A DNA stretch of 64,000 bases from Bryobacteraceae bacterium. Its GTDB lineage: Bacteria > Acidobacteriota > Terriglobia > Bryobacterales > Bryobacteraceae. Positions within the stretch are counted from its first letter, which is position 1. Each line of letters starts with the position of its first letter. The notes beneath the pieces were generated by a model. It was not told the DNA's origin and did not search any database. It was given only the letters and a program-made list of their open reading frames with translations. Positions 1-64,000 of this stretch are shown here, in pieces. The translations under genes were made by a program, and so were the position numbers. The stretch is from assembly GCA_026129905.1 (NCBI GenBank), contig JAHCHE010000006.1, forward strand, positions 62,001-126,000, written 5' to 3'.

Positions 1-771
1 CAGGTCGCGGGCCGACTGCCAGCGGTCGTCGGGGTTCTTCGCCAGACATTTTCGGACCGCCCGCTCGACCGCCGGCGGCGGGATGAGGCCGCTGGACGAA
101 ATCGACACCGGGTCGGCGGTGAGGATAGCCGCCATCACTCCCGCGACGCTTTTTCCTTCAAAAGGCGGGCGGCCGGCCAGTACTTCATAGAACACGATGC
201 CGAGGGCGAAGATGTCCGTGCGCGCATCCGTGTCGCCGCCTTCGACCTGCTCCGGCGCCATGTACTGGGGCGTGCCGACCAGCGAGCCGACGTGCGTGAG
301 CGTGTCGCTGAGGGTGACGCCGGCATCGTCGGCCGGCGGCTGGACGAGCTTTGCCAGGCCGAAATCCAGCAGCTTGACCCCGCCGGCGTTCACGAAGATA
401 TTCGCGGGCTTCAGATCGCGGTGGATAATGCCGCGGCGGTGGGCGTGGTCGAGAGCGTCGGCCACCTGAATGGCGTAGCGGAGCGTTTCCTGCAGCGGCA
501 GCGGACCCGCGATCGGCTTGCCGTCGACGTATTCCATCACCAGGTAATCCGGGCCGATGTCGTGCAAGGCGCAGATGTTCGGGTGGTTCAGAGCGGCGAT
601 GGCGCGGGCCTCGCGCTGGAATCGTTCGCTGAAGCGCTCGCCCGCGATTTTGATGGCCACCAGCCGCTCCAGACGGGTATCAAAAGCCTTGTAGACCTGG
701 CCCATTCCGCCAGTACCCAATAGCTCCACGATTTGGTAAGGTCCGAGGAGACCGCCAGGCGCGAGTGACAC
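1..771 (-). CDS. Serine/threonine protein kinase, N-terminal part (cut by window edge)
   Basis: Pkn-type (Hanks) kinase that phosphorylates Ser/Thr in the cytoplasm. The 257 visible residues hold the whole catalytic core: glycine loop [15 protein letters not shown] (about 18-31), ATP-binding Lys41 in VAIK, catalytic loop HRDLKPAN (117-124), DFG (137-139) and the APEQ motif (172-175). The frame is open at position 1, so any C-terminal sensor, TPR or membrane part is missing. The GTG at 769-771 was chosen because the kinase domain starts a few residues later, as in other acidobacterial kinases ([11 protein letters not shown]). A GTTACACT box at 815-822 lies about 43 bases upstream. Target unknown. 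Confidence 0.93.
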
Positions 772-812
772 GGTTGCCGCCCCAGTGGGCGTGAGCCCCT
801 GTTGGATAGTGC

Positions 813-825
813 TCAGTGTAACGTA
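813..825 (-). promoter_or_regulatory. Probable -10 region for the kinase gene (TACGTTACACTGA)
   Basis: On the minus strand this reads TACGTTACACTGA, with TACACT as the -10 hexamer. The same 13 bases recur exactly at 19035-19047 upstream of another minus-strand gene. No good -35 box is visible (a weak TGACTT lies about 18 bases upstream). Predicted leader about 37 nt. It lies upstream of the copper protein start, so the two divergent genes have closely spaced control regions. Confidence 0.4.
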
Positions 826-870
826 AAGACAGCGGTAAAGTCATTTGCGCGCAGGGCGATGGAGGACGAG

Positions 871-1227
871 ATGAAACGAGACTGGACGACCGGGCGGTAC
901 GCGCCGGCGCTGCTGATTGCGCTGTTGCTCGGCGTGTCGTGCGAAGGCCGCCGGGAGGCCGAGACGGGCGGGGCCGTGCGAGAGTACGCGCTGCGCGGGC
1001 AGGTTGTGAGCGTCGATGCCGCACACCAGACCGCCTTGATCAAACACGAAAAGATCGGGGAGTGGATGGAGGCGATGACGATGGAGTTTCCCGTCCGGGA
1101 CAAGAACGAGTTCTCCACGCTGCGCCCCGGCCAGACGATCACCGCGACCGTCTACGTGCCGGAGGAAGGGACCGAGTACTGGATCGGGAACGTGAAGGAC
1201 GACGCGGCGCCGCCAAAGAACGAGTGA
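871..1227 (+). CDS. CusF-like periplasmic copper-binding lipoprotein
   Basis: Small exported protein of 118 aa. An N-terminal hydrophobic segment ends in LLGVSC, which suggests a lipoprotein (Cys24), though the lipobox is not ideal. The mature part is one CusF-type OB fold: a VVSVD strand, then IKHEKIGEWMEAMTMEFPV, whose His, Trp and two Met residues correspond to the Cu(I)/Ag(I) ligands of CusF. Role by family: periplasmic copper chaperone. The ATG at 871 was chosen over longer forms because GGAGG lies 5 bases upstream and the signal segment follows. No efflux pump is nearby, so it looks free-standing. Its stop codon lies in a palindrome shared with the next gene. Confidence 0.8.
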   Translation: MKRDWTTGRYAPALLIALLLGVSCEGRREAETGGAVREYALRGQVVSVDAAHQTALIKHEKIGEWMEAMTMEFPVRDKNEFSTLRPGQTITATVYVPEEGTEYWIGNVKDDAAPPKNE

Positions 1228-1237
1228 CTGGCGCCAG

Positions 1238-2878
1238 TCAGGCGACCGGCGGCGGGGCTTCCGAGGCCAGCTTTTTGTAGACGGCCCGGCCGCGCTCGAA
1301 CGTTTCGATCGAGGCTTGCCGGTCGGCGGCGCTGGCGAAGCGCGCGTCGGTTTTCAGCCAGCGGATCGAGTTGTCCAGGTAGCGGATGTAGTACTCCGCG
1401 TCGTCCCGGTTCCGGATCGGCTTGCCGTCCACAACGACGTACACGGGCGAGGAATGCGCGAAGACGGCTTCCGGACGCCGCGTCCCGTACAGGCTGCTGA
1501 GCAGGGTGCCCTGGTCGACGTGGATCTTCTGGAAGTCCACGCCGCGATAGCGGTCAAGGTCTTCGAATGCGCGGGCCGCGATCCAGCAACTGCCTCGGAG
1601 CGGGTGCTCGAGGTGGATTTCGGCCTTGTGGCGGATGCCGGACGGGACCGCCTCGCCGATGACGTTTCCGTTGGCCACGATCTGAAGGCGGTCGTACGGG
1701 ACCTGCGACTCCGCCTTTGCATGAATGCGCAGGACTCTGTCCTTGCCGGAGGTCATCGCCAGCGTCGCGCCCGCCTCCCGGCCGTTCACCGTGAAGGCGA
1801 GCACCGGGCTGTTGGTGACGAAGGTGCGGCCCGCTTTCAGCGCATCAATCCAGGCCTGATACGTAAAATCGCCTTCGATTTTAGCGAAAACTCGGTTCGC
1901 GCCTACCGTGACGAAAGTTGTCATTTTGTCGGTTCCGGCCGTGGCGGTGAGCCGGAAGCCGCAATTCAGATAGCGATACCACAGGCGCAGACCGTGATTC
2001 GACTCGATTTCCGGCACTACCTGCTTCATGAAAACCGGCAGCGCCCGGGGCTCCAGCACCGAGAGAATCTCCAGGCCATCCAGCTTTTCGAGCGCCACAT
2101 CGAGCGGGTTCTCGACACCCGGCCAGCTCGGGAAATGCGCCCAGGAGACGTATCCGCCCTGTTCGCGCGTCCGGTCGCAGGGGCCGGTGTGGAGCGGATA
2201 GTGGTATTGTTGCATCGGCTTCACCGGCTCGATGAGGCGCTTCAGATTGAGCAGGCACATGTGCCCAAGGTGGTCGTTGCGAAACTCCTGGTTCACATAA
2301 ATCAGGTGTTTACCGCTGGAATTCGCGTTGACGCGGCCCTCGAATTCATCCTGATCGGTGGTGAAATCGGACGTGAGGATGTTGGCGACGTTCAGGTCCT
2401 CGGCGTCCATTTCAAGCCGGCACGTCTTCGGCGCGATGTGATGGATATGAATATCTCCGCTGTACCAGCCGCGGTCGCCGAGCGAAGACCACCGGGAAAG
2501 CGGAATGGCGTACGAGCCATCCCGAATGGCCGCCTCCGTGATTTCGCCTTCCGCTATGCCGTACTCGTAGCCTTTAATCACCTGGTACTTCAGCGGCAGC
2601 GCCGCGGGGTCGATCTGGAACTCGCCGTCGACGTAAGCGAACCGCCGCGACTGGAAGCGGACGTCTCCCTCCTGCGCGTCGGGCGCCAGGCTGGCCGGAT
2701 GGCCAACGGGTACGACCTCGTTGCCGCGAGCGTCGAGCAGGCGTACGCGCGCGGGGACGGCCCGCCCGCTATGGACATCAGTTACTCGGCAGACAACGGG
2801 CTTGCCCTGAGCCGCGAGTTGTCGTCCCAAGGCGGCGGAGGCCACGCCGCGAAGAAAACGCCGTCGATCCGTGAACAT
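1238..2878 (-). CDS. Secreted CehA/McbA-like PHP-type metallohydrolase
   Basis: Protein of 546 aa. The Tat-type start MFTDRRRFLRGVASAAL indicates export in folded form. After a beta-rich N-terminal part comes the PHP signature GDIHIHH (141-147) and later candidate metal ligands (DFTTD, HLGHM, about 171-207), matching the CehA/McbA branch of the PHP metallophosphoesterase fold. Members hydrolyse ester or phosphoester bonds; the substrate here is unknown. A GGGAGG site 8 bases before the ATG supports the start. It is the last gene of a four-gene minus-strand run (fusion enzyme, CBM9-like, GH31, this gene), so a role in glycan turnover is possible but inferred. Confidence 0.78.
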   Translation of the reverse strand: MFTDRRRFLRGVASAALGRQLAAQGKPVVCRVTDVHSGRAVPARVRLLDARGNEVVPVGHPASLAPDAQEGDVRFQSRRFAYVDGEFQIDPAALPLKYQVIKGYEYGIAEGEITEAAIRDGSYAIPLSRWSSLGDRGWYSGDIHIHHIAPKTCRLEMDAEDLNVANILTSDFTTDQDEFEGRVNANSSGKHLIYVNQEFRNDHLGHMCLLNLKRLIEPVKPMQQYHYPLHTGPCDRTREQGGYVSWAHFPSWPGVENPLDVALEKLDGLEILSVLEPRALPVFMKQVVPEIESNHGLRLWYRYLNCGFRLTATAGTDKMTTFVTVGANRVFAKIEGDFTYQAWIDALKAGRTFVTNSPVLAFTVNGREAGATLAMTSGKDRVLRIHAKAESQVPYDRLQIVANGNVIGEAVPSGIRHKAEIHLEHPLRGSCWIAARAFEDLDRYRGVDFQKIHVDQGTLLSSLYGTRRPEAVFAHSSPVYVVVDGKPIRNRDDAEYYIRYLDNSIRWLKTDARFASAADRQASIETFERGRAVYKKLASEAPPPVA

Positions 2879-2913
2879 GTCGGTATCCTCCCAGCCCTTT
2901 CCCCTACGCTACT

Positions 2914-4521
2914 TCATCCGCCGCCACCACGGCAGCCGTTCCAGGGGGCCGGTACGTCCCGCTCAGCGGGACCTTCGACCGTCGAGCCGTCATCCGCTTT
3001 CCAGCGGCCCGGCGGGAAGACCACCTTAATGGAGCGGGCGCCCCGCGTGACGACGGGGACCACGAGGATGTCGTCTCCCAGGAGGAACTGGTCGCGCACG
3101 CCCTCATAGCCGCGGCCGGGGAAGACGTACTCCAGGTGGCGCACAATCGGCTCGCCCGTTTTGGCGGCGTGGCGGGCGAGTTCGAGAATCTCCGGCGCCA
3201 TCCGCGCGTGCAGCACGGCGGCCCGCCGGCACAATTCCGCGTTCTGGGCGCTCAACACGCGCCACGGCGCGACGGAGAATTGCATCATCGGCATCAGCGC
3301 GCTGGCCTGCGCGTAACGGACGATGAGTTCCTGGTCGATCTGCTTGAGATCGAGGAACGACGAATACTCTCCGCCGCCGATCAGGTCCGGGCAGGTGAAG
3401 GCGTAGCCCATCAGCCCCTGCGCCAGGATGCCGGGCGCCAGTTCGCGAAGATCCTCCCAGTTGTGACGCTTGTCGCGCAGGCGCTGAGCCAGCGGCCTGC
3501 CCGCCATTTTCCACGATGCGCGGTACTCGTTCAGCGGGTAATTCAATCCGAAGGCAGCGAAATACATCGTATGGTCGTTGGGCAGCGACGGCCGGAACGA
3601 CACGATGTCGCCTGTGTAGAAATCGGCGTCGCCCGCGTCGAATTTGAAGCCACCCACGCCGTAGTCGTTCACCAGCCGATCGAGCTGCTTCTGAAACCAC
3701 CGGTTCGCCTCGGGGTTGCTCAGGTCCAGCAGGGCGCTTGCGCCGTTCCACCAGCGGACAATGGCCGCCTGCTCCTGCGTGTGCCGCCAGGAAGGCTTGC
3801 CTTTTACGCGATTCGCGTCGAGCACCAGCAGGCCGAGGCGGGCGAGTTCACGGAAGTTCGCCGAATCCGCACTGACAAACGGGCAGACCCACAACATGAC
3901 TTTGAAGCCGAGCTTGTGCAGGTGGGCCATCACATCCTTGGGGTCGCGGAAGCGCTCGGCCGCAAACTCCCAGTCGCCGTAGTCGTTCTGCCAGTTGTCG
4001 TCGATCATGAGGACGCCCGGAGGGAACCCGTTCGCGGCGACGGATTCTGCGTACCGGCGGATATCCCGCTCGTTCTGGTCATACATCAGCTCGATCCAGG
4101 TGTTGTACTGGGGCGCGGTGAACAGCGTCTCGTCCGGCATCTTGCCGTCGGAGGGGAAGTAGACGCGGCTGACTCGCTGAAACGCCTCCTTCAGCGACTT
4201 TCCTTCTTGTCCGGTGACGATCTCTCCACGAGAGGAAGTAACGGTGAGGACGCCGTCGCGGAACTCGAAACGGAACGGCTGCTCCGACCAGACGAACCGC
4301 CCGTGGTTGGAAATCAGCAATGGCTGAGCCTGGTTGCCGCCGTTGTCGCCGAACAGGTTGCGGCCGAACGGCGCGGCGCCGTACGGCATGGCGCGGCCGT
4401 CGACGCTCATGCCGCCCCACCAGACTTCGCCGGGCTCGAGCGTGAGGATCTGCCTGGATTCGGCAGCCGAGGACGCGCCGGCGGCGAGCAGGGCAAGGAC
4501 GAGGATAATAAGGACCTTCAT
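2914..4521 (-). CDS. Secreted glycoside hydrolase family 31 protein (alpha-glycosidase), frameshifted C-terminus
   Basis: Secreted GH31-type alpha-glycosidase, 535 aa as read. Signal peptide about 1-20; beta-sandwich N-domain; (beta/alpha)8 barrel with PPGVLMIDDNW (about 168-177) and GFKFDAGD (291-298), which carries the nucleophile aspartate (295 or 298); C-terminal beta domain. Members retain configuration and cleave alpha-glucosidic, xylosidic or galactosidic bonds; the substrate cannot be read here. The last residues (PAPWNGCRGGGG) are atypical: one extra base in the C5 run at 2944-2948 would give an ordinary end, PLERLPWWRRMK, stopping at 2909. Lies 53 bases after the CBM9-like gene and 35 before the PHP gene, probably one operon. 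Confidence 0.85.
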   Translation of the reverse strand: MKVLIILVLALLAAGASSAAESRQILTLEPGEVWWGGMSVDGRAMPYGAAPFGRNLFGDNGGNQAQPLLISNHGRFVWSEQPFRFEFRDGVLTVTSSRGEIVTGQEGKSLKEAFQRVSRVYFPSDGKMPDETLFTAPQYNTWIELMYDQNERDIRRYAESVAANGFPPGVLMIDDNWQNDYGDWEFAAERFRDPKDVMAHLHKLGFKVMLWVCPFVSADSANFRELARLGLLVLDANRVKGKPSWRHTQEQAAIVRWWNGASALLDLSNPEANRWFQKQLDRLVNDYGVGGFKFDAGDADFYTGDIVSFRPSLPNDHTMYFAAFGLNYPLNEYRASWKMAGRPLAQRLRDKRHNWEDLRELAPGILAQGLMGYAFTCPDLIGGGEYSSFLDLKQIDQELIVRYAQASALMPMMQFSVAPWRVLSAQNAELCRRAAVLHARMAPEILELARHAAKTGEPIVRHLEYVFPGRGYEGVRDQFLLGDDILVVPVVTRGARSIKVVFPPGRWKADDGSTVEGPAERDVPAPWNGCRGGGG

Positions 4522-4574
4522 TCCTTGCTTAACCTATCAGGTTGCGAAGATGGAGGAGCGGGCTGCCCGGGGGC

Positions 4575-5315
4575 CTACGGCTTCGGCGGGGTTGTCGCTT
4601 CGAAGCGGACCCAGCCGAAGGACTCGGGGGCGTGGAACGACTTTCCCGGAGGCGCCAGCGGCGACCAGGTGCTGTTCCGCGGGTTGGTGACGCCGCCGGT
4701 TCGATTGAGATTCAGGCGCCAGACGTCGCCGGCGCGGGGCGGCGTGTGCGCGGCGTCGCGGGAGAAGTTCCGGAACGGGATCGCCAGTTCCACTATCCAG
4801 TGGTCGTCGTCCGGCGACTCCTCCTTGACGGGAAGGCCGTGGAACGAGGTTCGATACTCGACGCCTTCCGGTTCCCAGGCCGGCGGACCGGTCCACCAGT
4901 CCGTGCGGCAGCGGTTCAGCATCGCGCCGATGGCGTTGATCTCGAAGGTGTAGTAATTGCGGACCTTTTCGGGATTCGGACTCAGGAAAATCTCCACGCA
5001 GTCGTCCCGGGAGACCGGGCCATGACGCTCCGTCACTTTGGCGGAAATGTGGCGGTCATGGCAGAAATAGCCGACATAAAGGCGCTCGTCGTCCCAGAGC
5101 AGGCGCGCGACCGTGGGCTCTTTTTCTCCTTCTGTCCAGGTATTGAAGTGAAAATCGCCGACGGGCGGCGCCATTCTCCAGGCTGTTTCGTCGAGCCTGG
5201 CGTCGATCACGATCGGGGACGCAGCCCGGTAGACCGTATACCGGGAGGCGGTCTGCGGGAGCGCCGCGGCGCACCACGTCAGCCAGAGGAGGAATGCGCG
5301 CGCCATCGCCGTCAT
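4575..5315 (-). CDS. Secreted carbohydrate-binding family 9-like protein
   Basis: Protein of 246 aa with a signal peptide (MTAMARAFLLWLTWCAAALPQ), then a single CBM9-like beta-sandwich: the IDARLDETAW opening, the LYVGYFCHD strand, DDCVEIFLSP and a closing FGWVRFEA are typical of the family 9-like sugar-binding domains common in acidobacteria and planctomycetes. It probably binds a glycan outside the inner membrane; no catalytic residues are seen. The ATG at 5313-5315 overlaps the TGA of the upstream fusion gene (ATGA), so the two are translationally coupled; a second ATG nine bases on is possible. Confidence 0.75.
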   Translation of the reverse strand: MTAMARAFLLWLTWCAAALPQTASRYTVYRAASPIVIDARLDETAWRMAPPVGDFHFNTWTEGEKEPTVARLLWDDERLYVGYFCHDRHISAKVTERHGPVSRDDCVEIFLSPNPEKVRNYYTFEINAIGAMLNRCRTDWWTGPPAWEPEGVEYRTSFHGLPVKEESPDDDHWIVELAIPFRNFSRDAAHTPPRAGDVWRLNLNRTGGVTNPRNSTWSPLAPPGKSFHAPESFGWVRFEATTPPKP

Positions 5316-8281
5316 GCCGATGCGCCCCGCGTAGCGGTCTTGAGGCGGGAAATCAGCCGGGGCAGGGAATCGTAGCGACTCAGACGAACGCCGACGGCGC
5401 CGCCTCCCGGATGTAGCTGGACGAAATCGTTCTCCGGCGCCAGATCGAAACGGCGGCAGAAGGCGGCCCGGAGGAAGTCCTGCACGGCGGAGCAACTTAC
5501 CAGGCTCGTATCCACGTGTACCTGGAAGTAGTCGCCCTGCCCGGCCGCGTTGACCCTAACCGCTACGGCCTCCGGTCCGAAGGCGCGGCGCAGCATCGCC
5601 TCGGCGAGGTCGATGAGCGCCAGGCCGCGGAAGAAGTTGGATCCCGCCAGGCGGTGGAACTCGGGCGGCTCGGCGGCCGACAGCGTCTCGTCGTCGAGGC
5701 CGCGGTTGAAGTCGAACGGCGCCGCTTCGTACCGCTCGAGCCAGCGGTCCAGCAGGTCCGCGCCGGCGGCGTCCCGTTCCCAATCGAGCGGCCGTAGCAT
5801 CGCTTCGCGCGAGGGCAACCGGTCCGGATCGATGTCGAAGCACCGGTCGCCAAGCTGCGACAGCGCGACGTATTCGATCCAGCGGTCCTGATGATGAATG
5901 AGGTAGAAGTTCTTGGCGACCTCGCCGAACAGGTAGGCGACGATGGCGCGCAGCGGAACGCCCTTCTCGCGGACAACGGTCCCGTTCGCCAGCCTCCGGC
6001 GCAGGACCGGTTCCCGCCAACCGGCGAATAGCGACGCGACGGCGGCCTCCGCTTTCCGTGCCGCGCCGTCCTCCTCCAGCCGGTCGATCTTCAGAAGCTC
6101 ATCCCGGTACCAGGAGATGTTCTCGTGCGCGCGGAGCCGCAATTCTTCCTGGGGCGCCAGTAGCGGCAACTGTCGCAGCACGGAACAGATCCAGGCGCGG
6201 CTTTCGCGCGTCAGGATGCCGTCGGAAACCAAGTCGGACTCGAGGACTTTGAAGAAATCGGTATCCAGCGGGAGATGCGTCAATATTGCGGCGATTTCGG
6301 CCGCCTTGCCGGTCATTTTGCGAAATTCGGCGGTGGTGAGCGCGCCCGAAGCAGCGGACTCGCCGTAGACGCCGGCCGACCATCGCCAGGCGCTGCGATC
6401 GCGCTCGACGGTGTAGGGGAAGACGATCTGGAAACGCTCGGCCGGGACGGGAAAGGTTCCGAGAATGCGGTAATTGTCGCGGGGATTGGACGAAATCAGG
6501 GCGCCTTCGCCCGCGCGTCCTTTCTGTTCGGTGGCCTGGTCCAGGGAACCCGCGCGGACGCCCGTGCCGTACTCGGCCTGGCAGGCGAGATGAACCAGGA
6601 CATCGGGCGGAATGCCGATCTCGAACAGGGCGTTGACGGCGTTCTTGGTGGCGACCGTGACGGCCGAGGAACTGGAGAAACCACCCTGGGGAATGGACCC
6701 GGTGGACACCATGCGCAGGCCGCGGAATTCCTGCCGGCCCAAGCGCTTCTGCACCGCCGCGCCGACCGCTCCCGTGCGCAGCGTGCGCATGGAGGCGATC
6801 GCGTTGCCGATGAGCGCGAAGGGCCGCCGCATGTTGCTCGAGACCCACAGCGACGGCGGCGGCAGGGGCTGACCGCTTTGCCGCCGCCGTTCGAGTTCCT
6901 CGTCGCTGAAGTAACCGAGCGACAGAAGCAGCGTCTCGCTCATGCGCGTGCCGAACCCCTCGTAGGCGTGCAGATCCGAGACGTGATCGCCCGGGTACAT
7001 CACCTCGTCGTCGGCGGAGACGAAGTTGATGCTTTCGCGATACCGCGGATTGAGCGGGTGCAAATGGATGCGCCGGTCGTCGGCCTCCTGCACTACCATG
7101 ACGATCTGTTCGCGGCCGTTCTCGTCGCCCGCGCCGATCGGCATCTGCCAGGCGGGTCCGAAAAAGCGGCCCATGTCCGGATGCATGAAAGCGACGCGGA
7201 GCCGGCCGCCAGAGATGCCGACGCCGAGCGCGCGGTACGGCTTGAAGCCAAGGTTTTCCGCCTCGATCGCCGTCCGGATTTCCGAGAGCTGGCAGGCGAT
7301 GGAGGCGATCTGAGCTCTCGGCCGGCCGGCGGCAATCAGGCGCGCCGCTTCGTCGATCTCCGCCTCTTCGGGGAACAGCTCTCCGGTGCGCGCTTTGAGG
7401 ATGCCTTCCAGCAGCGCCAGGTCCACGGGGCGGGTCACGTCGGAGCACAGCAGGTCGTATTCCGGATCGGCCATTGAGGTGACCGTGGTGCGGATTTCGC
7501 AGCCGTTCCGGCTCATGCCTTCGATAATGTCGGTGAGGTAATACTGGCCCTGTGCGTTCAGGTTGGTGAGGTCGTTCAGGTAGCGGCGCAGCGCATCGGC
7601 GCGCACGACGTATACGGGGCAGTTGCCTTCCGTGAGATCCAGCAACCGCTGGCGAGCGGCGGCGTCGGGTTCGGCCAGGATATCGCGCTCCTCCATCACG
7701 CGGAGTACGTGGCCGCCGGCGGAGCGGACCACGCGGCCCTTGCCGCGGTGCGCCGGAGGCTCGTACTTGGCGGTGAGAAACGTCAGGTCGGCTTCGCGTC
7801 CTCCGGCGCGGTGCGTTTCCCAGAGACGGTGAAAAACCGAGGAGGGCACGATGCGGTCGCCCATCGTCACGATCAAAAGCGGATTTCCTTCATCCAGCGC
7901 GGGGACGCAGAATGCCTCGTAGGCGGCGAACGCGGTGCCGCCGGCGGGATTGTCCGAGCGGACATAAATGTTGTCCGCGCCAAGCGTGGCCGACACCTCG
8001 GCGTAACGATAGCCGACGACGCAAACCACATGGGGCGCATTGAAGGCGCGCCGAAACGCGTCGATCGAGTGACGGGCCAGGGGCGTGCCGTCCACCGGCT
8101 GGACGCACTTAGGCTCGTTGCCGAATCGCGTGCCCTTGCCCGCCGCCAGGACCACCAGCACCGGCGTTTCCGGGCCGGGCGCCGCGAACGATGCGACTTT
8201 CCCGTTGAGAATCTTGTCCCGCGCGAGCCGCGCCGCCATGACCAGGGGCACGCCTCGGGCCGACGCCTCAGGCTGCGACAT
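5312..8281 (-). CDS. Nucleotidyltransferase-GHMP kinase fusion (sugar kinase/NDP-sugar pyrophosphorylase)
   Basis: Cytoplasmic protein of 989 aa joining two activities. Residues about 38-290 are an NTP-transferase domain with LAAGKGTRFG (about 44-53). Residues about 355-985 resemble a GHMP kinase: a degenerate motif 1 (GRLRV..FMHPDMG, about 360-375, where galactokinases have GEHTD), a clear motif 2 (GSIPQGGFSSSSAV, about 525-538) and motif 3 (HPGGGAVGV, about 955). The layout resembles fucokinase/GDP-fucose pyrophosphorylase FKP, so it likely turns a free sugar into sugar-1-phosphate and then NDP-sugar; the sugar is unknown. First gene of a four-gene block. A GATAAT box only 6 bases before the ATG hints at near-leaderless mRNA. 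Confidence 0.8.
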   Translation of the reverse strand: MSQPEASARGVPLVMAARLARDKILNGKVASFAAPGPETPVLVVLAAGKGTRFGNEPKCVQPVDGTPLARHSIDAFRRAFNAPHVVCVVGYRYAEVSATLGADNIYVRSDNPAGGTAFAAYEAFCVPALDEGNPLLIVTMGDRIVPSSVFHRLWETHRAGGREADLTFLTAKYEPPAHRGKGRVVRSAGGHVLRVMEERDILAEPDAAARQRLLDLTEGNCPVYVVRADALRRYLNDLTNLNAQGQYYLTDIIEGMSRNGCEIRTTVTSMADPEYDLLCSDVTRPVDLALLEGILKARTGELFPEEAEIDEAARLIAAGRPRAQIASIACQLSEIRTAIEAENLGFKPYRALGVGISGGRLRVAFMHPDMGRFFGPAWQMPIGAGDENGREQIVMVVQEADDRRIHLHPLNPRYRESINFVSADDEVMYPGDHVSDLHAYEGFGTRMSETLLLSLGYFSDEELERRRQSGQPLPPPSLWVSSNMRRPFALIGNAIASMRTLRTGAVGAAVQKRLGRQEFRGLRMVSTGSIPQGGFSSSSAVTVATKNAVNALFEIGIPPDVLVHLACQAEYGTGVRAGSLDQATEQKGRAGEGALISSNPRDNYRILGTFPVPAERFQIVFPYTVERDRSAWRWSAGVYGESAASGALTTAEFRKMTGKAAEIAAILTHLPLDTDFFKVLESDLVSDGILTRESRAWICSVLRQLPLLAPQEELRLRAHENISWYRDELLKIDRLEEDGAARKAEAAVASLFAGWREPVLRRRLANGTVVREKGVPLRAIVAYLFGEVAKNFYLIHHQDRWIEYVALSQLGDRCFDIDPDRLPSREAMLRPLDWERDAAGADLLDRWLERYEAAPFDFNRGLDDETLSAAEPPEFHRLAGSNFFRGLALIDLAEAMLRRAFGPEAVAVRVNAAGQGDYFQVHVDTSLVSCSAVQDFLRAAFCRRFDLAPENDFVQLHPGGGAVGVRLSRYDSLPRLISRLKTATRGASA

Positions 8282-8331
8282 CTTACGATTATCACCGAAC
8301 CGAAACGCCGGGATGCTCGTCTTAAGCTGGT

Positions 8332-10836
8332 ATGAGCAGCCTGCTGCCCGACCTGCGTTTCGCGCTCCGGGGGATCCGCCGCAACCCGTTGTTCACCGCC
8401 GTGGCGGTTCTCTCGCTGGCGCTGGGAATTGGCGCGAATACCGCGATATTCACGCTGATGGATCAACTGATGCTGCGGCAATTGCCGGTGAAAGATCCCG
8501 AGAGCCTGGTGATGCTGCATCAGCGTGGGGCGCACAACGGAAACAACATGGGCGACCGCATGCATTCCTACCCCATGTACCAGGATTTTCAGCAGAAGGC
8601 CGAGCCGCTTTCGGAAGTGATCTGCCGCCGCCAGCTCTCGACGTCGATCACGGCCGGCGACCGCACCGAACGCGTGGACGCGGAGATCGTCTCCGGCAAC
8701 TATTTCACGATGCTGGGCGTGAAGCCGGCGGCGGGAAGGCTGTTCAATTCCCGCGACGACGACCGCGTCTACCTGGGCCACCCCGTGGTGGCGCTGAGCT
8801 ACGACTACTGGGTGACGCGGTTCGCGCGCGACCCGAACGTGGTGGGCCGAAAGATCCTGGTGAACAACTATCCGATGACGATCGTCGGAGTGTCCGCGGC
8901 GGGATTCGCGGGGCTGGACCCGGCCCAGTCGCCGCAGATCCGGATTCCCATCCTGATGCAACCGGTCATGATGCCGGAGTGGAACTGGGTGAAGATGGAG
9001 GACCGGCGCTGCCGCTGGGTGCAGGTGTTCGGGAGGCTGAAGCCGGGCTACACCGTGGAATCGGCCGGCGCGCCGTTGCAGGGCCTGTTCCGCCAGATCC
9101 GCGAGTACGAATCCACCCTGCCGGCGGCAAAAGACTGGTCAGCCTATTCGCGCGGCGAGTTTCTGCGGGGCACGCTTCACGTTCAGAAAGCGGACACGGG
9201 GTATTCGGCGCTGCGCAACGATTTTTCCACGGCGCTGGTGGTACTGATGTGCATGGTGGGGCTGGTGCTGTTGATCGCGTGCGCGAATGTGGCGAATCTG
9301 CTGATCGCGCGCGCTTTCGCCCGGCAGAAGGAAATCGTGGTGCGGCTGTCGATCGGCGCGACGCGCGGCCGGCTGGTGCGCCAGTTGGTGGTGGAAAGCA
9401 TGCTGCTGGCGCTGGCCGGCGGAGCCGCGGGCGTATTTCTCGCCATCGCTATGACGCGCGGGTTGCTGGCCTTGATTCCTTCCGAGGGCAATCCCCTGAT
9501 GATCCGGCCCGAGCCCGACTGGCGGATTCTGCTGTTCACGCTGGGCCTGTCATCGCTCACGGGCCTGGTGTTCGGGCTGGCGCCGGCGCTGCGAGCCAGC
9601 CGGACGGACCTGTGGGCGACGCTGAAGGACACGGTCGGCTCGATCGCGGGCCGCGGCGGGTCGCTGTTTCTTCGCAAGGGCCTGGTCGCCTCGCAGGTGG
9701 CCCTGAGTTTCCTGCTGCTGTTCGGCGCCGGTTTGTTCGTGCGAAGCCTGCAAAACCTGAAGGCGGCCGAGTCCGGTTTTCACGAGATGGACAACCTGGT
9801 GACCTTTCAGTTATCGCCGGCTTTGAACGGCTACGATGCCCCGCGCGTTGTGCATTTCTACCAGGAATTGCTCACGAATCTACGCGCGTTGCCCGGCGTG
9901 CGATCGGCGGCGCTTGCGGCCGTACCCGTGCTGCATGGCTGGGAATGGGACAGCACGATGTCGGTGGAAGGTCACCAGGCCAAGGACGGCGAGGACATGC
10001 AGGCGTTCATGAACGCGCTGTCGCCGGGATATTTTCACACCATGGGGATTCCCATGCTGGAGGGCCGCGACTTCGATTTCCGCGATATCAAAGAAGATTC
10101 GAAGGTTGCGATCGTCAACCGGAAATTCGCAACGCATTTTTTCGGCGAGCGCAGTGCGATCGGGCGGCGCTTGGGCCGAGGGTCCGGTCCGGGAACGAAG
10201 CTCGATATCGAGATCGTCGGCGTGGTGGAGGACTCGCTGTACGAAGGACCGCGCGAGGGCGTGCGGCGGCAGGCGTTCCTTCCGAATTGGGGAAAAGGCG
10301 GCGCCGCTTTCTATGTGCGCACAACGATGCCGTCGGCGTCCGCCTATACGGCCGTTCGGAACCAGGTGAGGAAACTCGACGCGTCGATGCCGGTCTTCGA
10401 GCTAAAGACGCTGGCCGGCCAGCTTGACGAAATTCTGCTGACGGAGCGGCTGGTGGCGCTGTTGTCGGCCGGTTTCGGGCTGCTGGCGACGCTGCTGGCT
10501 TCGATCGGGCTCTACGGGGTAATGGCATTCGTTGTGGCGCGCCGCACGAAGGAATTGGGGGTGCGCATGGCGCTGGGCGCGCGCCGCGGCTCGGTAGTGT
10601 GGCTGGTGATGAAGGAAGTGCTGTTGCTGCTCTCGCTGGGCCTGGCCGTCGGAATCCCGTCCGCGATGGCGCTGGGCCGTTTCGTCTCGGCGCAGCTATA
10701 CGGCATCAAGGCGAGCGATCCGTGGATTGCCGGGGTGGCCATGATCGTACTCATCGCCGTCTCGAGCGCCGCCGGCCTGGTTCCCGCGCGGCGGGCCAGC
10801 CGGATCGATCCTATCCTGGCGCTGCGGTACGAGTGA
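8332..10836 (+). CDS. ABC transporter permease, ADOP type (duplicated MacB/FtsX permease)
   Basis: Inner-membrane protein of 834 aa with two MacB-PCD/FtsX units in tandem. Opening LRFALRGIRRNPLFTAVAVL and LALGIGANTAIF mark the first transmembrane helix; a periplasmic domain follows, then three helices (about 295-420) with the LLIACANVANLLIARA signature, a second signature helix and periplasmic domain, and a closing FtsX block (about 690-834) ending PARRASRIDPILALRYE. This is the Acidobacterial Duplicated Orphan Permease architecture. No ATPase gene is adjacent, which is usual for these. Substrate unknown; MacB-fold relatives work by mechanotransmission rather than carrying solute through the membrane. 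Confidence 0.92.
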   Translation: MSSLLPDLRFALRGIRRNPLFTAVAVLSLALGIGANTAIFTLMDQLMLRQLPVKDPESLVMLHQRGAHNGNNMGDRMHSYPMYQDFQQKAEPLSEVICRRQLSTSITAGDRTERVDAEIVSGNYFTMLGVKPAAGRLFNSRDDDRVYLGHPVVALSYDYWVTRFARDPNVVGRKILVNNYPMTIVGVSAAGFAGLDPAQSPQIRIPILMQPVMMPEWNWVKMEDRRCRWVQVFGRLKPGYTVESAGAPLQGLFRQIREYESTLPAAKDWSAYSRGEFLRGTLHVQKADTGYSALRNDFSTALVVLMCMVGLVLLIACANVANLLIARAFARQKEIVVRLSIGATRGRLVRQLVVESMLLALAGGAAGVFLAIAMTRGLLALIPSEGNPLMIRPEPDWRILLFTLGLSSLTGLVFGLAPALRASRTDLWATLKDTVGSIAGRGGSLFLRKGLVASQVALSFLLLFGAGLFVRSLQNLKAAESGFHEMDNLVTFQLSPALNGYDAPRVVHFYQELLTNLRALPGVRSAALAAVPVLHGWEWDSTMSVEGHQAKDGEDMQAFMNALSPGYFHTMGIPMLEGRDFDFRDIKEDSKVAIVNRKFATHFFGERSAIGRRLGRGSGPGTKLDIEIVGVVEDSLYEGPREGVRRQAFLPNWGKGGAAFYVRTTMPSASAYTAVRNQVRKLDASMPVFELKTLAGQLDEILLTERLVALLSAGFGLLATLLASIGLYGVMAFVVARRTKELGVRMALGARRGSVVWLVMKEVLLLLSLGLAVGIPSAMALGRFVSAQLYGIKASDPWIAGVAMIVLIAVSSAAGLVPARRASRIDPILALRYE

Positions 10837-10844
10837 ATGATGGC

Positions 10845-11960
10845 TTACGGGGCCCGGCTAAGAATCCAACTCGTCACATAGAACGCTCCGGGGCCCTTGG
10901 CGATCTCGCAGGGATAGGCCAGCCACCACCAGGATTCTGGGGCGCCTATCAAGGACAGGCCGCGCTCCTTCGCGCGGCGCTGAATCTCCGCGACGGGCAG
11001 CAGCGGTTCGAATGCGTTGCCTGCGCTCTGCCGGCAGGCGGCCAGCAGGCGCTCAAACGCGGCGATCTCAGTGTCAAATGGACGTTCGGCCTCGCAAAGA
11101 CTTTCGATAGCGGCGCCTAGTCCCGCGGGGGAACGGGCGAGTCCCAGGCTTTGAAATCCGGGCAGCAGCGCCGCTTCGAACGCGGCGCGGGCTTCCGCCG
11201 TCACGTTGCTCCAAAGAGGACCGCGAGCCAGCGTGTCGCTGAAGTAGATGGTTCCTCCCTCGCGGCGAAGCGCGGCGAGAAGCCGGATGTGATCTTCGAT
11301 CGACAGCGATACGAGCTTCTCGAAAGCCTGGTTGTACCCGCTCCAGCTACGCAGATCGGCGTTGAAGCGCGCGCGCACGAGACGGGACGCATACGCGAAG
11401 GGGAATCTCGGTATCTCCGAAAGGAGAAGCGACGAAATCACAAGGTCGGAAGGAGGGAGCGGGGCGGGCAGTCCCAGTTTCAGATTCTCGAAGAGTTTTT
11501 GCAGGCGGTGGAGCGCCTCCTCCTGAGTGGAACTCGCCTCGATTTCTTCGTCCATCCTCTGCATGAGCGCGCCGGCAAAGGAGGTGACGTCGGTGACGCG
11601 GAGTTCGACCTTGGGGCGGAGTGCGAGCGGGACCTGCTGCAGACTCTCGAGCAGGCTTGGGCCGTCGAGGTCCACCAGGACGAGCCGGTCGAACCGGCGC
11701 GCGAGCTCGGCGAGGGGGATTTCCGCCGCCACGCCGGCGCCGAGAACGGTGGCGGCCGTCCTGCCGGCGGCGAAGTCGGCGGCCTCCAGGATGCGGCGAT
11801 GGCTGCGCTCGATGTGCGGCTTCCAGTAGAGCCGGGTTTCCGGCGCGGTTCCGCGGAAATCGGCGCCGCCGCGGCGGAAAAAGTCCTCGGGCGTCTGGCC
11901 GCGGCAGGCAGCGAAAGCGACCAGCAAACAACAGATGGCGCGATGCGGCGCTAGCGGCAC
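10845..11960 (-). CDS. Exported protein with a methyltransferase-like Rossmann domain, function unknown
   Basis: Protein of 371 aa, GTG start. The N-terminus (MPLAPHRAICCLLVAFAACRGQ) looks like a signal peptide. Residues about 68-125 (ATVLGAGVAAEIPLAEL, LVLVDLDG, VELRVTDVTSF) resemble the SAM-binding Rossmann core of class I methyltransferases, with the acidic residue at the end of strand 2. Later blocks (DLVISSLLLSEI, GGTIYFSDTLA) fit strands 4 and 5. A methyltransferase fold behind an export signal is odd because SAM is cytoplasmic, so the hydrophobic start may be a misread or the fold may serve another purpose. Ends 8 bases from the convergent permease gene. Confidence 0.6.
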   Translation of the reverse strand: MPLAPHRAICCLLVAFAACRGQTPEDFFRRGGADFRGTAPETRLYWKPHIERSHRRILEAADFAAGRTAATVLGAGVAAEIPLAELARRFDRLVLVDLDGPSLLESLQQVPLALRPKVELRVTDVTSFAGALMQRMDEEIEASSTQEEALHRLQKLFENLKLGLPAPLPPSDLVISSLLLSEIPRFPFAYASRLVRARFNADLRSWSGYNQAFEKLVSLSIEDHIRLLAALRREGGTIYFSDTLARGPLWSNVTAEARAAFEAALLPGFQSLGLARSPAGLGAAIESLCEAERPFDTEIAAFERLLAACRQSAGNAFEPLLPVAEIQRRAKERGLSLIGAPESWWWLAYPCEIAKGPGAFYVTSWILSRAP

Positions 11961-12002
11961 GCGTCGATCATACCGCGGCGCTGCGACATACTTGTAGTCG
12001 GT

Positions 12003-12752
12003 ATGGGCTCATGGATTGGGCCTTGGATCTTGCCGGCTCTGCTAGTAGGAACGGCCGCCGCGCGCGCCGGCGAATTCGAGGCGGATTTCGTCCGCATTCC
12101 CGCCGGCGAGTTCGAGATGGGGTGCTCGCCGGACGATACCGCCTGCGGCGAAGAGGAGAAGCCGCTCCATCGGGTCCGCATCACGAAGACGTTCGAGATC
12201 GGCGCGCGCGAGGCGACGCAGCGGCAATGGGAATCCGTCATGGGCAGCAACCCCAGCTATTTCAAGGGCGCGGCGCTGCCGGTGGAGCAGGTGAGCTGGG
12301 TCGATGTCCAGGAGTTCCTTGCGAGACTAAACGCGCGAGGCGACGGATTCCGGTATCGCCTGCCGGCCGAGGCGGAATGGGAATACGCGGCGCGCGCGGG
12401 CGCAAGGGGCGCGCTGTACGGCCCGCTCGAAGCGATCGCATGGTACGGGCGGAATTCCGGCGACCGGACGCATCCAGCGGGCGCCAGGCAGGCAAACGCG
12501 TGGGGCCTGTACGACACGATAGGGAACGTCTGGGAGTGGTGCCAGGACTGGTACGACGCGGAGTATTACAAGCAGTTCGCCGGCCGAGAGGCGGAGAATC
12601 CACGCGGGCCGCCGAGGGGCGAGTACCGGGCGCTACGCGGCGGTTCCTGGTACAAGTACTTGTGGTTTCTTCGGGCCTCCGCCCGTTTCGGCGAGCGGCC
12701 GAACGCCGCCTACCGTCACGTCGGATTCCGAGTGGTCCGCGAGAGCCAGTGA
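12003..12752 (+). CDS. SUMF1/FGE-fold protein, secreted, without the formylglycine-forming cysteines
   Basis: Protein of 249 aa with a signal peptide (MGSWIGPWILPALLVGTAAARA) and one complete FGE-sulfatase (SUMF1) domain: FVRIPAGEFEMG, VTKx-like EATQRQWESVMG, YRLPAEAEWEYAARAG, GNVWEWCQDWY, RGGSW and GFRVVRE. True formylglycine-generating enzymes carry two active cysteines shortly after RGGSW; here that stretch reads WYKYLWFLRASARFGERP with none. It is therefore unlikely to activate the sulfatase at 59.1 kb and more likely one of the PvdO/EgtB-like or non-catalytic members. Start fixed by the signal peptide. Confidence 0.85.
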   Translation: MGSWIGPWILPALLVGTAAARAGEFEADFVRIPAGEFEMGCSPDDTACGEEEKPLHRVRITKTFEIGAREATQRQWESVMGSNPSYFKGAALPVEQVSWVDVQEFLARLNARGDGFRYRLPAEAEWEYAARAGARGALYGPLEAIAWYGRNSGDRTHPAGARQANAWGLYDTIGNVWEWCQDWYDAEYYKQFAGREAENPRGPPRGEYRALRGGSWYKYLWFLRASARFGERPNAAYRHVGFRVVRESQ

Positions 12753-12768
12753 GACCGGGGCGGGGAAG

Positions 12769-12846
12769 TGGTACGCCCGGCTGGATTCGAACCAGCGACC
12801 TCTTGCTCCGGAGGCAAGCGCTCTATCCGGGCTGAGCTACGGGCGC
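12769..12846 (-). tRNA. tRNA-Arg (anticodon CCG)
   Basis: Complete cloverleaf on the minus strand with CCA encoded (TGG at 12769-12771 on the plus strand). Acceptor arms GCGCCCG and CGGGCGT pair with one G-U; D-arm TAGCTCAG...; anticodon stem CTTGC/GCAAG encloses the loop CTCCGGA, giving anticodon CCG (codon CGG); T-arm GCTGGTTCGAATCCAGC. CGG is a frequent arginine codon in this GC-rich window. Confidence 0.97.
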
Positions 12847-12898
12847 GTCGCGGACAGGGGAGCGTGCCGGATCGCAATCGGACCGCCGCCCACCACCG

Positions 12899-12904
12899 AT
12901 TGTA
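12899..12904 (-). promoter_or_regulatory. Probable -10 box (TACAAT) of the tRNA-Arg gene
   Basis: Reads GCGTTACAATCGG on the minus strand, about 53 bases before the tRNA 5' end. It matches the GTTACAAT/GTTACACT boxes seen before other genes in this window. No convincing -35 box lies 16-18 bases upstream. Confidence 0.35.
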
Positions 12905-13392
12905 ACGCAACCGGGACTGTCGCTCCAGCGCACCAAGCACAAACGGCCGCCCCCCTAAAGGGAAAGATAACCGGGGGTTTCCTAAGAAGATAAGAAGATC
13001 TGAAACAGAGAAGAATTTCCAAGCGCATCACTTCATCATCGACACAGAAAACCCAGAGGTTTTGGAGTCGTTGGAAGTGCTGTGCCGTTTCACTTGTAAG
13101 TTGGTAAGCCGGCCCTTGATGCCGGGCCTCAACCTTCGCCTTACCCCCTTCGTTCTGAAGCGCTCCGCTGATTCACGCCGCGCGCCGCCGCGTCGGGCTT
13201 TCGTGACGAGCGGGGACGCCCCCTTCCTCTTCATACGGACTGTCTCCCGAGGCCCAATGAACCACGCGACCTGTCCTCATGATCTTAGTACAGGCGCATC
13301 GCCGCTGCCGGGAGGTTACTTGCCAGCGAAGCCGACTTATTCGGGATACTGATCGCGAATTCACGCCGCGGCGATCCGTTGAGCGAACGCCC

Positions 13393-13560
13393 ATGAGCAG
13401 TTCGGCTGCGTGGCCAGGCCGAACGGTTCCGCTCATATCCGAAATCGGCGCACTTCCAAATCGAAAATCTTTCGGACGTTTCCGACCCGTAACCCTGAAA
13501 AGACTCGCGAGGCAGGAGGTTCGACCTATGCAGGGAACCCGTCAAACGAACGAAAGAAAA
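13393..13560 (+). promoter_or_regulatory. Structured 5' leader upstream of the giant secreted protein gene
   Basis: Several nested inverted repeats precede the GTG at 13578. ATGAGC (13393-13398) pairs with GCTCAT (13431-13436) and encloses GTTCGGC (13400-13406) pairing with GCCGAAC (13418-13424). Next, TCCGAAA (13438-13444) pairs with TTTCGGA about 24 bases later, and CCCTG pairs with CAGGG around AGGTTCGACCT. This looks like folded leader RNA (riboswitch-like or attenuator). I could not match it to a known riboswitch class; it lacks the GEMM c-di-GMP core. Confidence 0.3.
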
Positions 13561-13577
13561 GTTCATGGAGCGTGATC

Positions 13578-14755
13578 GTGCCAAGTAACAACCCAAATCG
13601 TAAGCGCCGACGTAATTACTGGCTCCTGGCCGTTATCTGTTTCTTTCCTTCCCTTCTGCGGAGCCAGACGCTGTTCAGCGACAGTTTTTCGAATGGTCTC
13701 ACGTCCGCGTGGACGGTAGTGGACGAAGCGACGCGCGTAGCGCCGTCTAAGTGGCAAGTAAGTGGTGGCATTCTCCAGCAGAAGAGCAATATTTATGATA
13801 TTGCGGCGGATCCGCTGGCGCAACCAGGAACTTACTTGCTCGCCGGGCAGAACTCCTGGGCGGGATACAGCGTTTCGGCGCGGCTGCGCACGGTGGGCGA
13901 CGACGACGCTATCGGCCTGATGTTCGGTTATCAGAATTCCGGCAACTATTACCGGTTCTCGATGAACAATCAGGACCGATACCGCCGGTTAGTCAAGTTC
14001 GTCAACGGGATGGCGACGTTGCTGGCGGAAGACGGCGTGGCATACGAACCGGGCCGGTGGTACGGCGTCGAAGCCAGGATGGCCGCCGGAGTGGTCGAGA
14101 TTTGGATCGACGGCAGCCGCATCTTTCGGGTGAGCGACGTCAGCCACGCGGGCGGGAAGATCGCGCTGTACGCCTGGTGGAACCTGGGAGCGGAGTTCGA
14201 TGACGTAGTGGTGGCCGGCGTTTCCCAGGAGCCGCTGTGCACTTACTCAATCTCCCCGTCGGAGGCGAACGTGGGACCGGCGGCGGGCAGCGGAAGCGTC
14301 ACGGTGACGGCTCCTTCCGGTTGCCCGTGGACGGCGGCGAGCAACGCCGCTTGGGCGCAGATCACGTCCGGAGCGAGCGGCTCCGGCAACGGAACGGTGA
14401 ATTATTCGGTGCAGGCGAACAGCGGGTCGGGTCCGCGGCAGGCGACGATCACGATTGCCGGGCGCAGCCACCAGGTCACGCAGGCGGGCGCGACCGGAAC
14501 CTCAGGCGGGACCGTGCTATTCAGCGATGACTTCAATAACGGCCTGAAGAGCCACTGGACGGTGGTGGACGAAGGGACCAGCGTCGCGCCGTCGAAGTGG
14601 CAGGTAAGCGGCGGCGTGGCCCAGCAGAAGACCAACATCTGGGGAACGACGTCGAACGCGCTGGCGATGCCCGGGACGTATCTGCTGACCGGCGCGGCCA
14701 CCTGGGCCAGCTACAGCGTAGCGTTGCGGATGCGAACCGTGGTGGATGACGACGC
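13578..14755 (+). CDS. Giant secreted BACON/LamG/beta-helix protein, N-terminal piece (frameshifted)
   Basis: First part of a gene continuing at 14756-18438 in another frame. Start GTG at 13578 (GGAG 7 bases upstream), signal peptide ending about LLRSQ. Then a LamG/DUF1080-like jelly-roll unit (13656-14215: LFSDSFSNGLTSAWTVVD ... GAEFDDVVV), one BACON repeat (14236-14490: CTYSISPSE, GCPWTAASNAAWAQITSG, ITIAGRSHQVTQAG) and the start of a second jelly-roll. At about 14754-14757 this copy reads GACGACGCGGATGGGG, where its near-identical twin at 16364 reads GACGACGTGATGGGG; the one extra base shifts the frame. Frame 1 stays open to 15776 but encodes nonsense after 14756. Confidence 0.75.
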
Positions 14756-15060
14756 GGATGGGGCTGATGTTCGGTTACCAGAACGCGGGCAACTACTATC
14801 GGTTCTCCATGGACATGGAGCGGAAGAACCGGCGTCTGGTGAAGTTGGTCAACGGGGTGGCGAGCCTTTTGGGCGAGGTGAACGAAGGATACGAGCAGGG
14901 GCGTTGGTACGCGGTGGAAGCGAGGCTGAACGGCGGGGTGGTGGAGATCTGGATGGACGGAAGCCGTCTGTTCCAGGTGAACGATGTCAGTCATGCCGGG
15001 GGCAAGATCGCACTGTACGCCTGGTGGAACCTGGGCGCCGAGTTCGACGACGTCGTGGTC
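14285..15060 (+). repeat. Long direct repeat, copy A (about 775 bp)
   Basis: Nearly identical to 15900-16674 (offset 1615 before the indel, 1614 after it). It spans most of a BACON repeat and a whole LamG-like unit. I see only a handful of substitutions (for example ACGATTGCCGG versus ACGATCGCCGG) plus one extra base near 14755. Confidence 0.95.
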
Positions 15061-18000
15061 GCCAACTACGCCCGGCCCTGTTCATACGCGATCTCTCCCG
15101 GCGAAGGCGCCGCGGCGGCGGGGGGCGGCCCCGGGACCGTGAGCGTCACCGCGGAGACGGGCTGCTCGTGGACGGCGGCGAGCGGCGAGGACTGGGTGGC
15201 GATCACCTCGGGCGCCGAGGGCGACGGCAACGGAGCCGTTACGTATGTCGTCGACGCCAATCCCGGAATCAGCCAGCGAAAGGCGACGTTGACCGTCGCG
15301 GGACAAACGTACTCGATCGTCCAGCCAGGAATCCCCTGTTCGTACGCCATTTCTCCGGCATCGGCTGCCGTCGAAGCGGCGGCGAGCGCCGGCAGCATCG
15401 AGGTGACGGCGCAGACCGGCTGCGCTTGGACTGCCGCCAGCGACAAGGCCTGGCTGCAGATCACGTCGGGAGCGAGCGGAGACGGCGATGGGGAAATCGG
15501 TTACGAGGTGGCGGCCAATCCCGGCGTTGCGCCGCGACAGGCAAAGCTGACGATCGCCGGACACGTCTACACGGTGACCCAGGCGGGCATCGAGTGCACC
15601 TACGATATCTCACCCTCCGAAGACAGCGCCGATGCAGGCGCAGGCAGCGGCGCCGTGGAAGTGACGGCGCAGTTGGGATGCGCGTGGACGGCGACGAGCA
15701 GCGCGGGGTGGGCCCAGATCACATCCGGCGCCAGCGGGAACGGCGACGGAGTTGTGGGCTATGCTATTGCGGCTAATTCGAGCACCGCCCCCCGGCACGC
15801 AACGCTGACCATCGCCGGGTATGCCTTCGAAATTACTCAGGCCGGAATCGCCTGTTCGTACACGATTTCTCCGGCGGAAGCGAGTCTCGGGTTCCCTGGG
15901 GGCAGCGGAAGCGTCACGGTGACGGCTCCTTCCGGTTGCCCGTGGACGGCGGCGAGCAACGCCGCTTGGGCGCAGATCACGTCCGGAGCGAGCGGCTCCG
16001 GCAACGGAACGGTGAATTATTCGGTGCAGGCGAACAGCGGGTCGGGTCCGCGGCAGGCGACGATCACGATCGCCGGGCGCAGCCACCAGGTCACGCAGGC
16101 GGGCGCGACCGGAACCTCGGGCGGGACCGTGCTATTCAGCGATGACTTCAATAACGGCCTGAAGAGCCACTGGACGGTGGTGGACGAAGGGACCAGCGTC
16201 GCGCCGTCGAAGTGGCAGGTAAGCGGCGGCGTGGCCCAGCAGAAGACCAACATCTGGGGAACGACGTCGAACGCGCTGGCGATGCCCGGGACGTATCTGC
16301 TGACCGGCGCGGCCACCTGGGCCAGCTACAGCGTAGCGTTGCGGATGCGAACCGTGGTGGACGACGACGTGATGGGGCTGATGTTCGGTTACCAGAACGC
16401 GGGCAACTACTATCGGTTCTCCATGGACATGGAGCGGAAGAACCGGCGTCTGGTGAAGTTGGTCAACGGGGTGGCGAGCCTTTTGGGCGAGGTGAACGAA
16501 GGATACGAGCAGGGGCGTTGGTACGCGGTGGAAGCGAGGCTGAACGGCGGGGTGGTGGAGATCTGGATGGACGGAAGCCGTCTGTTCCAGGTGAACGACG
16601 TCAGTCATGCCGGGGGCAAGATCGCACTGTACGCCTGGTGGAACCTGGGCGCCGAGTTCGACGACGTCGTGGTCAGCGGCCTCAGTGGCGGCGGTGGCGG
16701 CAACACGTGCACATACGCCATTTCTCCGGCGCAAGTTGAAGTGGGCTCTCTCGGGGGGACCGGCGCCGTGCAGGTGACGGCGCCCAGCGGGTGCAGTTGG
16801 ACGGCGGCCAAGACCGCGTCATGGATCACGATTACGTCGGGGGCGCAGGACTCCGGCAACGGCTCGGTCGGGTATTCGGTAGCAGCGAACGGCGGTTCCA
16901 ACAGCCGCCAGACCACGCTTACCATCGCGGGCCTCAGTTTCGGCGTTTCGCAACTGGCGCCCGCGGCGACGCAGACGATTTACGTTCCCGCGGGGGGCGA
17001 CTTGCAGCAGGCGATCGACGACGCGGCCCCAGGCAGCACGATCGCGCTGGAGCCCGGCCGCGAGTACCGCGGCAACTTCATCCTAAGGAACAAGCCGGGA
17101 TCGCAGTACATCACCATCACCACTTCCGATCCCGGCAAGTTGCCTCCGGCCGGCAAGCGGATTACGCCGGCCTACGCGGTGAATCTGCCGAAGATTGTCG
17201 GAACCAACGACTCCCCGGTGATCTCGACGGAAGCCGGAGCGCACCATTGGCGGCTGGTTGGGCTGGAGATCCACGCGCCGAACGTCTACTGCTATGAACT
17301 GGTGCAGTTGGGCTCGGCAACCGCCACCAAGGCGAGCGATCAGCCGTCGAACATCGAACTCGACCGGGTCTACGTGCATGGCGACCCAAAGATCGGGGCC
17401 AAGCGCGGCGTGACCCTCAACAGCGCCTCCACCTCGATCCGTAACAGCTATTTCTCGGATTTCAAGGGAGCGTCACAGGAGACCCAGGCGCTGTTGGGAT
17501 GGAACGGGCCAGGGCCGTTCGATATCACCAACAACTATCTCGAGGCGGCGGGCGAGAACATCATGTTCGGCGGCGCGGCCCCGAAAATCCAGGGACTGGT
17601 TCCGTCCGACATCACCATCCGAAACAACCACATCTACAAGCCGACGGCTTGGTACCGCTACGCTTCCGACTACGACGGTTCGTCGTGGATGGTGAAGAAC
17701 TCGCTGGAGCTGAAGATGGCGCGGCGGGTGACCATCGAAGGGAACCTGATCGAGAACAACTGGCAACAGGCGCAGAACGGCTATGCCATCGTGTTCACGG
17801 TGCGGGCTAACCAGGTGGCGACGTGGGCGGTGGTGGAGGACGTGAGCTTCGTGCGGAACATCGTGCGACACTCCGGCTGCGGGGTGAACATCCTCGGCAA
17901 GGACAACAACTCCAACAACGCCGGCATCACGCAACGAATCTTGATCAAGGACAACCTGTTCGAGGACATCGACTACACGCGCTGGGGCGGCGACGGCCGG

Positions 18001-18438
18001 GCGTTTCAGGTGCTGGCCGGGTCCAAGGACGTCACCATCGACCACAATACGGTGATCACCAACAACCTCCGTGCGCTAATCCTGTTCGACGGCGAACCGT
18101 CGCAGGGGTTTGTCTACCGGAACAACATCGCGCTCCACGGGACGAACGGAGTGATGGGTTCGGGCAAAGCCATCGGGATCGGGACCCTGAGCTACTACGC
18201 GCCAGGATATGTGTTCCTGAAGAACGTGCTCGTCGGAGCAGCGTCGCGCGCGAGCTCGTATCCGGCCGACAACTACTTCCCGGCGGGCTGGGCGGACGTT
18301 AAGTTCGTCGATTTCGCCAAGGGCAACTACCGGCTGGGAACGCAGAGTCCGTACATTAAGGCGGGTACCGACGGCAAGGATCTCGGCGCCGACATCGAAG
18401 CGGTACTCGCCGCTACCGCCGGCGCGGCGGTTCCATAG
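14746..18438 (+). CDS. Giant secreted BACON/LamG/beta-helix protein, C-terminal piece
   Basis: Continuation after the frameshift; sequence homologous to the intact copy starts at 14758 (MGLMFGYQNAGNYYRFSM). Order: rest of jelly-roll 2 (to 15060); four BACON repeats (15073-16110), each with C-x-YxISP, GCxWTA and ITSGA signatures; jelly-roll 3 (16129-16674); a sixth BACON (16705-16965); and a right-handed parallel beta-helix of about 480 residues (16975-18435: YVPAGGDLQQAIDDAAPG, ITIRNNHIYKP, VTIDHNTVITNN), as in pectate-lyase-like proteins. Likely binds and perhaps cleaves or displays on polysaccharide outside the cell; catalytic residues cannot be assigned. Joined to the first piece the protein would be about 1,620 residues. 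Confidence 0.8.
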   Translation: MTTRMGLMFGYQNAGNYYRFSMDMERKNRRLVKLVNGVASLLGEVNEGYEQGRWYAVEARLNGGVVEIWMDGSRLFQVNDVSHAGGKIALYAWWNLGAEFDDVVVANYARPCSYAISPGEGAAAAGGGPGTVSVTAETGCSWTAASGEDWVAITSGAEGDGNGAVTYVVDANPGISQRKATLTVAGQTYSIVQPGIPCSYAISPASAAVEAAASAGSIEVTAQTGCAWTAASDKAWLQITSGASGDGDGEIGYEVAANPGVAPRQAKLTIAGHVYTVTQAGIECTYDISPSEDSADAGAGSGAVEVTAQLGCAWTATSSAGWAQITSGASGNGDGVVGYAIAANSSTAPRHATLTIAGYAFEITQAGIACSYTISPAEASLGFPGGSGSVTVTAPSGCPWTAASNAAWAQITSGASGSGNGTVNYSVQANSGSGPRQATITIAGRSHQVTQAGATGTSGGTVLFSDDFNNGLKSHWTVVDEGTSVAPSKWQVSGGVAQQKTNIWGTTSNALAMPGTYLLTGAATWASYSVALRMRTVVDDDVMGLMFGYQNAGNYYRFSMDMERKNRRLVKLVNGVASLLGEVNEGYEQGRWYAVEARLNGGVVEIWMDGSRLFQVNDVSHAGGKIALYAWWNLGAEFDDVVVSGLSGGGGGNTCTYAISPAQVEVGSLGGTGAVQVTAPSGCSWTAAKTASWITITSGAQDSGNGSVGYSVAANGGSNSRQTTLTIAGLSFGVSQLAPAATQTIYVPAGGDLQQAIDDAAPGSTIALEPGREYRGNFILRNKPGSQYITITTSDPGKLPPAGKRITPAYAVNLPKIVGTNDSPVISTEAGAHHWRLVGLEIHAPNVYCYELVQLGSATATKASDQPSNIELDRVYVHGDPKIGAKRGVTLNSASTSIRNSYFSDFKGASQETQALLGWNGPGPFDITNNYLEAAGENIMFGGAAPKIQGLVPSDITIRNNHIYKPTAWYRYASDYDGSSWMVKNSLELKMARRVTIEGNLIENNWQQAQNGYAIVFTVRANQVATWAVVEDVSFVRNIVRHSGCGVNILGKDNNSNNAGITQRILIKDNLFEDIDYTRWGGDGRAFQVLAGSKDVTIDHNTVITNNLRALILFDGEPSQGFVYRNNIALHGTNGVMGSGKAIGIGTLSYYAPGYVFLKNVLVGAASRASSYPADNYFPAGWADVKFVDFAKGNYRLGTQSPYIKAGTDGKDLGADIEAVLAATAGAAVP
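15900..16674 (+). repeat. Long direct repeat, copy B (about 775 bp)
   Basis: Intact-frame partner of 14285-15060. Near identity over 775 bp, against clear divergence of the first jelly-roll unit (13656-14215), points to recent duplication or gene conversion inside the gene. Confidence 0.95.
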
Positions 18439-18455
18439 GCGGAACGGCGGATCGC

Positions 18456-18486
18456 GGTTCCGCGACGCTCCGGCGTCCGCGGAACC
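18456..18486. terminator. Strong hairpin between convergent genes (bidirectional terminator)
   Basis: GGTTCCGC pairs with GCGGAACC, and inside it GACGC pairs with GCGTC around a TCCG loop (one bulged C), about 13 base pairs in total. It sits between the stops of the giant protein gene (18438) and the thioredoxin-like gene (18499). No T-run follows on either strand, so an intrinsic terminator is likely but not certain. Confidence 0.5.
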
Positions 18487-18498
18487 AGCTCCGGCCGG

Positions 18499-19014
18499 TC
18501 ACTGCTTCAGCAAGGGTTCGACAATGTTGCGCAGGTTCTGATCTTCGTTCTCGAAGAAGGGATCCGTGCCGGAGTACTGGGCGCGAATGGTTCCCTTCTT
18601 GTCGATGATGACCAGTTGCGGCATCATCATCGTCAGCATCACCGGGTGCTGGAGGAAGTCGATCACCTTGTTGCGATCGGTCATGCCGATGGGAAAGGTC
18701 AGGCGCAGTTCGCGCGCGTAGCCGGGTATCAGTTCCTGCGCGCCGTCGTTAATGGCCACGCCCAGCGGCTGAAATCCGCGGCCGCCCAATTCCTCGTAAA
18801 CCCGCTGCATCGAGCTGGAGCAGCGCTTGCAATGCGGGCACGTGGTCAGCAGGAACTCGAGCGCCACCACTTTGCCTTTGTAGCTGCTCAAGTTGATGGT
18901 TTTGCCGGTGGGCAGGGAAAAGACAAACTCGGGCGCCGGACGCGGCACTTGCGCCGCCAGAAGCAGCGCTGCCGTGGCGCACACACTAAGCACCCCAATC
19001 AGCACACGACGCAT
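18499..19014 (-). CDS. Exported TlpA/AhpC-like thioredoxin-fold protein
   Basis: Protein of 171 aa with an N-terminal signal segment (about 1-22), then a TlpA/AhpC-TSA-like redoxin domain: APEFVFSLPTGKTINLSSYKGKVV and the redox motif CPHC (Cys59, Cys62) followed by a third cysteine (Cys65). LVIIDKKGTIRAQYSG is the usual late strand pair. Probably a periplasmic thiol-disulphide reductase; unlike DsbA types it keeps the redoxin insertion. A TACACT box lies 22 bases before the ATG. Separate from the HExxH gene by about 80 bases. Confidence 0.85.
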   Translation of the reverse strand: MRRVLIGVLSVCATAALLLAAQVPRPAPEFVFSLPTGKTINLSSYKGKVVALEFLLTTCPHCKRCSSSMQRVYEELGGRGFQPLGVAINDGAQELIPGYARELRLTFPIGMTDRNKVIDFLQHPVMLTMMMPQLVIIDKKGTIRAQYSGTDPFFENEDQNLRNIVEPLLKQ

Positions 19015-19034
19015 TACGGGATCAGCCTCCTCAT

Positions 19035-19047
19035 TCAGTGTAACGTA
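19035..19047 (-). promoter_or_regulatory. Probable -10 region (TACGTTACACTGA) of the thioredoxin-like gene
   Basis: Exact 13-base match to the site at 813-825, same orientation relative to its gene. TACACT lies 22 bases before the start codon, giving a leader of roughly 16 nt with AGGAGG-like purines (GAATGAGGAGGCTGATCC) just before the ATG. Confidence 0.45.
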
Positions 19048-19095
19048 TGACCAGTTTAACCGATGTCCGCGCCTTCGGATCCTGTGGCGGCGGAC

Positions 19096-20337
19096 CTACA
19101 GAAGGTCGGCCAGCGCCGCCAGTCCCTCCGCGCAGATCACCTGGGAACCGTCCAGGCGCACAACGAAGTACCCATCGTCGCCCTGTCCGGAAAACCGCTC
19201 CCGCGTGTCCTGGCTGACAAGCAGGGATTTCCACTTCTTGTCGAGTACTTTTCGATAAAGGCGGAAAAACTCCGCCGCCGTTTCCGGCGTTTCCCATGCG
19301 GAAACATGCAACAGCACGGTACGCTTATTCCTGCGGTGCTCCAGGAAACGGTAGGCGCCGCCGGTCCATCGGGGCGCGATCCGTTTGGCCGCATCGTCGC
19401 CGGCGAACTGGCGCAGCAGCACGGAAAAATCGAACTCGCCCAAAGTGCCTTCAGCGAGCTGGGCGTACTGGTTCGCCCGCGCCAGACGCGGCATGTCGGG
19501 CGCCTTCACCGGAACCGGATCCAGGTACTTTTCCGGATGCAAAACCTGCTGCGTGGTCGCCGGCGGCCTGCGGAACACCTCGGTGAACGCCTTGCGGCCC
19601 ATCTTTTCGACGATCGCCTGCTGGAACCGCATCCCGCCGGTGTAAGGAAAAATGAGCGATTCCCGCAAGTAGAGCGGGGCTTTGTCCAGCACCGGGAATT
19701 CACCCTGAGAAGAGCCGATCATCCGCGCCATCACCGCGAACAGGTCCGGCGAATCCTTCAGCGACCGGCCGGTCCGCTGTACCGACAGTTCCGCCATCAG
19801 CCATGTGGCCTGGCCTTCGAGCACCGCCATCCTGGCCAGGGCCCCGTCGTCGTTCTTTCCGGCGCGGTCCAGGTAGCGCTGGAGCCGAAAGTGCTGATCG
19901 GCGAGGGCGTGCGCCAGTTCGTGGGTCAGCGCGGCCTCCTGCGTCTCGGGGTCGTCGCTTTCCAGCACGAAGAGTTTCTTCTTCTTGAAGTCGTAGAAGG
20001 CGGCCGCCTGCTCGGTATAGAGTTCGACCGTGGTCTCTTTCAGGTCGAAGTCCGGCGGAACGAAGCCGAACTTCTTGAGGAGCATCTCCTCGACGCGGAT
20101 GTCCTCCGGCTTGATCTCCTCCTTGATGCGGCGTTCGAGGAAGCGCTTCAGGTCGGGCCGGTCGATCATGTCGTAGGCCACCTTGTGGCGTAATTCCAGG
20201 CCGGTGATCTCGCTGAGTTGCCGGACGGTCTGGTCGAGCTTGTCGAAGAGTTGGTTAGGCTGGCGTTCGGATTGCCGTTCAAGAGCCGGGGCCTGCAACA
20301 AGGCGGCCAGCAGCGGGAGGACGAAGGCGCTTTTCAT
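19096..20337 (-). CDS. Exported HExxH metallopeptidase-like protein
   Basis: Protein of 413 aa. A hydrophobic N-terminus (MKSAFVLPLLAALLQAPAL) suggests export. The key feature is HELAH (139-143) in EAALTHELAHALADQHF, a zincin-type HExxH, followed by YLDRAG and a later Glu-rich helix (AVLEGQATWLMAEL, about 171-184) that could supply the third zinc ligand. It fits uncharacterised secreted zinc peptidase families of acidobacteria; substrate unknown. Its ATG overlaps the stop of the MFS gene (ATGA at 20334-20337), so the two are coupled. Confidence 0.7.
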   Translation of the reverse strand: MKSAFVLPLLAALLQAPALERQSERQPNQLFDKLDQTVRQLSEITGLELRHKVAYDMIDRPDLKRFLERRIKEEIKPEDIRVEEMLLKKFGFVPPDFDLKETTVELYTEQAAAFYDFKKKKLFVLESDDPETQEAALTHELAHALADQHFRLQRYLDRAGKNDDGALARMAVLEGQATWLMAELSVQRTGRSLKDSPDLFAVMARMIGSSQGEFPVLDKAPLYLRESLIFPYTGGMRFQQAIVEKMGRKAFTEVFRRPPATTQQVLHPEKYLDPVPVKAPDMPRLARANQYAQLAEGTLGEFDFSVLLRQFAGDDAAKRIAPRWTGGAYRFLEHRRNKRTVLLHVSAWETPETAAEFFRLYRKVLDKKWKSLLVSQDTRERFSGQGDDGYFVVRLDGSQVICAEGLAALADLL

Positions 20338-21650
20338 GCCGTTCCCCGATCGTGCTCCGAACGATGAATGCCGTCGGCGAAACGGCGGTAGACGAGAGCG
20401 CCGGCGAGGCAGATCGCGCCGCCCAAGAACACCGCCCAGCGGGGACCGGTGAATTCCGCTATCGCGCCGCCGGCCAGGTGACCCAGCGGCAGGACGCCAA
20501 TCACTGTCATCGAGAACAGGGCCATGATGCGGCCTCGATATTCATCGGGAACCATGGTTTGGATGAGCGTATTGGCTGCCGCGTTCTGGCGCATCTGGCT
20601 GAAGCCAAACAGAGAATATAGCGCAAGCGAGAACGCGAACCAGGGCGACCAGGCGAACGTCACCAGCACCGCGCCGGTGGTGAGCGCGCTGTAGAGCGCG
20701 ACGCGCGGCAGCCCTTCGGTCTTAGTTCGCCGCGCCAGTCCCAATGTTCCCGCCACCGCGCCCACGCCGGCGGCCCCGGTGAGGAATCCCAGGCCGCGCG
20801 AGCCCCTGCCGAAGATGGCGTCGGCGAAGAACGGCGCCAGGGAAACCGCCGGTGCCCGCACGATGTTCACCACGCTGTTCACCAGCAGCAGGACGAGCAC
20901 CGGGCGATGGCCATGGACGTAGCGGAAGCCGTCGCGCAGGTGCGTCCAGGGAGAGGCGGGCGCGGCGCGGGGAATCGAGGGCAGGCGCAGTAGAAACAAC
21001 GAGCCGAGCACGGCCAGGAACGTCGAGGCGTTGATGAGGAAGCATGCGCCTTCGCCGAGGGCGGCAATCAGCACGCCGGCCACCGACGGCCCGACGATCC
21101 GCGCGGAGTTGAACACCACCGAATTGAGGGAAATGGCGTTCAGCAGGTCTTCCTTGCCGACCATGTGGATGAACAGCGACTGCCGCGCCGGAACCTCGAA
21201 CGCGTTGATCACGCCCCAGGAAAGCGCAAGAGCGAAGACGTGCGAGGCCGCCACTTTGCCGGTCAGCGTCAGCGCCGCCAGCGCCAGCGCCTGAAGTAGG
21301 AACGCCGCTTGCGCCGCGATCACAATGCGGTAGCGCGAGAAGCGGTCCGCCGCCAGACCGGCCACCGGTCCCAACGCCAGTACCGGCAGATGGGAGCAGA
21401 ACCCAACCGCGCCAACCAGGAACTCCGAGCCGGTCAACCGATAGATGAGCCAAAGCTGGGACACGTTCTGCATCCACGTGCCGATGAGCGAGACCGCCTG
21501 GCCCGCCGCGAAGATGCGGTAGTTCCGGTGGCGCAGCGCGCGGAAGGTGAGCTTCCAACCGGCGGCGACTTGCGCGCCGCTTCCTTCGGCGAGGGCATGC
21601 GGAGGAGGACCGCTTTCCGAAGCTCTGTCCAGTCTCGCAGGCGCCCCCAT
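20334..21650 (-). CDS. MFS transporter (EntS/MFS_3-like exporter)
   Basis: Inner-membrane protein of 438 aa with about 12 predicted helices. The start of the domain, FRALRHRNYRIFAAGQAVSLIGTWMQNVSQLWLIYRLT (about 36-73), and the loop-2 motif AGLAADRFSRYRIV are typical of the MFS_3 group that includes the enterobactin exporter EntS. It likely exports a small molecule by proton antiport; substrate unknown. It is followed directly, with a 4-base overlap, by the HExxH protein gene. Confidence 0.88.
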   Translation of the reverse strand: MGAPARLDRASESGPPPHALAEGSGAQVAAGWKLTFRALRHRNYRIFAAGQAVSLIGTWMQNVSQLWLIYRLTGSEFLVGAVGFCSHLPVLALGPVAGLAADRFSRYRIVIAAQAAFLLQALALAALTLTGKVAASHVFALALSWGVINAFEVPARQSLFIHMVGKEDLLNAISLNSVVFNSARIVGPSVAGVLIAALGEGACFLINASTFLAVLGSLFLLRLPSIPRAAPASPWTHLRDGFRYVHGHRPVLVLLLVNSVVNIVRAPAVSLAPFFADAIFGRGSRGLGFLTGAAGVGAVAGTLGLARRTKTEGLPRVALYSALTTGAVLVTFAWSPWFAFSLALYSLFGFSQMRQNAAANTLIQTMVPDEYRGRIMALFSMTVIGVLPLGHLAGGAIAEFTGPRWAVFLGGAICLAGALVYRRFADGIHRSEHDRGTA

Positions 21651-21739
21651 GAGTAATTTTCAGAATACACCGCACCCCGAGCCGGGTCCGCACCGCGAGC
21701 GGCGTCGGCGTATCATTCTCACAGTAAGGAGTCGGCCTT

Positions 21740-23890
21740 ATGGCATGGTTCTACCTGCTTCGCGTCCCCATTGTCATCGCCGTGGCCGTAGCGTTGCTCG
21801 GCCTGTTCGCCAAAGGCAACGCCCTCTTCCAGAACCTGCTGGTGATGGACGACTGGCGGCAGGTCTACTGGTCGTCGCTGCTCGCCTTTCTGCTGGCCGC
21901 CACGCTGATCACAACCGCGAACCTGACGCTTTACTACGGGCCGCGGCGTTTCCGGCTCCGTCCGGCTTGTAAGACGGGGACACACAACCTGGGCGTGTTC
22001 GCGGCGGGCCTTGTGCCGGCCGCGATACTCGTAGGCGCTTTCATCCGTCTGACGCGACCCCCCGCCAGCGACGTGGCGCCCCTGGCGGCGGGGGCCGGGG
22101 TAGCGCTGGGGTTCGCCACGATGGCGGCAGTCGTGATCGGGCTTACGCTGGCCGCCCTGTGGCTGGCGCGCGCCTCGACGACGCCGGAGCCCGGAGGGGG
22201 AGAAATTCCGTTCCTGGTCTTCCCGCTCGAGACGATTCCGCCGTTGAAGCGGCTCCTGCTGTGGGCGTACTATACCGAATCGCCTCTTCCGGAGTGGTTC
22301 GCCAGACGGTGGGCCCGGTTCGACGAAAGGGCGGCGCGGCTTCTGGGAAGGGGATACTCGGTGGAGTCGGCGCGGGGGCCGGTGCTTGGTTCGGGTCACG
22401 TGTTCGCTGCGATGCTCTGGCTGGCATCGCTGGCGCTTTATTGGACCGGAGGGGCATTTCAGGAACGAGTTCTGCGGAGCGACGCCCCTCCCGCGCCTCC
22501 GCTGCTGGACTTCTCGACGCTGGCGTTCGTTCTGCTGGCGCTCATCCTGGCGTGCTGGACGTTTGGCGGCCTGGCATTTTATCTCGACCGCTTTCGCGTA
22601 CCCTTCCTGTGGCTCGCCGCGCTGTATTGCCTTTTCACGTCGTCTTCACGGCTTTCGGACCACTTCTACGCGACGACGCCGGCGGATGCTGCGCAATTCC
22701 CGCTGCCGGCGCCCCAGGTGGCGCTCACCGAGCCTCCGGCCGGGCGCGTGGTGGTGGCGGCGGCGGCGGGGGGAGGCATACAGGCGGCGGCATGGACCGC
22801 CAAAGTGCTGTCCGAACTGCGCGCGATTGACGGGTTTGCGCCGGCAGTCCGCTTGATCAGCGGCGCCTCTGGAGGCTCGGTCGGGGCGATGTTCTTTCTG
22901 CGTACATATCCGCACGCCGCGCCCGGCCATCGGGCGTGGACGGCGGCGGACGCGGCCGAGGCCGCCATGCAGCCGTGCCTGGACGACGTGGCGTGGGGCC
23001 TCGTCAATCCCGATCTCTGGCGGGTGCTGCTGCCGTGGGCGCGCGATCGGGAGGTGAGCCGCGGCTGGGCGTTGGAGCGGTCGTTCGCCAAGCGGGCGGG
23101 ACTGGGCAAGGCGACCCTGCTGGAGTGGTCGCGGGGCGTCGGCAAGGGCTTTCCGGCGGTGATCTTCAACGCCACGGCGGTTGAATATGGCGTACCGGCG
23201 CTGTTCTCCACTACTGCTTTTCCCCCTCCGCATACTGCTTTTCCCCCTCCGCAGAAGCCGGGCAGCGCGCCGGCCATGCGCAATGGCTTCTACCTGACCG
23301 CCGAGCCGCGCGATGTGGCGGTGGCCACCGCCGTGAGGCTCTCGGCGGCATTCCCGTACGTGTCTCCGGTTTCGCGCCAGGACCCTGGCGACGCGAGGCA
23401 GGCGACGCTCCACCTGGCCGACGGCGGCTACTACGACAACTACGGGCTGGTTTCGCTGATGGGCTGGCTGCTGGCGGCGGCCGAGAACATGAAAGAGATC
23501 CCGGAGATCCTCGTGTTGCGGATCGAATCGTTTCCGCCGGAGGCCGACAAGCCGCTGGCGCCGAAAGGATGGGCCTACCAGACGATTGCGCCGCTGGAGA
23601 CGCTGCTCAACGTCCGCACCGGCGCCCAACTGTTGCGGAACAACACCGAACTGGAACTGCTTTCCACCACGCCGCCGCTCCGGGACAAGATCGCGCAGGT
23701 GACGGCGAGGTATGCGATTCCGGAAGGCTGCCCGAGCAACCCGCCGCTGTCCTGGAAACTGAACAAGCAGGAGCAGGAATGCATCCGCGAAGCCTGGCGG
23801 CATTTCCAGCAAGGACCGGAATACGCCCAAATCCGGACCTTTCTGGGATCGGCAGCGGGAACCGGCGCGCGCGGCGGTGCGCTAAAATAA
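21740..23890 (+). CDS. Membrane-anchored patatin-like phospholipase
   Basis: Protein of 716 aa. The first about 320 residues hold several hydrophobic helices (at 5-25, 42-62, 85-105, 115-140, and 220-310). A patatin domain follows: the oxyanion strand AAAAGGGIQAA (about 335), nucleophile elbow GASGGS (375-380, Ser377) and the second catalytic residue in ADGGYYDN (Asp near 561). By family it hydrolyses acyl ester bonds of lipids at the membrane. AAGGAG lies 8 bases before the ATG. A perfect 21-bp tandem repeat at 23212-23253 adds a TAFPPPH/TAFPPPQ pair to a loop. Confidence 0.85.
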   Translation: MAWFYLLRVPIVIAVAVALLGLFAKGNALFQNLLVMDDWRQVYWSSLLAFLLAATLITTANLTLYYGPRRFRLRPACKTGTHNLGVFAAGLVPAAILVGAFIRLTRPPASDVAPLAAGAGVALGFATMAAVVIGLTLAALWLARASTTPEPGGGEIPFLVFPLETIPPLKRLLLWAYYTESPLPEWFARRWARFDERAARLLGRGYSVESARGPVLGSGHVFAAMLWLASLALYWTGGAFQERVLRSDAPPAPPLLDFSTLAFVLLALILACWTFGGLAFYLDRFRVPFLWLAALYCLFTSSSRLSDHFYATTPADAAQFPLPAPQVALTEPPAGRVVVAAAAGGGIQAAAWTAKVLSELRAIDGFAPAVRLISGASGGSVGAMFFLRTYPHAAPGHRAWTAADAAEAAMQPCLDDVAWGLVNPDLWRVLLPWARDREVSRGWALERSFAKRAGLGKATLLEWSRGVGKGFPAVIFNATAVEYGVPALFSTTAFPPPHTAFPPPQKPGSAPAMRNGFYLTAEPRDVAVATAVRLSAAFPYVSPVSRQDPGDARQATLHLADGGYYDNYGLVSLMGWLLAAAENMKEIPEILVLRIESFPPEADKPLAPKGWAYQTIAPLETLLNVRTGAQLLRNNTELELLSTTPPLRDKIAQVTARYAIPEGCPSNPPLSWKLNKQEQECIREAWRHFQQGPEYAQIRTFLGSAAGTGARGGALK
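23212..23253 (+). repeat. Perfect 21-bp tandem repeat inside the patatin gene
   Basis: Two exact copies of a 21-base unit (TACTGCTTTTCC...TCCGCA) at 23212-23232 and 23233-23253. The length is a multiple of three, so the frame is kept and a proline-rich heptapeptide is duplicated. Confidence 0.97.
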
Positions 23891-23924
23891 GCCAGACAGC
23901 ACTCACCTATAGGGAGAAATCAGA

Positions 23925-24056
23925 TTGGCGGACGAAAACGTCTATAAGGCCGAGCCCGTCGGCAGCGGCACATTCATTATCCGAAAGCCGAAGCGCAAGA
24001 GCATGAAGCGGAGGCAGACGCGGCTCAAGAGTCCCCGTCCCGGCATGCGCAAATAG
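23925..24056 (+). CDS. Small basic protein, 43 aa, unknown function
   Basis: TTG start with AGGGAGAA 6-9 bases upstream; stop TAG at 24054. The product begins MADENVYKAEPVGSGTFIIR and continues as a Lys/Arg-rich tail (KPKRKSMKRRQTRLKSPRPG). Codon third positions are GC-rich like the neighbours. It sits 34 bases after the patatin gene and 7 before the glucarate dehydratase gene, so it is probably cotranscribed. The basic tail could bind nucleic acid, but there is no recognised domain. Too short for certainty; the ribosome site and packing make it likely real. Confidence 0.55.
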   Translation: MADENVYKAEPVGSGTFIIRKPKRKSMKRRQTRLKSPRPGMRK

Positions 24057-24063
24057 CCGCGCG

Positions 24064-25365
24064 ATGCGGATCAGCGAGCTTCGCGTTCACCCGGCGGCGG
24101 TGGCGGATCCTCCCCTGCGCAGCTCTTACGGCCGCCACGCGCCTTACGCCCTGCGCACGATCGTCGAGATCAAGACCACCGACGGGGTCACCGGAATTAG
24201 CGAAACCTACGGCGGCGAAGGTCCGATGGCCGCTATCGAGGAGATTCGCAGCGACGTTGTTGGACGCGACCCGTTCCAGTTATTAAGCCTCTGGCGAAGC
24301 ATGTCCGAGAGCGCTACGGACGGCGATCGCACCCAGACGATGCTCGTTCCGGGCGAGAATCCCCTGGACAAGAAGACGCGGACGTTCGCGGCGATCGAAA
24401 TCGCCTGTCTCGACGTCATCGGAAAGGCGGTGGGCAAGCCGGTCTGCGACCTGCTGGGCGGCCGCGCGCGCGACAACGCGTCGTTTTCCGCGTACTTGTT
24501 CTACAAGCACGGCGGCGGCGGCGGACTCGGCCAAGACGCGCGCGACGACGAGTACGGGGAGTGCCTCGACCCGCGGTCGATCGTGCGCCAGGCGCGGCAG
24601 ATGATCGCCAAGTACGGGTTTCGCGAGATCAAGCTTAAGGGGGGCGTGCTCCCGCCGGACGAAGAGATCGCCGCGATCCGGACGTTGCGCGAGGAATTCG
24701 GAACGGCGTACCCGCTCCGCATCGACCCCAACTGCGCCTGGTCCGTGGAGACGTCGTTCCGCGTCGGCCGGGAATTGTGCGAAGAACTGGCAAACGGCGG
24801 GTACCTTGAGGATCCGGCGCCCGGCCTGGACGGGATGGCCGAGGTCCGGAAACGGCTGCTGGCGGCCGGAATCGGCACGCCGCTGGCGAGTAATGTCGCG
24901 GTGACCTGTGTTGCCCATGTACCCGAAGCGCACCGGCAGGACGCGGTGCAGATCGTGCTATCGGATCCCCATTACTGGGGCGGCATACGGCGGCTCCAGC
25001 AGTTGTCGTTTCTTTGCGAGGCCCTCGGGATGGGCTTGTCGATGCACTCGAACAACCACCTCGGCGTCAGCCTGATGGCGATGGCGCACGCGGCGGCGGC
25101 ATCCCCCCGGCTGACCTTCGCCTGCGATACGCACTATCCTTGGCAGACGGAACGGGACGAGGTGGTGGAAGGAGGCCGGGTCCGGTTCGTCGACGGTTGC
25201 GTGCGCCTACCGGACAAGCCTGGTCTGGGCGTCTCGCTCGACTACGATCAACTCGCCCGCTTGCGGGAACGGTACGAGAAACTGCCGTACCGCAGGCGGG
25301 ACGACGAAGCCGAAATGCGCAAACATGTGGACCCGAACTGGAAGCGCGTTCTGCCGCGCTGGTAA
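24064..25365 (+). CDS. gudD: Glucarate dehydratase-like enzyme (enolase superfamily)
   Basis: Cytoplasmic enzyme of 433 aa that removes water from D-glucarate to give 5-dehydro-4-deoxyglucarate. The enolase N-domain (1-140) is followed by a barrel with the KxK pair in EIKLKGG (about 188-194), metal ligands in RIDPNCAW (Asp near 222), YLEDPAPG (Glu near 248) and SNVAVT, and the His of SMHSNNHLG (about 327-335), which with an upstream Asp forms the family's His-Asp dyad. These motifs are characteristic of the GlucD subgroup. The next gene encodes the following pathway step, which supports the call. Idarate relatives are a possible alternative. Confidence 0.88.
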   Translation: MRISELRVHPAAVADPPLRSSYGRHAPYALRTIVEIKTTDGVTGISETYGGEGPMAAIEEIRSDVVGRDPFQLLSLWRSMSESATDGDRTQTMLVPGENPLDKKTRTFAAIEIACLDVIGKAVGKPVCDLLGGRARDNASFSAYLFYKHGGGGGLGQDARDDEYGECLDPRSIVRQARQMIAKYGFREIKLKGGVLPPDEEIAAIRTLREEFGTAYPLRIDPNCAWSVETSFRVGRELCEELANGGYLEDPAPGLDGMAEVRKRLLAAGIGTPLASNVAVTCVAHVPEAHRQDAVQIVLSDPHYWGGIRRLQQLSFLCEALGMGLSMHSNNHLGVSLMAMAHAAAASPRLTFACDTHYPWQTERDEVVEGGRVRFVDGCVRLPDKPGLGVSLDYDQLARLRERYEKLPYRRRDDEAEMRKHVDPNWKRVLPRW

Positions 25366-25385
25366 GATCCCGCCCGGAGAGCCTG

Positions 25386-26285
25386 ATGAACGAACTTGAG
25401 AGCCGGATTCGCGGGATTATCGGCTACCCGCTTACGCCCTTTCGGGCGGACTTCAGCCTGGACGCCGCCGCGCTGGAGCGCAATGTCGAGGAGATCGCGC
25501 GCCATCCGTTCTGCGCCATCAACGCGCCCGCCGGGATTTCGGAGATCTTCTCGTTGAGTCCGGACGAGGCGGCGGAGGTCCTGCGAGTGACCGTACGAGT
25601 GGCCGCCGGACGGATGCCCGTAATCGGCAGCGTCTGTTTCAATACGGCCATGGCCACCGAGGCCGCACGCAAGATGGAAGCGGCAGGCGCCGATGCGCTG
25701 CTGGTGCTGCCGCCTTACTACCAGAGTCCGCCGGAAGATGGGTTGCTTGCCTACTACCGGGCGATCGGGAACGCCTGCGGGCTGCCGCTGGCGATTTACA
25801 GCCGCGGTTGGGCCGCTTTCTCGCCGGAGCAGGTCGAGGCGCTCGCCGGCGCCGTGCGCACGCTGCGACTCTGGAAAGACGGCCAAGGCGATGCGCGGAC
25901 GTATCAACGGATCATGTCGCGGGTCGGCGACCGGCTGGTCTGGATCGGCGGAGCGGGGGACGATTGCGGGGCGATATACGCGGCGATCGGCGTTCGGGCG
26001 TTCACCTCGAGCGTCTCGGCGCTCGCGCCGCGGCTGTCACTTGCCTGGGGCGAGGCGGCGCTCGACGGCGACTTCTCGCGGCTGAACGAGTTGCTGGAGC
26101 GCTTTGTCCATCCCCTGTTCGCGATTCGAGCGCGGAAGCGGGGCTATGAAGTGGCGGTGATGAAGAAAGCGGCGGAGATTCTCGGCAGGCCGTCCGGACC
26201 GCCGCGTCCTCCGATCCCAGCCGTGGCTGAGCGCGACGTCGAGGATATCCGGAAGCTGCTGGCATCGTGGTCCGATTTTCTGTGA
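25386..26285 (+). CDS. kdgD: 5-dehydro-4-deoxyglucarate dehydratase (DapA family)
   Basis: Protein of 299 aa that converts 5-dehydro-4-deoxyglucarate to 2-oxoglutarate semialdehyde, water and CO2. DapA-family barrel: GIIGYPLTPFRADFSLD start, catalytic Tyr138 (AIYSRG) and Schiff-base Lys164 (RLWKDGQGD), both diagnostic for KDGDH rather than dihydrodipicolinate synthase. Start ATG at 25386 has GGAGA 5 bases upstream; a longer open frame reaching back to 25014 overlaps the dehydratase gene and is rejected. With the preceding gene it forms a two-step glucarate catabolic unit; the semialdehyde dehydrogenase is not in view. Confidence 0.9.
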   Translation: MNELESRIRGIIGYPLTPFRADFSLDAAALERNVEEIARHPFCAINAPAGISEIFSLSPDEAAEVLRVTVRVAAGRMPVIGSVCFNTAMATEAARKMEAAGADALLVLPPYYQSPPEDGLLAYYRAIGNACGLPLAIYSRGWAAFSPEQVEALAGAVRTLRLWKDGQGDARTYQRIMSRVGDRLVWIGGAGDDCGAIYAAIGVRAFTSSVSALAPRLSLAWGEAALDGDFSRLNELLERFVHPLFAIRARKRGYEVAVMKKAAEILGRPSGPPRPPIPAVAERDVEDIRKLLASWSDFL

Positions 26286-26327
26286 TTGAGGGAACTCGAC
26301 GCGGAGTGAGGATCGCTCTCACAACGA

Positions 26328-26417
26328 GCGGGTGGGATAAAGGAGTAATCTGAGGTAAAAGAAACTTACGTTTACGAGGGGAGACCTCGATTTGCGGGTT
26401 CGAATTCCCTCACCCGA
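26328..26417 (+). other. tRNA-like element (degenerate class II tRNA or remnant)
   Basis: Ends pair (CGGGTG 26329-26334 with CACCCG 26411-26416). Inside are a possible 3-bp D-arm with a GG-containing loop (GAT-AAAGGAGTA-ATC, 26336-26350), a 4-bp stem with a 7-base loop (AGGT-AAAAGAA-ACTT, 26353-26367), a long variable-arm-like hairpin (CGAGG-GGAGA-CCTCG, 26375-26389) and a T-arm-like GCGGGTTCGAATTCCC. It departs from a true tRNA in having no U33, an imperfect T-stem and no CCA. The rest of the 269-base gap (26286-26554) holds a small hairpin GTGAG-GATCGCT-CTCAC at 26306-26322 and no gene. Confidence 0.3.
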
Positions 26418-26554
26418 TACAACGATACCTCACGCCTCGGCGGCAATCGGGCAGTAATCGTGAGAAGTTCTTGAAAACAGGGGGAATATTTCCTCGAATC
26501 GTCTGTGACCCGCGCTAAACGCGACGCCTGCTCATCCCGCGAGGCGGGCGGGGT

Positions 26555-28363
26555 TTAGAAGATGAAGCTGAGGCCGCCGCGCACCGCGCGCGGATTCTGG
26601 ATGAGGTAGAGTTTCCGCCCTTCCGGCGTGGTGATCGGCACATATCCCTGGGCCAACAGGTTGCGCAACTCGGTGGTCGCCTCCAGTCTGCCCGACCAGA
26701 ATGGCACGGAAGGCAGCGGCTGCCGGATCTGGATGTTCAACCCGAGCTCCGGCTGGAAGCCGTGGGTGAGGTAAAGATGCGTGGGAGACCACGCCCCGTA
26801 GCCCGTGAACTGATACGCGGTGGAAAATCGCGTGCCGAGATGGGGAACCACGCCGGCCAGGCGGGTCGCGAGCCAAGTCTGGCGTCCGGCCGCCATCAGG
26901 TTTCGCAACTCATTAGGGTCCGCGGTCCGCAGGTCCGGCGCGACGGTCGAGAGGACGCCCGTGTTGCCCAGCGCGACGGCCGCGGTCAGTTGCTCGCCCA
27001 GCTTTTGGCTGACGGAGGCGATGAAGCCGGTCCGCTCGAAGGATCCCATGTTGAAAATGGAACTGTTCGACGACAGGTCCGGCAACAGATCGCCGGCGGC
27101 ATAAAATCCGGTGGGCGTTTCGAGCATCACCGCGGCATTGGCGGTCGATTCCCGGTAAATGCCGACGCTCACTGAACGACTGCCGACTACTTTGCGGTAC
27201 GCCGCCTCGAAATTCTGCGTCCTCTGGACCCGGGTGGCTCCGCCCATCAGCGAGAGGCGCGGGAACATGCTTAACACGGCGAGATCCTGCTGCAGGTCCA
27301 TCTCGGGTCCAGCGGTGGCGGTCAGCAGTTCCGCCGGGGGCATCCCGGAATTGTAAGCGAACTGGAAGGCGCCCGCGCGTCCGAGTTCGTACGTGAGCCG
27401 CCCGTAGGGGCTGAAGAAGTTTAGCCGGTTCAGAAATACGACGGATTCGAGCGAAGCGCCGTACTCGAACAACAGGTTATCGCGGAGCCGGCGGCGGTCG
27501 AGCGTGCTGACGGCCATGGTCCGCAGAGCAGGGGAATCGCCCTGGCCCGACACGACGGCCGTTCCCACCCGGTCCGGCAGGAACAGTTGTCGCATCGTGA
27601 CGTTAACCTCAGGTTGCGCGCCCCACGGATCCGTGCGGCTGAAGCTGGTGCGAATGCCCGCCGAGGGCATGCCCGCCGCCGATGCGTAGCCCAGATTGCC
27701 GCTGACCTGCAGATGGTTGCCGCCTACCAGCGAGGTCGCCAGCGCGAAGGCGGTGCCGAGGTCAGAGTATGTACCAGCGGCCGAAAGATCTCCCTGATCG
27801 CCGGCTGCGACCCGAACCAGCCCCCGCGTCTCCGTAAAGAGGTTCTTCCTCGTCTCCCGCTTGCTCCCGCTCGGGTCTGTGATATCGATCCCCGGGTGAA
27901 CCCGCAAAACTGGCCGGGTTGCCGTGGCGGACCGCAACACCCACTTCCAGTCGTCGCTCATCAGCTTGGTTTCGCCGGGGGCCGAGTACACGAGTTCGAT
28001 CGAGCTGAGCACGCTCGCCAAGTGGATGGCCAGGAAGCTCCGCAGACCGGGCCGGACATTGATCTGCTCCTTCACGGCGGGCACAAAACTCGCCAGGCTT
28101 ACGCGGATCGAGTAGTTGCCCGGGCTGAGCGAATCGAAGCCGAAGGCGCCTTTCTCGTTGGTCAGCGCCCGGGCGACCAGGGCGCTGTAGCTATTGTAAA
28201 GAAAGACGGTAGCGCCCATCTGCGGCACGCCTGTCTGATTGCTCACGAACCCTACGAGACTACCCGTGAGCGCGCCCGGCGGCGCCGGCATCGCTACTCC
28301 CGCCGCCAGCAGAACCCCCGCCACAACCGCGACTGTTCGTAGTCTTCCGTGATGCATCCGCAA
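26555..28363 (-). CDS. Outer-membrane protein with carboxypeptidase-regulatory-like domain
   Basis: Protein of 602 aa. Signal peptide (about 1-26), then a carboxypeptidase-regulatory-like beta-sandwich (about 35-115: GFVSNQTGVPQMGATVFLY, ALTNEKGAFGFDSLSPGNY), as found at the N-terminus of acidobacterial TonB-dependent-like proteins. The remainder alternates short beta strands rich in aromatics and glycine and ends in GGLSFIF with a terminal Phe, the usual signal of an outer-membrane beta barrel. No plug domain or TonB box is evident. Function unknown; possibly transport or adhesion. Follows the GWxTD gene by 46 bases on the same strand. Confidence 0.65.
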   Translation of the reverse strand: MRMHHGRLRTVAVVAGVLLAAGVAMPAPPGALTGSLVGFVSNQTGVPQMGATVFLYNSYSALVARALTNEKGAFGFDSLSPGNYSIRVSLASFVPAVKEQINVRPGLRSFLAIHLASVLSSIELVYSAPGETKLMSDDWKWVLRSATATRPVLRVHPGIDITDPSGSKRETRKNLFTETRGLVRVAAGDQGDLSAAGTYSDLGTAFALATSLVGGNHLQVSGNLGYASAAGMPSAGIRTSFSRTDPWGAQPEVNVTMRQLFLPDRVGTAVVSGQGDSPALRTMAVSTLDRRRLRDNLLFEYGASLESVVFLNRLNFFSPYGRLTYELGRAGAFQFAYNSGMPPAELLTATAGPEMDLQQDLAVLSMFPRLSLMGGATRVQRTQNFEAAYRKVVGSRSVSVGIYRESTANAAVMLETPTGFYAAGDLLPDLSSNSSIFNMGSFERTGFIASVSQKLGEQLTAAVALGNTGVLSTVAPDLRTADPNELRNLMAAGRQTWLATRLAGVVPHLGTRFSTAYQFTGYGAWSPTHLYLTHGFQPELGLNIQIRQPLPSVPFWSGRLEATTELRNLLAQGYVPITTPEGRKLYLIQNPRAVRGGLSFIF

Positions 28364-28409
28364 CCACGCCTTTCCGGCGCTGTCGGCTAGTGCCGCTACG
28401 ATTTCGTTA

Positions 28410-30080
28410 TCATATCACCTTGAAAGTGACCTCTGGCGTGAGCGTCGTGTTCCGAATCTTGTCGGTCACTTTCATTTTCAACGTGTACTCTCCAGGTTCG
28501 AGGCTCTGAAGCGGCAGAATCTTTTCCACCACTGTCTGCGTCGGCGACGAACCTTCCACCGAGGCCAAGTCTTCCGTGAAGTCGAAGATCCTGGTGTTGT
28601 CGGTCTTCTTCACAACTTCATATTCAATCGAGCCGTTCAGCTTTTTGGTCGCCTCATCGGCCTGGAAGTTGTACAACTGGAGGTAGATTCCCATCTTCTC
28701 GTTGCGGCGGAACGTCTCGTCCAGCCGCGGCCGCACCTTGGAGGTGCCGATCACGAACTGCCCGGTTCCGATGCTGCGCGTGGGAACCTTCTCGATCAGG
28801 TCCGCCAGGATCACGCTGCTCATGCCGAATTCATCGTCATCGTAGTACGGCACGTACAGCGCCATCTCGTAGTTGTTCATGTTGCCGCCGATGATGTCTT
28901 TCGCCACGACATTCAGGCGGTAGGTGCCGGGCGGCAGGGGAACCGACTTCTGATAGACCGATGCGCCTCGGGATGCCTCGCCCAGTAGCGGCGTCGGCAC
29001 TTCCACCGTGACGACGTCCTCGAACACGTTCACCACCCGCCGCGCCATCGACGTGATGCGCGCGTAGATGTTGATAACGGACTTCGAGACGCCTCCCCTG
29101 TCCTCAAACTGCAGGTCTTTCCGGTCGAACTGGAGCGTCACGTTGGTGAGGATGGTGGAATTGGTCATCTTGATGAAGTCCGCCCGCGCCTTCATTGGCA
29201 GCAGGTTGAACTTAACCGTCGATGTAACGGCCGCCTCCAGATCCTTGAACTTCACCGGAGGAGCCTTCTGAAGGTCGGCGAAGATCCGCAGCCGCTCGAA
29301 CTGATTCATGCGCTGCGACAGAGGCATATTGCCCGTGCCCAGCCGCGTTCCATCGGTGCGGGAGAAGCGGTCCGCCTTCGACGACAGCCCCATCTCTTCC
29401 ATCATCGTCAAGCCCGCGTTCGGGACGTACAGGAGAGCGTCTTTTTCCGAGGGATCCATCGTCATGCGGTATTCGCCGGTCATGGTCGGATCCACAAACT
29501 CGATGATGATGTCGGAGCCCACGCCTTCGATCCAACGATAGCGCCACTGTTCAAACGGGTAAGTCGACGTGGTGCCGCCGCCCTCCTCGTAGGGACGCAC
29601 GTACGAACCGCCGGAGGGATGCGATTCAATTTCGTCGGGCGGGCCAAAGGTGATGTAGATCCGGCCGCGGTCGGTTTTCCACCCGGGGATGCCGGATGCG
29701 TAACGTTCGTTGGCGTACGCGATTCGCCGGTAGTGCTCTTCTTTGTATTCGTTCTCGGCCGTATCCGGCGTCGGATCGCGCCGTAGCCAGAACTGCTCAA
29801 TGAACTGCTCCATCTCTTCCGCCGTCTGGAGCTTCTTCCACGCCGATCGCTCCTCGTCCGTGATCACATAGGAGACGTCCTCGTTCAACCACTTCTTGTA
29901 AGGAGCTTCCAGCTCTTTGCGGAGCTTTTTCTCCTGTTGCCGGCGTTCTTTCTCGGTCTGGGGTCTGGCCACCGTCTCCCGCTGCGCCGCGGCCTTCGTT
30001 TCCTTTTGCGCGTAACCGGAAGTTCCGCCGACCGTCAAAACGCCCACCAACCAGAAAGCGTGAAATGATTTAGCCAACAT
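28410..30080 (-). CDS. GWxTD-domain protein, exported
   Basis: Protein of 556 aa. Start ATG at 30078-30080 chosen because a signal peptide follows (MLAKSFHAFWLVGVLTVGGTSGYAQ) and a good promoter sits just upstream; the open frame continues 408 bases further without coding character. After a charged segment (about 28-60) lies the GWxTD domain: WLRRDPTPDTAENEYKEEHYRRIAYAN, the signature GWKTDRGRIYITFGPPDEI and PFEQWRYRW. The C-terminal half is beta-rich, with Ig-like strands. The domain is typical of Acidobacteriota and Bacteroidota, function unknown. Followed by the outer-membrane protein gene. Confidence 0.85.
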   Translation of the reverse strand: MLAKSFHAFWLVGVLTVGGTSGYAQKETKAAAQRETVARPQTEKERRQQEKKLRKELEAPYKKWLNEDVSYVITDEERSAWKKLQTAEEMEQFIEQFWLRRDPTPDTAENEYKEEHYRRIAYANERYASGIPGWKTDRGRIYITFGPPDEIESHPSGGSYVRPYEEGGGTTSTYPFEQWRYRWIEGVGSDIIIEFVDPTMTGEYRMTMDPSEKDALLYVPNAGLTMMEEMGLSSKADRFSRTDGTRLGTGNMPLSQRMNQFERLRIFADLQKAPPVKFKDLEAAVTSTVKFNLLPMKARADFIKMTNSTILTNVTLQFDRKDLQFEDRGGVSKSVINIYARITSMARRVVNVFEDVVTVEVPTPLLGEASRGASVYQKSVPLPPGTYRLNVVAKDIIGGNMNNYEMALYVPYYDDDEFGMSSVILADLIEKVPTRSIGTGQFVIGTSKVRPRLDETFRRNEKMGIYLQLYNFQADEATKKLNGSIEYEVVKKTDNTRIFDFTEDLASVEGSSPTQTVVEKILPLQSLEPGEYTLKMKVTDKIRNTTLTPEVTFKVI

Positions 30081-30469
30081 AGACACCACCAGTCGCGGCC
30101 AAAGCTTAACTACTTCAATTGTAAGGCGCGCCGGAGGCCACGTCAACGACAAACCGCCCTGCGGCGCGCCGTCGCGCCCGTCTCCATGACGCATCTGGGA
30201 CGTCGCCAGGGCGCCAAGGGTTTCCTGTAATCGCCTTCCCGGTGAGAATACGTGCGCGAAGCTTCTACAAGGATCTCCAGATTCAATCTCCACTTCCTTG
30301 AAGTGGCAATATCCAGAATTGTGGAGCGCGCCTTGCCGTGCGGAGTCTAACATGATGGAAACATGAGGATTCTTGGAACGCGGCATCTGTTCTACAATTG
30401 GTATTTGGCGTGCACTGCAACCGGCGTCAGAGTGTATCTCGGACCCGGTAGATCGTTGGCGAACGCGCC
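30081..30469. other. Divergent intergenic region of about 390 bases
   Basis: Separates the GWxTD gene (minus) from the histidine kinase gene (plus). It holds the promoter at 30118-30146 and a possible plus-strand TACAAT -10 box at 30393-30398 (with a weak TTCTTG at 18 bases), about 72 bases before the kinase GTG. I see no gene in the remainder. Confidence 0.5.
30118..30146 (-). promoter_or_regulatory. Sigma-70-type promoter of the GWxTD gene
   Basis: On the minus strand: TTGACG (30141-30146), a 17-base spacer, TACAAT (30118-30123). Predicted start near 30111, leader about 30 nt. This is the best-formed promoter in the window and decides the start codon at 30080. Confidence 0.7.
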
Positions 30470-33406
30470 GTGAGAGAACTGAAGGCACAATTCCTGGGCG
30501 CCTTGCTGGTCATCCTGACCGTGGCGGTCGTCATTTGCGCCGGCATCAATTTCCAGGAGCAGAGCCGCTTCTCCCGAGCCTCGGACGGCGCGGTGTGGGT
30601 GGACGGCGAACCGTCGGAAGACGCGACGATCGTACACGCCCTGCGAGTGGCGCCCGACACGCCGGCGGACAAAGCCGGTCTACGGCAGGGGGACATCCTG
30701 CTGAAGATCAGCGGAACGCCCGTCGTCGATGCCGCCTCGGTACCCAAAGCGCTCGTAGCGATCGGCGCCTGGAACAAGGCCGAATACGTGTTTCTGCGGG
30801 GCGGCGTCGAGGTAAAAGCTACCGTTTACCTGGAAGAGGACGTCACCGACACGGCCGTCTATTACCAGTACCTGATCGGTCTGGCATACCTGGCGATCGG
30901 GATCTTCGTGTACTTTCGCCGCGGCAACGCTCCCAAGGCCCAGCACTTCTACATTCTCTGCCTGGCTTCGTTCGTCCTGTCGACCTTCCACTACACCGGC
31001 AAGCTGAACAACTTCGACAAGGTGATCTACTGGGGTAACGTCGCCGCGTGGCTGTACGCGCCGACGCTGTTCCTGCACTTTGCGCTATCGTTCCCGGAGC
31101 CGCGGCGGTGGATCAAGGGATTTGCTCGCAGCGCGGCGCTGTACCTGCCGGCGACAGCGCTGCTGGCCGTCCACGTGGGGTTCGCCTCGAAGGTGTTGCG
31201 CATCAAGGGGGTGTCCCTGCTCGAACTGCGCTGGATGTTGGACCGGATCGAACTGGCGTTTCTCGCCGGGGTCTACCTGGCGGGCGCGGCGGCGGTGACG
31301 CTGGCGTTCCGCCGCGCCGAGGATCCGGTGGCGCGCCAGCAGTTGAAGTGGCTGCGAAACGGCGCCCTTTATGGAGTGCTCCCGTTCGCGCTGCTCTACG
31401 TGATTCCGTACATGCTGGGCGCGATCCCGGGGCCGTACATGAAGCTGTCGGTGTTCTCGTTGATGCTGATTCCGCTGACTTGGGCCTACGCGGTGCTGCG
31501 CTACCGGCTGATGGACGTGGACGTGATCTTTCAGCAGGGGTACGCCTACACGCTGGCGACGCTGGCGGTGTTGGGGGTTTTCTACGGACTGGTTCTCTCG
31601 TTGGGCAGCGCCGAGGAGATGAGTTCCTCGGCGGTGGTCCTGCTGATCCTGATCGCTACGTTCGTTTTTCAGCCCATCCGCAACTGGATACAAGAGCAGT
31701 TAGACCGGTACTACTTCTATAAAGACCGCTACGATTACCGCCGGACGTTAATCGAGTTCGCCCGTGAGCTGCGTTCGGAGACGGACCTGGACGCCATGCT
31801 CGATTCGGTGGCTGAGCGGCTGATCAACACGCTTTCGCTCCAGCACGTGGCCTTCTTCCTGGCCGACGATTCCGAGCAGCGGTACTACCTGGAAAAGGCG
31901 GTCGGCCGACCGGAGGAGAAACTGAGGCCGCTCGACCTCAGCTTCCTGTCCTCGCAACCGGCCAAGCCCTACCTCTTCATTGAACGCACCAGGCATCCGC
32001 TGGACGATGCGTCACAGGACCTGCCGGTTTCGGTTCGGCACACGATTGCGGCGCTCGATCTGACCTACTACGTGCCCTGCACCGTCCGCGGGCGCACGAT
32101 CGCGTATGTCGGCGCCAGCCGTACGACCAAGGGCGATTTCCTCTCCAGCGACGATCTGGAAATCCTGGTCACGCTTTCCGGTTACGTGGGCATCGCGATC
32201 GAGAACGCGCGCTTGTACCAGTCGCTCCAGAATAAGGTCGAGCAGTACGAACGGTTGAAGGACTTCAGCGAAAACATCGTCGAGTCCATTAATGTGGGGA
32301 TCCTGGCCGCGGACCTGGACGACCGCGTGGAGAGCTGGAACTCCCAGATCGAACGGCTGACCGGAATCCCGCGAGAGGCCGCTGTCGGGAGGTCGTTATC
32401 CCAGTTGTTCCCGGCGGGATTAATGAAGGAGTTCGACTCGGTGCGCGGCGAGAGCGGCGTCCGCAATGTCTACCGCTTCGTACTGCGGCACGAGGAAATG
32501 CCCGCCGAGGTTCGCAAACCCGTGCTCATGGCGGCGGGCGCCAATGGAAACGGCCACGGCAATGGAAACGGTAGCGGCAACCCGGCGGCTTCCCCGGCGG
32601 GGGAAACGGTTCTCAACATCGCCATCGCGCCGCTGGTTTCGAAGAACCGGGAACAGATCGGCCGACTGGTGATCTTCGACGACGTCACCACCCGCTCGCA
32701 GCTCGAGCAGCAACTGGTGCAAGCCGACAAACTGAGTTCGATCGGGCTTCTGGCGGCCGGCGTGGCCCACGAAGTGAACACGCCGCTTGCGGTGATTTCG
32801 ACGTACGCGCAGATGCTCGCGCGCCAGGTGTCGGGTGACGATCAGAAATCCCGCATTCTGGAGAAGATCGCCAAGCAGACCTTCCGAGCGAGCGAAATCG
32901 TCAATTCGCTGCTCAATTTCTCCCGCACCTCGCAGACGGACTTCAGCGAACTGGATCTGAACAGGGTCATCCGAGAGACCATCGCGCTACTGGAACCCCA
33001 ACTCGAGAAAGTGCGGGTGCGGGTCCAGCAGAATCTTCAAGACGATCTGCCGCGAATTCGCGGCAACGCCGGACGATTGCAGCAGGTGTTCCTCAACCTG
33101 TTCCTGAACGCCCGCGACGCGATGGACGAGGGCGGAGTGCTCCGCATCCGCACCGCCAGCTCCAATGGGAGCGCCACGGTGGACGTGGCGGACACCGGTA
33201 AGGGCATCCCGCGCGAAGCCCTCGCCAGGATCTACGACCCGTTCTTTACGACCAAGGGACCCAAGAAGGGTACCGGCCTCGGTCTTTCCGTCACTTACGG
33301 CATTGTGCGCGAGCATGGCGGTACCATAGAAGTCGAGAGTCTCCCTGGAGCGGGTACCTGCTTCCATCTCGATTTTCCGGTGATCGGGAAGACAGTCAGC
33401 GCCTGA
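30470..33406 (+). CDS. PDZ-domain membrane sensor histidine kinase
   Basis: Protein of 978 aa. Order: a transmembrane helix (about 7-26); a PDZ domain (about 55-125, with PADKAGLRQGDILLKISG); six to seven further helices (about 130-390); a GAF domain (about 415-580); a PAS domain (about 595-660); a Gly/Asn-rich linker (MAAGANGNGHGNGNGSGN); HisKA with LLAAGVAHEVNTPL (His near 767); and HATPase with DTGKG and GTGLGLSV. Autophosphorylates and passes phosphate to the adjacent NtrC-type regulator gene, which starts 22 bases later. The PDZ could sense peptide C-termini in the periplasm, which suggests envelope monitoring. GTG start. Confidence 0.9.
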   Translation: MRELKAQFLGALLVILTVAVVICAGINFQEQSRFSRASDGAVWVDGEPSEDATIVHALRVAPDTPADKAGLRQGDILLKISGTPVVDAASVPKALVAIGAWNKAEYVFLRGGVEVKATVYLEEDVTDTAVYYQYLIGLAYLAIGIFVYFRRGNAPKAQHFYILCLASFVLSTFHYTGKLNNFDKVIYWGNVAAWLYAPTLFLHFALSFPEPRRWIKGFARSAALYLPATALLAVHVGFASKVLRIKGVSLLELRWMLDRIELAFLAGVYLAGAAAVTLAFRRAEDPVARQQLKWLRNGALYGVLPFALLYVIPYMLGAIPGPYMKLSVFSLMLIPLTWAYAVLRYRLMDVDVIFQQGYAYTLATLAVLGVFYGLVLSLGSAEEMSSSAVVLLILIATFVFQPIRNWIQEQLDRYYFYKDRYDYRRTLIEFARELRSETDLDAMLDSVAERLINTLSLQHVAFFLADDSEQRYYLEKAVGRPEEKLRPLDLSFLSSQPAKPYLFIERTRHPLDDASQDLPVSVRHTIAALDLTYYVPCTVRGRTIAYVGASRTTKGDFLSSDDLEILVTLSGYVGIAIENARLYQSLQNKVEQYERLKDFSENIVESINVGILAADLDDRVESWNSQIERLTGIPREAAVGRSLSQLFPAGLMKEFDSVRGESGVRNVYRFVLRHEEMPAEVRKPVLMAAGANGNGHGNGNGSGNPAASPAGETVLNIAIAPLVSKNREQIGRLVIFDDVTTRSQLEQQLVQADKLSSIGLLAAGVAHEVNTPLAVISTYAQMLARQVSGDDQKSRILEKIAKQTFRASEIVNSLLNFSRTSQTDFSELDLNRVIRETIALLEPQLEKVRVRVQQNLQDDLPRIRGNAGRLQQVFLNLFLNARDAMDEGGVLRIRTASSNGSATVDVADTGKGIPREALARIYDPFFTTKGPKKGTGLGLSVTYGIVREHGGTIEVESLPGAGTCFHLDFPVIGKTVSA

Positions 33407-33428
33407 AGGCCTCTCACAAAGTCACCGC

Positions 33429-34859
33429 ATGCCATCCGACAAAAAGGGCCGCATTCTGGTTGTCGACGATGAAGCCGACATCCGCGAGAGCCTGGATCTC
33501 CTCCTGACCAGCGAAGGCTACGCCGTAGACGGCGCGGAGAACGCCACCGAAGGGCTCGACCGCCTCGAGTCCAGCCTCTACGACGTCGTTCTGCTGGACC
33601 TGATGATGCCGGACCGCTCCGGCATGGAGGTGCTGGACGAGGTCCGCCGGCGCGACCGGCAGATCCCCATTTTCATGATCACCGCGTACGGCTCCGTGGA
33701 AAGCGCCGTACGCGCGCTCAAGCTGGGCGCCAACGACTATTTCACCAAGCCCTGGGATAATCAAAAACTCCTCATTGAGATCGAGCGCATCATTGCCAAA
33801 AGCCGGCTGGAGCAGGAGAACATCCATCTCAAGAAGGCGCTCAAGCAGCGCTACAGCTTCCCGAACATCATTGGCAAGAGCGATCGCATGCAGACGATCC
33901 TCGATCTCGTCGCGCGCGTTGCTCAGACCCGCTCCACTATCCTCATCACCGGCGAAACGGGGACCGGCAAGGAGTTGATCGCCAAGGCGATCCACGCCAA
34001 TTCCACACGCGCCGAACAGGTCTTCATTCCGGTGAACAGCGGCGGCCTCGCGCCCGACCTACTGGAATCCACCTTGTTCGGACACGTCAAGGGCGCGTTT
34101 ACCGGCGCCATCGCTTCGCGCAAAGGCTATTTTGAGATAGCCGACAGGGGGACCATCTTTTTTGATGAGGTAGGAAACATCGGGCTGGAGACGCAAGCCA
34201 AGCTCCTCCGTGTCATCCAGGAACGCGAGTTCATGCCGTTGGGGTCGGGCGAGACGGTGCGCGTCGATGTCCGGATCCTCGCCGCCACCAACTCCGATCT
34301 CCGGCGGCTGGTCGAGGAAGGTAAGTTTCGCGAGGATCTCTACTATCGCCTCAACGTGATCAACCTCATCCTGCCCCCGCTGCGCGAGCGGAAGGAGGAT
34401 ATTCCCCTTCTGGTCGATTATTTCTTCGACAAGTTCTGCAAGGAGAACGGTAAGTTCCTCGGTTCCGACGGCCGGTCGATCCTGAAGTTCGAATCCGAAG
34501 CGATGCACGTGCTGATGGATCACAGTTGGCCCGGCAATGTGCGGGAACTCGAAAACGCCATCGAGCGCGCGGTGGTGCTCGCCGAGGCGCCCAATGTGCC
34601 GGTCGACGTCCTGCCCGACCAGGTTCTCCACGCCAGCGGCATCCGCATCCGCCGCGACGCGAGCGGCTATCTCCCCGCCGACGCCTCCTTGTTCGAGATT
34701 GTGGCCGATTTCGAACGACGCAAAATCGTAGAACAACTCGAGGCGTCCAACTGGAGTCAGACCGAGGCCGCGGAAGCTCTGCGAATTCCACTCTCGACCT
34801 TGAATCAGAAGATCAAGCGGCTGGAGATCGCGATCCCCAAGAAGTCCGACAAGCGCTGA
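33429..34859 (+). CDS. Sigma-54-dependent response regulator (NtrC family)
   Basis: Cytoplasmic regulator of 476 aa. Receiver domain with Asp13/Asp14 and phospho-acceptor Asp57 (VVLLDLMMPD) and Lys in FTKPW (about 107). AAA+ domain with Walker A GETGTGKE (175-182) and GAFTGA (222-227), the loop that contacts sigma-54. The C-terminal Fis-type helix-turn-helix (EQLEASNWSQTEAAEALRIP). Partner of the preceding histidine kinase. Target promoters would be -24/-12 type; I found none obvious nearby. Confidence 0.95.
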   Translation: MPSDKKGRILVVDDEADIRESLDLLLTSEGYAVDGAENATEGLDRLESSLYDVVLLDLMMPDRSGMEVLDEVRRRDRQIPIFMITAYGSVESAVRALKLGANDYFTKPWDNQKLLIEIERIIAKSRLEQENIHLKKALKQRYSFPNIIGKSDRMQTILDLVARVAQTRSTILITGETGTGKELIAKAIHANSTRAEQVFIPVNSGGLAPDLLESTLFGHVKGAFTGAIASRKGYFEIADRGTIFFDEVGNIGLETQAKLLRVIQEREFMPLGSGETVRVDVRILAATNSDLRRLVEEGKFREDLYYRLNVINLILPPLRERKEDIPLLVDYFFDKFCKENGKFLGSDGRSILKFESEAMHVLMDHSWPGNVRELENAIERAVVLAEAPNVPVDVLPDQVLHASGIRIRRDASGYLPADASLFEIVADFERRKIVEQLEASNWSQTEAAEALRIPLSTLNQKIKRLEIAIPKKSDKR

Positions 34860-34865
34860 AGCGGC

Positions 34866-35498
34866 ATGAGCGCTGGCCAGATCCGACAGGTGGAGGAACA
34901 GGGGGTTCGCGGATTTCTCCATGTCCCCGACAGCGCCGCGCCTTTGGGAGGTCTGGTACTGGCGCATGGCGCAGGCGCGTCCTGTAATGCGCCCTTGCTC
35001 AGAAGCGTTGCGTCAGCGTTTTGCGAGGCGAACTGGGCCGCGCTGCGGATCGACTTGCCTTTCCGGCAGGCTCGCGCGAAAGGGCCGCCCCGCCGGGGCG
35101 ACGCCGAACGCGACCGCAAGGGCATTGAGCAGGCTGCCGATTATTTGAAGGCGCGCACAGACGGGCCCGTGGTTGTGGGAGGCCATTCCTACGGGGGCCG
35201 CCAATCGAGCATGCTGGTCTCCGAGAAACCCGATCTGAGCGCCGGCCTGCTCCTGCTTGCCTATCCCCTGCACGCGCCCGGCCGCGCAGACCTGCCCCGG
35301 ACGGCTCATCTGCCCGGAATTGCGGTTCCCGTCCTGTTCGTGCACGGAACTCGGGACCCGTTCGGTTCCATCGAGGAGCTACAGGCGGCGCTTGCCCTGA
35401 TCCCTGCCCGGACGCGATTGCTGGTGATCGACGGCGCCGGGCACGACCTCGGAGGGAAATGGAACAAGGCGGATCTGGCGCGCTTCTTCGCCTTGTAG
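34866..35498 (+). CDS. Alpha/beta hydrolase (TEX30/KANL3-like small hydrolase)
   Basis: Protein of 210 aa, no signal peptide. Motifs: LVLAHGAGASCNAPLL (oxyanion region, about 30-45), nucleophile elbow GHSYGG (about 101-106), acid in GTRDPFG (about 160), and His in DGAGHDLGG (about 190). The closest known shape is the dienelactone-hydrolase-like KANL3/TEX30 group, which lacks a cap. Substrate unknown. It starts 6 bases after the response regulator stop, so it is probably cotranscribed with the two-component pair. Confidence 0.85.
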   Translation: MSAGQIRQVEEQGVRGFLHVPDSAAPLGGLVLAHGAGASCNAPLLRSVASAFCEANWAALRIDLPFRQARAKGPPRRGDAERDRKGIEQAADYLKARTDGPVVVGGHSYGGRQSSMLVSEKPDLSAGLLLLAYPLHAPGRADLPRTAHLPGIAVPVLFVHGTRDPFGSIEELQAALALIPARTRLLVIDGAGHDLGGKWNKADLARFFAL

Positions 35499-35511
35499 AT
35501 TGACCCTGTGC

Positions 35512-35527
35512 GCGCGGCGAACCGCGC
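35512..35527. terminator. GC-rich hairpin between convergent genes
   Basis: GCGCGG-CGAA-CCGCGC, a 6-bp stem with a tetraloop, in the 55 bases between the hydrolase stop (35498) and the outer-membrane protein stop (35554). There is no T-run, so it may act as a bidirectional terminator or mRNA end only. Confidence 0.4.
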
Positions 35528-35553
35528 AAGAAGGCTTGGCGTTGAGTCGAACG

Positions 35554-36885
35554 CTACCAGATCGCCAGAGGCGTTTCCCCAGGACTGATGACGATGCCGA
35601 TGAATGCCCCGACTCGGTTGCGCCTCAGGTTGGAGTCCGTGACCACCCAATGCCGGGCATCAATGTGCGATGTCAGGTTCACGATGCTGAATAGCCGATA
35701 CGTGAATCCGACGCCGCCGCCGACAATCGTGTAGCGGCCGACGTGCTGATTCATGGCGCTGAGAGAGGACCCGGAAAAGGTCGCGGAAACGTGCAACCTC
35801 TCGGTGGCGGTGAACCCATAGGTTGCCCCCCAGGTTTCATTGAGAGAAGTGGAGATGAAGCCGTTGCCCGGGCGAGCCGACCTTCGGAAGAACATAGAAA
35901 AATTTGAGCGCTGAAATTGACGCATCAACGTCACGCCGAGGGTCGGCCGGTGTAAGATTGTGTGCGAGGTTTCCAGCGCCGCCGACTGGCCCGTCAGCGC
36001 GGCCACCTCCGGGTCGAGAACCACCTGTCTCAACCGCTCGTTCTCGGCGCGGATTCCGCCGGCGTTTGCGCTGAACTGCCACTCCGGGCTCAGTTGATGG
36101 TTGTAATGAAACGAGACGCTCTGGACATTGCTGTCTCCGTAGCCGTTCGGGTAATAAAAGTAGTTGTACCCATACGAGCCGCCGATGCGGATGTTGTGCG
36201 CGATTTGGTAACTCAATGACGCCGAACCCATCCCGCCTCGGGTGCTGATCAAGTTGCGCGCTCGTTGAACCTCGAAGCCGGAGCCGTTAACCTGAAGAGA
36301 CGTCCGTTCGCCAAGCCGATGCCTCACGCCGGCGGAACTGCGGTAGCTCTTGGTCCTGGCATCGAAGAACTCCAATTCCGGCGTGCTGACGTCGGGCAAT
36401 GCGTCGAAAAGCAGCGAGGTCTGACTGGTAATGAGGCCGTAGCGAAAACTGGAGACGCCGGCGGCGGCGAAGATGTCGGTCGCCGGGCCAACCTGCTGGA
36501 CGTAGCTGATGCTGCCGAAGTGATTCGCCCCATTGCGCGCCGGGCTGCCGCTGTATTGCCGGTACGAGCCGGTGTAATCGATGCCGACCAGGTATCGCTC
36601 GCCCCGGTGCACGCCATAGAGGCCCCACATTCCATTGAGCGCGTAAAAATTCCTCGAACGCGCGTCTTCCGTGAGGAATTCCCCAAGCGCGTTGTCGTAG
36701 CGGTAACTTAATCCGCCGAAAGGACGGAATCCGAGCGGCGCTCCGCCGGTGACCCGGCCAAGGGGGGCGCCGCCATTGCCGCTCAGGATGGAAGGTCCGC
36801 CGAAGCCCATCTGTTGGCCCAAGCAGACCGTGGATAACAGGACTATTGTGAAACAGGCTATCGCCAGTTGTGCGGTTCGTCTCAA
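35554..36885 (-). CDS. Predicted outer-membrane beta-barrel protein, function unknown
   Basis: Protein of 443 aa from a TTG start with AGGAG 3-4 bases upstream. Signal peptide about 1-23 (ends VCLGQ). A Gly-rich segment (GGPSILSGNGGAPLGRVTGGAPLG) is followed by about 16 amphipathic strands with aromatic girdles (FRPFGGLSYRYDN, GGSYGYNYFYYPNGYG, VGGGVGFTYRLF), and it ends PLAIW. This pattern fits an outer-membrane barrel used for surface or secretion functions; no named family recognised. It follows the Tat-exported glycosidase gene after a 145-base gap. Confidence 0.55.
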   Translation of the reverse strand: MRRTAQLAIACFTIVLLSTVCLGQQMGFGGPSILSGNGGAPLGRVTGGAPLGFRPFGGLSYRYDNALGEFLTEDARSRNFYALNGMWGLYGVHRGERYLVGIDYTGSYRQYSGSPARNGANHFGSISYVQQVGPATDIFAAAGVSSFRYGLITSQTSLLFDALPDVSTPELEFFDARTKSYRSSAGVRHRLGERTSLQVNGSGFEVQRARNLISTRGGMGSASLSYQIAHNIRIGGSYGYNYFYYPNGYGDSNVQSVSFHYNHQLSPEWQFSANAGGIRAENERLRQVVLDPEVAALTGQSAALETSHTILHRPTLGVTLMRQFQRSNFSMFFRRSARPGNGFISTSLNETWGATYGFTATERLHVSATFSGSSLSAMNQHVGRYTIVGGGVGFTYRLFSIVNLTSHIDARHWVVTDSNLRRNRVGAFIGIVISPGETPLAIW

Positions 36886-37030
36886 GTCTCCTCCCGGCGT
36901 TCGGATGAGGCGCCGGCGCGGCTAGTCCTCCGAGAAGGCCGCGCCTTGGTTCTACGCCAAGTTATGAGTCTGACCCGGAACGCGAGCGGGTGTCAAGTTC
37001 TCTTCGAGTAATCCAAGCGCAGAACCCGAT
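36886..37030 (-). promoter_or_regulatory. Leader/spacer with hairpin and -35-like box before the barrel gene
   Basis: Contains a perfect TTGACA (36991-36996, minus strand) with only a weak -10 (CAGACT at 18 bases), and a stem GGCGCGG/CCGCGCC (36915-36945) between the glycosidase stop and the barrel start. The hairpin could end upstream transcripts or shape the barrel mRNA leader. Confidence 0.3.
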
Positions 37031-39640
37031 TCAGCCTTCTGCGTCAATAACATGGCGGCAGTTGAGGATCTTCTCCACCAGGTCCAGCGGCGTGTAGTAG
37101 TAATGGTTCGACGCCTCGTACCCCACGGCCGATTCACGGCGGGCGACAAGGAACTGCGCGCGGGCCAGTTCGATCTCCCGCTCGGCGATCTGCTTCATCC
37201 GCCGGCCGGCGGCGGCGTCTCCCGCCATCCTCTTCTCCCGCAATATGTAAAACTCCACCTGGTTGGCGACGCTCTGAAAGTGGTGATGGCAGGTTTGCGC
37301 GGCGGCGAGGTCGATGGCGGCGTGTCGTCTCCTGGCCGGCGAGGCCTTTTCGAGCGCGCGGCCGAGCGTGTCCAGGCCCTCCCGCCACATTGCGGCCATC
37401 TTGGCGAACTGGCCGCGCATCACCTCCGCCGGGTATGGACCGCGCCATTGGTCGAGGCCGTCATGAGGAAACAGGATCATGGCCGGCGGCCGGCCGGTCG
37501 GAGTCCATCGCAGCAGATTGGCCGGACCGTGCTGCGTCGGGACGAAGTAGACGTGAACGCCGTACGGGAATTGCTCGAACGCGGCGCTAAACTGCGCCCA
37601 GGCCTTAATGGCTTCCGGGGCCGCCTCCACCCCGTATCGCCGCCGCGCAATCGCCGGCAGCGCGTCTTCCCGGGCGCCCCCTTCGAAGTAGAAGCCCTTG
37701 GCCGCCTCGAGGTTGGGCGACGGAAACCCGCCGACTGTCCACGACGCCATCACTCCTCGGATGCCGCTGGCTTCGAGATTCGCACAATGGCGGACCACAA
37801 GCTGCGGGACCGGGATGTACGGCGCGGCCGAAATTTCCCAAGTCGCGTTGAACTGCGTCTTCGCCATCGGACTCAGTCCATGCTTCCGCGCGCGCTCCCA
37901 GTTCCGTTTCGCGCGCGGCCCGGGCCCAACCACGGACATCGAATATTCGCCCACCTTCGTTGCGACCCCGCGGTTTACCGGCGCGTCCCACTCGCTGATG
38001 CTGAGCGTGCGTACGTCCCTCGGCAGTAGCGGGATCAGCCTTTCGGCCAGCGCGTCGCCCCAGCCCCAGTCCCAGGCGATGATCTCGGCCGCGGCGCTGC
38101 GGCGCCGGACGCCGTCGCGGAACGTCCGGATCAGTTCGGCAATGACATCCCAACTCGCGCGCCGGGAACACCGGGGGCACCCATCCGCTGCCGGCGCTCC
38201 CGCGCCCCACGCGCCGCCGTGCGAAAAGCAGTTGGTATGGTTTTCCGACATCGTGATGGAAAACCATCCGCCAAGTTCGGGCGCGTGTTCCATGACGTGC
38301 GCCATGCTTTCGGCGATCCAGGCGCGCACCTCGGGCGCGCTCGTGCACATTGCGAAGAGGTCCTGGTATCCGGTCCCGCGAATATGCGGCCGGTTTGCAA
38401 AGAACGCGGCGGGCATGGCGCGAGGCTCGTTCGCGTACAGAAAGACCTTCATGCCGAATTCCGCGGCGCGCTTCACCAGCCTGTTCAGGTTCTCCAGCCT
38501 CGTCTGCCAGTCGCGGCCGAATTCCGGGAACCGCTTCGAAGGCGCCAGGGTGTTCAAGACGCCTTGCATCCACACGCCGTTGACACCCGTGCGGGCCAGC
38601 CTTTCCAGGTAGCCCTGGGGAAACGGGTCGCTCTCGGGCTCCATCAGCGGGTCGCCATACAGCGCAAAGTAGGAATAGAGATAGCGCGGGTTCCAAACGG
38701 CCTTGCGCGCGGTTCGTCCCTTCCGCAGGAACGGACCCTCGCGCGCCTCCATTTCGTCCTGCATCCAATAGATGGCTTGTATCGCGCCTTGTTCGCCGTC
38801 GGCGGCGATCAGGATTTCCTCTTCGCCGATGTCGGCCGTGAAGCTTTCCGCGACGCCGCCTTCGACACGGAAGCGAACGTGCTTGGAGGCCAAACCCGGA
38901 GAAACCACCGGCGCGTGGGCGCCCATCGCCGACCGGAGGTAACGGGAAAAACGCTCGGCCGCGCGAGCCAGCGCCGGCTGCTGAGGACGTTCGACGCGCC
39001 ACTCCGAAGTCAGGTCGATCTCGTCCGCGGCGGCTCGCGCCGTGGCGCCGCGAAGCGTCGGATACCCGGTGTCGCTGAGGGCCCCGACGAAATGGAACAG
39101 TTCCTGGCCGCGTTCGTGGATCGCTTGGCCCATCGTGTCTTCGACGATCCGTCGTACGCGGGCTGCCTGCCGGCGTTCTTCGTCGGAAGGCGGACGATAC
39201 GTCAGTTCGCCGCACGCCGGTTTCTCGCGGCCCAGCTTGACGTCCAGAAAATCGTCTTCCTTCAGCGTGAAATCGAACCGCGACCGGTCCCAGCCCAGCA
39301 GCCGCATGATCTGATCTTCCGGGAGTATGTGCCAGTTCTGGCGGATAACGGTGATATACAGGCGTCGGAGCTGATCGGCCGTGAGGCGCCGCTTCTCCGG
39401 CAGTCCCATCGAGTAGCCGATATCGAGGACCTGCTTTTCCGTCGCTCCGATTACCCCGGCGATTTCGCGGGTATTCGCCAGTTCCCAGTTGCGCCACACG
39501 TACTGGTGCAGCCGGCTGGGGAAGTGCGGCTCCGGAATCGGGGGCTTGTCGCCGCCGAGGCCGAAGGCGGCCGGCAGCAATAAAGTGAACTGACGGCGGT
39601 TGAGATCAAAGGCCCGCGCGTTTCTGCCCTGCGAGTTCAT
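37031..39640 (-). CDS. Tat-exported large glycoside-hydrolase-like protein
   Basis: Protein of 869 aa. The Tat motif NRRQFTLLLPAAFGLGG at the N-terminus points to export. Residues about 190-330 resemble the GH20/GH67-type N-terminal domain (alpha/beta fold, ILIAADGEQGAIQAIYWMQDE), followed by a TIM-barrel-like region with RYLYSYFALYGDP, NGVWMQGVLN and EHAPELGGWFSITMSENH, whose paired acidic residues could be catalytic, and a CPRC motif. It looks like a hexosaminidase or glucuronidase relative, but I cannot name the family. The ATG at 39640 was chosen; it overlaps the end of the DsbA-like gene by 35 bases. Confidence 0.65.
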   Translation of the reverse strand: MNSQGRNARAFDLNRRQFTLLLPAAFGLGGDKPPIPEPHFPSRLHQYVWRNWELANTREIAGVIGATEKQVLDIGYSMGLPEKRRLTADQLRRLYITVIRQNWHILPEDQIMRLLGWDRSRFDFTLKEDDFLDVKLGREKPACGELTYRPPSDEERRQAARVRRIVEDTMGQAIHERGQELFHFVGALSDTGYPTLRGATARAAADEIDLTSEWRVERPQQPALARAAERFSRYLRSAMGAHAPVVSPGLASKHVRFRVEGGVAESFTADIGEEEILIAADGEQGAIQAIYWMQDEMEAREGPFLRKGRTARKAVWNPRYLYSYFALYGDPLMEPESDPFPQGYLERLARTGVNGVWMQGVLNTLAPSKRFPEFGRDWQTRLENLNRLVKRAAEFGMKVFLYANEPRAMPAAFFANRPHIRGTGYQDLFAMCTSAPEVRAWIAESMAHVMEHAPELGGWFSITMSENHTNCFSHGGAWGAGAPAADGCPRCSRRASWDVIAELIRTFRDGVRRRSAAAEIIAWDWGWGDALAERLIPLLPRDVRTLSISEWDAPVNRGVATKVGEYSMSVVGPGPRAKRNWERARKHGLSPMAKTQFNATWEISAAPYIPVPQLVVRHCANLEASGIRGVMASWTVGGFPSPNLEAAKGFYFEGGAREDALPAIARRRYGVEAAPEAIKAWAQFSAAFEQFPYGVHVYFVPTQHGPANLLRWTPTGRPPAMILFPHDGLDQWRGPYPAEVMRGQFAKMAAMWREGLDTLGRALEKASPARRRHAAIDLAAAQTCHHHFQSVANQVEFYILREKRMAGDAAAGRRMKQIAEREIELARAQFLVARRESAVGYEASNHYYYTPLDLVEKILNCRHVIDAEG

Positions 39641-40607
39641 CTTCGATGATCTTCTCAAAGGCGGAGAACGGCTGCGCGCCGTTCAAAAACACGCCGTTGA
39701 TGAAGAACGCCGGAGCGCCGTCCACCCCGGATTCGAGGGCGGCGTCGATATCCTGCTGCACGCTCTGCTTGTACTTGCCGCTGGCCACGCAGGCGTCGAG
39801 CTTTTTCGTGTCGAGACCCACCGTGGTGGCATGAGCGGCCAAGTCGTTCCGGGAAAGCTTCCGCGTGTTCGTGAACAGCGCGTCGTGGAACTCCCAGAAC
39901 TTGCCTTGCTCGGCGGCGCAGCGGCTGGTTTCGGCGGCGTTGCGCGCATCGGGATGGATCTGCTCGAGCGGAAAATCGCGGTACGCCAGGCGCACTTTGC
40001 CCTTGTATTTGTCAAGAATCTCCCGCAGCGTAGCCTGCACGCGCTGGCAGAACGGGCATTGAAAATCCGAGAACTCGACGATCGTAACGGGGGCGGAAGC
40101 ATCGCCGCGGATGCGCTGCGGATCGACGCCGACCTCCGTTTTCGGCGGGCGAAGGTTGACGGTGACCGGGTAACGAGCCCGCAGCTTCTTGTAATACTCG
40201 CCGCGCGCGCTCTGCATTTTGAGCTGCTGGAGGCCCTTCCAAATGTCTTCCTTGACGTCCTCAAACGGCCGGCCGATGCGCGCCGATTGCGACTCGTAAA
40301 AGGCGCGAACCTCCGCCTCCGATACTTCGCCCGCCTTGGAATCCACTTCCTGTTGGAGCAGCTTTTCGCGCGTCAGACCGCGCGACTTGGCTTCGAGTTC
40401 GGCCAGCTTATCGTTGATCGCGTTCTCAAGCGCCTCCGACTTCAACTGGTATTCCTGATTCTTCAGCGAAAGCAGGCGCGACTGCAAACCCGACCCCAAG
40501 TCCGATTCATACAGGGGGCTGCCGCCGACGGTGGCGAGGGGAGCGTCCGCCGCGGATAGCAGTCCGGCGGCGCACAATAGGAGGGCAAAACACGAGCGAT
40601 GATGCAC
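39606..40607 (-). CDS. Exported DsbA-type thioredoxin with SurA-like N-terminal domain
   Basis: Protein of 333 aa. Signal peptide about 1-20; residues about 23-145 resemble the SurA/PpiC N-terminal chaperone helices (VGGSPLYESDLGS, LENAINDKLAELEAKSRG, VSEAEVRAFYESQ); residues about 165-330 are a DsbA/thioredoxin_4 domain with active site CPFC (184-187), preceded by VEFSDFQ, and a cis-Pro loop in GAPAFFING. The fusion suggests a periplasmic oxidoreductase that holds its own client chains. Overlaps the following glycosidase gene by 35 bases. Confidence 0.85.
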   Translation of the reverse strand: MHHRSCFALLLCAAGLLSAADAPLATVGGSPLYESDLGSGLQSRLLSLKNQEYQLKSEALENAINDKLAELEAKSRGLTREKLLQQEVDSKAGEVSEAEVRAFYESQSARIGRPFEDVKEDIWKGLQQLKMQSARGEYYKKLRARYPVTVNLRPPKTEVGVDPQRIRGDASAPVTIVEFSDFQCPFCQRVQATLREILDKYKGKVRLAYRDFPLEQIHPDARNAAETSRCAAEQGKFWEFHDALFTNTRKLSRNDLAAHATTVGLDTKKLDACVASGKYKQSVQQDIDAALESGVDGAPAFFINGVFLNGAQPFSAFEKIIEDELAGQKRAGL

Positions 40608-40686
40608 TGGGAGTTGTTACCTGCCCTTATGATAGTGGATTGCACGGCGCCGGACGGAACCCGGGCGGCGGCGGCTACGCTCACGC

Positions 40687-41010
40687 ATGAATCCTACGCC
40701 GACGAGGAAGCTGGCAATCGCGTGCCCGGTCTGCGGGTCGCGCGACGTTTTCTACAGTTGCACTCCCAACTGCTGTTTCAATCACGTTTGCGGGAATTGC
40801 CGGACGACGTTCGAGCCGGTGACCGCCGCGACGGGCGGTTCGCTTCCGGGAGTCGCGCCGCCCGATCCGCCGCCGGAAGCGTCGGATCCCACCGCGGCCT
40901 GTGCGAAGTGCCAGTCCATCGCCGTCTATATGACCGCGGAGGGCTCGCTTGTGTGCGGCGATTGCGGCGCGCTACTCGCTCTCGAGCTCACGGAAGTCTC
41001 GCCGGGGTAA
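40687..41010 (+). CDS. Small zinc-ribbon protein
   Basis: Protein of 107 aa with two zinc-knuckle sets: CPVCGSRDVFYSC ... CCFNHVCGNC near the N-terminus (13-39) and CAKCQSIAVYMT ... CGDCGALL near the C-terminus (about 72-96), joined by a Pro-rich linker. It has no enzymatic motif. It probably binds zinc and perhaps nucleic acid or protein. It faces away from the DsbA-like gene with about 80 bases between. Confidence 0.7.
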   Translation: MNPTPTRKLAIACPVCGSRDVFYSCTPNCCFNHVCGNCRTTFEPVTAATGGSLPGVAPPDPPPEASDPTAACAKCQSIAVYMTAEGSLVCGDCGALLALELTEVSPG

Positions 41011-41022
41011 GGCCCGCCGCGT

Positions 41023-42489
41023 TCACGAGCCCTGGCTCGAGAGCCACGCGGCGAGTTTCGGCCACTGCTGGCGGAAGGCGATCGTCGAGATGCCGATGTA
41101 GAAGACCGAACATGCCGCTAGCCCGCAGCGCTGCAACCAGCCGGGCCGGAGCTCCGCCGGCAGCAGGACCAGGTTGACGTAGAGCGTGTGGAGGGCGGAA
41201 AAGCCCAACGCGAAGTTCATCACCACGCCGCTGGCGATGGCGAGCACGAGCGGATTTGGCGTCAGCCGCAGCGCCACGAGTCCCCAAACGCAGTAGACGG
41301 TCAGAATGGCGTAATAGACGTACTTGACTTTGTTGCCCTCCAGCCGCCGCAGATGCAACGATCCGGTCCACAGCACATCGGTCCAGCGGCGGCAGATGGT
41401 GTCGAGCTGGCTCACCTGCGTCGGCGCCATGATGAGGAAACCGCACAGCAGCGTCAGAAACCAGTACGCCTGGCCATGCCGCGCCGCGATCCCGGTGGCG
41501 GTCATCGCCGCGACCGCGTTGCCGTCGACGTTCTCGGCGCCGCGAATGAACTCGTAGGAGAACATGGCCGGAAGCGCCATGCCCAACACGCAGCCTGGCC
41601 CCCATAGCAGAAGCTGGTCGCGCCGGATGTGCCGGAGCCAGCCGCGCCAGCGAAGCAGGCTTTCCGGCGTAAGGTCGAAGACCTTGCCCGTGTGCGAGAG
41701 GCGAATGGTGCGGCCTCCGATCGCGCTGGGAATGGCGCCGACCTTCGGCCCCATGCCCCAGCCCTTGTCCCGCGCGAAATTGGAGAAGGCGCTGTTGTTG
41801 AGCCCGCCGGCCCCGGCCACAGCGGCGAAGGCGGCCAGCGTGGCCCAGTTGAACTCGCCTTCGGGAAGGCTGCCGAATTTGAACAATCCCGAACCGACCT
41901 CCCACCACGTGTCCGCGCCGACAAAGAACAGAGTGACGAATCCCAGAAACCCTAGCACGAGGACCAGCTTCGTCACCATCACCCGCTCCAGCGCGTTGTA
42001 GATCTTCCCTCCGAAAATCAGCGGGACGAAGGCCGACAGGAAAATCACGTAGCCCAGCGTGCGCACCAGCGCGTCGTCGCCGGCTTGCGGCAGGCGTCCG
42101 AGAATGACCGCGGCGAGTGGAACGGCGGCGTTCGACGAAAGATACGGCCACACGCCGCCGAGGTCGCCGATGATGTAGACCACCGTCCAGAAGCGCACGC
42201 CGGGCGGCGTTCGGAAGAAGCCGACGAAGATCGGCTCGCCGCAGTAGAGCGTGTAGCGCATCACCGACAGGTTGTAGAACACCTGCATCAGGATGGAGAC
42301 GTTCGCCAGCCACATCACGCGCCCGCCATATTGCGCGGTGACCAGCGGTCCGAACAGCCACTCGCCTCCGCCGATGTTCGCGCCCACCATCAGCAGGCCC
42401 GGACCGATCAGCATCGTCCACTGGCGCCAGCGAAACACGGGCGCATCCGGGAGCCGATCTTTTTCCCAGTCGGGAAAGCGGGAAGCCAT
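41023..42489 (-). CDS. Nramp-family metal ion transporter
   Basis: Inner-membrane protein of 488 aa with about 11 helices. It begins with the Nramp opening IGPGLLMVGANIGGGEWLFGP (about 28-48), which replaces the usual DPGN motif of true MntH proteins, so metal selectivity may differ (atypical Nramp). Further helices include GLNNSAFSNFARDKGWGMG and SQLDTICRRWTDV. Predicted role: proton- or sodium-coupled uptake of a divalent cation or other ion. Convergent with the zinc-ribbon gene. Confidence 0.75.
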   Translation of the reverse strand: MASRFPDWEKDRLPDAPVFRWRQWTMLIGPGLLMVGANIGGGEWLFGPLVTAQYGGRVMWLANVSILMQVFYNLSVMRYTLYCGEPIFVGFFRTPPGVRFWTVVYIIGDLGGVWPYLSSNAAVPLAAVILGRLPQAGDDALVRTLGYVIFLSAFVPLIFGGKIYNALERVMVTKLVLVLGFLGFVTLFFVGADTWWEVGSGLFKFGSLPEGEFNWATLAAFAAVAGAGGLNNSAFSNFARDKGWGMGPKVGAIPSAIGGRTIRLSHTGKVFDLTPESLLRWRGWLRHIRRDQLLLWGPGCVLGMALPAMFSYEFIRGAENVDGNAVAAMTATGIAARHGQAYWFLTLLCGFLIMAPTQVSQLDTICRRWTDVLWTGSLHLRRLEGNKVKYVYYAILTVYCVWGLVALRLTPNPLVLAIASGVVMNFALGFSALHTLYVNLVLLPAELRPGWLQRCGLAACSVFYIGISTIAFRQQWPKLAAWLSSQGS

Positions 42490-42563
42490 GCGGCGCTATC
42501 GTATCACGCCCGTTTCGCGCTCCCGCGCGGGTCTGCCACAATGGCAGCTTCAGGAAGAGGAAC

Positions 42564-44174
42564 GTGACGCGCTGGAGCTGGGCCGTGGTGGGGATTGCCG
42601 TGGCGTATTTTGTGCTCGCCGGGGCCGTCCTGGCGCCATATCCCGGCATGGAAAACGACGAGGCGCTCTTCGCCGGAGGCATCTACGCGCCGGAGCAGAT
42701 GGAGTGGTACGTCCGCCTGTTCGGCAAGTCGATCTCGGTGATGATCATGAGCTACATCGGCTCGCTGAAGGCGTGGCTGTGGGCGCCCGTATTCGCCGTG
42801 TGGCGGCCGTCGGCGCTGTCGCTGCGGCTTCCGGCGATTCTCGCGGGGGCGGGCGCCATCCTGCTGCTGGCGGCCTTGCTGAACCGGGTGGCGCGTCGGC
42901 GCGCGGCGGTCATCGGAGGCGCGCTGCTGGCTGCGGATTCCGTCTTCTTGACGACGATCGCGTTCGATTGGGGACCGGTGGCCTTGCAGCAACTGCTGCT
43001 GGCGGCCGCGTTGTACATGCTGGTCCGTTTTCACCAGGGCCGGAGGGAGCGCGACCTCGCGCTGGGATTTCTGTTCCTCGGACTTGCTCTTTGGAACAAA
43101 GCCGTTTTCGTCTGGATTCTCTCCGGGCTCGCAGTCGCGGCGCTTGCGCTGCTGTGGCGGGAGATTCGTCAACTCGCCTCGGCGCGGCGAGTTCTGATCG
43201 CGGGGGGTGCGTTTGTGATCGGAGCGTTGCCCCTCCTTGTCTACAACGTCCATCGAGGAGGCGCGACGTTCACGGGAAAGAAATATTCGCTCGCCGACGC
43301 TCCCCGGAAAGTCCATGTGCTGCTCTCGACGATGAAAGGCGACGCGATGGCGGGATTCCTCGCCAGCGCGGGCGCAACTGCGGCCGATGAGGCGAAGGGC
43401 GAAAACCTTGTGGAGCGAGGCTCGCTGTGGCTGAGCGATCGCAATGGGCGGCGTATCGCCGGCCTCGCGCTATACGCGCTGCCTTTGGCCCTGCTGGCGG
43501 GCCTTTGGTCCCGCCGCACCCGCCGGGCAGTCCTGTTCTTCCTGATCGCGTTTCTCGTCGCGTGGGTCGAGATGCTGGCGACGGTGGAAGCCGGGGGAAG
43601 CGCTCATCACACCATCACGCTCTGGCTGCCGCTATACGCCATCCTGGGCGCGGGACTGGCGGCCATATCGTGTCAGCCTCGCCTGGGCGTCGCGCTGACC
43701 GCCCTTGCGGCGTCCGCGGTGTTCGCGTCGAACGTTCTGGTGACGAACGAGTACCTGGCCCGGCTCGTTCGTTTCGGCCCCGAACCGCTATGGACGGACG
43801 CGGTGTTTCCACTTGCCGGCTATATCGAACGCGCCGGAGTTCCGCAGGTCTACGTCGCCGACTGGGGTATGGGTGACACGCTGCGGCTGTTGTTCCACGG
43901 CAAGATCCAACTCGGCAACGCCATCGAGCCGTTCACCCGGACGGCGATGGACGACGAAGAGCGCCGGCATGTACACGAGCGCCTCGCCCGGACGGATTCG
44001 CTGTTCGTCGCCTACGCGGAAGGGCGGAAAGTGTTTCCGCAGGCGGAGCAATTGGTGTTCCGGCTGGCCGGCGAGGCGGGTTACCGCCGTGAGATGCCGA
44101 CGGTGATACACGACCGCCGCGGGCGCCCGGTATTCGAGGCGTACCGCTTCGTGAAAGCGGAGCCGCCGCTATAA
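42564..44174 (+). CDS. GT-C type membrane glycosyltransferase (ArnT/PMT-like)
   Basis: Inner-membrane protein of 536 aa, GTG start with AGAGG upstream. About 10-12 helices; the first periplasmic loop has the acidic pair MENDEALFAGG (about 29-39), the catalytic position in the GT39/GT83 group that uses polyprenyl-phosphate sugars. The C-terminal soluble part (about 410-536) contains YVADWGMGDTLRLLFHGK. Likely adds a sugar to lipid or protein in the periplasm; the acceptor is unknown. Convergent with the hopanoid operon. Confidence 0.75.
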   Translation: MTRWSWAVVGIAVAYFVLAGAVLAPYPGMENDEALFAGGIYAPEQMEWYVRLFGKSISVMIMSYIGSLKAWLWAPVFAVWRPSALSLRLPAILAGAGAILLLAALLNRVARRRAAVIGGALLAADSVFLTTIAFDWGPVALQQLLLAAALYMLVRFHQGRRERDLALGFLFLGLALWNKAVFVWILSGLAVAALALLWREIRQLASARRVLIAGGAFVIGALPLLVYNVHRGGATFTGKKYSLADAPRKVHVLLSTMKGDAMAGFLASAGATAADEAKGENLVERGSLWLSDRNGRRIAGLALYALPLALLAGLWSRRTRRAVLFFLIAFLVAWVEMLATVEAGGSAHHTITLWLPLYAILGAGLAAISCQPRLGVALTALAASAVFASNVLVTNEYLARLVRFGPEPLWTDAVFPLAGYIERAGVPQVYVADWGMGDTLRLLFHGKIQLGNAIEPFTRTAMDDEERRHVHERLARTDSLFVAYAEGRKVFPQAEQLVFRLAGEAGYRREMPTVIHDRRGRPVFEAYRFVKAEPPL

Positions 44175-44221
44175 CCGCTCTCCAGGAGATGTTTGACGAA
44201 CGTTTGCTGGTTCATTGACGC

Positions 44222-44248
44222 GCAGCCGTTCCGCCGGAGGCCGGCTGC
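44222..44248. terminator. Hairpin at the end of the hopanoid operon
   Basis: GCAGCCG (44222-44228) pairs with CGGCTGC (44242-44248); an alternative CTGCCG-CA-CGGCAG hairpin overlaps it (44245-44258). It lies between the convergent stops of the glycosyltransferase gene (44174) and hpnD (44262). There is no clear T-run. Confidence 0.4.
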
Positions 44249-44261
44249 CGCACGGCAGTGC

Positions 44262-45110
44262 TCAGGAGATAAGGGAACGGACGAGGATCGCGCATTTCTC
44301 CCATGCCGGAACGCGGATGCGCCGGCGAAGGACATCGAAGTCCGACGCCTCGATGCGGTCGAGCAGGCGAGAGTAAATGCCGATCAGGGCGCGCAGCGAC
44401 GGGCGGCTTTCCCGGTGGACCAGGGCAGGGAGGCCGGCGCACTCGCGATAGTACCGGCGCGCCCGTTCGGCCTCAAAGCGCATCAGTTCCCTGAACTGCC
44501 CCGCGCCCGTGCTGTCGCGGAACGACGCCGCGTTCACGCCGAAACGGTCCAGGTCCTCGGCGGGCAGGTAAACGCGGCCCATCCGCGCGTCCTCCCCAAC
44601 GTCGCGCAGGATGTTTGTCAGTTGAAAGGCGATGCCGCACTTTTCGGCCTGCGGAAGCGCGTCAGCGGACTCGAAGCCGAAGATGTGCAGGACCGAGAGG
44701 CCAACGGCGGACGCCACGCGGTAGCAGTAGGCGTACAGTTCGTCGAACGTGCGCGGCTGGCTGTGATCGAGGTCCGAGGTTACGCCGTCGATCATCTCGT
44801 GAAAGAAGCGCGGGGGAATGGCGTAGCGGGTCACCGTATCGTGAAACGCCGGCCAGATCGGATGGGCCCCGCAGTCGCCGTGCAGCGCCGCCTCGAGCTG
44901 TTCACGCCATCCTGAAAGGGCTTGGCGCGCGGCGGCGCGATCGTGCCCTCGCTCGTCGCTCAGGTCGTCGCATTCGCGGTTGAACGCATAGAGGGCGCAG
45001 ATGGATCGGCGCCGCTGCTGGTCCAGCAGGAGAAACGAATAGTAGAAATTACGCGCGCGGGCGCGGGCGATGCGAACGCAGTGCGCGTAGGAATCGGCAA
45101 GCGTCGTCAT
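44262..45110 (-). CDS. hpnD: Presqualene diphosphate synthase HpnD
   Basis: Protein of 282 aa that joins two farnesyl diphosphates into presqualene diphosphate, the first committed step to squalene. The two Asp-rich motifs of the squalene/phytoene synthase fold are present: YAFNRECDDLSDE (about 45-57) and FQLTNILRDVGEDARMGRVYLP (about 165-186). The ATG at 45110 shares ATGA with the hpnC stop, so the two are translated as a coupled pair, as in many hopanoid producers. Last gene of the operon. hpnE, which finishes squalene, is not in the window. Confidence 0.92.
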   Translation of the reverse strand: MTTLADSYAHCVRIARARARNFYYSFLLLDQQRRRSICALYAFNRECDDLSDERGHDRAAARQALSGWREQLEAALHGDCGAHPIWPAFHDTVTRYAIPPRFFHEMIDGVTSDLDHSQPRTFDELYAYCYRVASAVGLSVLHIFGFESADALPQAEKCGIAFQLTNILRDVGEDARMGRVYLPAEDLDRFGVNAASFRDSTGAGQFRELMRFEAERARRYYRECAGLPALVHRESRPSLRALIGIYSRLLDRIEASDFDVLRRRIRVPAWEKCAILVRSLIS

Positions 45111-46027
45111 GCGGCATTCCAACGCACCACTCGCAACAGGCTTCCGAGCAGCAGGGTCGCCCTCTCGATGCGGGGGATCGAAGGACGGCGCGACAGCACG
45201 TCGTAGTTGAGCCGCTCGATCTTTTCGAGCACTCGCAGGCCGCCGCGGCTGAACAGGTCCAAATCCAGCGCCAGGCGGCGGTTCACCATGCGGGCCAGGG
45301 GGAGGCCGTTCAGGAAGAACTCGCGCGCCACTTCGACGGCTTCGCGCATGGCGGCGCGAAAAGCCGGCGTCGCGCGGCGGAGGCGAATATCCTCGATGGA
45401 CGAGCCGTGGCGCGCCAGCGCGCCCAGCGGTAGGTAGACCCGGCCCTTGTCCCAGTCGAGAGTGACGTCCTGCCAGAAGTTCGCCAGTTGGAGCCCGGTG
45501 CAAGTGGAATCGGAGAGTTGCTGCCGCTCGGCGTCGGCGTATCCGCACAGACCGAGCACGAGCCGCCCGACGGGATTGGCGGAGTAGCGGCAGTAGCCGA
45601 ACAAGTCGCGAAAGGAATCGTAAGTGGATACCGTCTGGTCCTGCTCGAACGCGCGGATCAGGTCGGCGAAAGGCTCGTGAGGAAGGCGATGGCGCTCCAC
45701 GGTTTCTCGAAGGGCAACGAAGACCGGATGCTTGGCGCGCCCCAGGTACATCGCGTCCAGTTCGCGGCGCCACCACGCGAGAAGCTGAAGGCTCAACGCG
45801 CCGTCGCCCATCTCGTCGCCGAGGTCGTCGGCCCACCGGCAGAACGAGTAGACGTTGTAGAAATCCTGGTGAAGGTTCTTGGGCAACAGGAAAGTGACGA
45901 CGTGGAAGTTCTCGTAATGGCGGGTGGCCAGCCAGCGCGCGTATTGGAGGGACTCCTCGCGTCCGAAGGCGCGGGACATCGCCGCCGGCAGGCCGACGAA
46001 GTCTTTCGGAAGCAGGAAGTAGTCCAT
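45107..46027 (-). CDS. hpnC: Hydroxysqualene synthase HpnC
   Basis: Protein of 306 aa of the trans-isoprenyl head-to-head synthase fold. By family it converts presqualene diphosphate to hydroxysqualene. Motifs: YSFCRWADDLGDE (about 60-72) and LQLANFWQDVTLDWDKGRVYLP (about 175-196), the WQDV-DWDKGR form typical of HpnC. Start ATG at 46027 chosen because the conserved fold begins FLLPKDF; there is no strong ribosome site. It starts 26 bases after the second dehydrogenase and overlaps hpnD by 4. Confidence 0.92.
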   Translation of the reverse strand: MDYFLLPKDFVGLPAAMSRAFGREESLQYARWLATRHYENFHVVTFLLPKNLHQDFYNVYSFCRWADDLGDEMGDGALSLQLLAWWRRELDAMYLGRAKHPVFVALRETVERHRLPHEPFADLIRAFEQDQTVSTYDSFRDLFGYCRYSANPVGRLVLGLCGYADAERQQLSDSTCTGLQLANFWQDVTLDWDKGRVYLPLGALARHGSSIEDIRLRRATPAFRAAMREAVEVAREFFLNGLPLARMVNRRLALDLDLFSRGGLRVLEKIERLNYDVLSRRPSIPRIERATLLLGSLLRVVRWNAA

Positions 46028-46053
46028 GCCGCTGCCCGCGGCGTTCAGCCGCG

Positions 46054-47094
46054 TTACGGAATGATGGCGGTCTTCATGTGGCCGTTGTGGCTCATGAGGT
46101 GCCGCATCACTTCCAGCAGGTTCACGAGCGGCTCGACGCCGTTGACGAAATCGCGGGCCGTGATCTCGCCCCGCGAAACGCAGTCCAATGCTTTGCGGAT
46201 GTGCGACGGCGTGTGGTGGAAGCTGGCCTTGCAGGTGATTTCCGAGTAGTGCAGTAGCGCGGTGTCCAACTCGATCCGGCTGCCTTGCGGACATCCGCCG
46301 AAGAAGTTCACCGTGCCGCCGCGGCGGACCAGTTTGACCGCCGCGCGCCATGCCTCGGGCAGTCCCACCGCCTCGATTACGATGTCCCCGCCATGCCCGC
46401 CGGTGAGCCGGCGCACCTCCCGCTCAAGGTCGACCGAGCCGTCGGCCAGCAGAAACTCGTTCGCCCCCATCCGCGCCGCGCGGTCCAGTTGGGTCTGGCG
46501 CCGTCCGATGGCGATGACGCGCGCGCCGCGAACGTGCGCCAGCCGGACGAACATCAGCCCGATAGGACCCAGCCCGAGCACGACGGCCGTGTCGCCGCTT
46601 CGCAAGCCGGTCTCCTCGAGGCCGCGGAGTACGCATGCCAGCGGCTCCAACAACGCGCCGTCCTGATAGCTGACGTGGCGGGGAATGACGTACGTGTTCT
46701 TTTCGACAATCCTGGCGGGTATCCGGATGTACTCCGCATAGGCGCCATTGTTGAACAGAAGATCCTCGCAGAGGTTTTCCAGGCCGCGGTGGCAATAGAA
46801 GCACTCGCCGCACGGGGCGGAGTTGGCGGCGACGACGCGCTGGCCCACCTGAAACCTGGAAACCCGGCTTCCGACGCGAACGATATCCCCGGCCAGCTCA
46901 TGGCCGAACAACGCCGGCGGGACGATCATCCGCGCGTGGTACCCGCGGCGGAACACCTTGACATCGGTACCGCAGGTGAGAGCTGCTTTGACGTGAACAA
47001 GAATATCGCCTTCTTGGATCTGCGGAATTGGCACCGGCTCCACACGCAAGTGTTCCTGGCCGTAGAGCACGGCAGCCAGCATCTGTGTATTCAC
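46054..47094 (-). CDS. Zinc-dependent medium-chain dehydrogenase (NADP-type), hopanoid operon
   Basis: Protein of 346 aa of the sorbitol/threonine dehydrogenase group. Catalytic zinc ligands: Cys in LTCGTD (about 41) and GHELAG (about 65-70). Four structural cysteines lie in PCGECFYCHRGLENLC (about 93-108). Rossmann motif GLGPIG (about 173). The end of strand beta2 reads VIAIGRRQ: no acidic residue but two arginines, the pattern of NADP(H) users. The GTG start abuts the TAA of the neighbour, showing strict co-expression. Candidate reductase for the sugar-derived side chain of hopanoids; the substrate is not known. Confidence 0.75.
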   Translation of the reverse strand: MNTQMLAAVLYGQEHLRVEPVPIPQIQEGDILVHVKAALTCGTDVKVFRRGYHARMIVPPALFGHELAGDIVRVGSRVSRFQVGQRVVAANSAPCGECFYCHRGLENLCEDLLFNNGAYAEYIRIPARIVEKNTYVIPRHVSYQDGALLEPLACVLRGLEETGLRSGDTAVVLGLGPIGLMFVRLAHVRGARVIAIGRRQTQLDRAARMGANEFLLADGSVDLEREVRRLTGGHGGDIVIEAVGLPEAWRAAVKLVRRGGTVNFFGGCPQGSRIELDTALLHYSEITCKASFHHTPSHIRKALDCVSRGEITARDFVNGVEPLVNLLEVMRHLMSHNGHMKTAIIP

Positions 47095-48150
47095 TTATGA
47101 CATCCTCTGGGGCAGAACAACAATTTTCAACGATTCACCGTCCGGATGCAAGGCAAGGGCAATCCCCCGCCCGATGGCGTCCAGGGGCAACCGATGGGAA
47201 ATAAGGTCCTCAACAGCTATGATACCGTCGAAGACCAGGCGCGCGGATTCCTTCTGAAGGTCCACGGAAGCGCTGTAACAGCCGAATAACGTTCTCTCCT
47301 CCTTACAGATGGCCGCGCCGGATACTTCGATTCGCTCCTGGTCCGAAGTCTGCGCGAACAACAGGATGCGGCTGCCGGGCCGCGAGCAGCTCACGGCCTG
47401 TTCCACAATGCCAGGCGCCGAAGCCGCGACGATCACCAGATCGGCGCCGCGCCCGCCGCTTAGCTTCCTGATTTCTCCGACCACGTCGTCCCGCAGCGGG
47501 TCCCAGGCGTGGTCCGCGCCGAAGCGCAGCGCGAGTTCCCGCCGCCGCGGGATGGCGTCGGTGGCCGCGATGGCGGCGTTGCGCAACCTGACCAGCATCG
47601 TAAACAAGAGGCCGATTGGGCCTTGCCCGAGGATCGCGACCAACTCCCCCTGCTTTGGAGCCGCTTCTTCGACCGCCTTGAGGCAGGTGTTTACCGGTTC
47701 CACCCATGAAGCGCGTTCGAACGACACGCCTTCCGGGATCTCTTCCACACCCCGCTCGACGATCCAGTCCATCACGCGCACGTACTGGGCGAATCCTCCT
47801 CCGGCCGGTTCCCATCCGGCCGTGACGCCGACGCGCTTGTACGTCTCGCACTGCGCGTACAATTTGCGGTTGCAATAAAAACAGGCCATGCACGGGATGT
47901 GATGGAACACCACGACGCGATCGCCGGGACCGAAAGCTCGCACGCCTTCCCCGGCTTGAACCACCACGCCGGCCGTCTCATGACCATAGATCCTCGGGGG
48001 AGGCAAAAGGTTGTACTGGATCTTCTTCAGGTCGGTGTTGCAGATGCCGCAGCATTCCACCCGCACGAGCAGTTCGCCGCGTCCGATGGACGGTACCGGC
48101 ACGGGCTCGACGGACACCTCCCCGCGTCCACGGTACACGGCGGCTTTCAT
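47095..48150 (-). CDS. Zinc-dependent medium-chain dehydrogenase (NAD-type), hopanoid operon
   Basis: Protein of 351 aa, sister of the next gene. Catalytic Cys in CCGICNTD (about 36), GHETAG, structural cysteines in PCMACFYCNRKLYAQC, Rossmann GQGPIG and a beta2 end AATDAI carrying Asp, the NAD(H) pattern. The ATG at 48150 fits the family start MKAAVYRG, but a TTG at 48186 has a better ribosome site (AGGGG) and would overlap hpnG by 20 bases. Lies 16 bases after hpnG. Possibly works with its sister in side-chain oxidation or reduction; inferred from context only. Confidence 0.75.
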   Translation of the reverse strand: MKAAVYRGRGEVSVEPVPVPSIGRGELLVRVECCGICNTDLKKIQYNLLPPPRIYGHETAGVVVQAGEGVRAFGPGDRVVVFHHIPCMACFYCNRKLYAQCETYKRVGVTAGWEPAGGGFAQYVRVMDWIVERGVEEIPEGVSFERASWVEPVNTCLKAVEEAAPKQGELVAILGQGPIGLLFTMLVRLRNAAIAATDAIPRRRELALRFGADHAWDPLRDDVVGEIRKLSGGRGADLVIVAASAPGIVEQAVSCSRPGSRILLFAQTSDQERIEVSGAAICKEERTLFGCYSASVDLQKESARLVFDGIIAVEDLISHRLPLDAIGRGIALALHPDGESLKIVVLPQRMS

Positions 48151-48166
48151 AGTCGCGTTGACCGGT

Positions 48167-48871
48167 TCAGAACTCGCAGTGAACAAGGAAGTCCCCTAAG
48201 GCCTCGGCGGCCGAACGACTTCGCTTTCTCAGCCGCCACAGTTCCGGCAGGCATTCGCCGGGCTTCCGGCAGGCGCTCAACAGCAGTCTGCCGTAGCTCA
48301 GCCGCCCATCAACCCGCCGGGCGGCGTTGAAATCACACGAAAAGCTTTCGCCGGCCGTGTCGGTCACGGCGCGGACGCAATAGAACGGAACACGCCACTC
48401 GACCGAGCGCGCCGCCAGCGGCGCGGCTTCCATCTCAACGGCGTCGCCTCCGGAGGCGCGCAACGCGCGTTTCTCCTCCGCCGATTGTATTACGCTGTCA
48501 CCCGAAAGCAAGATCCCCGCTACGTACTCCCGTCCGGTTCGCGGCAGCCGGGCGGTAAACCGTTCCGTGGCCCGCCTCGTCCTCACTTCAGCGGCGACAA
48601 AAATATCCGCGGGCTTCAAGGCGGCGTTCAGCGCCCCGCAGAAACCCGTGCTGATCACGGCGGCGATATCCGCCCTGGCGCGCGCAACTTCGAGCGCCTC
48701 GACAGCCGGGCCCGGGCCAAAGCCGTTTGCCACCAGCAGATAATGGCGGCCGCGCCATTCGGCGGCCCACGACGACTCAACAGGCCATTGTAACGGAACG
48801 GGACGAGGAAGGCGTCGCAACATCCCCGCTAGTTCCCGCCGCTCCGCGGCCACGAATACCAGGGCGCTCAC
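48167..48871 (-). CDS. hpnG: HpnG-like adenosylhopane nucleosidase/phosphorylase
   Basis: Protein of 234 aa in the nucleoside phosphorylase fold: VFVAAERRELAGML opening, VISTGFCGALNAALKPADIFVA (about 85-106), GDSVIQS and GDAVEMEAAPLA (about 150-161), the purine/ribose-binding Met-Glu pair. In hopanoid clusters this enzyme removes adenine from adenosylhopane to give (phospho)ribosylhopane. GTG start one base after the hpnA stop. It is shorter and more divergent than typical HpnG, so the call leans on the operon. Confidence 0.82.
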   Translation of the reverse strand: MSALVFVAAERRELAGMLRRLPRPVPLQWPVESSWAAEWRGRHYLLVANGFGPGPAVEALEVARARADIAAVISTGFCGALNAALKPADIFVAAEVRTRRATERFTARLPRTGREYVAGILLSGDSVIQSAEEKRALRASGGDAVEMEAAPLAARSVEWRVPFYCVRAVTDTAGESFSCDFNAARRVDGRLSYGRLLLSACRKPGECLPELWRLRKRSRSAAEALGDFLVHCEF

Positions 48872-48872
48872 G

Positions 48873-49850
48873 TCAGCAGTAGTTGTACTTCCGAAACCAT
48901 TCCACCGCCCGCTGGAGCGCTCCTTCCACCGGTCCCGGACTGAACCCCAGAACCCGCGCCGCTTTGCCGTGCGACACGAACATCTTCTTGCGCGACATAC
49001 GGACTCCGTCCAGCGGCGCCAGCGGTTCCTTGCCCGTGAGCCAAGCCCACCCGGTGCTGACCACGCCGGCGGCGTAGGCCGCCGCGTAAGGAATCTGCGT
49101 CCGCGGCGCCCGCACGCCGCTGATCGTTTCGAGACGTTCAAAGATCTCCTTCAGCGTCAAATTGCGGCAGCCGAGGATGTACCGCTCACCGTCGCCGCCG
49201 CGCTCACAGGCCAGCAGGTGTCCCGCCGCCACGTCCGCGACGTCCACCAGGTTCAATCCGGTCTCGACGTACGCCGGCATCGCGCCGCGAAGATAATCCA
49301 CAATCAGCTTTCCGGTGGGCGTCGGCTTGAAGTCGCGATCGCCCACCGGAGCGGTGGGATTCACAATCACCACCGGCAGGCCGGCCGCCGCGAACTCCAA
49401 CGCTGCCCGCTCCGCCTGAAACTTGGAGCGCTTGTACGCCCCGGTCATGTCCTCGATGCCAACCGGCCGATCCTCGTCTCCTTCGCCGTCCCGCGGCACG
49501 CCGATGCAGCCCACCGTGCTGGTGTAGACAACCCGCTCGACGCCCGCCTTGCGGCAGGCATCCAACAGATTTCTCGTGCCCTGGACGTTCGTCCGGTACA
49601 GCTCGGAAGGGTCTCGCGCCCAGAGGCGATAGTCCGCCGCAACGTGGTAGACGACGCCGCAGCCGGCGACGGCCCGTTCCAGCGAATCGCGGTCCCGCAG
49701 GTCGCCAGGCGCCGTTTCCGCCCCATCCAGTTCCCGTACTCTCGCCGGGTCGCGGACGAGAATCCTCACGCGGTCGCCACGCTCGATCAGCTGGCGGGCG
49801 ACGTGCCAGCCGACAAAGCCGGTCGCCCCGGTTACGAGTGTTTGGATCAC
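48873..49850 (-). CDS. hpnA: Hopanoid-associated sugar epimerase/dehydratase HpnA
   Basis: Protein of 325 aa, extended SDR family. NAD(P)-binding TGATGFVGWHV (about 7-17) and the catalytic YKRSK (Tyr-x3-Lys) near 138-142. Strong match to the HpnA signature (KLIVDYLRG, ETGLNLVDVADVAAGHLLA). It sits in most hopanoid clusters; its exact reaction is unsettled. GTG start, 18 bases after hpnH. Confidence 0.93.
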   Translation of the reverse strand: MIQTLVTGATGFVGWHVARQLIERGDRVRILVRDPARVRELDGAETAPGDLRDRDSLERAVAGCGVVYHVAADYRLWARDPSELYRTNVQGTRNLLDACRKAGVERVVYTSTVGCIGVPRDGEGDEDRPVGIEDMTGAYKRSKFQAERAALEFAAAGLPVVIVNPTAPVGDRDFKPTPTGKLIVDYLRGAMPAYVETGLNLVDVADVAAGHLLACERGGDGERYILGCRNLTLKEIFERLETISGVRAPRTQIPYAAAYAAGVVSTGWAWLTGKEPLAPLDGVRMSRKKMFVSHGKAARVLGFSPGPVEGALQRAVEWFRKYNYC

Positions 49851-49868
49851 GGCGGGTCAACAAACGCC

Positions 49869-50975
49869 TCAGCTCAGCGCCCAGCCGAGGAGGCGAAAAT
49901 TGTCCATGAAACGGGCATTGATGCCGAGCGCGGCCGACGGTTCATAGCCGCAATGGACCATGCAGTGCTCGCACCGCGGATCGTTTCCTTCCCCGTAGCT
50001 CTCCCAGTCCGTTCTGGTCATCAGTTCCTCGAACGTCCGGTAGTGGCCGTCGGTGATCAGGTAGCAGGGGCCCTTCCAGCCCTTCACGTTGTAGGTGGGA
50101 TTGCCCCAGGCCGTGCACGGCAGCTCGCGTTCGCCCTTCAGGAAATCCTGGTAGACGGGTGTGGTATTCAGGGGATATCGCCGCGCCAGTTCGTCGATAT
50201 CCTTGAACTTTTCGTGAATATCGTCGCGGGTCATGAAAATTTCGCGATCGTCCACGGCGGAATAGCCGTAGGCCGGCGACAGCATATGGCCGTCCACTTT
50301 GTATTGCCGCAGCAACTCGAACAACGCCGCGATCTCGTTCATGTCGGTCTGCTTGTACACCGTCGTGTTGGTGCAGACCTTGAAGCCGGCCTCCTTGGCC
50401 GCCAGGATGCCGTCCACGGCCTCGCGGAACACGCCCTTGCGCTCCACGGCGATGTCGTGCGTCTCTTCCAGCCCGTCCAGGTGAACGTTGAAGAAAAACC
50501 GGTCGTCGGGCGAGAACTCGCCGAGCCGCTTCCGGATGTACATCCCGTTGGTGCAGAGATAGATGTGCCGCCCCCGCGCCAGGATCTGCCTTGCCAGCGG
50601 CCCGATTTCCGGATACAGCAACGGCTCGCCGCCGCAGATCGACACGATCGGCGCGCCGCACTCGTCGACGGCGTTCAAGCACTGCTGGAGGCTGAGCTTG
50701 TCCCGCATCGAGGATTCGTACTCGCGAATCCGGCCGCAACCCGTGCACGTCAGGTTGCACGCGTGCAGCGGTTCCAGCATCAGCACCAGCGGGAATCGCT
50801 TCCCGATCATCGGATGTGGCCGGCTGCGCGGCGTGGCCTCCGACCGCAGGATGCGAAACGGGTTGGCGTCGTCCGCCTCCCGGGCGGCGTTAACCTGCCA
50901 CTCCGGGCGAGGGCGCATCTTGTTCCGGGCGATGTAGCCGGCCATGCCGGCCGTCATCGAGAGCGGAAACCTCAT
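49869..50975 (-). CDS. hpnH: Hopanoid radical SAM protein HpnH
   Basis: Protein of 368 aa that joins 5'-deoxyadenosyl from SAM to hopene, giving adenosylhopane, the first step to C35 hopanoids. Radical SAM cluster Cys73, Cys77, Cys80 in HACNLTCTGC; SICGGEPLL motif for SAM binding; a second cysteine set near the C-terminus (PRCEHCMVHCGYEP). Start ATG at 50975 has AGGAAGGAA upstream and overlaps the shc stop by 4 bases. The start MRFPLSMTAGMAGYIARN matches the HpnH family. Confidence 0.95.
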   Translation of the reverse strand: MRFPLSMTAGMAGYIARNKMRPRPEWQVNAAREADDANPFRILRSEATPRSRPHPMIGKRFPLVLMLEPLHACNLTCTGCGRIREYESSMRDKLSLQQCLNAVDECGAPIVSICGGEPLLYPEIGPLARQILARGRHIYLCTNGMYIRKRLGEFSPDDRFFFNVHLDGLEETHDIAVERKGVFREAVDGILAAKEAGFKVCTNTTVYKQTDMNEIAALFELLRQYKVDGHMLSPAYGYSAVDDREIFMTRDDIHEKFKDIDELARRYPLNTTPVYQDFLKGERELPCTAWGNPTYNVKGWKGPCYLITDGHYRTFEELMTRTDWESYGEGNDPRCEHCMVHCGYEPSAALGINARFMDNFRLLGWALS

Positions 50976-52909
50976 ACGTGGTTCCTTCCTGAGGAGGAAA
51001 CGGCCTTCTGAAAACTCGCCAGCGCCAGCAGCGGAAACGAATTCCGATACAGGTGGTAACAGAGATAGAAGACTCTCGGAAATCCCGTGCCGGTGGCGGG
51101 CGTCTCGTCCCAGCAGCCGTCGTCCCGCTGGGTTTCCACCAGGTGTTCGACGCCTCGCAAGGCGTTGCTGCTGCCGGCCTCGTCGGCGGCGATCAGCCCC
51201 ATCACGCCCCAAGCGGTTTGCGATGGCGTGCTCGGACCAGCCACAAAACGCCCTTTATCGTAGCTGGCGCACGTTTCACCCCAGCCGCCGTCTGCGTTCT
51301 GCACGCCCCGCAGCCACTCGGCGGCGCGGCGGATATACGGCGCGCCGGAGTTTTCCCCAGCCGCCCGAAGCCCCCGCAATGCCAGAAACGTCCCGTACAC
51401 GTAATCGACGCCCCAGCGGCCATACCAGCTTCCATCCGGTTCCTGCGTCCGCTTCAGGTACTCCACGCCGCGGCGGATAGCCGGATGATCGCCCGTGAAG
51501 CCGTAGCTGCACAGCGCCTCCATCACCCGGCCTGTAATGTCGGGGCAAGTCGGGTCGAGCATCGCGTTGTGATCCGCGAAAGGCACGCACGCCAGCGGTT
51601 CCCAGTTGTTATCCACGTCGAAGGCCGCCCAGCCTCCGTCGCGCGACTGCATCGCCAGCAGCCACCGGATCGCCCGCCGTTGCGCCGCCTCCTGCGCCTG
51701 CGGACTCGAGGCGCGCATATGCTTCAGCGCCAGCAAAACCATGGCCGTGTCGTCGATGTCCGGATAGAACTCGTTGGCGAACTCGAAATACCACCCGCCC
51801 GGTTCCACTCCCGGGCGCTTCACCGCCCAGTCGCCCTTCCTTCGGACTTCTTTCGACAGCATCCAATCCGCCGTACGCGTGAGCGCATCGGTCGGGATGC
51901 CGCCGGCCTCCCCTACCGCGAATCCCGCGATGGCGGTGTCCCAAACCGGCGAAAAGCACGGCTGGAAGAAAAACGACTCCCCGTCATCGACGATGAGGTT
52001 GAAAAACTGCCGCTCGGCTTCCGCTCGGTCGGGGTGCTCCGGCGGGTAGCCGAGCAGGTCCAACGCCATAATGACGTACATCATCGGCGGATAGATCGCC
52101 CCTAAACCGTCGGAGTAGCGAGTACGTTCCAACATCCACTGCTCGGCGCGGCGGATGGCCTTTGCCCGGATGCCGCGCGGGCCACGCCTCTCCCAGATTT
52201 TCAGCACCCGGTCAAACGCGTAGAAGACGTTCTTCCAGGTGAAGGTCTTCTCGTCCCGTGGGAACGCCATGCTCCTGTCGGGCGTAAACAGCTCTTCCAG
52301 CGTGAACCCGGCGGGCACGGGCTTGCCGGGATTTAACGCCTGCACGATTGCCAGCGGGATCACGATTGCCCGCGTCCAGGAAGACATCTGGTAGATGAAC
52401 TTCCAAGGCAGCAGCATGATTTCCGGCGGCACCGTCGGGCGGTGCTGGCGCGGGTAGAGGTTAAAAAGGCTGAGATTGATCTTGACGTAGCTGTTGGCTG
52501 CCTGGATGCCGCCGAGATCCAGGATGCGCTTGCGCGCGCGCCGGAGCGCCGGATGATTCGGCCCGAGCCCGGAGACCTTTAGCGCGAAGTATGCCTTCAC
52601 CGTCGCGCTGACATCGGCCGGACCTTCCGGATAAATGTTGAAACCGCCGTCGGGCAACTGCCGGGCAAGGATCGATTGCGCCGCCTTGTCAATCCGCGGC
52701 CGCGTGGGAGGATTCCAAACGCCATTGCGAGGCGGATGAAGCCAGAGTTCCAGCAGGATGTAATCGGATTCGAGCGTCGTGTCGGCGGTCAGGTGCGCCC
52801 ACCAATACGTCTGGTCATGCCGCTGAGCCAGCAAAGCTTCGGAAGCTCGGCGTATGGCATGGGATACGCCCGCGCTTAGAGCGTCAACCGTCTGAACACT
52901 GGTGCTCAT
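50972..52909 (-). CDS. shc: Squalene-hopene cyclase
   Basis: Membrane-associated enzyme of 645 aa that cyclises squalene to hopene in one step. The catalytic DxDD motif is DIDDTA (about 383-388). QW repeats are visible as ILARQLPDGGFNIY, LLAMQSRDGGWAAF, YLKRTQEPDGSWYG, WLRGVQNADGGWGE and LVETQRDDGCWDE, and the GTGFPRVFYLCYHLY C-terminal motif is intact. Its ATG overlaps the ispH stop (ATGA). Core gene of the operon. Confidence 0.97.
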   Translation of the reverse strand: MSTSVQTVDALSAGVSHAIRRASEALLAQRHDQTYWWAHLTADTTLESDYILLELWLHPPRNGVWNPPTRPRIDKAAQSILARQLPDGGFNIYPEGPADVSATVKAYFALKVSGLGPNHPALRRARKRILDLGGIQAANSYVKINLSLFNLYPRQHRPTVPPEIMLLPWKFIYQMSSWTRAIVIPLAIVQALNPGKPVPAGFTLEELFTPDRSMAFPRDEKTFTWKNVFYAFDRVLKIWERRGPRGIRAKAIRRAEQWMLERTRYSDGLGAIYPPMMYVIMALDLLGYPPEHPDRAEAERQFFNLIVDDGESFFFQPCFSPVWDTAIAGFAVGEAGGIPTDALTRTADWMLSKEVRRKGDWAVKRPGVEPGGWYFEFANEFYPDIDDTAMVLLALKHMRASSPQAQEAAQRRAIRWLLAMQSRDGGWAAFDVDNNWEPLACVPFADHNAMLDPTCPDITGRVMEALCSYGFTGDHPAIRRGVEYLKRTQEPDGSWYGRWGVDYVYGTFLALRGLRAAGENSGAPYIRRAAEWLRGVQNADGGWGETCASYDKGRFVAGPSTPSQTAWGVMGLIAADEAGSSNALRGVEHLVETQRDDGCWDETPATGTGFPRVFYLCYHLYRNSFPLLALASFQKAVSSSGRNHV

Positions 52910-53901
52910 GCTGTCGCGATGGTCGTCAGCTTCAAGGAGAGAGGTCCCAGTTCGATCGGCAGCGCGAAACGGACGTCTTCCTCCTGAATCATCATTTCTT
53001 CCAGCGCTCGAAACCCGTGAGAAGCGAGCCAGGCGATCAGTTCCTGGACGAGATTCTCCGGAGCCGAAGCGCCGGCCGTTACCGCGACGGTGTTGACTCC
53101 GGCTAGCCAGCCGACGTCGACTTCGGAGGCCTGGTCGATCAGGTAAGCCGGCACGCCAGCATTGACGCAGACCTCCACCAGTCGCCGGGAATTCGAGCTG
53201 TTCTTAGAGCCGATGACCAGCAGAAGCTGGCACAGCGGCGCTACGGCCTTGACCGCCGTCTGCCGGTTCTCCGTCGCGTAGCAGATATCCTGCGCCGGTG
53301 GCGCCTGAATCGCCGGGAAACGTCTACGCAACCGCTCGACAATGCCCTGGGTTTCATCCAGACTGAGGGTCGTTTGCGTCAGGTAAGCCACGCGACTGGG
53401 ATCCGGGACCTGCACCTGGTCCGCCTCTTCTTCCGTCGAAACGAGTGTCGTCGCCTCGGGCGCCTCGCCGAGCGTCCCGATCACTTCGTCGTGGTCCCGG
53501 TGCCCGATCAGCAGGATCGAGAATCCCCGCCGGGCAAAGCGGACCGCCTCGAGGTGAACTTTGGTAACCAAGGGGCAAGTGGCGTCGATCACGTCCAGTT
53601 GCCGCTGCCGCGCCTGTTCCCGCACCGCGGGGGAAACGCCGTGAGCGCTGAAAATAACCCGGGCGCCCGGCGGGGCCTCGGAGAGTTCATCGACGAAGAT
53701 CGCGCCTGCCCGGCGCAATTCGTCCACAACGTAACGGTTGTGCACGATCTCTTTGCGCACGTAGATGGGAGCGCCGTACAGTTCCAGCGCGATCTTGACC
53801 ACGTCGATCGCGCGAACCACTCCGGCGCAAAAGCCGCGGGGCGTCAACAGAATGACCTTCTTGCCCCGCCCCTCCGGGGCGTCTGAGTCGGACCAGTTCA
53901 T
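52906..53901 (-). CDS. ispH: 4-hydroxy-3-methylbut-2-enyl diphosphate reductase IspH
   Basis: Iron-sulphur enzyme of 331 aa, last step of the MEP pathway, making IPP and DMAPP. The three cluster cysteines are in PRGFCAGV (about 25), DATCPLVTKVH (about 109) and DICYATENRQ (about 205), and the substrate motifs SAHGVSP and GHRDHDEV are present. Its place at the head of the hopanoid operon ties precursor supply to hopanoid output; a second, housekeeping ispH elsewhere is possible. ATG start without a strong ribosome site, close to an extended -10 promoter. Confidence 0.96.
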   Translation of the reverse strand: MNWSDSDAPEGRGKKVILLTPRGFCAGVVRAIDVVKIALELYGAPIYVRKEIVHNRYVVDELRRAGAIFVDELSEAPPGARVIFSAHGVSPAVREQARQRQLDVIDATCPLVTKVHLEAVRFARRGFSILLIGHRDHDEVIGTLGEAPEATTLVSTEEEADQVQVPDPSRVAYLTQTTLSLDETQGIVERLRRRFPAIQAPPAQDICYATENRQTAVKAVAPLCQLLLVIGSKNSSNSRRLVEVCVNAGVPAYLIDQASEVDVGWLAGVNTVAVTAGASAPENLVQELIAWLASHGFRALEEMMIQEEDVRFALPIELGPLSLKLTTIATA

Positions 53902-53915
53902 GCTTAACTGTCACG

Positions 53916-53924
53916 ATTATATCA
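53916..53924 (-). promoter_or_regulatory. Extended -10 promoter (TGATATAAT) of the hopanoid operon
   Basis: On the minus strand the sequence reads CTGATATAATCG: a consensus TATAAT (53916-53921) preceded by TG-A, the extended -10 form, which can replace a good -35. It lies 14 bases before the ispH ATG, so the transcript would have only about 8 leader bases, in line with the missing Shine-Dalgarno site. Confidence 0.55.
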
Positions 53925-54481
53925 GTCCGGCGTGGCTGGCCCGGTTGCCCTTGCGTTCGGATGGCAAAGTCCGCCAGAACCGGCAGAAGTCAGGTTCTGC
54001 ACCGTGGCAGCGCACTGCTCCGGCCGGGGCGAAGATGCCGGCATCGAGCGGAGGAACCGGCGCTAGCTTCGGATCGTGTCCGGCAGCCAGTCGCCGGATC
54101 GGTTCGCCCGTCGGACAAAGGGTCGTGTCCTTCAGCTTCAGCCTCGAAAAGGTTGCGGGTGATTGGAGGGAACAAGGGAAGCCCGGACGTGTGGGTCGCC
54201 AGATCCGCAAGTGTGATCGCGCGCCAGTTGCGTTCTGGCGTGCGAAATTCGGCGGGCAGATAGCGATCGACGGGATCGTCAAACCGGAGTTCGCGGCGAT
54301 GCGCCATGTCGGCCAGAAGGAGCGCGGTGAAGACCTTCGTCAGCGATCCGATTTCGAACAGCGTATTTGCGGCAACGGACCGTGCATCGCCCGAGTCCTG
54401 CTTGCCGTAAACGATCACCCGTCGGCGAAGGGCCAGGAGACTGGCGCAGCCACTCAGGACAAACGTCCGTCGGTTCGTCAT
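53920..54481 (-). pseudogene. Decayed class C beta-lactamase-fold serine hydrolase
   Basis: An intact start (MTNRRTFVLSGCASLLAL) leads into FEIGSLTKVFTALLLADMA, the SxxK region, then THTSGLPLFPPITRNLF. The expected middle, with the YxN motif, is missing and the frame shifts: the next recognisable part, LKLKDTTLCPTGEPIRRLAAGHD...VPPLDAG, is in a different frame (about 54000-54140). Another shift follows near 54000, and the last about 200 residues are absent. It ends at the hopanoid operon promoter. Non-functional remnant of a penicillin-binding-protein-like esterase or lactamase. Confidence 0.75.
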
Positions 54482-54541
54482 TGTTCGCTCTCGTAACCGT
54501 GTCCCGCTTCGGCCGATTCCATCGATTGGACAAAGACAGGC

Positions 54542-55324
54542 CTAATCCGCCAGCACCGGCAGAAGGTCCGACTTGGTCGGCGTAGCTCCTTCGAGATCGA
54601 GATAGCGCGTGTCCAGCAGCCGCTCGAGCTGCAAGTTGCCCATAGCCGACAGCATGTTTTGCTTCAGATTCGGGTATTGCTGCTCCAGTTCGGCGAACAA
54701 ATCACGAAGCGCGCGCCGCACCGTGCCGGTCTTTTGCGAGCAACCGCAAGGCACTACCGGCGCGCCCGTCGAATCGGCGAAAGCCCGCGTAGTCTCTTCG
54801 GTGACGAACACAAGCGGCCGGATGAGGCGGAATTGCCGGTCGCGCGAGTAGGTGACCGGCGGCAGCGCGCTCACCTTGCCGGTGAACAGGGCGTTGCGCA
54901 GAAAGGCCTCGCAGAAATCGTCCGCGGTGTGTCCGAAGGCGATGACATTGGCGCCGAGTCCGTTTGCAATCTCATAGACGGCGCGGCGGCGGTAACGGCT
55001 GCACAGGTCGCAACCGTGGTCGGGTTGTTCGTCGAGCAAGCGGAACGAGGGCTGGTCGCGGTAGTATGTCCATGGGACGCCCTTCCGGGCCAGGTACTCG
55101 CCGAGTGGCTCGATCGGCCGCAAGAACTTGCCCTGCTCAACCGTGAACGCGCAGACGCTGAAGTCGACCGGGGCTTTCTTGGCCAGCAACAACAAGGCTT
55201 CGAGCAAAGAGAGCGAATCCTTGCCGCCGGATAGCGCCACGGCGACGCGATCGCCATCACGGATCATTCGAAAACGGCCGATCGCATCGCCGACGTTTCT
55301 AAGCAGGAGTCTCCGGGGTTCCAA
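54542..55324 (-). CDS. ttcA: TtcA-like tRNA 2-thiocytidine synthetase
   Basis: PP-loop ATPase of 260 aa with SGGKDS (32-37). Iron-sulphur cysteines: CDLC (about 100-103) and a later CGCSQ (about 197-201). This set is typical of TtcA, which thiolates C32 of some tRNAs. TTG start chosen because the conserved domain begins about 12 residues later; an ATG-started version would lose the LLLRNVGDAIGRF segment. Divergent from rsmB. The CxxC pair and the third cysteine separate it from TilS, which has neither. Confidence 0.88.
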   Translation of the reverse strand: MEPRRLLLRNVGDAIGRFRMIRDGDRVAVALSGGKDSLSLLEALLLLAKKAPVDFSVCAFTVEQGKFLRPIEPLGEYLARKGVPWTYYRDQPSFRLLDEQPDHGCDLCSRYRRRAVYEIANGLGANVIAFGHTADDFCEAFLRNALFTGKVSALPPVTYSRDRQFRLIRPLVFVTEETTRAFADSTGAPVVPCGCSQKTGTVRRALRDLFAELEQQYPNLKQNMLSAMGNLQLERLLDTRYLDLEGATPTKSDLLPVLAD

Positions 55325-55384
55325 CTACAACTATTATGCATCCCAAGACGAAACTCGATCGGTGGAATCGGGAGTCGATGAGCC

Positions 55385-56557
55385 ATGTCGCCAGCCAGAA
55401 GAGCCGCCTTTGACGTTCTGCGACTGGTCGACGGTGGCGGTTATGCTTCGGACCTGTTGAGGAGCCGAACGGAAGAACTCGCGAAGCGGGATGCCGGCCT
55501 CGCTTCAGAACTGGTGTTCGGCGCGCTTCGTTTTCAGGCGCAGCTCGACCACCTGATCGAGCGCTTTTCGGGACGCAGCGCCGCGAAGCTCGATCGGGAG
55601 GTGCGAATCATCCTCCGGATGGGCATCTACCAGTTGCGATACCTGACCCGGATTCCGGCGCACGCCGTGGTGTCGGAAAGCGTCGACCTGGTGAAGCGAG
55701 CGCACAAGCGATCCGCCTCGACAATGGTGAACGCGGTGTTGCGAAAGGTGGACAAGCGGCCCGTTCCGTGGCCGGATCGCGCGACCGAGTTGTCGCAGCC
55801 GGAGTGGCTGCTGGAGAACTGGACGCGGCAGTTTGGCGCCGAAGGCGCGGCGGGAATCGCGCGGGCGTTCCTGAAGCCGCCGGAGAAATACGTCCGCGTA
55901 CCGCCGGGCCGCGAGTCCGAAGCAGAACAACTTGCGCTCGAGCCGACGGACGTGCCAGGCTGCTATCGCGTGACCCGCCGCGCGGCGCCGCGCGGTTTCC
56001 GGCAACAGGACATCAGCTCGCAGGCGGTGGGGCTGCTGGTAGAACCGGAGGCGGGCCAAAGCTTCCTGGATCTGTGCGCCGCTCCGGGCAACAAAACGGC
56101 TCAGGCGCTCGAGAGCGGCGTGAGGGCGGTTGCCGCCGACATAAATCTTGACCGCCTCGGCGAGCTCCAGGACGTAGACGCGGCGCTGGCGGCGCTCGAC
56201 GCCACGCAGCCTCTGCCGTTCCAGGCCCGGTTCGACCGCATCCTGCTGGACGCGCCATGCTCGGGCACCGGCACCCTCGGGCGAAACCCGGAGATCAAGT
56301 GGCGCATCCAACCGTCTGATCTGGCGGGACACCAGGCGCGGCAGATCCGTATGTTGCGAAACGCCATAGCGGCGCTGGCGCCTGGTGGACGCCTTGTCTA
56401 TTCGACATGTTCGCTCGAGTACGAAGAGAACCAGGCAGTGGTGGAAGAAGCGTTGGCGGACGCTCCCGAGGAGGTCCGGCTGGAGCTGATGATTCAACGG
56501 GTTCCGGGCGTGGACCCGGGCGACGGGTTCTTTGCCGCTGTGATAACATCGAATTGA
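55385..56557 (+). CDS. rsmB: 16S rRNA cytosine-967 C5-methyltransferase RsmB
   Basis: Protein of 390 aa. An N-terminal NusB-like RNA-binding domain (about 1-125: RRAAFDVLRLVDGGGYA, LRMGIYQLRYLTRIPAHAVV) precedes a class I methyltransferase domain with SAM loop LDLCAAPGNKT (about 220-230), LDAPCSGTGTLGRNPE with the first catalytic Cys, and YSTCSLEYEEN with the nucleophile Cys. The NusB domain favours RsmB over RsmF. Followed by rpe and bamD on the same strand. Confidence 0.93.
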   Translation: MSPARRAAFDVLRLVDGGGYASDLLRSRTEELAKRDAGLASELVFGALRFQAQLDHLIERFSGRSAAKLDREVRIILRMGIYQLRYLTRIPAHAVVSESVDLVKRAHKRSASTMVNAVLRKVDKRPVPWPDRATELSQPEWLLENWTRQFGAEGAAGIARAFLKPPEKYVRVPPGRESEAEQLALEPTDVPGCYRVTRRAAPRGFRQQDISSQAVGLLVEPEAGQSFLDLCAAPGNKTAQALESGVRAVAADINLDRLGELQDVDAALAALDATQPLPFQARFDRILLDAPCSGTGTLGRNPEIKWRIQPSDLAGHQARQIRMLRNAIAALAPGGRLVYSTCSLEYEENQAVVEEALADAPEEVRLELMIQRVPGVDPGDGFFAAVITSN

Positions 56558-56650
56558 CAGCGGGGCTCCGCGGAGCGGTCGAACGGGATCGCGGGCGGCT
56601 TCAGGCCCGGTTCGAAATGCGCGCCGTGAAGAGTCGCAAGAAATCCCCCA

Positions 56651-57325
56651 ATGGTTGAAATCGTTCCCTCGATTCTTTCGGCCGATTTTGCGCGTCTTGC
56701 CGACGAGATCGCGCGGGTGGAAGCGGCGGGAGTGACAATGCTCCACCTGGACGTAATGGACGGCCATTTTGTGCCGAACATCACAATCGGGCCGCCAGTA
56801 GTGAAGTCCGTTCGCAAAGCAACCCGGCTGACGCTGGACGTACACCTGATGATCGAGAATCCGGACCAGCACATTCCGGAGTTCATCGACGCGGGAGCGA
56901 ATCAAATCTCGGTGCACCAGGAAACCTGCCGTCACCTGGACCGGACGCTGCGGCTGATCCAGTCGCTCGGCGGGCGGGCCGGCGTCGTGCTGAATCCGGC
57001 GACCCCCGTGGCGGCGCTGGATTGCGTGCTGGAAGTGGCCGATTACGTGCTCCTGATGACGGTGAATCCGGGCTTTGGGGGGCAGGAATTCATTCCGTAC
57101 GGCGTGCGCAAGATCCGCGAACTCGACCACCGGCGGCAGGCGCTTGGCGCGACGCTGCCGATCGAGATCGACGGAGGCGTTTCGCTGGACAATCTCGCCG
57201 AACTGGTGCGAGCCGGAGCGAACTGGATTGTAACGGGTTCCAAAATCTTTCATAGCGGAGATCCCACCGCGACCGTGGCGGAGATGATGCGCGTAGCCCG
57301 GGAAGCGACCGCGGTGCGCGTCTAG
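56651..57325 (+). CDS. rpe: Ribulose-phosphate 3-epimerase
   Basis: TIM barrel of 224 aa that interconverts ribulose-5-P and xylulose-5-P. Signatures: VPSILSADFARLADEI (about 4-19), MLHLDVMDGHFVPNITIGP (metal His/Asp, about 30-48), LMTVNPGFGGQ, and EIDGGVSLDN (about 175-184) for phosphate binding. Lies about 95 bases after rsmB and 18 before bamD. Confidence 0.97.
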   Translation: MVEIVPSILSADFARLADEIARVEAAGVTMLHLDVMDGHFVPNITIGPPVVKSVRKATRLTLDVHLMIENPDQHIPEFIDAGANQISVHQETCRHLDRTLRLIQSLGGRAGVVLNPATPVAALDCVLEVADYVLLMTVNPGFGGQEFIPYGVRKIRELDHRRQALGATLPIEIDGGVSLDNLAELVRAGANWIVTGSKIFHSGDPTATVAEMMRVAREATAVRV

Positions 57326-57343
57326 AGCGGAGGTATGCAAACA

Positions 57344-58438
57344 ATGCGTCTTCGAACCTTAGCGATTCTGGCGCTGGTGGCCGTGCTGCTGACCGGCTGT
57401 TTCCGGCGCAAGAAGTACGAAAATCCGATCACGCAGGACACCACCCAGCCGGACAAAGTGCTGTTCGACAAAGCCATCAGGGACCTGGAAAAGGGCCGCT
57501 ACCAGGTGGCGCGGCTGACGTTGCAGACGCTGATCAATACGTACGATACCAGCGAATTTTTGGCGAAATCCAAGCTGGCGATCGCCGACAGTTGGTTCCG
57601 CGAGGGCGGCTCGCACGGACTGGCGCAGGCCGAAGCGGAGTACAAGGATTTCATCCTGTTTTACCCGACGCTGGAGGAATCGGCCGAAGCGCAATCGAAG
57701 ATCTGTATGATCCACTACCGCCAGATGGAGAAGCCCGACCGCGATCCTACCCACGCCATCCGCGCCGACGACGAATGCCGCCAGTTGACCATGCAGTTCC
57801 CGAACAGCAAGTTCGCGCCGCAATCCCAGCAACGGCTTCGCGAGATACAGGAAGTGATCGCCGAAGGCGAGTACCGCGTCGGCGACTTCTACTTCAAGAA
57901 GGGCAGCTATCCGGCTTCCACCAACCGGCTGGACACGATGGTGAGTCACTACCCGCTCTTCAGCCAGGCGGACGAGGCGCTGTGGCGGATCGGAGAAGCG
58001 TACGGGAAGATGGGGCCGCGTTTCCAGGACAAGAGCGCCGAGGCCTACCAGCGTATTGTGCGCGAGTATCCGTTGAGCCCGCTGGCGGACGACGCCAAAA
58101 AGCGCCTGCGCAACATGGAGCGGGAGATCCCCGAAGCGGATCCCGTGGCGATCGCGCGCATGGAGTACGAGCGGGAGAATACCGAGGAACTCGGCATGAG
58201 CGGCAAGTTCTGGAGCATCTTCAAGAAGAGCCCGAATGTGAAACCGGCGGCCAAGTCCGGCGCTCCCGCCAACGAAACGCTGCGGCCATCCGTTCCTGTC
58301 AGCGTACCGACGCCCGGGGCGACGCGGGAGATCGGAGGCGACGTGACCGCTTCCACCCCGGCGGATTCCTCGGCGCTGGACTCGCAACCGGACGCGCGGC
58401 GCAATCCGGCGAAGCCGGAGCAGCCGAAGAAGAAATAG
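57344..58438 (+). CDS. bamD: Outer-membrane assembly lipoprotein BamD
   Basis: Lipoprotein of 364 aa with signal peptide and lipobox LLTGC (Cys19 from this start). TPR helices follow (about 40-260: DKAIRDLEKGRYQVARLTLQTLINTY, AQAEAEYKDFILFYPT), as in BamD of the outer-membrane protein assembly machine. An extended C-terminus (about 265-364) is Pro/Ala-rich and longer than in E. coli. The ATG at 57344 is preferred since GGAGG lies 10 bases before it and only 1 base before the ATG at 57335. Confidence 0.9.
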   Translation: MRLRTLAILALVAVLLTGCFRRKKYENPITQDTTQPDKVLFDKAIRDLEKGRYQVARLTLQTLINTYDTSEFLAKSKLAIADSWFREGGSHGLAQAEAEYKDFILFYPTLEESAEAQSKICMIHYRQMEKPDRDPTHAIRADDECRQLTMQFPNSKFAPQSQQRLREIQEVIAEGEYRVGDFYFKKGSYPASTNRLDTMVSHYPLFSQADEALWRIGEAYGKMGPRFQDKSAEAYQRIVREYPLSPLADDAKKRLRNMEREIPEADPVAIARMEYERENTEELGMSGKFWSIFKKSPNVKPAAKSGAPANETLRPSVPVSVPTPGATREIGGDVTASTPADSSALDSQPDARRNPAKPEQPKKK

Positions 58439-58451
58439 GACGCCGACGCCC

Positions 58452-58952
58452 GTGCCGCTGAACAGCTTCGATATCGTCTCCGAGGTGAACCTGCCGGAGG
58501 TGCAGAACGCCATCCAGCAGGCGATGAAGGAAATCCGGACCCGCTACGACCTCAAGCAGACCAAGTCCAGCATCGAATTAAACGAAAAAGAGCACAAAAT
58601 CACCCTCGCCAGCGACGACGAATTCAAGCTGAAAGCGGTAACGGAGGTGTTGCAGGACAAGCTTGTCCGCCGCAAGGTGCCTCTGAAAGCGCTGAGCTAC
58701 GGCGCCGTCCAGTCGGCCGCCGGCGCCACGGTGCGCCAGGAAATCTCGCTCCAGCAGGGAATTCCCATCGAAAAAGCCCGCGAGATGGTAAAGAAGATCA
58801 AGACCTCCAACAAAAAGGTGCAGGCGGCGATTCAGGGCGACCTGGTGCGCGTGAGCGGCAAGGACCGCGACGAGCTTCAGGACGTAATCAAAGCTCTCCG
58901 CGACAGCGACTTCGGCATCGATTTCCACTTCACGAACTACCGGACAAATTAG
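58452..58952 (+). CDS. yajQ: YajQ-family nucleotide-binding protein
   Basis: Protein of 166 aa, a pair of ferredoxin-like domains: SFDIVSEVNLPEVQNAIQQA (about 4-24), RYDLKQTKSSIELN and a C-terminal VRVSGKDRDELQDVI and DFGIDFHFTNYR. Members bind c-di-GMP in some bacteria and nucleic acid in others. GTG start 13 bases after bamD, so probably one transcript with rpe and bamD. Confidence 0.95.
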   Translation: MPLNSFDIVSEVNLPEVQNAIQQAMKEIRTRYDLKQTKSSIELNEKEHKITLASDDEFKLKAVTEVLQDKLVRRKVPLKALSYGAVQSAAGATVRQEISLQQGIPIEKAREMVKKIKTSNKKVQAAIQGDLVRVSGKDRDELQDVIKALRDSDFGIDFHFTNYRTN

Positions 58953-59064
58953 GAGGCCGGTCTTCAGCGGCATGGCGCGTCTCAGCGTGGGCCGCGCGTA
59001 ACCTCCCGCACATCCGCGACTGGCAACCATTCCTGAAAGCCGGAGCCGATTACCGGTCGTGCAG

Positions 59065-59070
59065 TATACT
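59065..59070 (+). promoter_or_regulatory. Possible -10 box (TATACT) before the sulfatase gene
   Basis: TATACT lies 28 bases before the sulfatase ATG, which has a clear GGGAGG site 6 bases upstream. The -35 is weak. This marks a likely new transcript after yajQ. Confidence 0.3.
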
Positions 59071-59098
59071 GGCCGTTCGGCGAGAAGGGAGGACCGGG

Positions 59099-60562
59099 AT
59101 GCGAGCATGGCTGCCGTTGGCGCTGCTGGGATTGCTGGCGCCGGCGCAGACGGGGTTCGGGGCCGATAAACCGAACGTCCTGATGATCGCGGTGGACGAC
59201 TGGAACGACTGGGTGGCGGCGCTGGGCGGGCACCCGCAGGTGAAGACGCCTAACCTGGACCGGTTGGCGTCGCGAGGCATTCTGTTCACCGACGCGCACA
59301 CGGCGTCGCCGCTGTGCAATCCTTCGCGCACCGCGGTGATGACGGGCCGCTTGCCTTCCAGATCGGGCGTCTACGACAACGACCAGGTCTGGCGGACCGC
59401 GATGCCCGACGTGGTCACGCTGCCTCAGTATTTCAAGGCGCACGGCTACCGGGTGGAAGGGGCGGGGAAGGTGTTCCACCATGGGCGGGGATTCAACGAT
59501 CCGCGCTCGTGGGACAACTACTTCTTCTGGAACCCGAAGGCGCGCGCCAACGCGTGGCACGACGATTACAGCTTTCCTCCCGACCCGGAACCGGCCCGTC
59601 CGGTGACGCCGATGCCCACTGTGTCTTGGCGTAATTTCGACTGGGCGCCGCTTGACGTGGCGGAAGAAGAGATGCCCGATTGGAAGGTCTCCTCCTGGGC
59701 GGCGGAATTCCTGGGGAAGAAGCACGATCGGCCGTTTTTCCTCGCGGCCGGAATATTCCGGCCGCACATCCCGTGGTTCGTGCCGCGGAAGTACTTCGAG
59801 ATGTACCCGCTGGACGAAGTAGTGGTTCCGACGATCAAGGAAGACGACCTTGCGGACCTGCCGCCGGCGGCGTGGAAGATGGCGTTAAACGAGTTCTCCC
59901 GGCACGATCTGCTGGTGGCCACCGGGAATTTCAAGAAAGCGGTGCAAGCGTACCTGGCGTGCATTTCGTTCGCCGACGCGATGGCGGGACGAATCCTGGA
60001 CGCGCTGGAGAAGAGCGAGTATCGCGACAACACGATTGTGATGCTGTGGTCGGATCACGGCTATCATCTCGGTGAAAAGTGGCACTGGCACAAGCAGGCC
60101 CTGTGGGATCGGGCCACCCACGTGCCGTTCATGGTGGCGGCGCCCGGCGTCACCAAAGCCGGTTCGCGGACCACCCAGCCGGTGAGCCTGCTGCATGTCT
60201 ACCCAACCCTGGCGGACCTGGCGGGCCTGCCGCCTCCGGATGGAGTGGATGGCGTCAGCCTGCGGCCGCTGCTCGAGGACCCGAACCGGGCCTGGGAACA
60301 GCCGGCGCTGATCACGTTCCTGCGCGGCAACCACGCGTTGCGCAGCGAGAGGTGGAGCTATATCCGGTATGCCGACGGCGGCGAGGAGTTGTACGACCGG
60401 CGGCAGGACCCCAACGAGTGGATGAACCTGGCGGGGCAGGCGGACAAGGCGCCGGTGAAGGACAAGTTGCGCAAGTGGCTCCCGGCGGCGGACGCGCCGG
60501 ACGCTCCGCGGATGAGGGACTATAGTCTGGATCCCGCCACCGTTACATGGACCCGGAAATGA
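59099..60562 (+). CDS. Secreted sulfatase (iduronate/choline-sulfatase-like, Cys type)
   Basis: Protein of 487 aa. Signal peptide about 1-22; alkaline phosphatase fold with metal ligands in VLMIAVDDWND (about 27-37) and the sulfatase signature CNPSR (Cys73-Arg77) in SPLCNPSRTAVMTGR. Cys73 must be oxidised to formylglycine. Later ligands are in WSDHGYHLGEKWHWHK (about 320-335). It probably desulfates a glycan outside the cell. Its TGA overlaps the next gene's ATG. The SUMF1-fold gene at 12 kb lacks active cysteines, so its maturase must lie elsewhere. Confidence 0.93.
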   Translation: MRAWLPLALLGLLAPAQTGFGADKPNVLMIAVDDWNDWVAALGGHPQVKTPNLDRLASRGILFTDAHTASPLCNPSRTAVMTGRLPSRSGVYDNDQVWRTAMPDVVTLPQYFKAHGYRVEGAGKVFHHGRGFNDPRSWDNYFFWNPKARANAWHDDYSFPPDPEPARPVTPMPTVSWRNFDWAPLDVAEEEMPDWKVSSWAAEFLGKKHDRPFFLAAGIFRPHIPWFVPRKYFEMYPLDEVVVPTIKEDDLADLPPAAWKMALNEFSRHDLLVATGNFKKAVQAYLACISFADAMAGRILDALEKSEYRDNTIVMLWSDHGYHLGEKWHWHKQALWDRATHVPFMVAAPGVTKAGSRTTQPVSLLHVYPTLADLAGLPPPDGVDGVSLRPLLEDPNRAWEQPALITFLRGNHALRSERWSYIRYADGGEELYDRRQDPNEWMNLAGQADKAPVKDKLRKWLPAADAPDAPRMRDYSLDPATVTWTRK

Positions 60563-62469
60563 AATCGATTATGCGCCGTATCGTTCAGTTAATCGCGGTT
60601 CCTTTCCTGCTCTCCGGCCAGACGGGACCGGAGCAGGCCGGGGCCGTTTTGAAAGCGGATCTGCAAACGCCGGAGATGGCCGCGCTTCCGTTGCGGCAAT
60701 ACCTGATTCGCAAAGCTCCGAAATTGCCCGCGCCCTCCGACGCGGCGCAATGGACCGCGGAGGCGAAACGCCTGCGGCGCGAGATCCTGGACGAGGTGGT
60801 CTTTCACGGCTGGCCGCGGGAGTGGGTGGACGCGCCGCTGAAGATGGAGGATGCCGGAACCGTTCCGTCCGGACCGGGCTACCGGATGCGCAAGCTGCGG
60901 TACGAGATCGTCCCGGGCTTCTATTCGACCGCGGTCCTGTATGAGCCGGAAAGCTCTAGCGGCAAGGCGCCGGGAATCGTGAACGTCAACGGCCATGTCG
61001 GTCCACCGGGCAAAGCGGTGGAGTACAAGCAGAAGCGCTGCATCAACATGGCGCGGCGCGGCATCGTGGCGCTGAACCTGGAATGGCTCAGTTTCGGCGA
61101 ACTGGCGCACCCGGAGAACGTGCACTGGTTCGGAGCGCACCTGGACCTGGTTGGAGCAAACGCCGTGGGGCTGTTCTACCTGGCGATGCGGAAGGGACTC
61201 GACATCCTCGAGCAGCATCCGGGCGTCGATCCGGCGCGGCTTGGCGTCACGGGCCTGTCGGGCGGGGGCTGGCAAACGATCATCCTGAGCGCGCTGGACG
61301 AGCGGGTGGCGGCGTCCGTTCCGGTTGCGGGATACTCGGCCCTCCGTGCGCGCATCGAACGCGAGGAGGACACGGGCGACATCGAGCAGAACGCCACGGA
61401 CCTGCTCACGAAAGCGGATTACCCGCACCTGACCGCCATGCGCGCGCCCCGGCCGACGCTGCTGATCTACAACGCGGAGGACGACTGCTGCTTCCGGGCG
61501 CCGCTGGTGAAACCGGACATTTACGACGCGGTGAAGCCGTTCTTCCGGCTCTACGGCGCCGAGGACAAGCTCGGCTGGCACGAGAATACCGATCCGTCCG
61601 ACCATAATTATCAACTCGACAACCGGTTACAGGCTTATCGTTTCTTTTCGAAAAACTTTGGATTGCCGGAGAGTTCTTCCGAAATTCCCGTGGGCGAAGA
61701 GCTGAAGACGGTGGACGAGCTGAGGGCCGGCATCCCGGCCGGAAACCTGACGATTGTGGGCCTGGCGAGAAAACTCGCGGGCGCCATCGAGCGGCCGCGG
61801 CCGGACCGGGACCGGCTAGCAAAGGTGGTCCGGTACCGGGCCTCGGGCGTCGATCGCGCCTGGGTGCTTCGAGGCACGAAGAGCCGAGGCCTGGAGACGC
61901 GTTCCTATCGGTTCGAGTTCGACAACGGGCTGAGCGCTACCGGAGTCTGGCTGAACGCGATCGGTTCGACGGCTCCGCGGGCAACAATCCTGCTGAACGA
62001 CAAGGGCAAGAAGGAAGCGCAGGCCGAGGCGTCGGACCGCGTGAACCGGGGCGAGCAGACGCTGGCGGCGGACCTGTTGTTCACCGGCGACGCTGAACCG
62101 GGGGCGGGGAAGGCGCACGGCTTCGCCCAGATGATCTCCACCGTGGGGGAGCGCGCGCTCGGGCTGGAGGCGGCGCAACTGATCGGGCTAAGTGAGTGGT
62201 TGCGGGCCGCGTCCGGCGCGGCCAGAATCCACGTACGGACGGCCGGAATGCGGAGCCAGGCGATCGCCCTGGTGGCCGCGGCGCTCCGGCCGGAGCTGTT
62301 CGACGGCGTCGAGGTCAAGGATGGGATCGCGTCGTTCCAACACCTGCTGGACAAGCCGGTGGAGTACCAAGCCGCTCCCGACCTGTTCTGCCTGGACCTT
62401 TACAAGGAATTCGACATCGACGGCCTCGCCGCGCTCGGCGCCCCGCCGAGGGTCACCGGCCTGCGGTAG
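60559..62469 (+). CDS. Secreted alpha/beta hydrolase (acetyl-xylan-esterase-like)
   Basis: Protein of 636 aa. The ATG at 60559 forms ATGA with the sulfatase stop; an ATG at 60547 is an alternative. Signal peptide about 5-20. The catalytic region is about 115-370: GIVNVNGHVGPPG (oxyanion part), nucleophile elbow GLSGGGW (about 230-236), an acid near NAEDDCCF, and a His near SDHNYQL. The second half (about 420-636) repeats a weak hydrolase-like pattern without a clear nucleophile. With the sulfatase it fits removal of ester groups from a sulfated, acylated polysaccharide. Confidence 0.8.
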   Translation: MKSIMRRIVQLIAVPFLLSGQTGPEQAGAVLKADLQTPEMAALPLRQYLIRKAPKLPAPSDAAQWTAEAKRLRREILDEVVFHGWPREWVDAPLKMEDAGTVPSGPGYRMRKLRYEIVPGFYSTAVLYEPESSSGKAPGIVNVNGHVGPPGKAVEYKQKRCINMARRGIVALNLEWLSFGELAHPENVHWFGAHLDLVGANAVGLFYLAMRKGLDILEQHPGVDPARLGVTGLSGGGWQTIILSALDERVAASVPVAGYSALRARIEREEDTGDIEQNATDLLTKADYPHLTAMRAPRPTLLIYNAEDDCCFRAPLVKPDIYDAVKPFFRLYGAEDKLGWHENTDPSDHNYQLDNRLQAYRFFSKNFGLPESSSEIPVGEELKTVDELRAGIPAGNLTIVGLARKLAGAIERPRPDRDRLAKVVRYRASGVDRAWVLRGTKSRGLETRSYRFEFDNGLSATGVWLNAIGSTAPRATILLNDKGKKEAQAEASDRVNRGEQTLAADLLFTGDAEPGAGKAHGFAQMISTVGERALGLEAAQLIGLSEWLRAASGAARIHVRTAGMRSQAIALVAAALRPELFDGVEVKDGIASFQHLLDKPVEYQAAPDLFCLDLYKEFDIDGLAALGAPPRVTGLR

Positions 62470-62583
62470 GCGGGGCAGCCGGTGAGCCGGGAACGGTGGC
62501 GGTCAGCCAACGCGCTTTCCCTTCGGCGCTTGACCGGGAAGCGAAATCCCTCACTTCCTGTGCTTCTTCTACTCTTATTTGTG

Positions 62584-63075
62584 CTAATCCCGTTCACCGC
62601 GTGGGCGAAGGCCGCCTGACGGATCCTCCCCTTTGAGTGATTCCAGGAAGGGATTCGAGACCAGGACGCCGTCGTAGCGGCGGCCATGCGGGAGATCCTC
62701 GCTGAACAGCACTCCGGCGCCTGCCGAACGGGCGGCTGCGACGATTAGAGCGTCCCAAAAGGAGATGCGCAGGCGGGACGCCGCTTCGGCGGCCACCAGG
62801 ATATGGCCGGGCTCGATCACGACGATGTTGTCCAGCGTTGCGTAATCGGCGAGGAGAAGAGCCACCTCGGAAACCGGCAGCAACCGGGTTTTGTGCGCCG
62901 CGGCGACGAAGAACTCCTGGAGCACCTGCGTGCTGATGAAGCCCCGCCTTCCGCGGAAGTACTCGCGGAAGAGACGGTTCGCGATCTCTCGTTTTCGCGG
63001 CCCTCGCGAGTCGTGCCGGTAGACGAGGACATTTGTATCGAAGAAAGCGCGCCCGTCGTCAGAGCGACCGGTCAT
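62584..63075 (-). CDS. PIN-domain ribonuclease (VapC-type toxin)
   Basis: Protein of 163 aa. PIN acidic residues: Asp in FFDTNVLVYRHD (about 14), Glu in VLQEFFVA (about 53), Asp in SFWDALIVAAA (about 110) and SEDL (about 130). By family a Mg-dependent RNase that cuts tRNA or rRNA. Start ATG at 63075, which would overlap the 3' end of an antitoxin-like frame (…WKREELYDRSL, stop at 63059) as in normal vapBC pairs. The antitoxin itself looks broken (see the next entries). Confidence 0.85.
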   Translation of the reverse strand: MTGRSDDGRAFFDTNVLVYRHDSRGPRKREIANRLFREYFRGRRGFISTQVLQEFFVAAAHKTRLLPVSEVALLLADYATLDNIVVIEPGHILVAAEAASRLRISFWDALIVAAARSAGAGVLFSEDLPHGRRYDGVLVSNPFLESLKGEDPSGGLRPRGERD

Positions 63076-63180
63076 AGAGCTCTTCGCGTTTCCAGTTACC
63101 CGGCGGCCGGCTTCTGCCGGGCCGCGTTTCCGCGGCGCGGATGAGACGCTCGACAGCGGCGGCGTGGTTACACTGCGGGC
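63059..63180 (-). pseudogene. vapB: C-terminal half of a VapB-type antitoxin, no start codon
   Basis: The minus-strand frame reads HAAAVERLIRAAETRPG, then PPGNWKREELYDRSL and a stop at 63059. The WKREELYDR end is typical of VapB-type antitoxins that bind PIN toxins, and it overlaps the toxin ATG by 17 bases. There is no ATG, GTG or TTG in frame before an upstream stop at 63200, so it cannot be translated alone. Confidence 0.5.
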
Positions 63181-63181
63181 A

Positions 63182-63300
63182 ATGAAACCATCGGCCCCAT
63201 CACTTTCTCTCTGCCCGGAGAACTGATCCGCCGGGCTAAGGTCTATGCCGCTCAACACGGAACGTCGGTCAATGCGGTGGTCGAGGAAAACCTCACGTAA
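63182..63300 (+). pseudogene. vapB: N-terminal half of an antitoxin (ribbon-helix-helix), inverted and frameshifted
   Basis: Opposite strand to the toxin. One frame encodes TIGPITFSLPGELIRRAK, then VYAAQHGTSVNAVVEENLT and a stop, the beta strand and two helices of a CopG/Arc antitoxin. The ATG at 63182 is one base out of frame with it: ATGAAACC would need one more A to read M-K-T-I-G-P. A GTTACACT box at 63167-63174 lies 7 bases upstream. Together with the minus-strand C-half it makes about 75 residues, the usual VapB length. Confidence 0.5.
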
Positions 63301-63347
63301 AGATGTGTTACACGCGCGCGTTGGCGGGCCCCCTGCGCGATGAGCGC

Positions 63348-64000
63348 CTACGAGGCCTTTTCGTCCAGGACCTCGCCGGAGGGGGAGAGCAGCTCGACTT
63401 TCACCGGGAAGAGGCCGATGGCGTGGGTGGAGCAGCTCAGGCATGGGTCGTAGGCGCGCACCAGGGCGGAGACGCGATTCAGCGCGCCTTCGGTGATCTG
63501 GTTGCCGTCGATGTAGCGCTTGCCCACCTGCTCGATGCCTTTGTTGATCGCCAGGTTGTTATGACCGGTGGCGATGATCAGGTTGGCCCAGGTCATGGCG
63601 CCGGATTCGTCCACTTTGTAGTGATGAATCAGCGTACCGCGCGGCGCTTCGGCGATTCCCACGCCTTCCAGTTCGTTTACCCCGGCATGGGCGCGAACCT
63701 TGGTCGAGAGGATGTCGGCATCCTTGAGCAACGCTTCCATCCGTTCGATGCAGTACAACGCCTCGATCAGCCGGGCGTAGTGGTAGAGGAAGGCGCTCTG
63801 CGGCGTGCGGCCGAAGCGGTCGCGGAATTTGCCGAGTTCGGCGTCCGCCTCGGGCGTTCCGCACTGGTCGGCGACATTGAGGCGCGCCAGCGGTCCGACG
63901 CGGTAAATGCCGTCGGGGTATCCGAGAGGTTTGTAGAACGGAGCTTTCAAGAAGGAGGTCGGAAGCGTGGCCTCGGAGATGTAGTCCTGGTATTCGAGCG
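63348..64000 (-). CDS. [NiFe]-hydrogenase large subunit, C-terminal part (cut by window edge)
   Basis: 217 residues visible; the frame is open to the window end (LEYQDYISEATLPTSFLK at the edge), so the first part is missing. GVGIAEAPRGTLIHHYKVD and LIIATGHNNLAINKG are hydrogenase large-subunit motifs, and DPCLSCSTH near the end supplies two nickel-binding cysteines. About 25 residues follow that motif (AIGLFPVKVELLSPSG...), the peptide normally removed by a maturation protease after nickel insertion. The motif set resembles group 3 (HoxH-like, cytoplasmic, NAD(P)-linked) enzymes. Confidence 0.88.
   Translation of the reverse strand, partial: LEYQDYISEATLPTSFLKAPFYKPLGYPDGIYRVGPLARLNVADQCGTPEADAELGKFRDRFGRTPQSAFLYHYARLIEALYCIERMEALLKDADILSTKVRAHAGVNELEGVGIAEAPRGTLIHHYKVDESGAMTWANLIIATGHNNLAINKGIEQVGKRYIDGNQITEGALNRVSALVRAYDPCLSCSTHAIGLFPVKVELLSPSGEVLDEKAS

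Follow-up and report, generated by a model that had tools for sequence, protein, structure and literature searches.

The window analysed here, a 64-kb stretch of a genome assigned to the Bryobacteraceae, contains a large gene whose product is divided between two overlapping open reading frames, listed at 13410-15776 (the frame of GTG 13578) and at 14746-18438. Joined, their translations make sense as a single repeat protein of about 1,620 residues, as the sequence-only reading had proposed for the frame starting at GTG 13578 and the one running to 18438. The locus is made up as follows.

13528..13575, plus strand: possible 15-codon leader ORF after AGGAGG (13514-13519), predicted from sequence
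13578..14756, plus strand: upstream part of the gene, with a GTG start (13572 is also possible), a signal-peptide-like N-terminus, domain 1, BACON 1 and the start of domain 2
14757..15776, plus strand: run-on, out of frame, in which the upstream frame continues for 339 codons up to a stop
14758..18438, plus strand: downstream part, in the second frame (within the ORF given as 14746-18438), with no signal peptide of its own as judged by eye
13668..14222, plus strand: CBM66/LamG-like domain 1 (tblastn, 70% identity to domain 3; PF06439 at 26.5 bits, just below the cut-off of 26.8)
14247..14489, plus strand: BACON domain 1 (PF13004 / PF19190)
14502..15063, plus strand: CBM66/LamG-like domain 2, frame-split (tblastn and the domain 3 model)
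15067..16110, plus strand: BACON domains 2 to 5 (PF13004; borders from the translation)
16117..16683, plus strand: CBM66/LamG-like domain 3 (PF06439 at 34.1 bits against a cut-off of 26.8; model pLDDT 87.7)
16705..16953, plus strand: BACON domain 6 (Pfam; borders from the translation)
16969..18435, plus strand: right-handed parallel beta-helix of 489 residues (PF13229 at 26.8 bits against a cut-off of 25.9; model pLDDT 93.2)

Domain architecture and predicted role

The N-terminus, which is basic and hydrophobic, resembles a signal peptide by eye, and the sequence GGAG lies seven bases upstream of GTG 13578. It is followed by CBM66-like domain 1, BACON 1, the broken CBM66-like domain 2, BACON 2-5, CBM66-like domain 3, BACON 6 and the beta-helix, so that the whole protein has three CBM66/LamG-like domains, six BACON domains and one right-handed beta-helix. 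PF13004 scores above its cut-off of 25 bits in both halves (31.5 and 99.6 bits); four of its five stretches in the downstream part correspond to BACON 2 to 5. Run-on 14757..15776 matches no NCBIfam family, the matches found there being far below cut-off.

The TGA of the possible leader ORF (13573-13575) overlaps GTG 13572, an arrangement as in translational coupling. A tRNA gene lies upstream of the locus on the minus strand (12772-12846), and the 0.7 kb between it and the gene start has no Rfam match. Across 11500-19500, the RNA search returned the tRNA and, opposite it on the other strand, one match below its gathering score, with nothing at the break.

The best model of domain 3 had a pLDDT of 87.7, the other four 60-67. 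Its nearest fold is CBM66 of Bacillus subtilis levanase (4b1m; Foldseek E 1.9e-9, TMq 0.70), which was also found from the domain 3 sequence (profile E 6.4e-7); the two share a LamG-like domain fold but are 19% identical. Of the description of the product as a BACON/LamG/beta-helix protein, the BACON and beta-helix parts are thus borne out, and 'LamG' is better named CBM66-like. The beta-helix model (pLDDT 93.2) resembles AlgE mannuronan epimerases, RbmB, PL6 alginate lyases and phage tailspikes, with Z scores of 25-31 among the 50 matches listed. AlgE, RbmB and PL6 enzymes share the right-handed beta-helix with it at Z of about 26 to 31, but at 13-19% identity in those matches. Foldseek ranked lacto-N-biosidases and PL6 lyases first, and Beta_helix was the only Pfam family above cut-off for this domain; the resemblance to PL6 lyases and mannuronan epimerases consists of the fold together with weak sequence matches. 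The protein is predicted to be carbohydrate-binding, and probably is; judging from the folds, it likely binds, and perhaps cuts, extracellular polysaccharide.

Several BACON domains in a row are also found in crAssphage (PF13004; PMC6949934), and the available portion of that article describes phage BACON arrays as growing by duplication and transfer. In contrast to those arrays, the window protein is bacterial and of a secreted type, and mixes BACON with CBM66-like domains and a beta-helix. Our literature search combining 'BACON domain', Acidobacteria and secreted proteins returned nothing.

The reading frame changes once, at 14757

As an assessment of the frame break that was supplied with no position, we used an HMM of codon usage whose training contigs, C56 and C23 of the window's genome, include the broken gene itself. 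It placed a frame change at 14757 with a gain of 46.8 nats. The first version of the HMM, which did not model gene overlaps, called three events in the window, two of them besides 14757; in the later versions with overlaps, 14757 was the sole event in the whole window. With domain 3 as the tblastn query, 14502-14738 was matched in one frame and 14758-15063 in another, and query residues 80-85 fall between the two matches, at the join of the frames. In the modelled domain 3 fold, the break maps to the strand of residues 85-94.

We then compared 16 copies of the CBM66-like domain by tblastn, namely 15 from the same genome (the query included) and one from a relative (L030). The frame is intact in 15 of them, with no break matching that of domain 2 of the window gene. 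The frame break in the given sequence is real, and a frame broken in a gene with unbroken homologs is one mark of a pseudogene. These results uphold the earlier statements that the break lies at about 14754-14757, that it consists of one extra base, and that coding character is kept on both sides with the rest of the gene intact.

The break lies within a near-identical internal repeat

The frame change falls in the first copy of a direct repeat inside the gene, with these features:

14285..15060, plus strand: copy 1 of the internal direct repeat, 776 bp, with the extra base (repeat comparison)
15900..16674, plus strand: copy 2, 775 bp, read in the frame of the downstream part (repeat comparison)
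14747..14757, plus strand: three differences from copy 2 (two transitions and the extra base), the site of the frame change (alignment and HMM)

The strings that the sequence-only reading had quoted from the two copies are both present. The copies are offset by 1615 to the left of the break and by 1614 to its right, which shows that copy 1 has one extra base; an intact copy of the broken stretch therefore sits 1.6 kb downstream in the same gene. The copies are 99.2% identical and have sharp borders, suggesting that their duplication, or an exchange between them, was recent. They differ by five substitutions, all transitions, at 14456, 14504, 14747, 14755 and 14985; reading the codons by eye, four are silent and one exchanges Ala and Val. 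Counting the extra base, there are six differences, and three of them fall inside 11 bp (14747-14757), a cluster that the earlier reading did not remark on and that six random places in 776 bp would produce with P = 0.009. Exact runs of 242 and 227 bp flank the cluster, the former being the longest exact run between the copies. A search of the genome for a donor of the variant bases found no other match within three mismatches, gaps not being allowed.

As to sequence features that favour slippage, the break has no tandem repeat (three short rows occur elsewhere in the gene) and no homopolymer, the longest run within 50 nt being GGGG. The codons at the break are GCG GAT GGG. We also computed what recombination between the copies would do to the open frame. 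Counted from 13572, the sequence as it stands has 734 open codons; a crossover to the left of the break would leave 1,083, and one to its right 517. These counts are geometry and no sign of use.

Other repeats and broken genes in the same genome

To place the window repeat among others, we used six contigs of the same genome (1.589 Mb of 8.57 Mb), which were picked for holding genes of the family; small matches on C34 and C6 were left out. Local repeat pairs were defined as same-strand pairs of at least 200 bp, at least 85% identical and within 15 kb. Of the 17 direct-repeat pairs found, the one in the window has the highest identity, and gaps are present in 8, coding and non-coding ones not being told apart. 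We picked four gap-free pairs by hand: two on C11, of which one is in RHS-like DNA, and two on C71. Over 3,617 columns they have 278 substitutions and no gaps; another pair on C71 contains three gaps, one of 6 bases and two of a single base.

In repeat pairs on C11 and C71, identical stretches are interspersed with diverged ones. One gap-free pair, L018 5499-6321 and 6324-7146, is 96% identical overall and lies inside an RHS-like gene; its patchwork of identical and diverged stretches suggests gene conversion. Another, L018 7115-7942 and 9410-10237, is likewise gap-free, 95% identical overall, and extends beyond the stop of the RHS-like gene.

A paralog on contig C28 (L013, G000:C28, 3801-11813 and beyond, minus strand) has a subtilase-like N-terminus, as judged by eye, and three beta-helices. 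The third beta-helix is broken by a patch of small indels at about C28:66860-67115, with matches in three frames. In a MAFFT alignment of copy 3 with copy 2, all nine gap openings fall in columns 886-1120 of 1,464; the gap region contains a difference-free stretch of 60 columns and is followed by another of 180, with substitutions before it. Blastn differs from MAFFT here, giving 19 gap runs, five of them in the diverged far end. From its sequence, the patch resembles a consensus that failed within a repeat. Such irregularity was seen in the C28 pair and was absent from the four gap-free pairs.

The third broken gene of the family is RHS-like by eye, with two CBM66/BACON units, and its frame breaks at G000:C11:136804 (L115), after the N-terminal domain. 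This break lies outside any repeat found, and blastn found no second copy of its DNA in the six contigs. Three genes of the family (window, C28 and C11) are thus broken in this genome, which the earlier reading had not remarked. A gene that we named by eye as an RND-type efflux pump also appears to have a frame break, at G000:C23:279588.

To survey frame breaks more generally, we ran the HMM over the contigs. The first version gave 48 events in C56 and C23, because gene overlaps were unmodelled. Adding same-strand overlaps reduced this to 23 events, and several of the earlier calls end inside an opposite-strand gene. With opposite-strand overlaps as well, there were 29 events among 1,232 gene calls in the six contigs (12 in C56 and C23), and 15 of the 29 had a gain under 10. 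Gains were computed per 8-kb stretch, so that neighbouring events carry one common value. Seven clusters had a gain of at least 20 nats: the window, C23 279588-282711, C23 287498, C71 934, C28 65979/66906, C45 96269 and C11 136804. The C71 event has just 14 downstream residues and may not be real. Three of the seven are in genes of the family, which make up about 3% of the 1.59 Mb by rough estimate (P about 0.0009, post hoc).

Homologs in relatives

The nearest named homologs are from Bryobacteraceae and other acidobacterial MAGs. A scan of the genome collection gave four homologous loci at 38-54% identity, with the window's own genome possibly left out of the scan; the collection has one genome of the genus, and no sister strain. 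Stop codons occur in five match rows from four relatives (G013:C137, G016:C595, G015:C1 and G021:C222).

We applied the HMM, with the codon model of the window's genome, to 23 loci of relatives (L118-L137 and L030-L032), a set separate from the four stop-containing stretches. It called no clear break inside a family gene in these 23 loci. Events at the ends of loci (L119, L120, L133, L030 and L031) were set aside as edge effects. Other events, in L119, L125, L131, L137 and L032, had whole-locus gains of 0.9-5.6, and L134 had three events with a gain of 27.6 in a gene outside the matches of the family query. The HMM has little power for L119 and L126 (GC 0.51). In L032, from an acidobacterial gp7 MAG, a beta-helix homolog at 1177-2551 is matched in two frames with 35 residues missing between them, possibly another break. 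The HMM was silent on this frame change shown by tblastn, which indicates that it misses some breaks.

Discussion

In all likelihood the frame break is an accidental, one-off event. The sequence-only reading had left assembly error, recent mutation and an on-off switch side by side; the first two both fit the results, and the third gained no positive support. In the scheme of the GeneTack survey of 1,106 genomes, as given in the available portion of PMC3711429, a singleton frame break is a pseudogene or a sequencing error, and the window break would count as a singleton. Like the singletons described there, it is the single frame change of a coding region that is open elsewhere, and the homologs compared do not share it; it differs from them by its place in one of two near-identical repeat copies inside the gene, the other of which is unbroken.

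We slightly favour an error of the assembled consensus over a true mutation, at a little less than even probability, because the three differences within 11 bp sit between identical runs of 242 and 227 bp of near-identical copies. We infer that the extra base would then be absent from the real DNA; the chance that the break is present only in the assembly is about even. The improbability of such clustering, the coding character kept on both sides and the lack of any further HMM event in the gene all argue for an error. The indel-dense patch inside the repeat of the C28 paralog resembles a badly resolved consensus, and the four gap-free pairs accumulated their 278 substitutions without a single gap. 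The attribution of singletons to indel mutation or sequencing error in the accessible text of PMC3711429 is consistent with the same view.

Several observations weigh against an error. The break resembles a small indel splitting one gene in a draft assembly but differs in that the site is no homopolymer. The assembly separates the copies at three further positions, and paired short reads, if such were used, could span even the longest stretch of exact identity, 242 bp. Both clustered substitutions are ordinary transitions. It is not unusual for repeat copies to differ by gaps (8 of the 17 pairs do). The C28 patch has a clean flank on one side only, with substitutions before it, and blastn puts 5 of 19 gaps in the far end. 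The C11 gene is broken in DNA for which blastn found no duplicate in the six contigs, genes that do not belong to the family also seem to be broken, and other assemblies contain broken homologs as well, with stops in four relatives and the two frames of L032.

These last points speak for the second explanation, a true recent frameshift, which we consider a realistic possibility though short of probable. The base would be real, and the gene a young pseudogene or a strain-level null. Its product would be a secreted stump that keeps the signal peptide, domain 1, BACON 1 and some of domain 2, continues into a nonsense tail of 339 codons and lacks the beta-helix. One HMM event in the gene and four silent substitutions of five are what a recent event predicts. 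Breaks with no second copy in the six contigs occur at C11:136804 and, by translation, in the pump gene at C23:279588. The share of strong clusters in family genes (three of seven, the P value being post hoc) would fit a dispensable, fast-changing family, as would the stops in five match rows from four relatives fit a recent mutation here. On the other side, three differences in 11 bp are unusual for independent mutations, and ordinary decay hardly explains the indel-dense patch of the C28 paralog.

The third explanation, a reversible recombination switch, is improbable. Copy 2 would serve as a built-in donor, and gene conversion or crossover between the direct repeats would restore or lose the open frame. 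The 99.2% identity and sharp borders of the 776-bp copies, which point to recent duplication or exchange, are compatible with this, as are the open-codon counts (1,083 after a crossover on the left, 517 on the right and 734 as is) and the patchworks on C11 and C71, a pattern that conversion leaves. However, the same geometry arises accidentally in any gene with internal repeats. A two-way switch must also have a means of returning to OFF, and an ungapped search of the genome allowing three mismatches found the variant stretch nowhere else. The usual marks of frameshift phase variation, tandem repeats and homopolymers, are absent from the site. Bordetella pertussis phase variation, as presented in the available text of the review PMC11868660, shows likewise that a frameshift can turn a gene off; the window site differs in lacking such repeats, and no second allele was seen with one genome of the genus compared. 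The string 'Acidobacteri' does not occur in that available text.

A broader form of this idea would make the large secreted CBM66/BACON/beta-helix genes self-templated contingency loci, in which breaks in a repeat copy are undone by gene conversion with no simple-sequence repeat. Three family genes broken in one genome would fit, but the break in the C11 gene is not in a repeat, and broken homologs occur in a few relatives too; we regard this generalization as quite unlikely.

Two further explanations can be largely dismissed. Programmed +1 ribosomal frameshifting or transcriptional slippage could join the frames, which overlap and encode parts of the same protein, but this is very unlikely: 15 of 16 domain copies compared are in one frame and do not share the break, GCG GAT GGG fits none of the motifs quoted in the accessible part of PMC3711429 (CTT TGA C as a +1 motif, and A/T runs), the upstream frame stays open for 339 more codons and so offers no stop to pause the ribosome, and no RNA family occurs at the site. 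Equally far-fetched are two separate proteins, the second starting at ATG 14746 or 14758; both ATGs share the frame of the downstream ORF, but the start would fall in the middle of a CBM66-like domain, the product would have no signal peptide, and the upstream stop lies 1 kb further on, so that stop and start are not coupled.

If the preferred reading, a consensus error, is correct, the cell would make the full protein with its signal peptide, sugar-binding modules and beta-helix. The three CBM66-like and six BACON modules would bind sugars, and the beta-helix would be of the polysaccharide lyase/epimerase kind. The case would then caution once more that a draft genome can show large secreted proteins as broken in their internal repeats. 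If the base is instead a mutation, the strain would be without the beta-helix part of one glycan-binding protein, with other members of the family still open. Either way the window gene would be an ordinary finding, with a small chance of something better. The one outcome of wide importance would be a reversible switch, that is, frameshift switching templated by the gene's own repeat in an apparent acidobacterium; and were the contingency-locus reading true, a surface glycan-binding protein would be toggled with no simple-sequence repeat.
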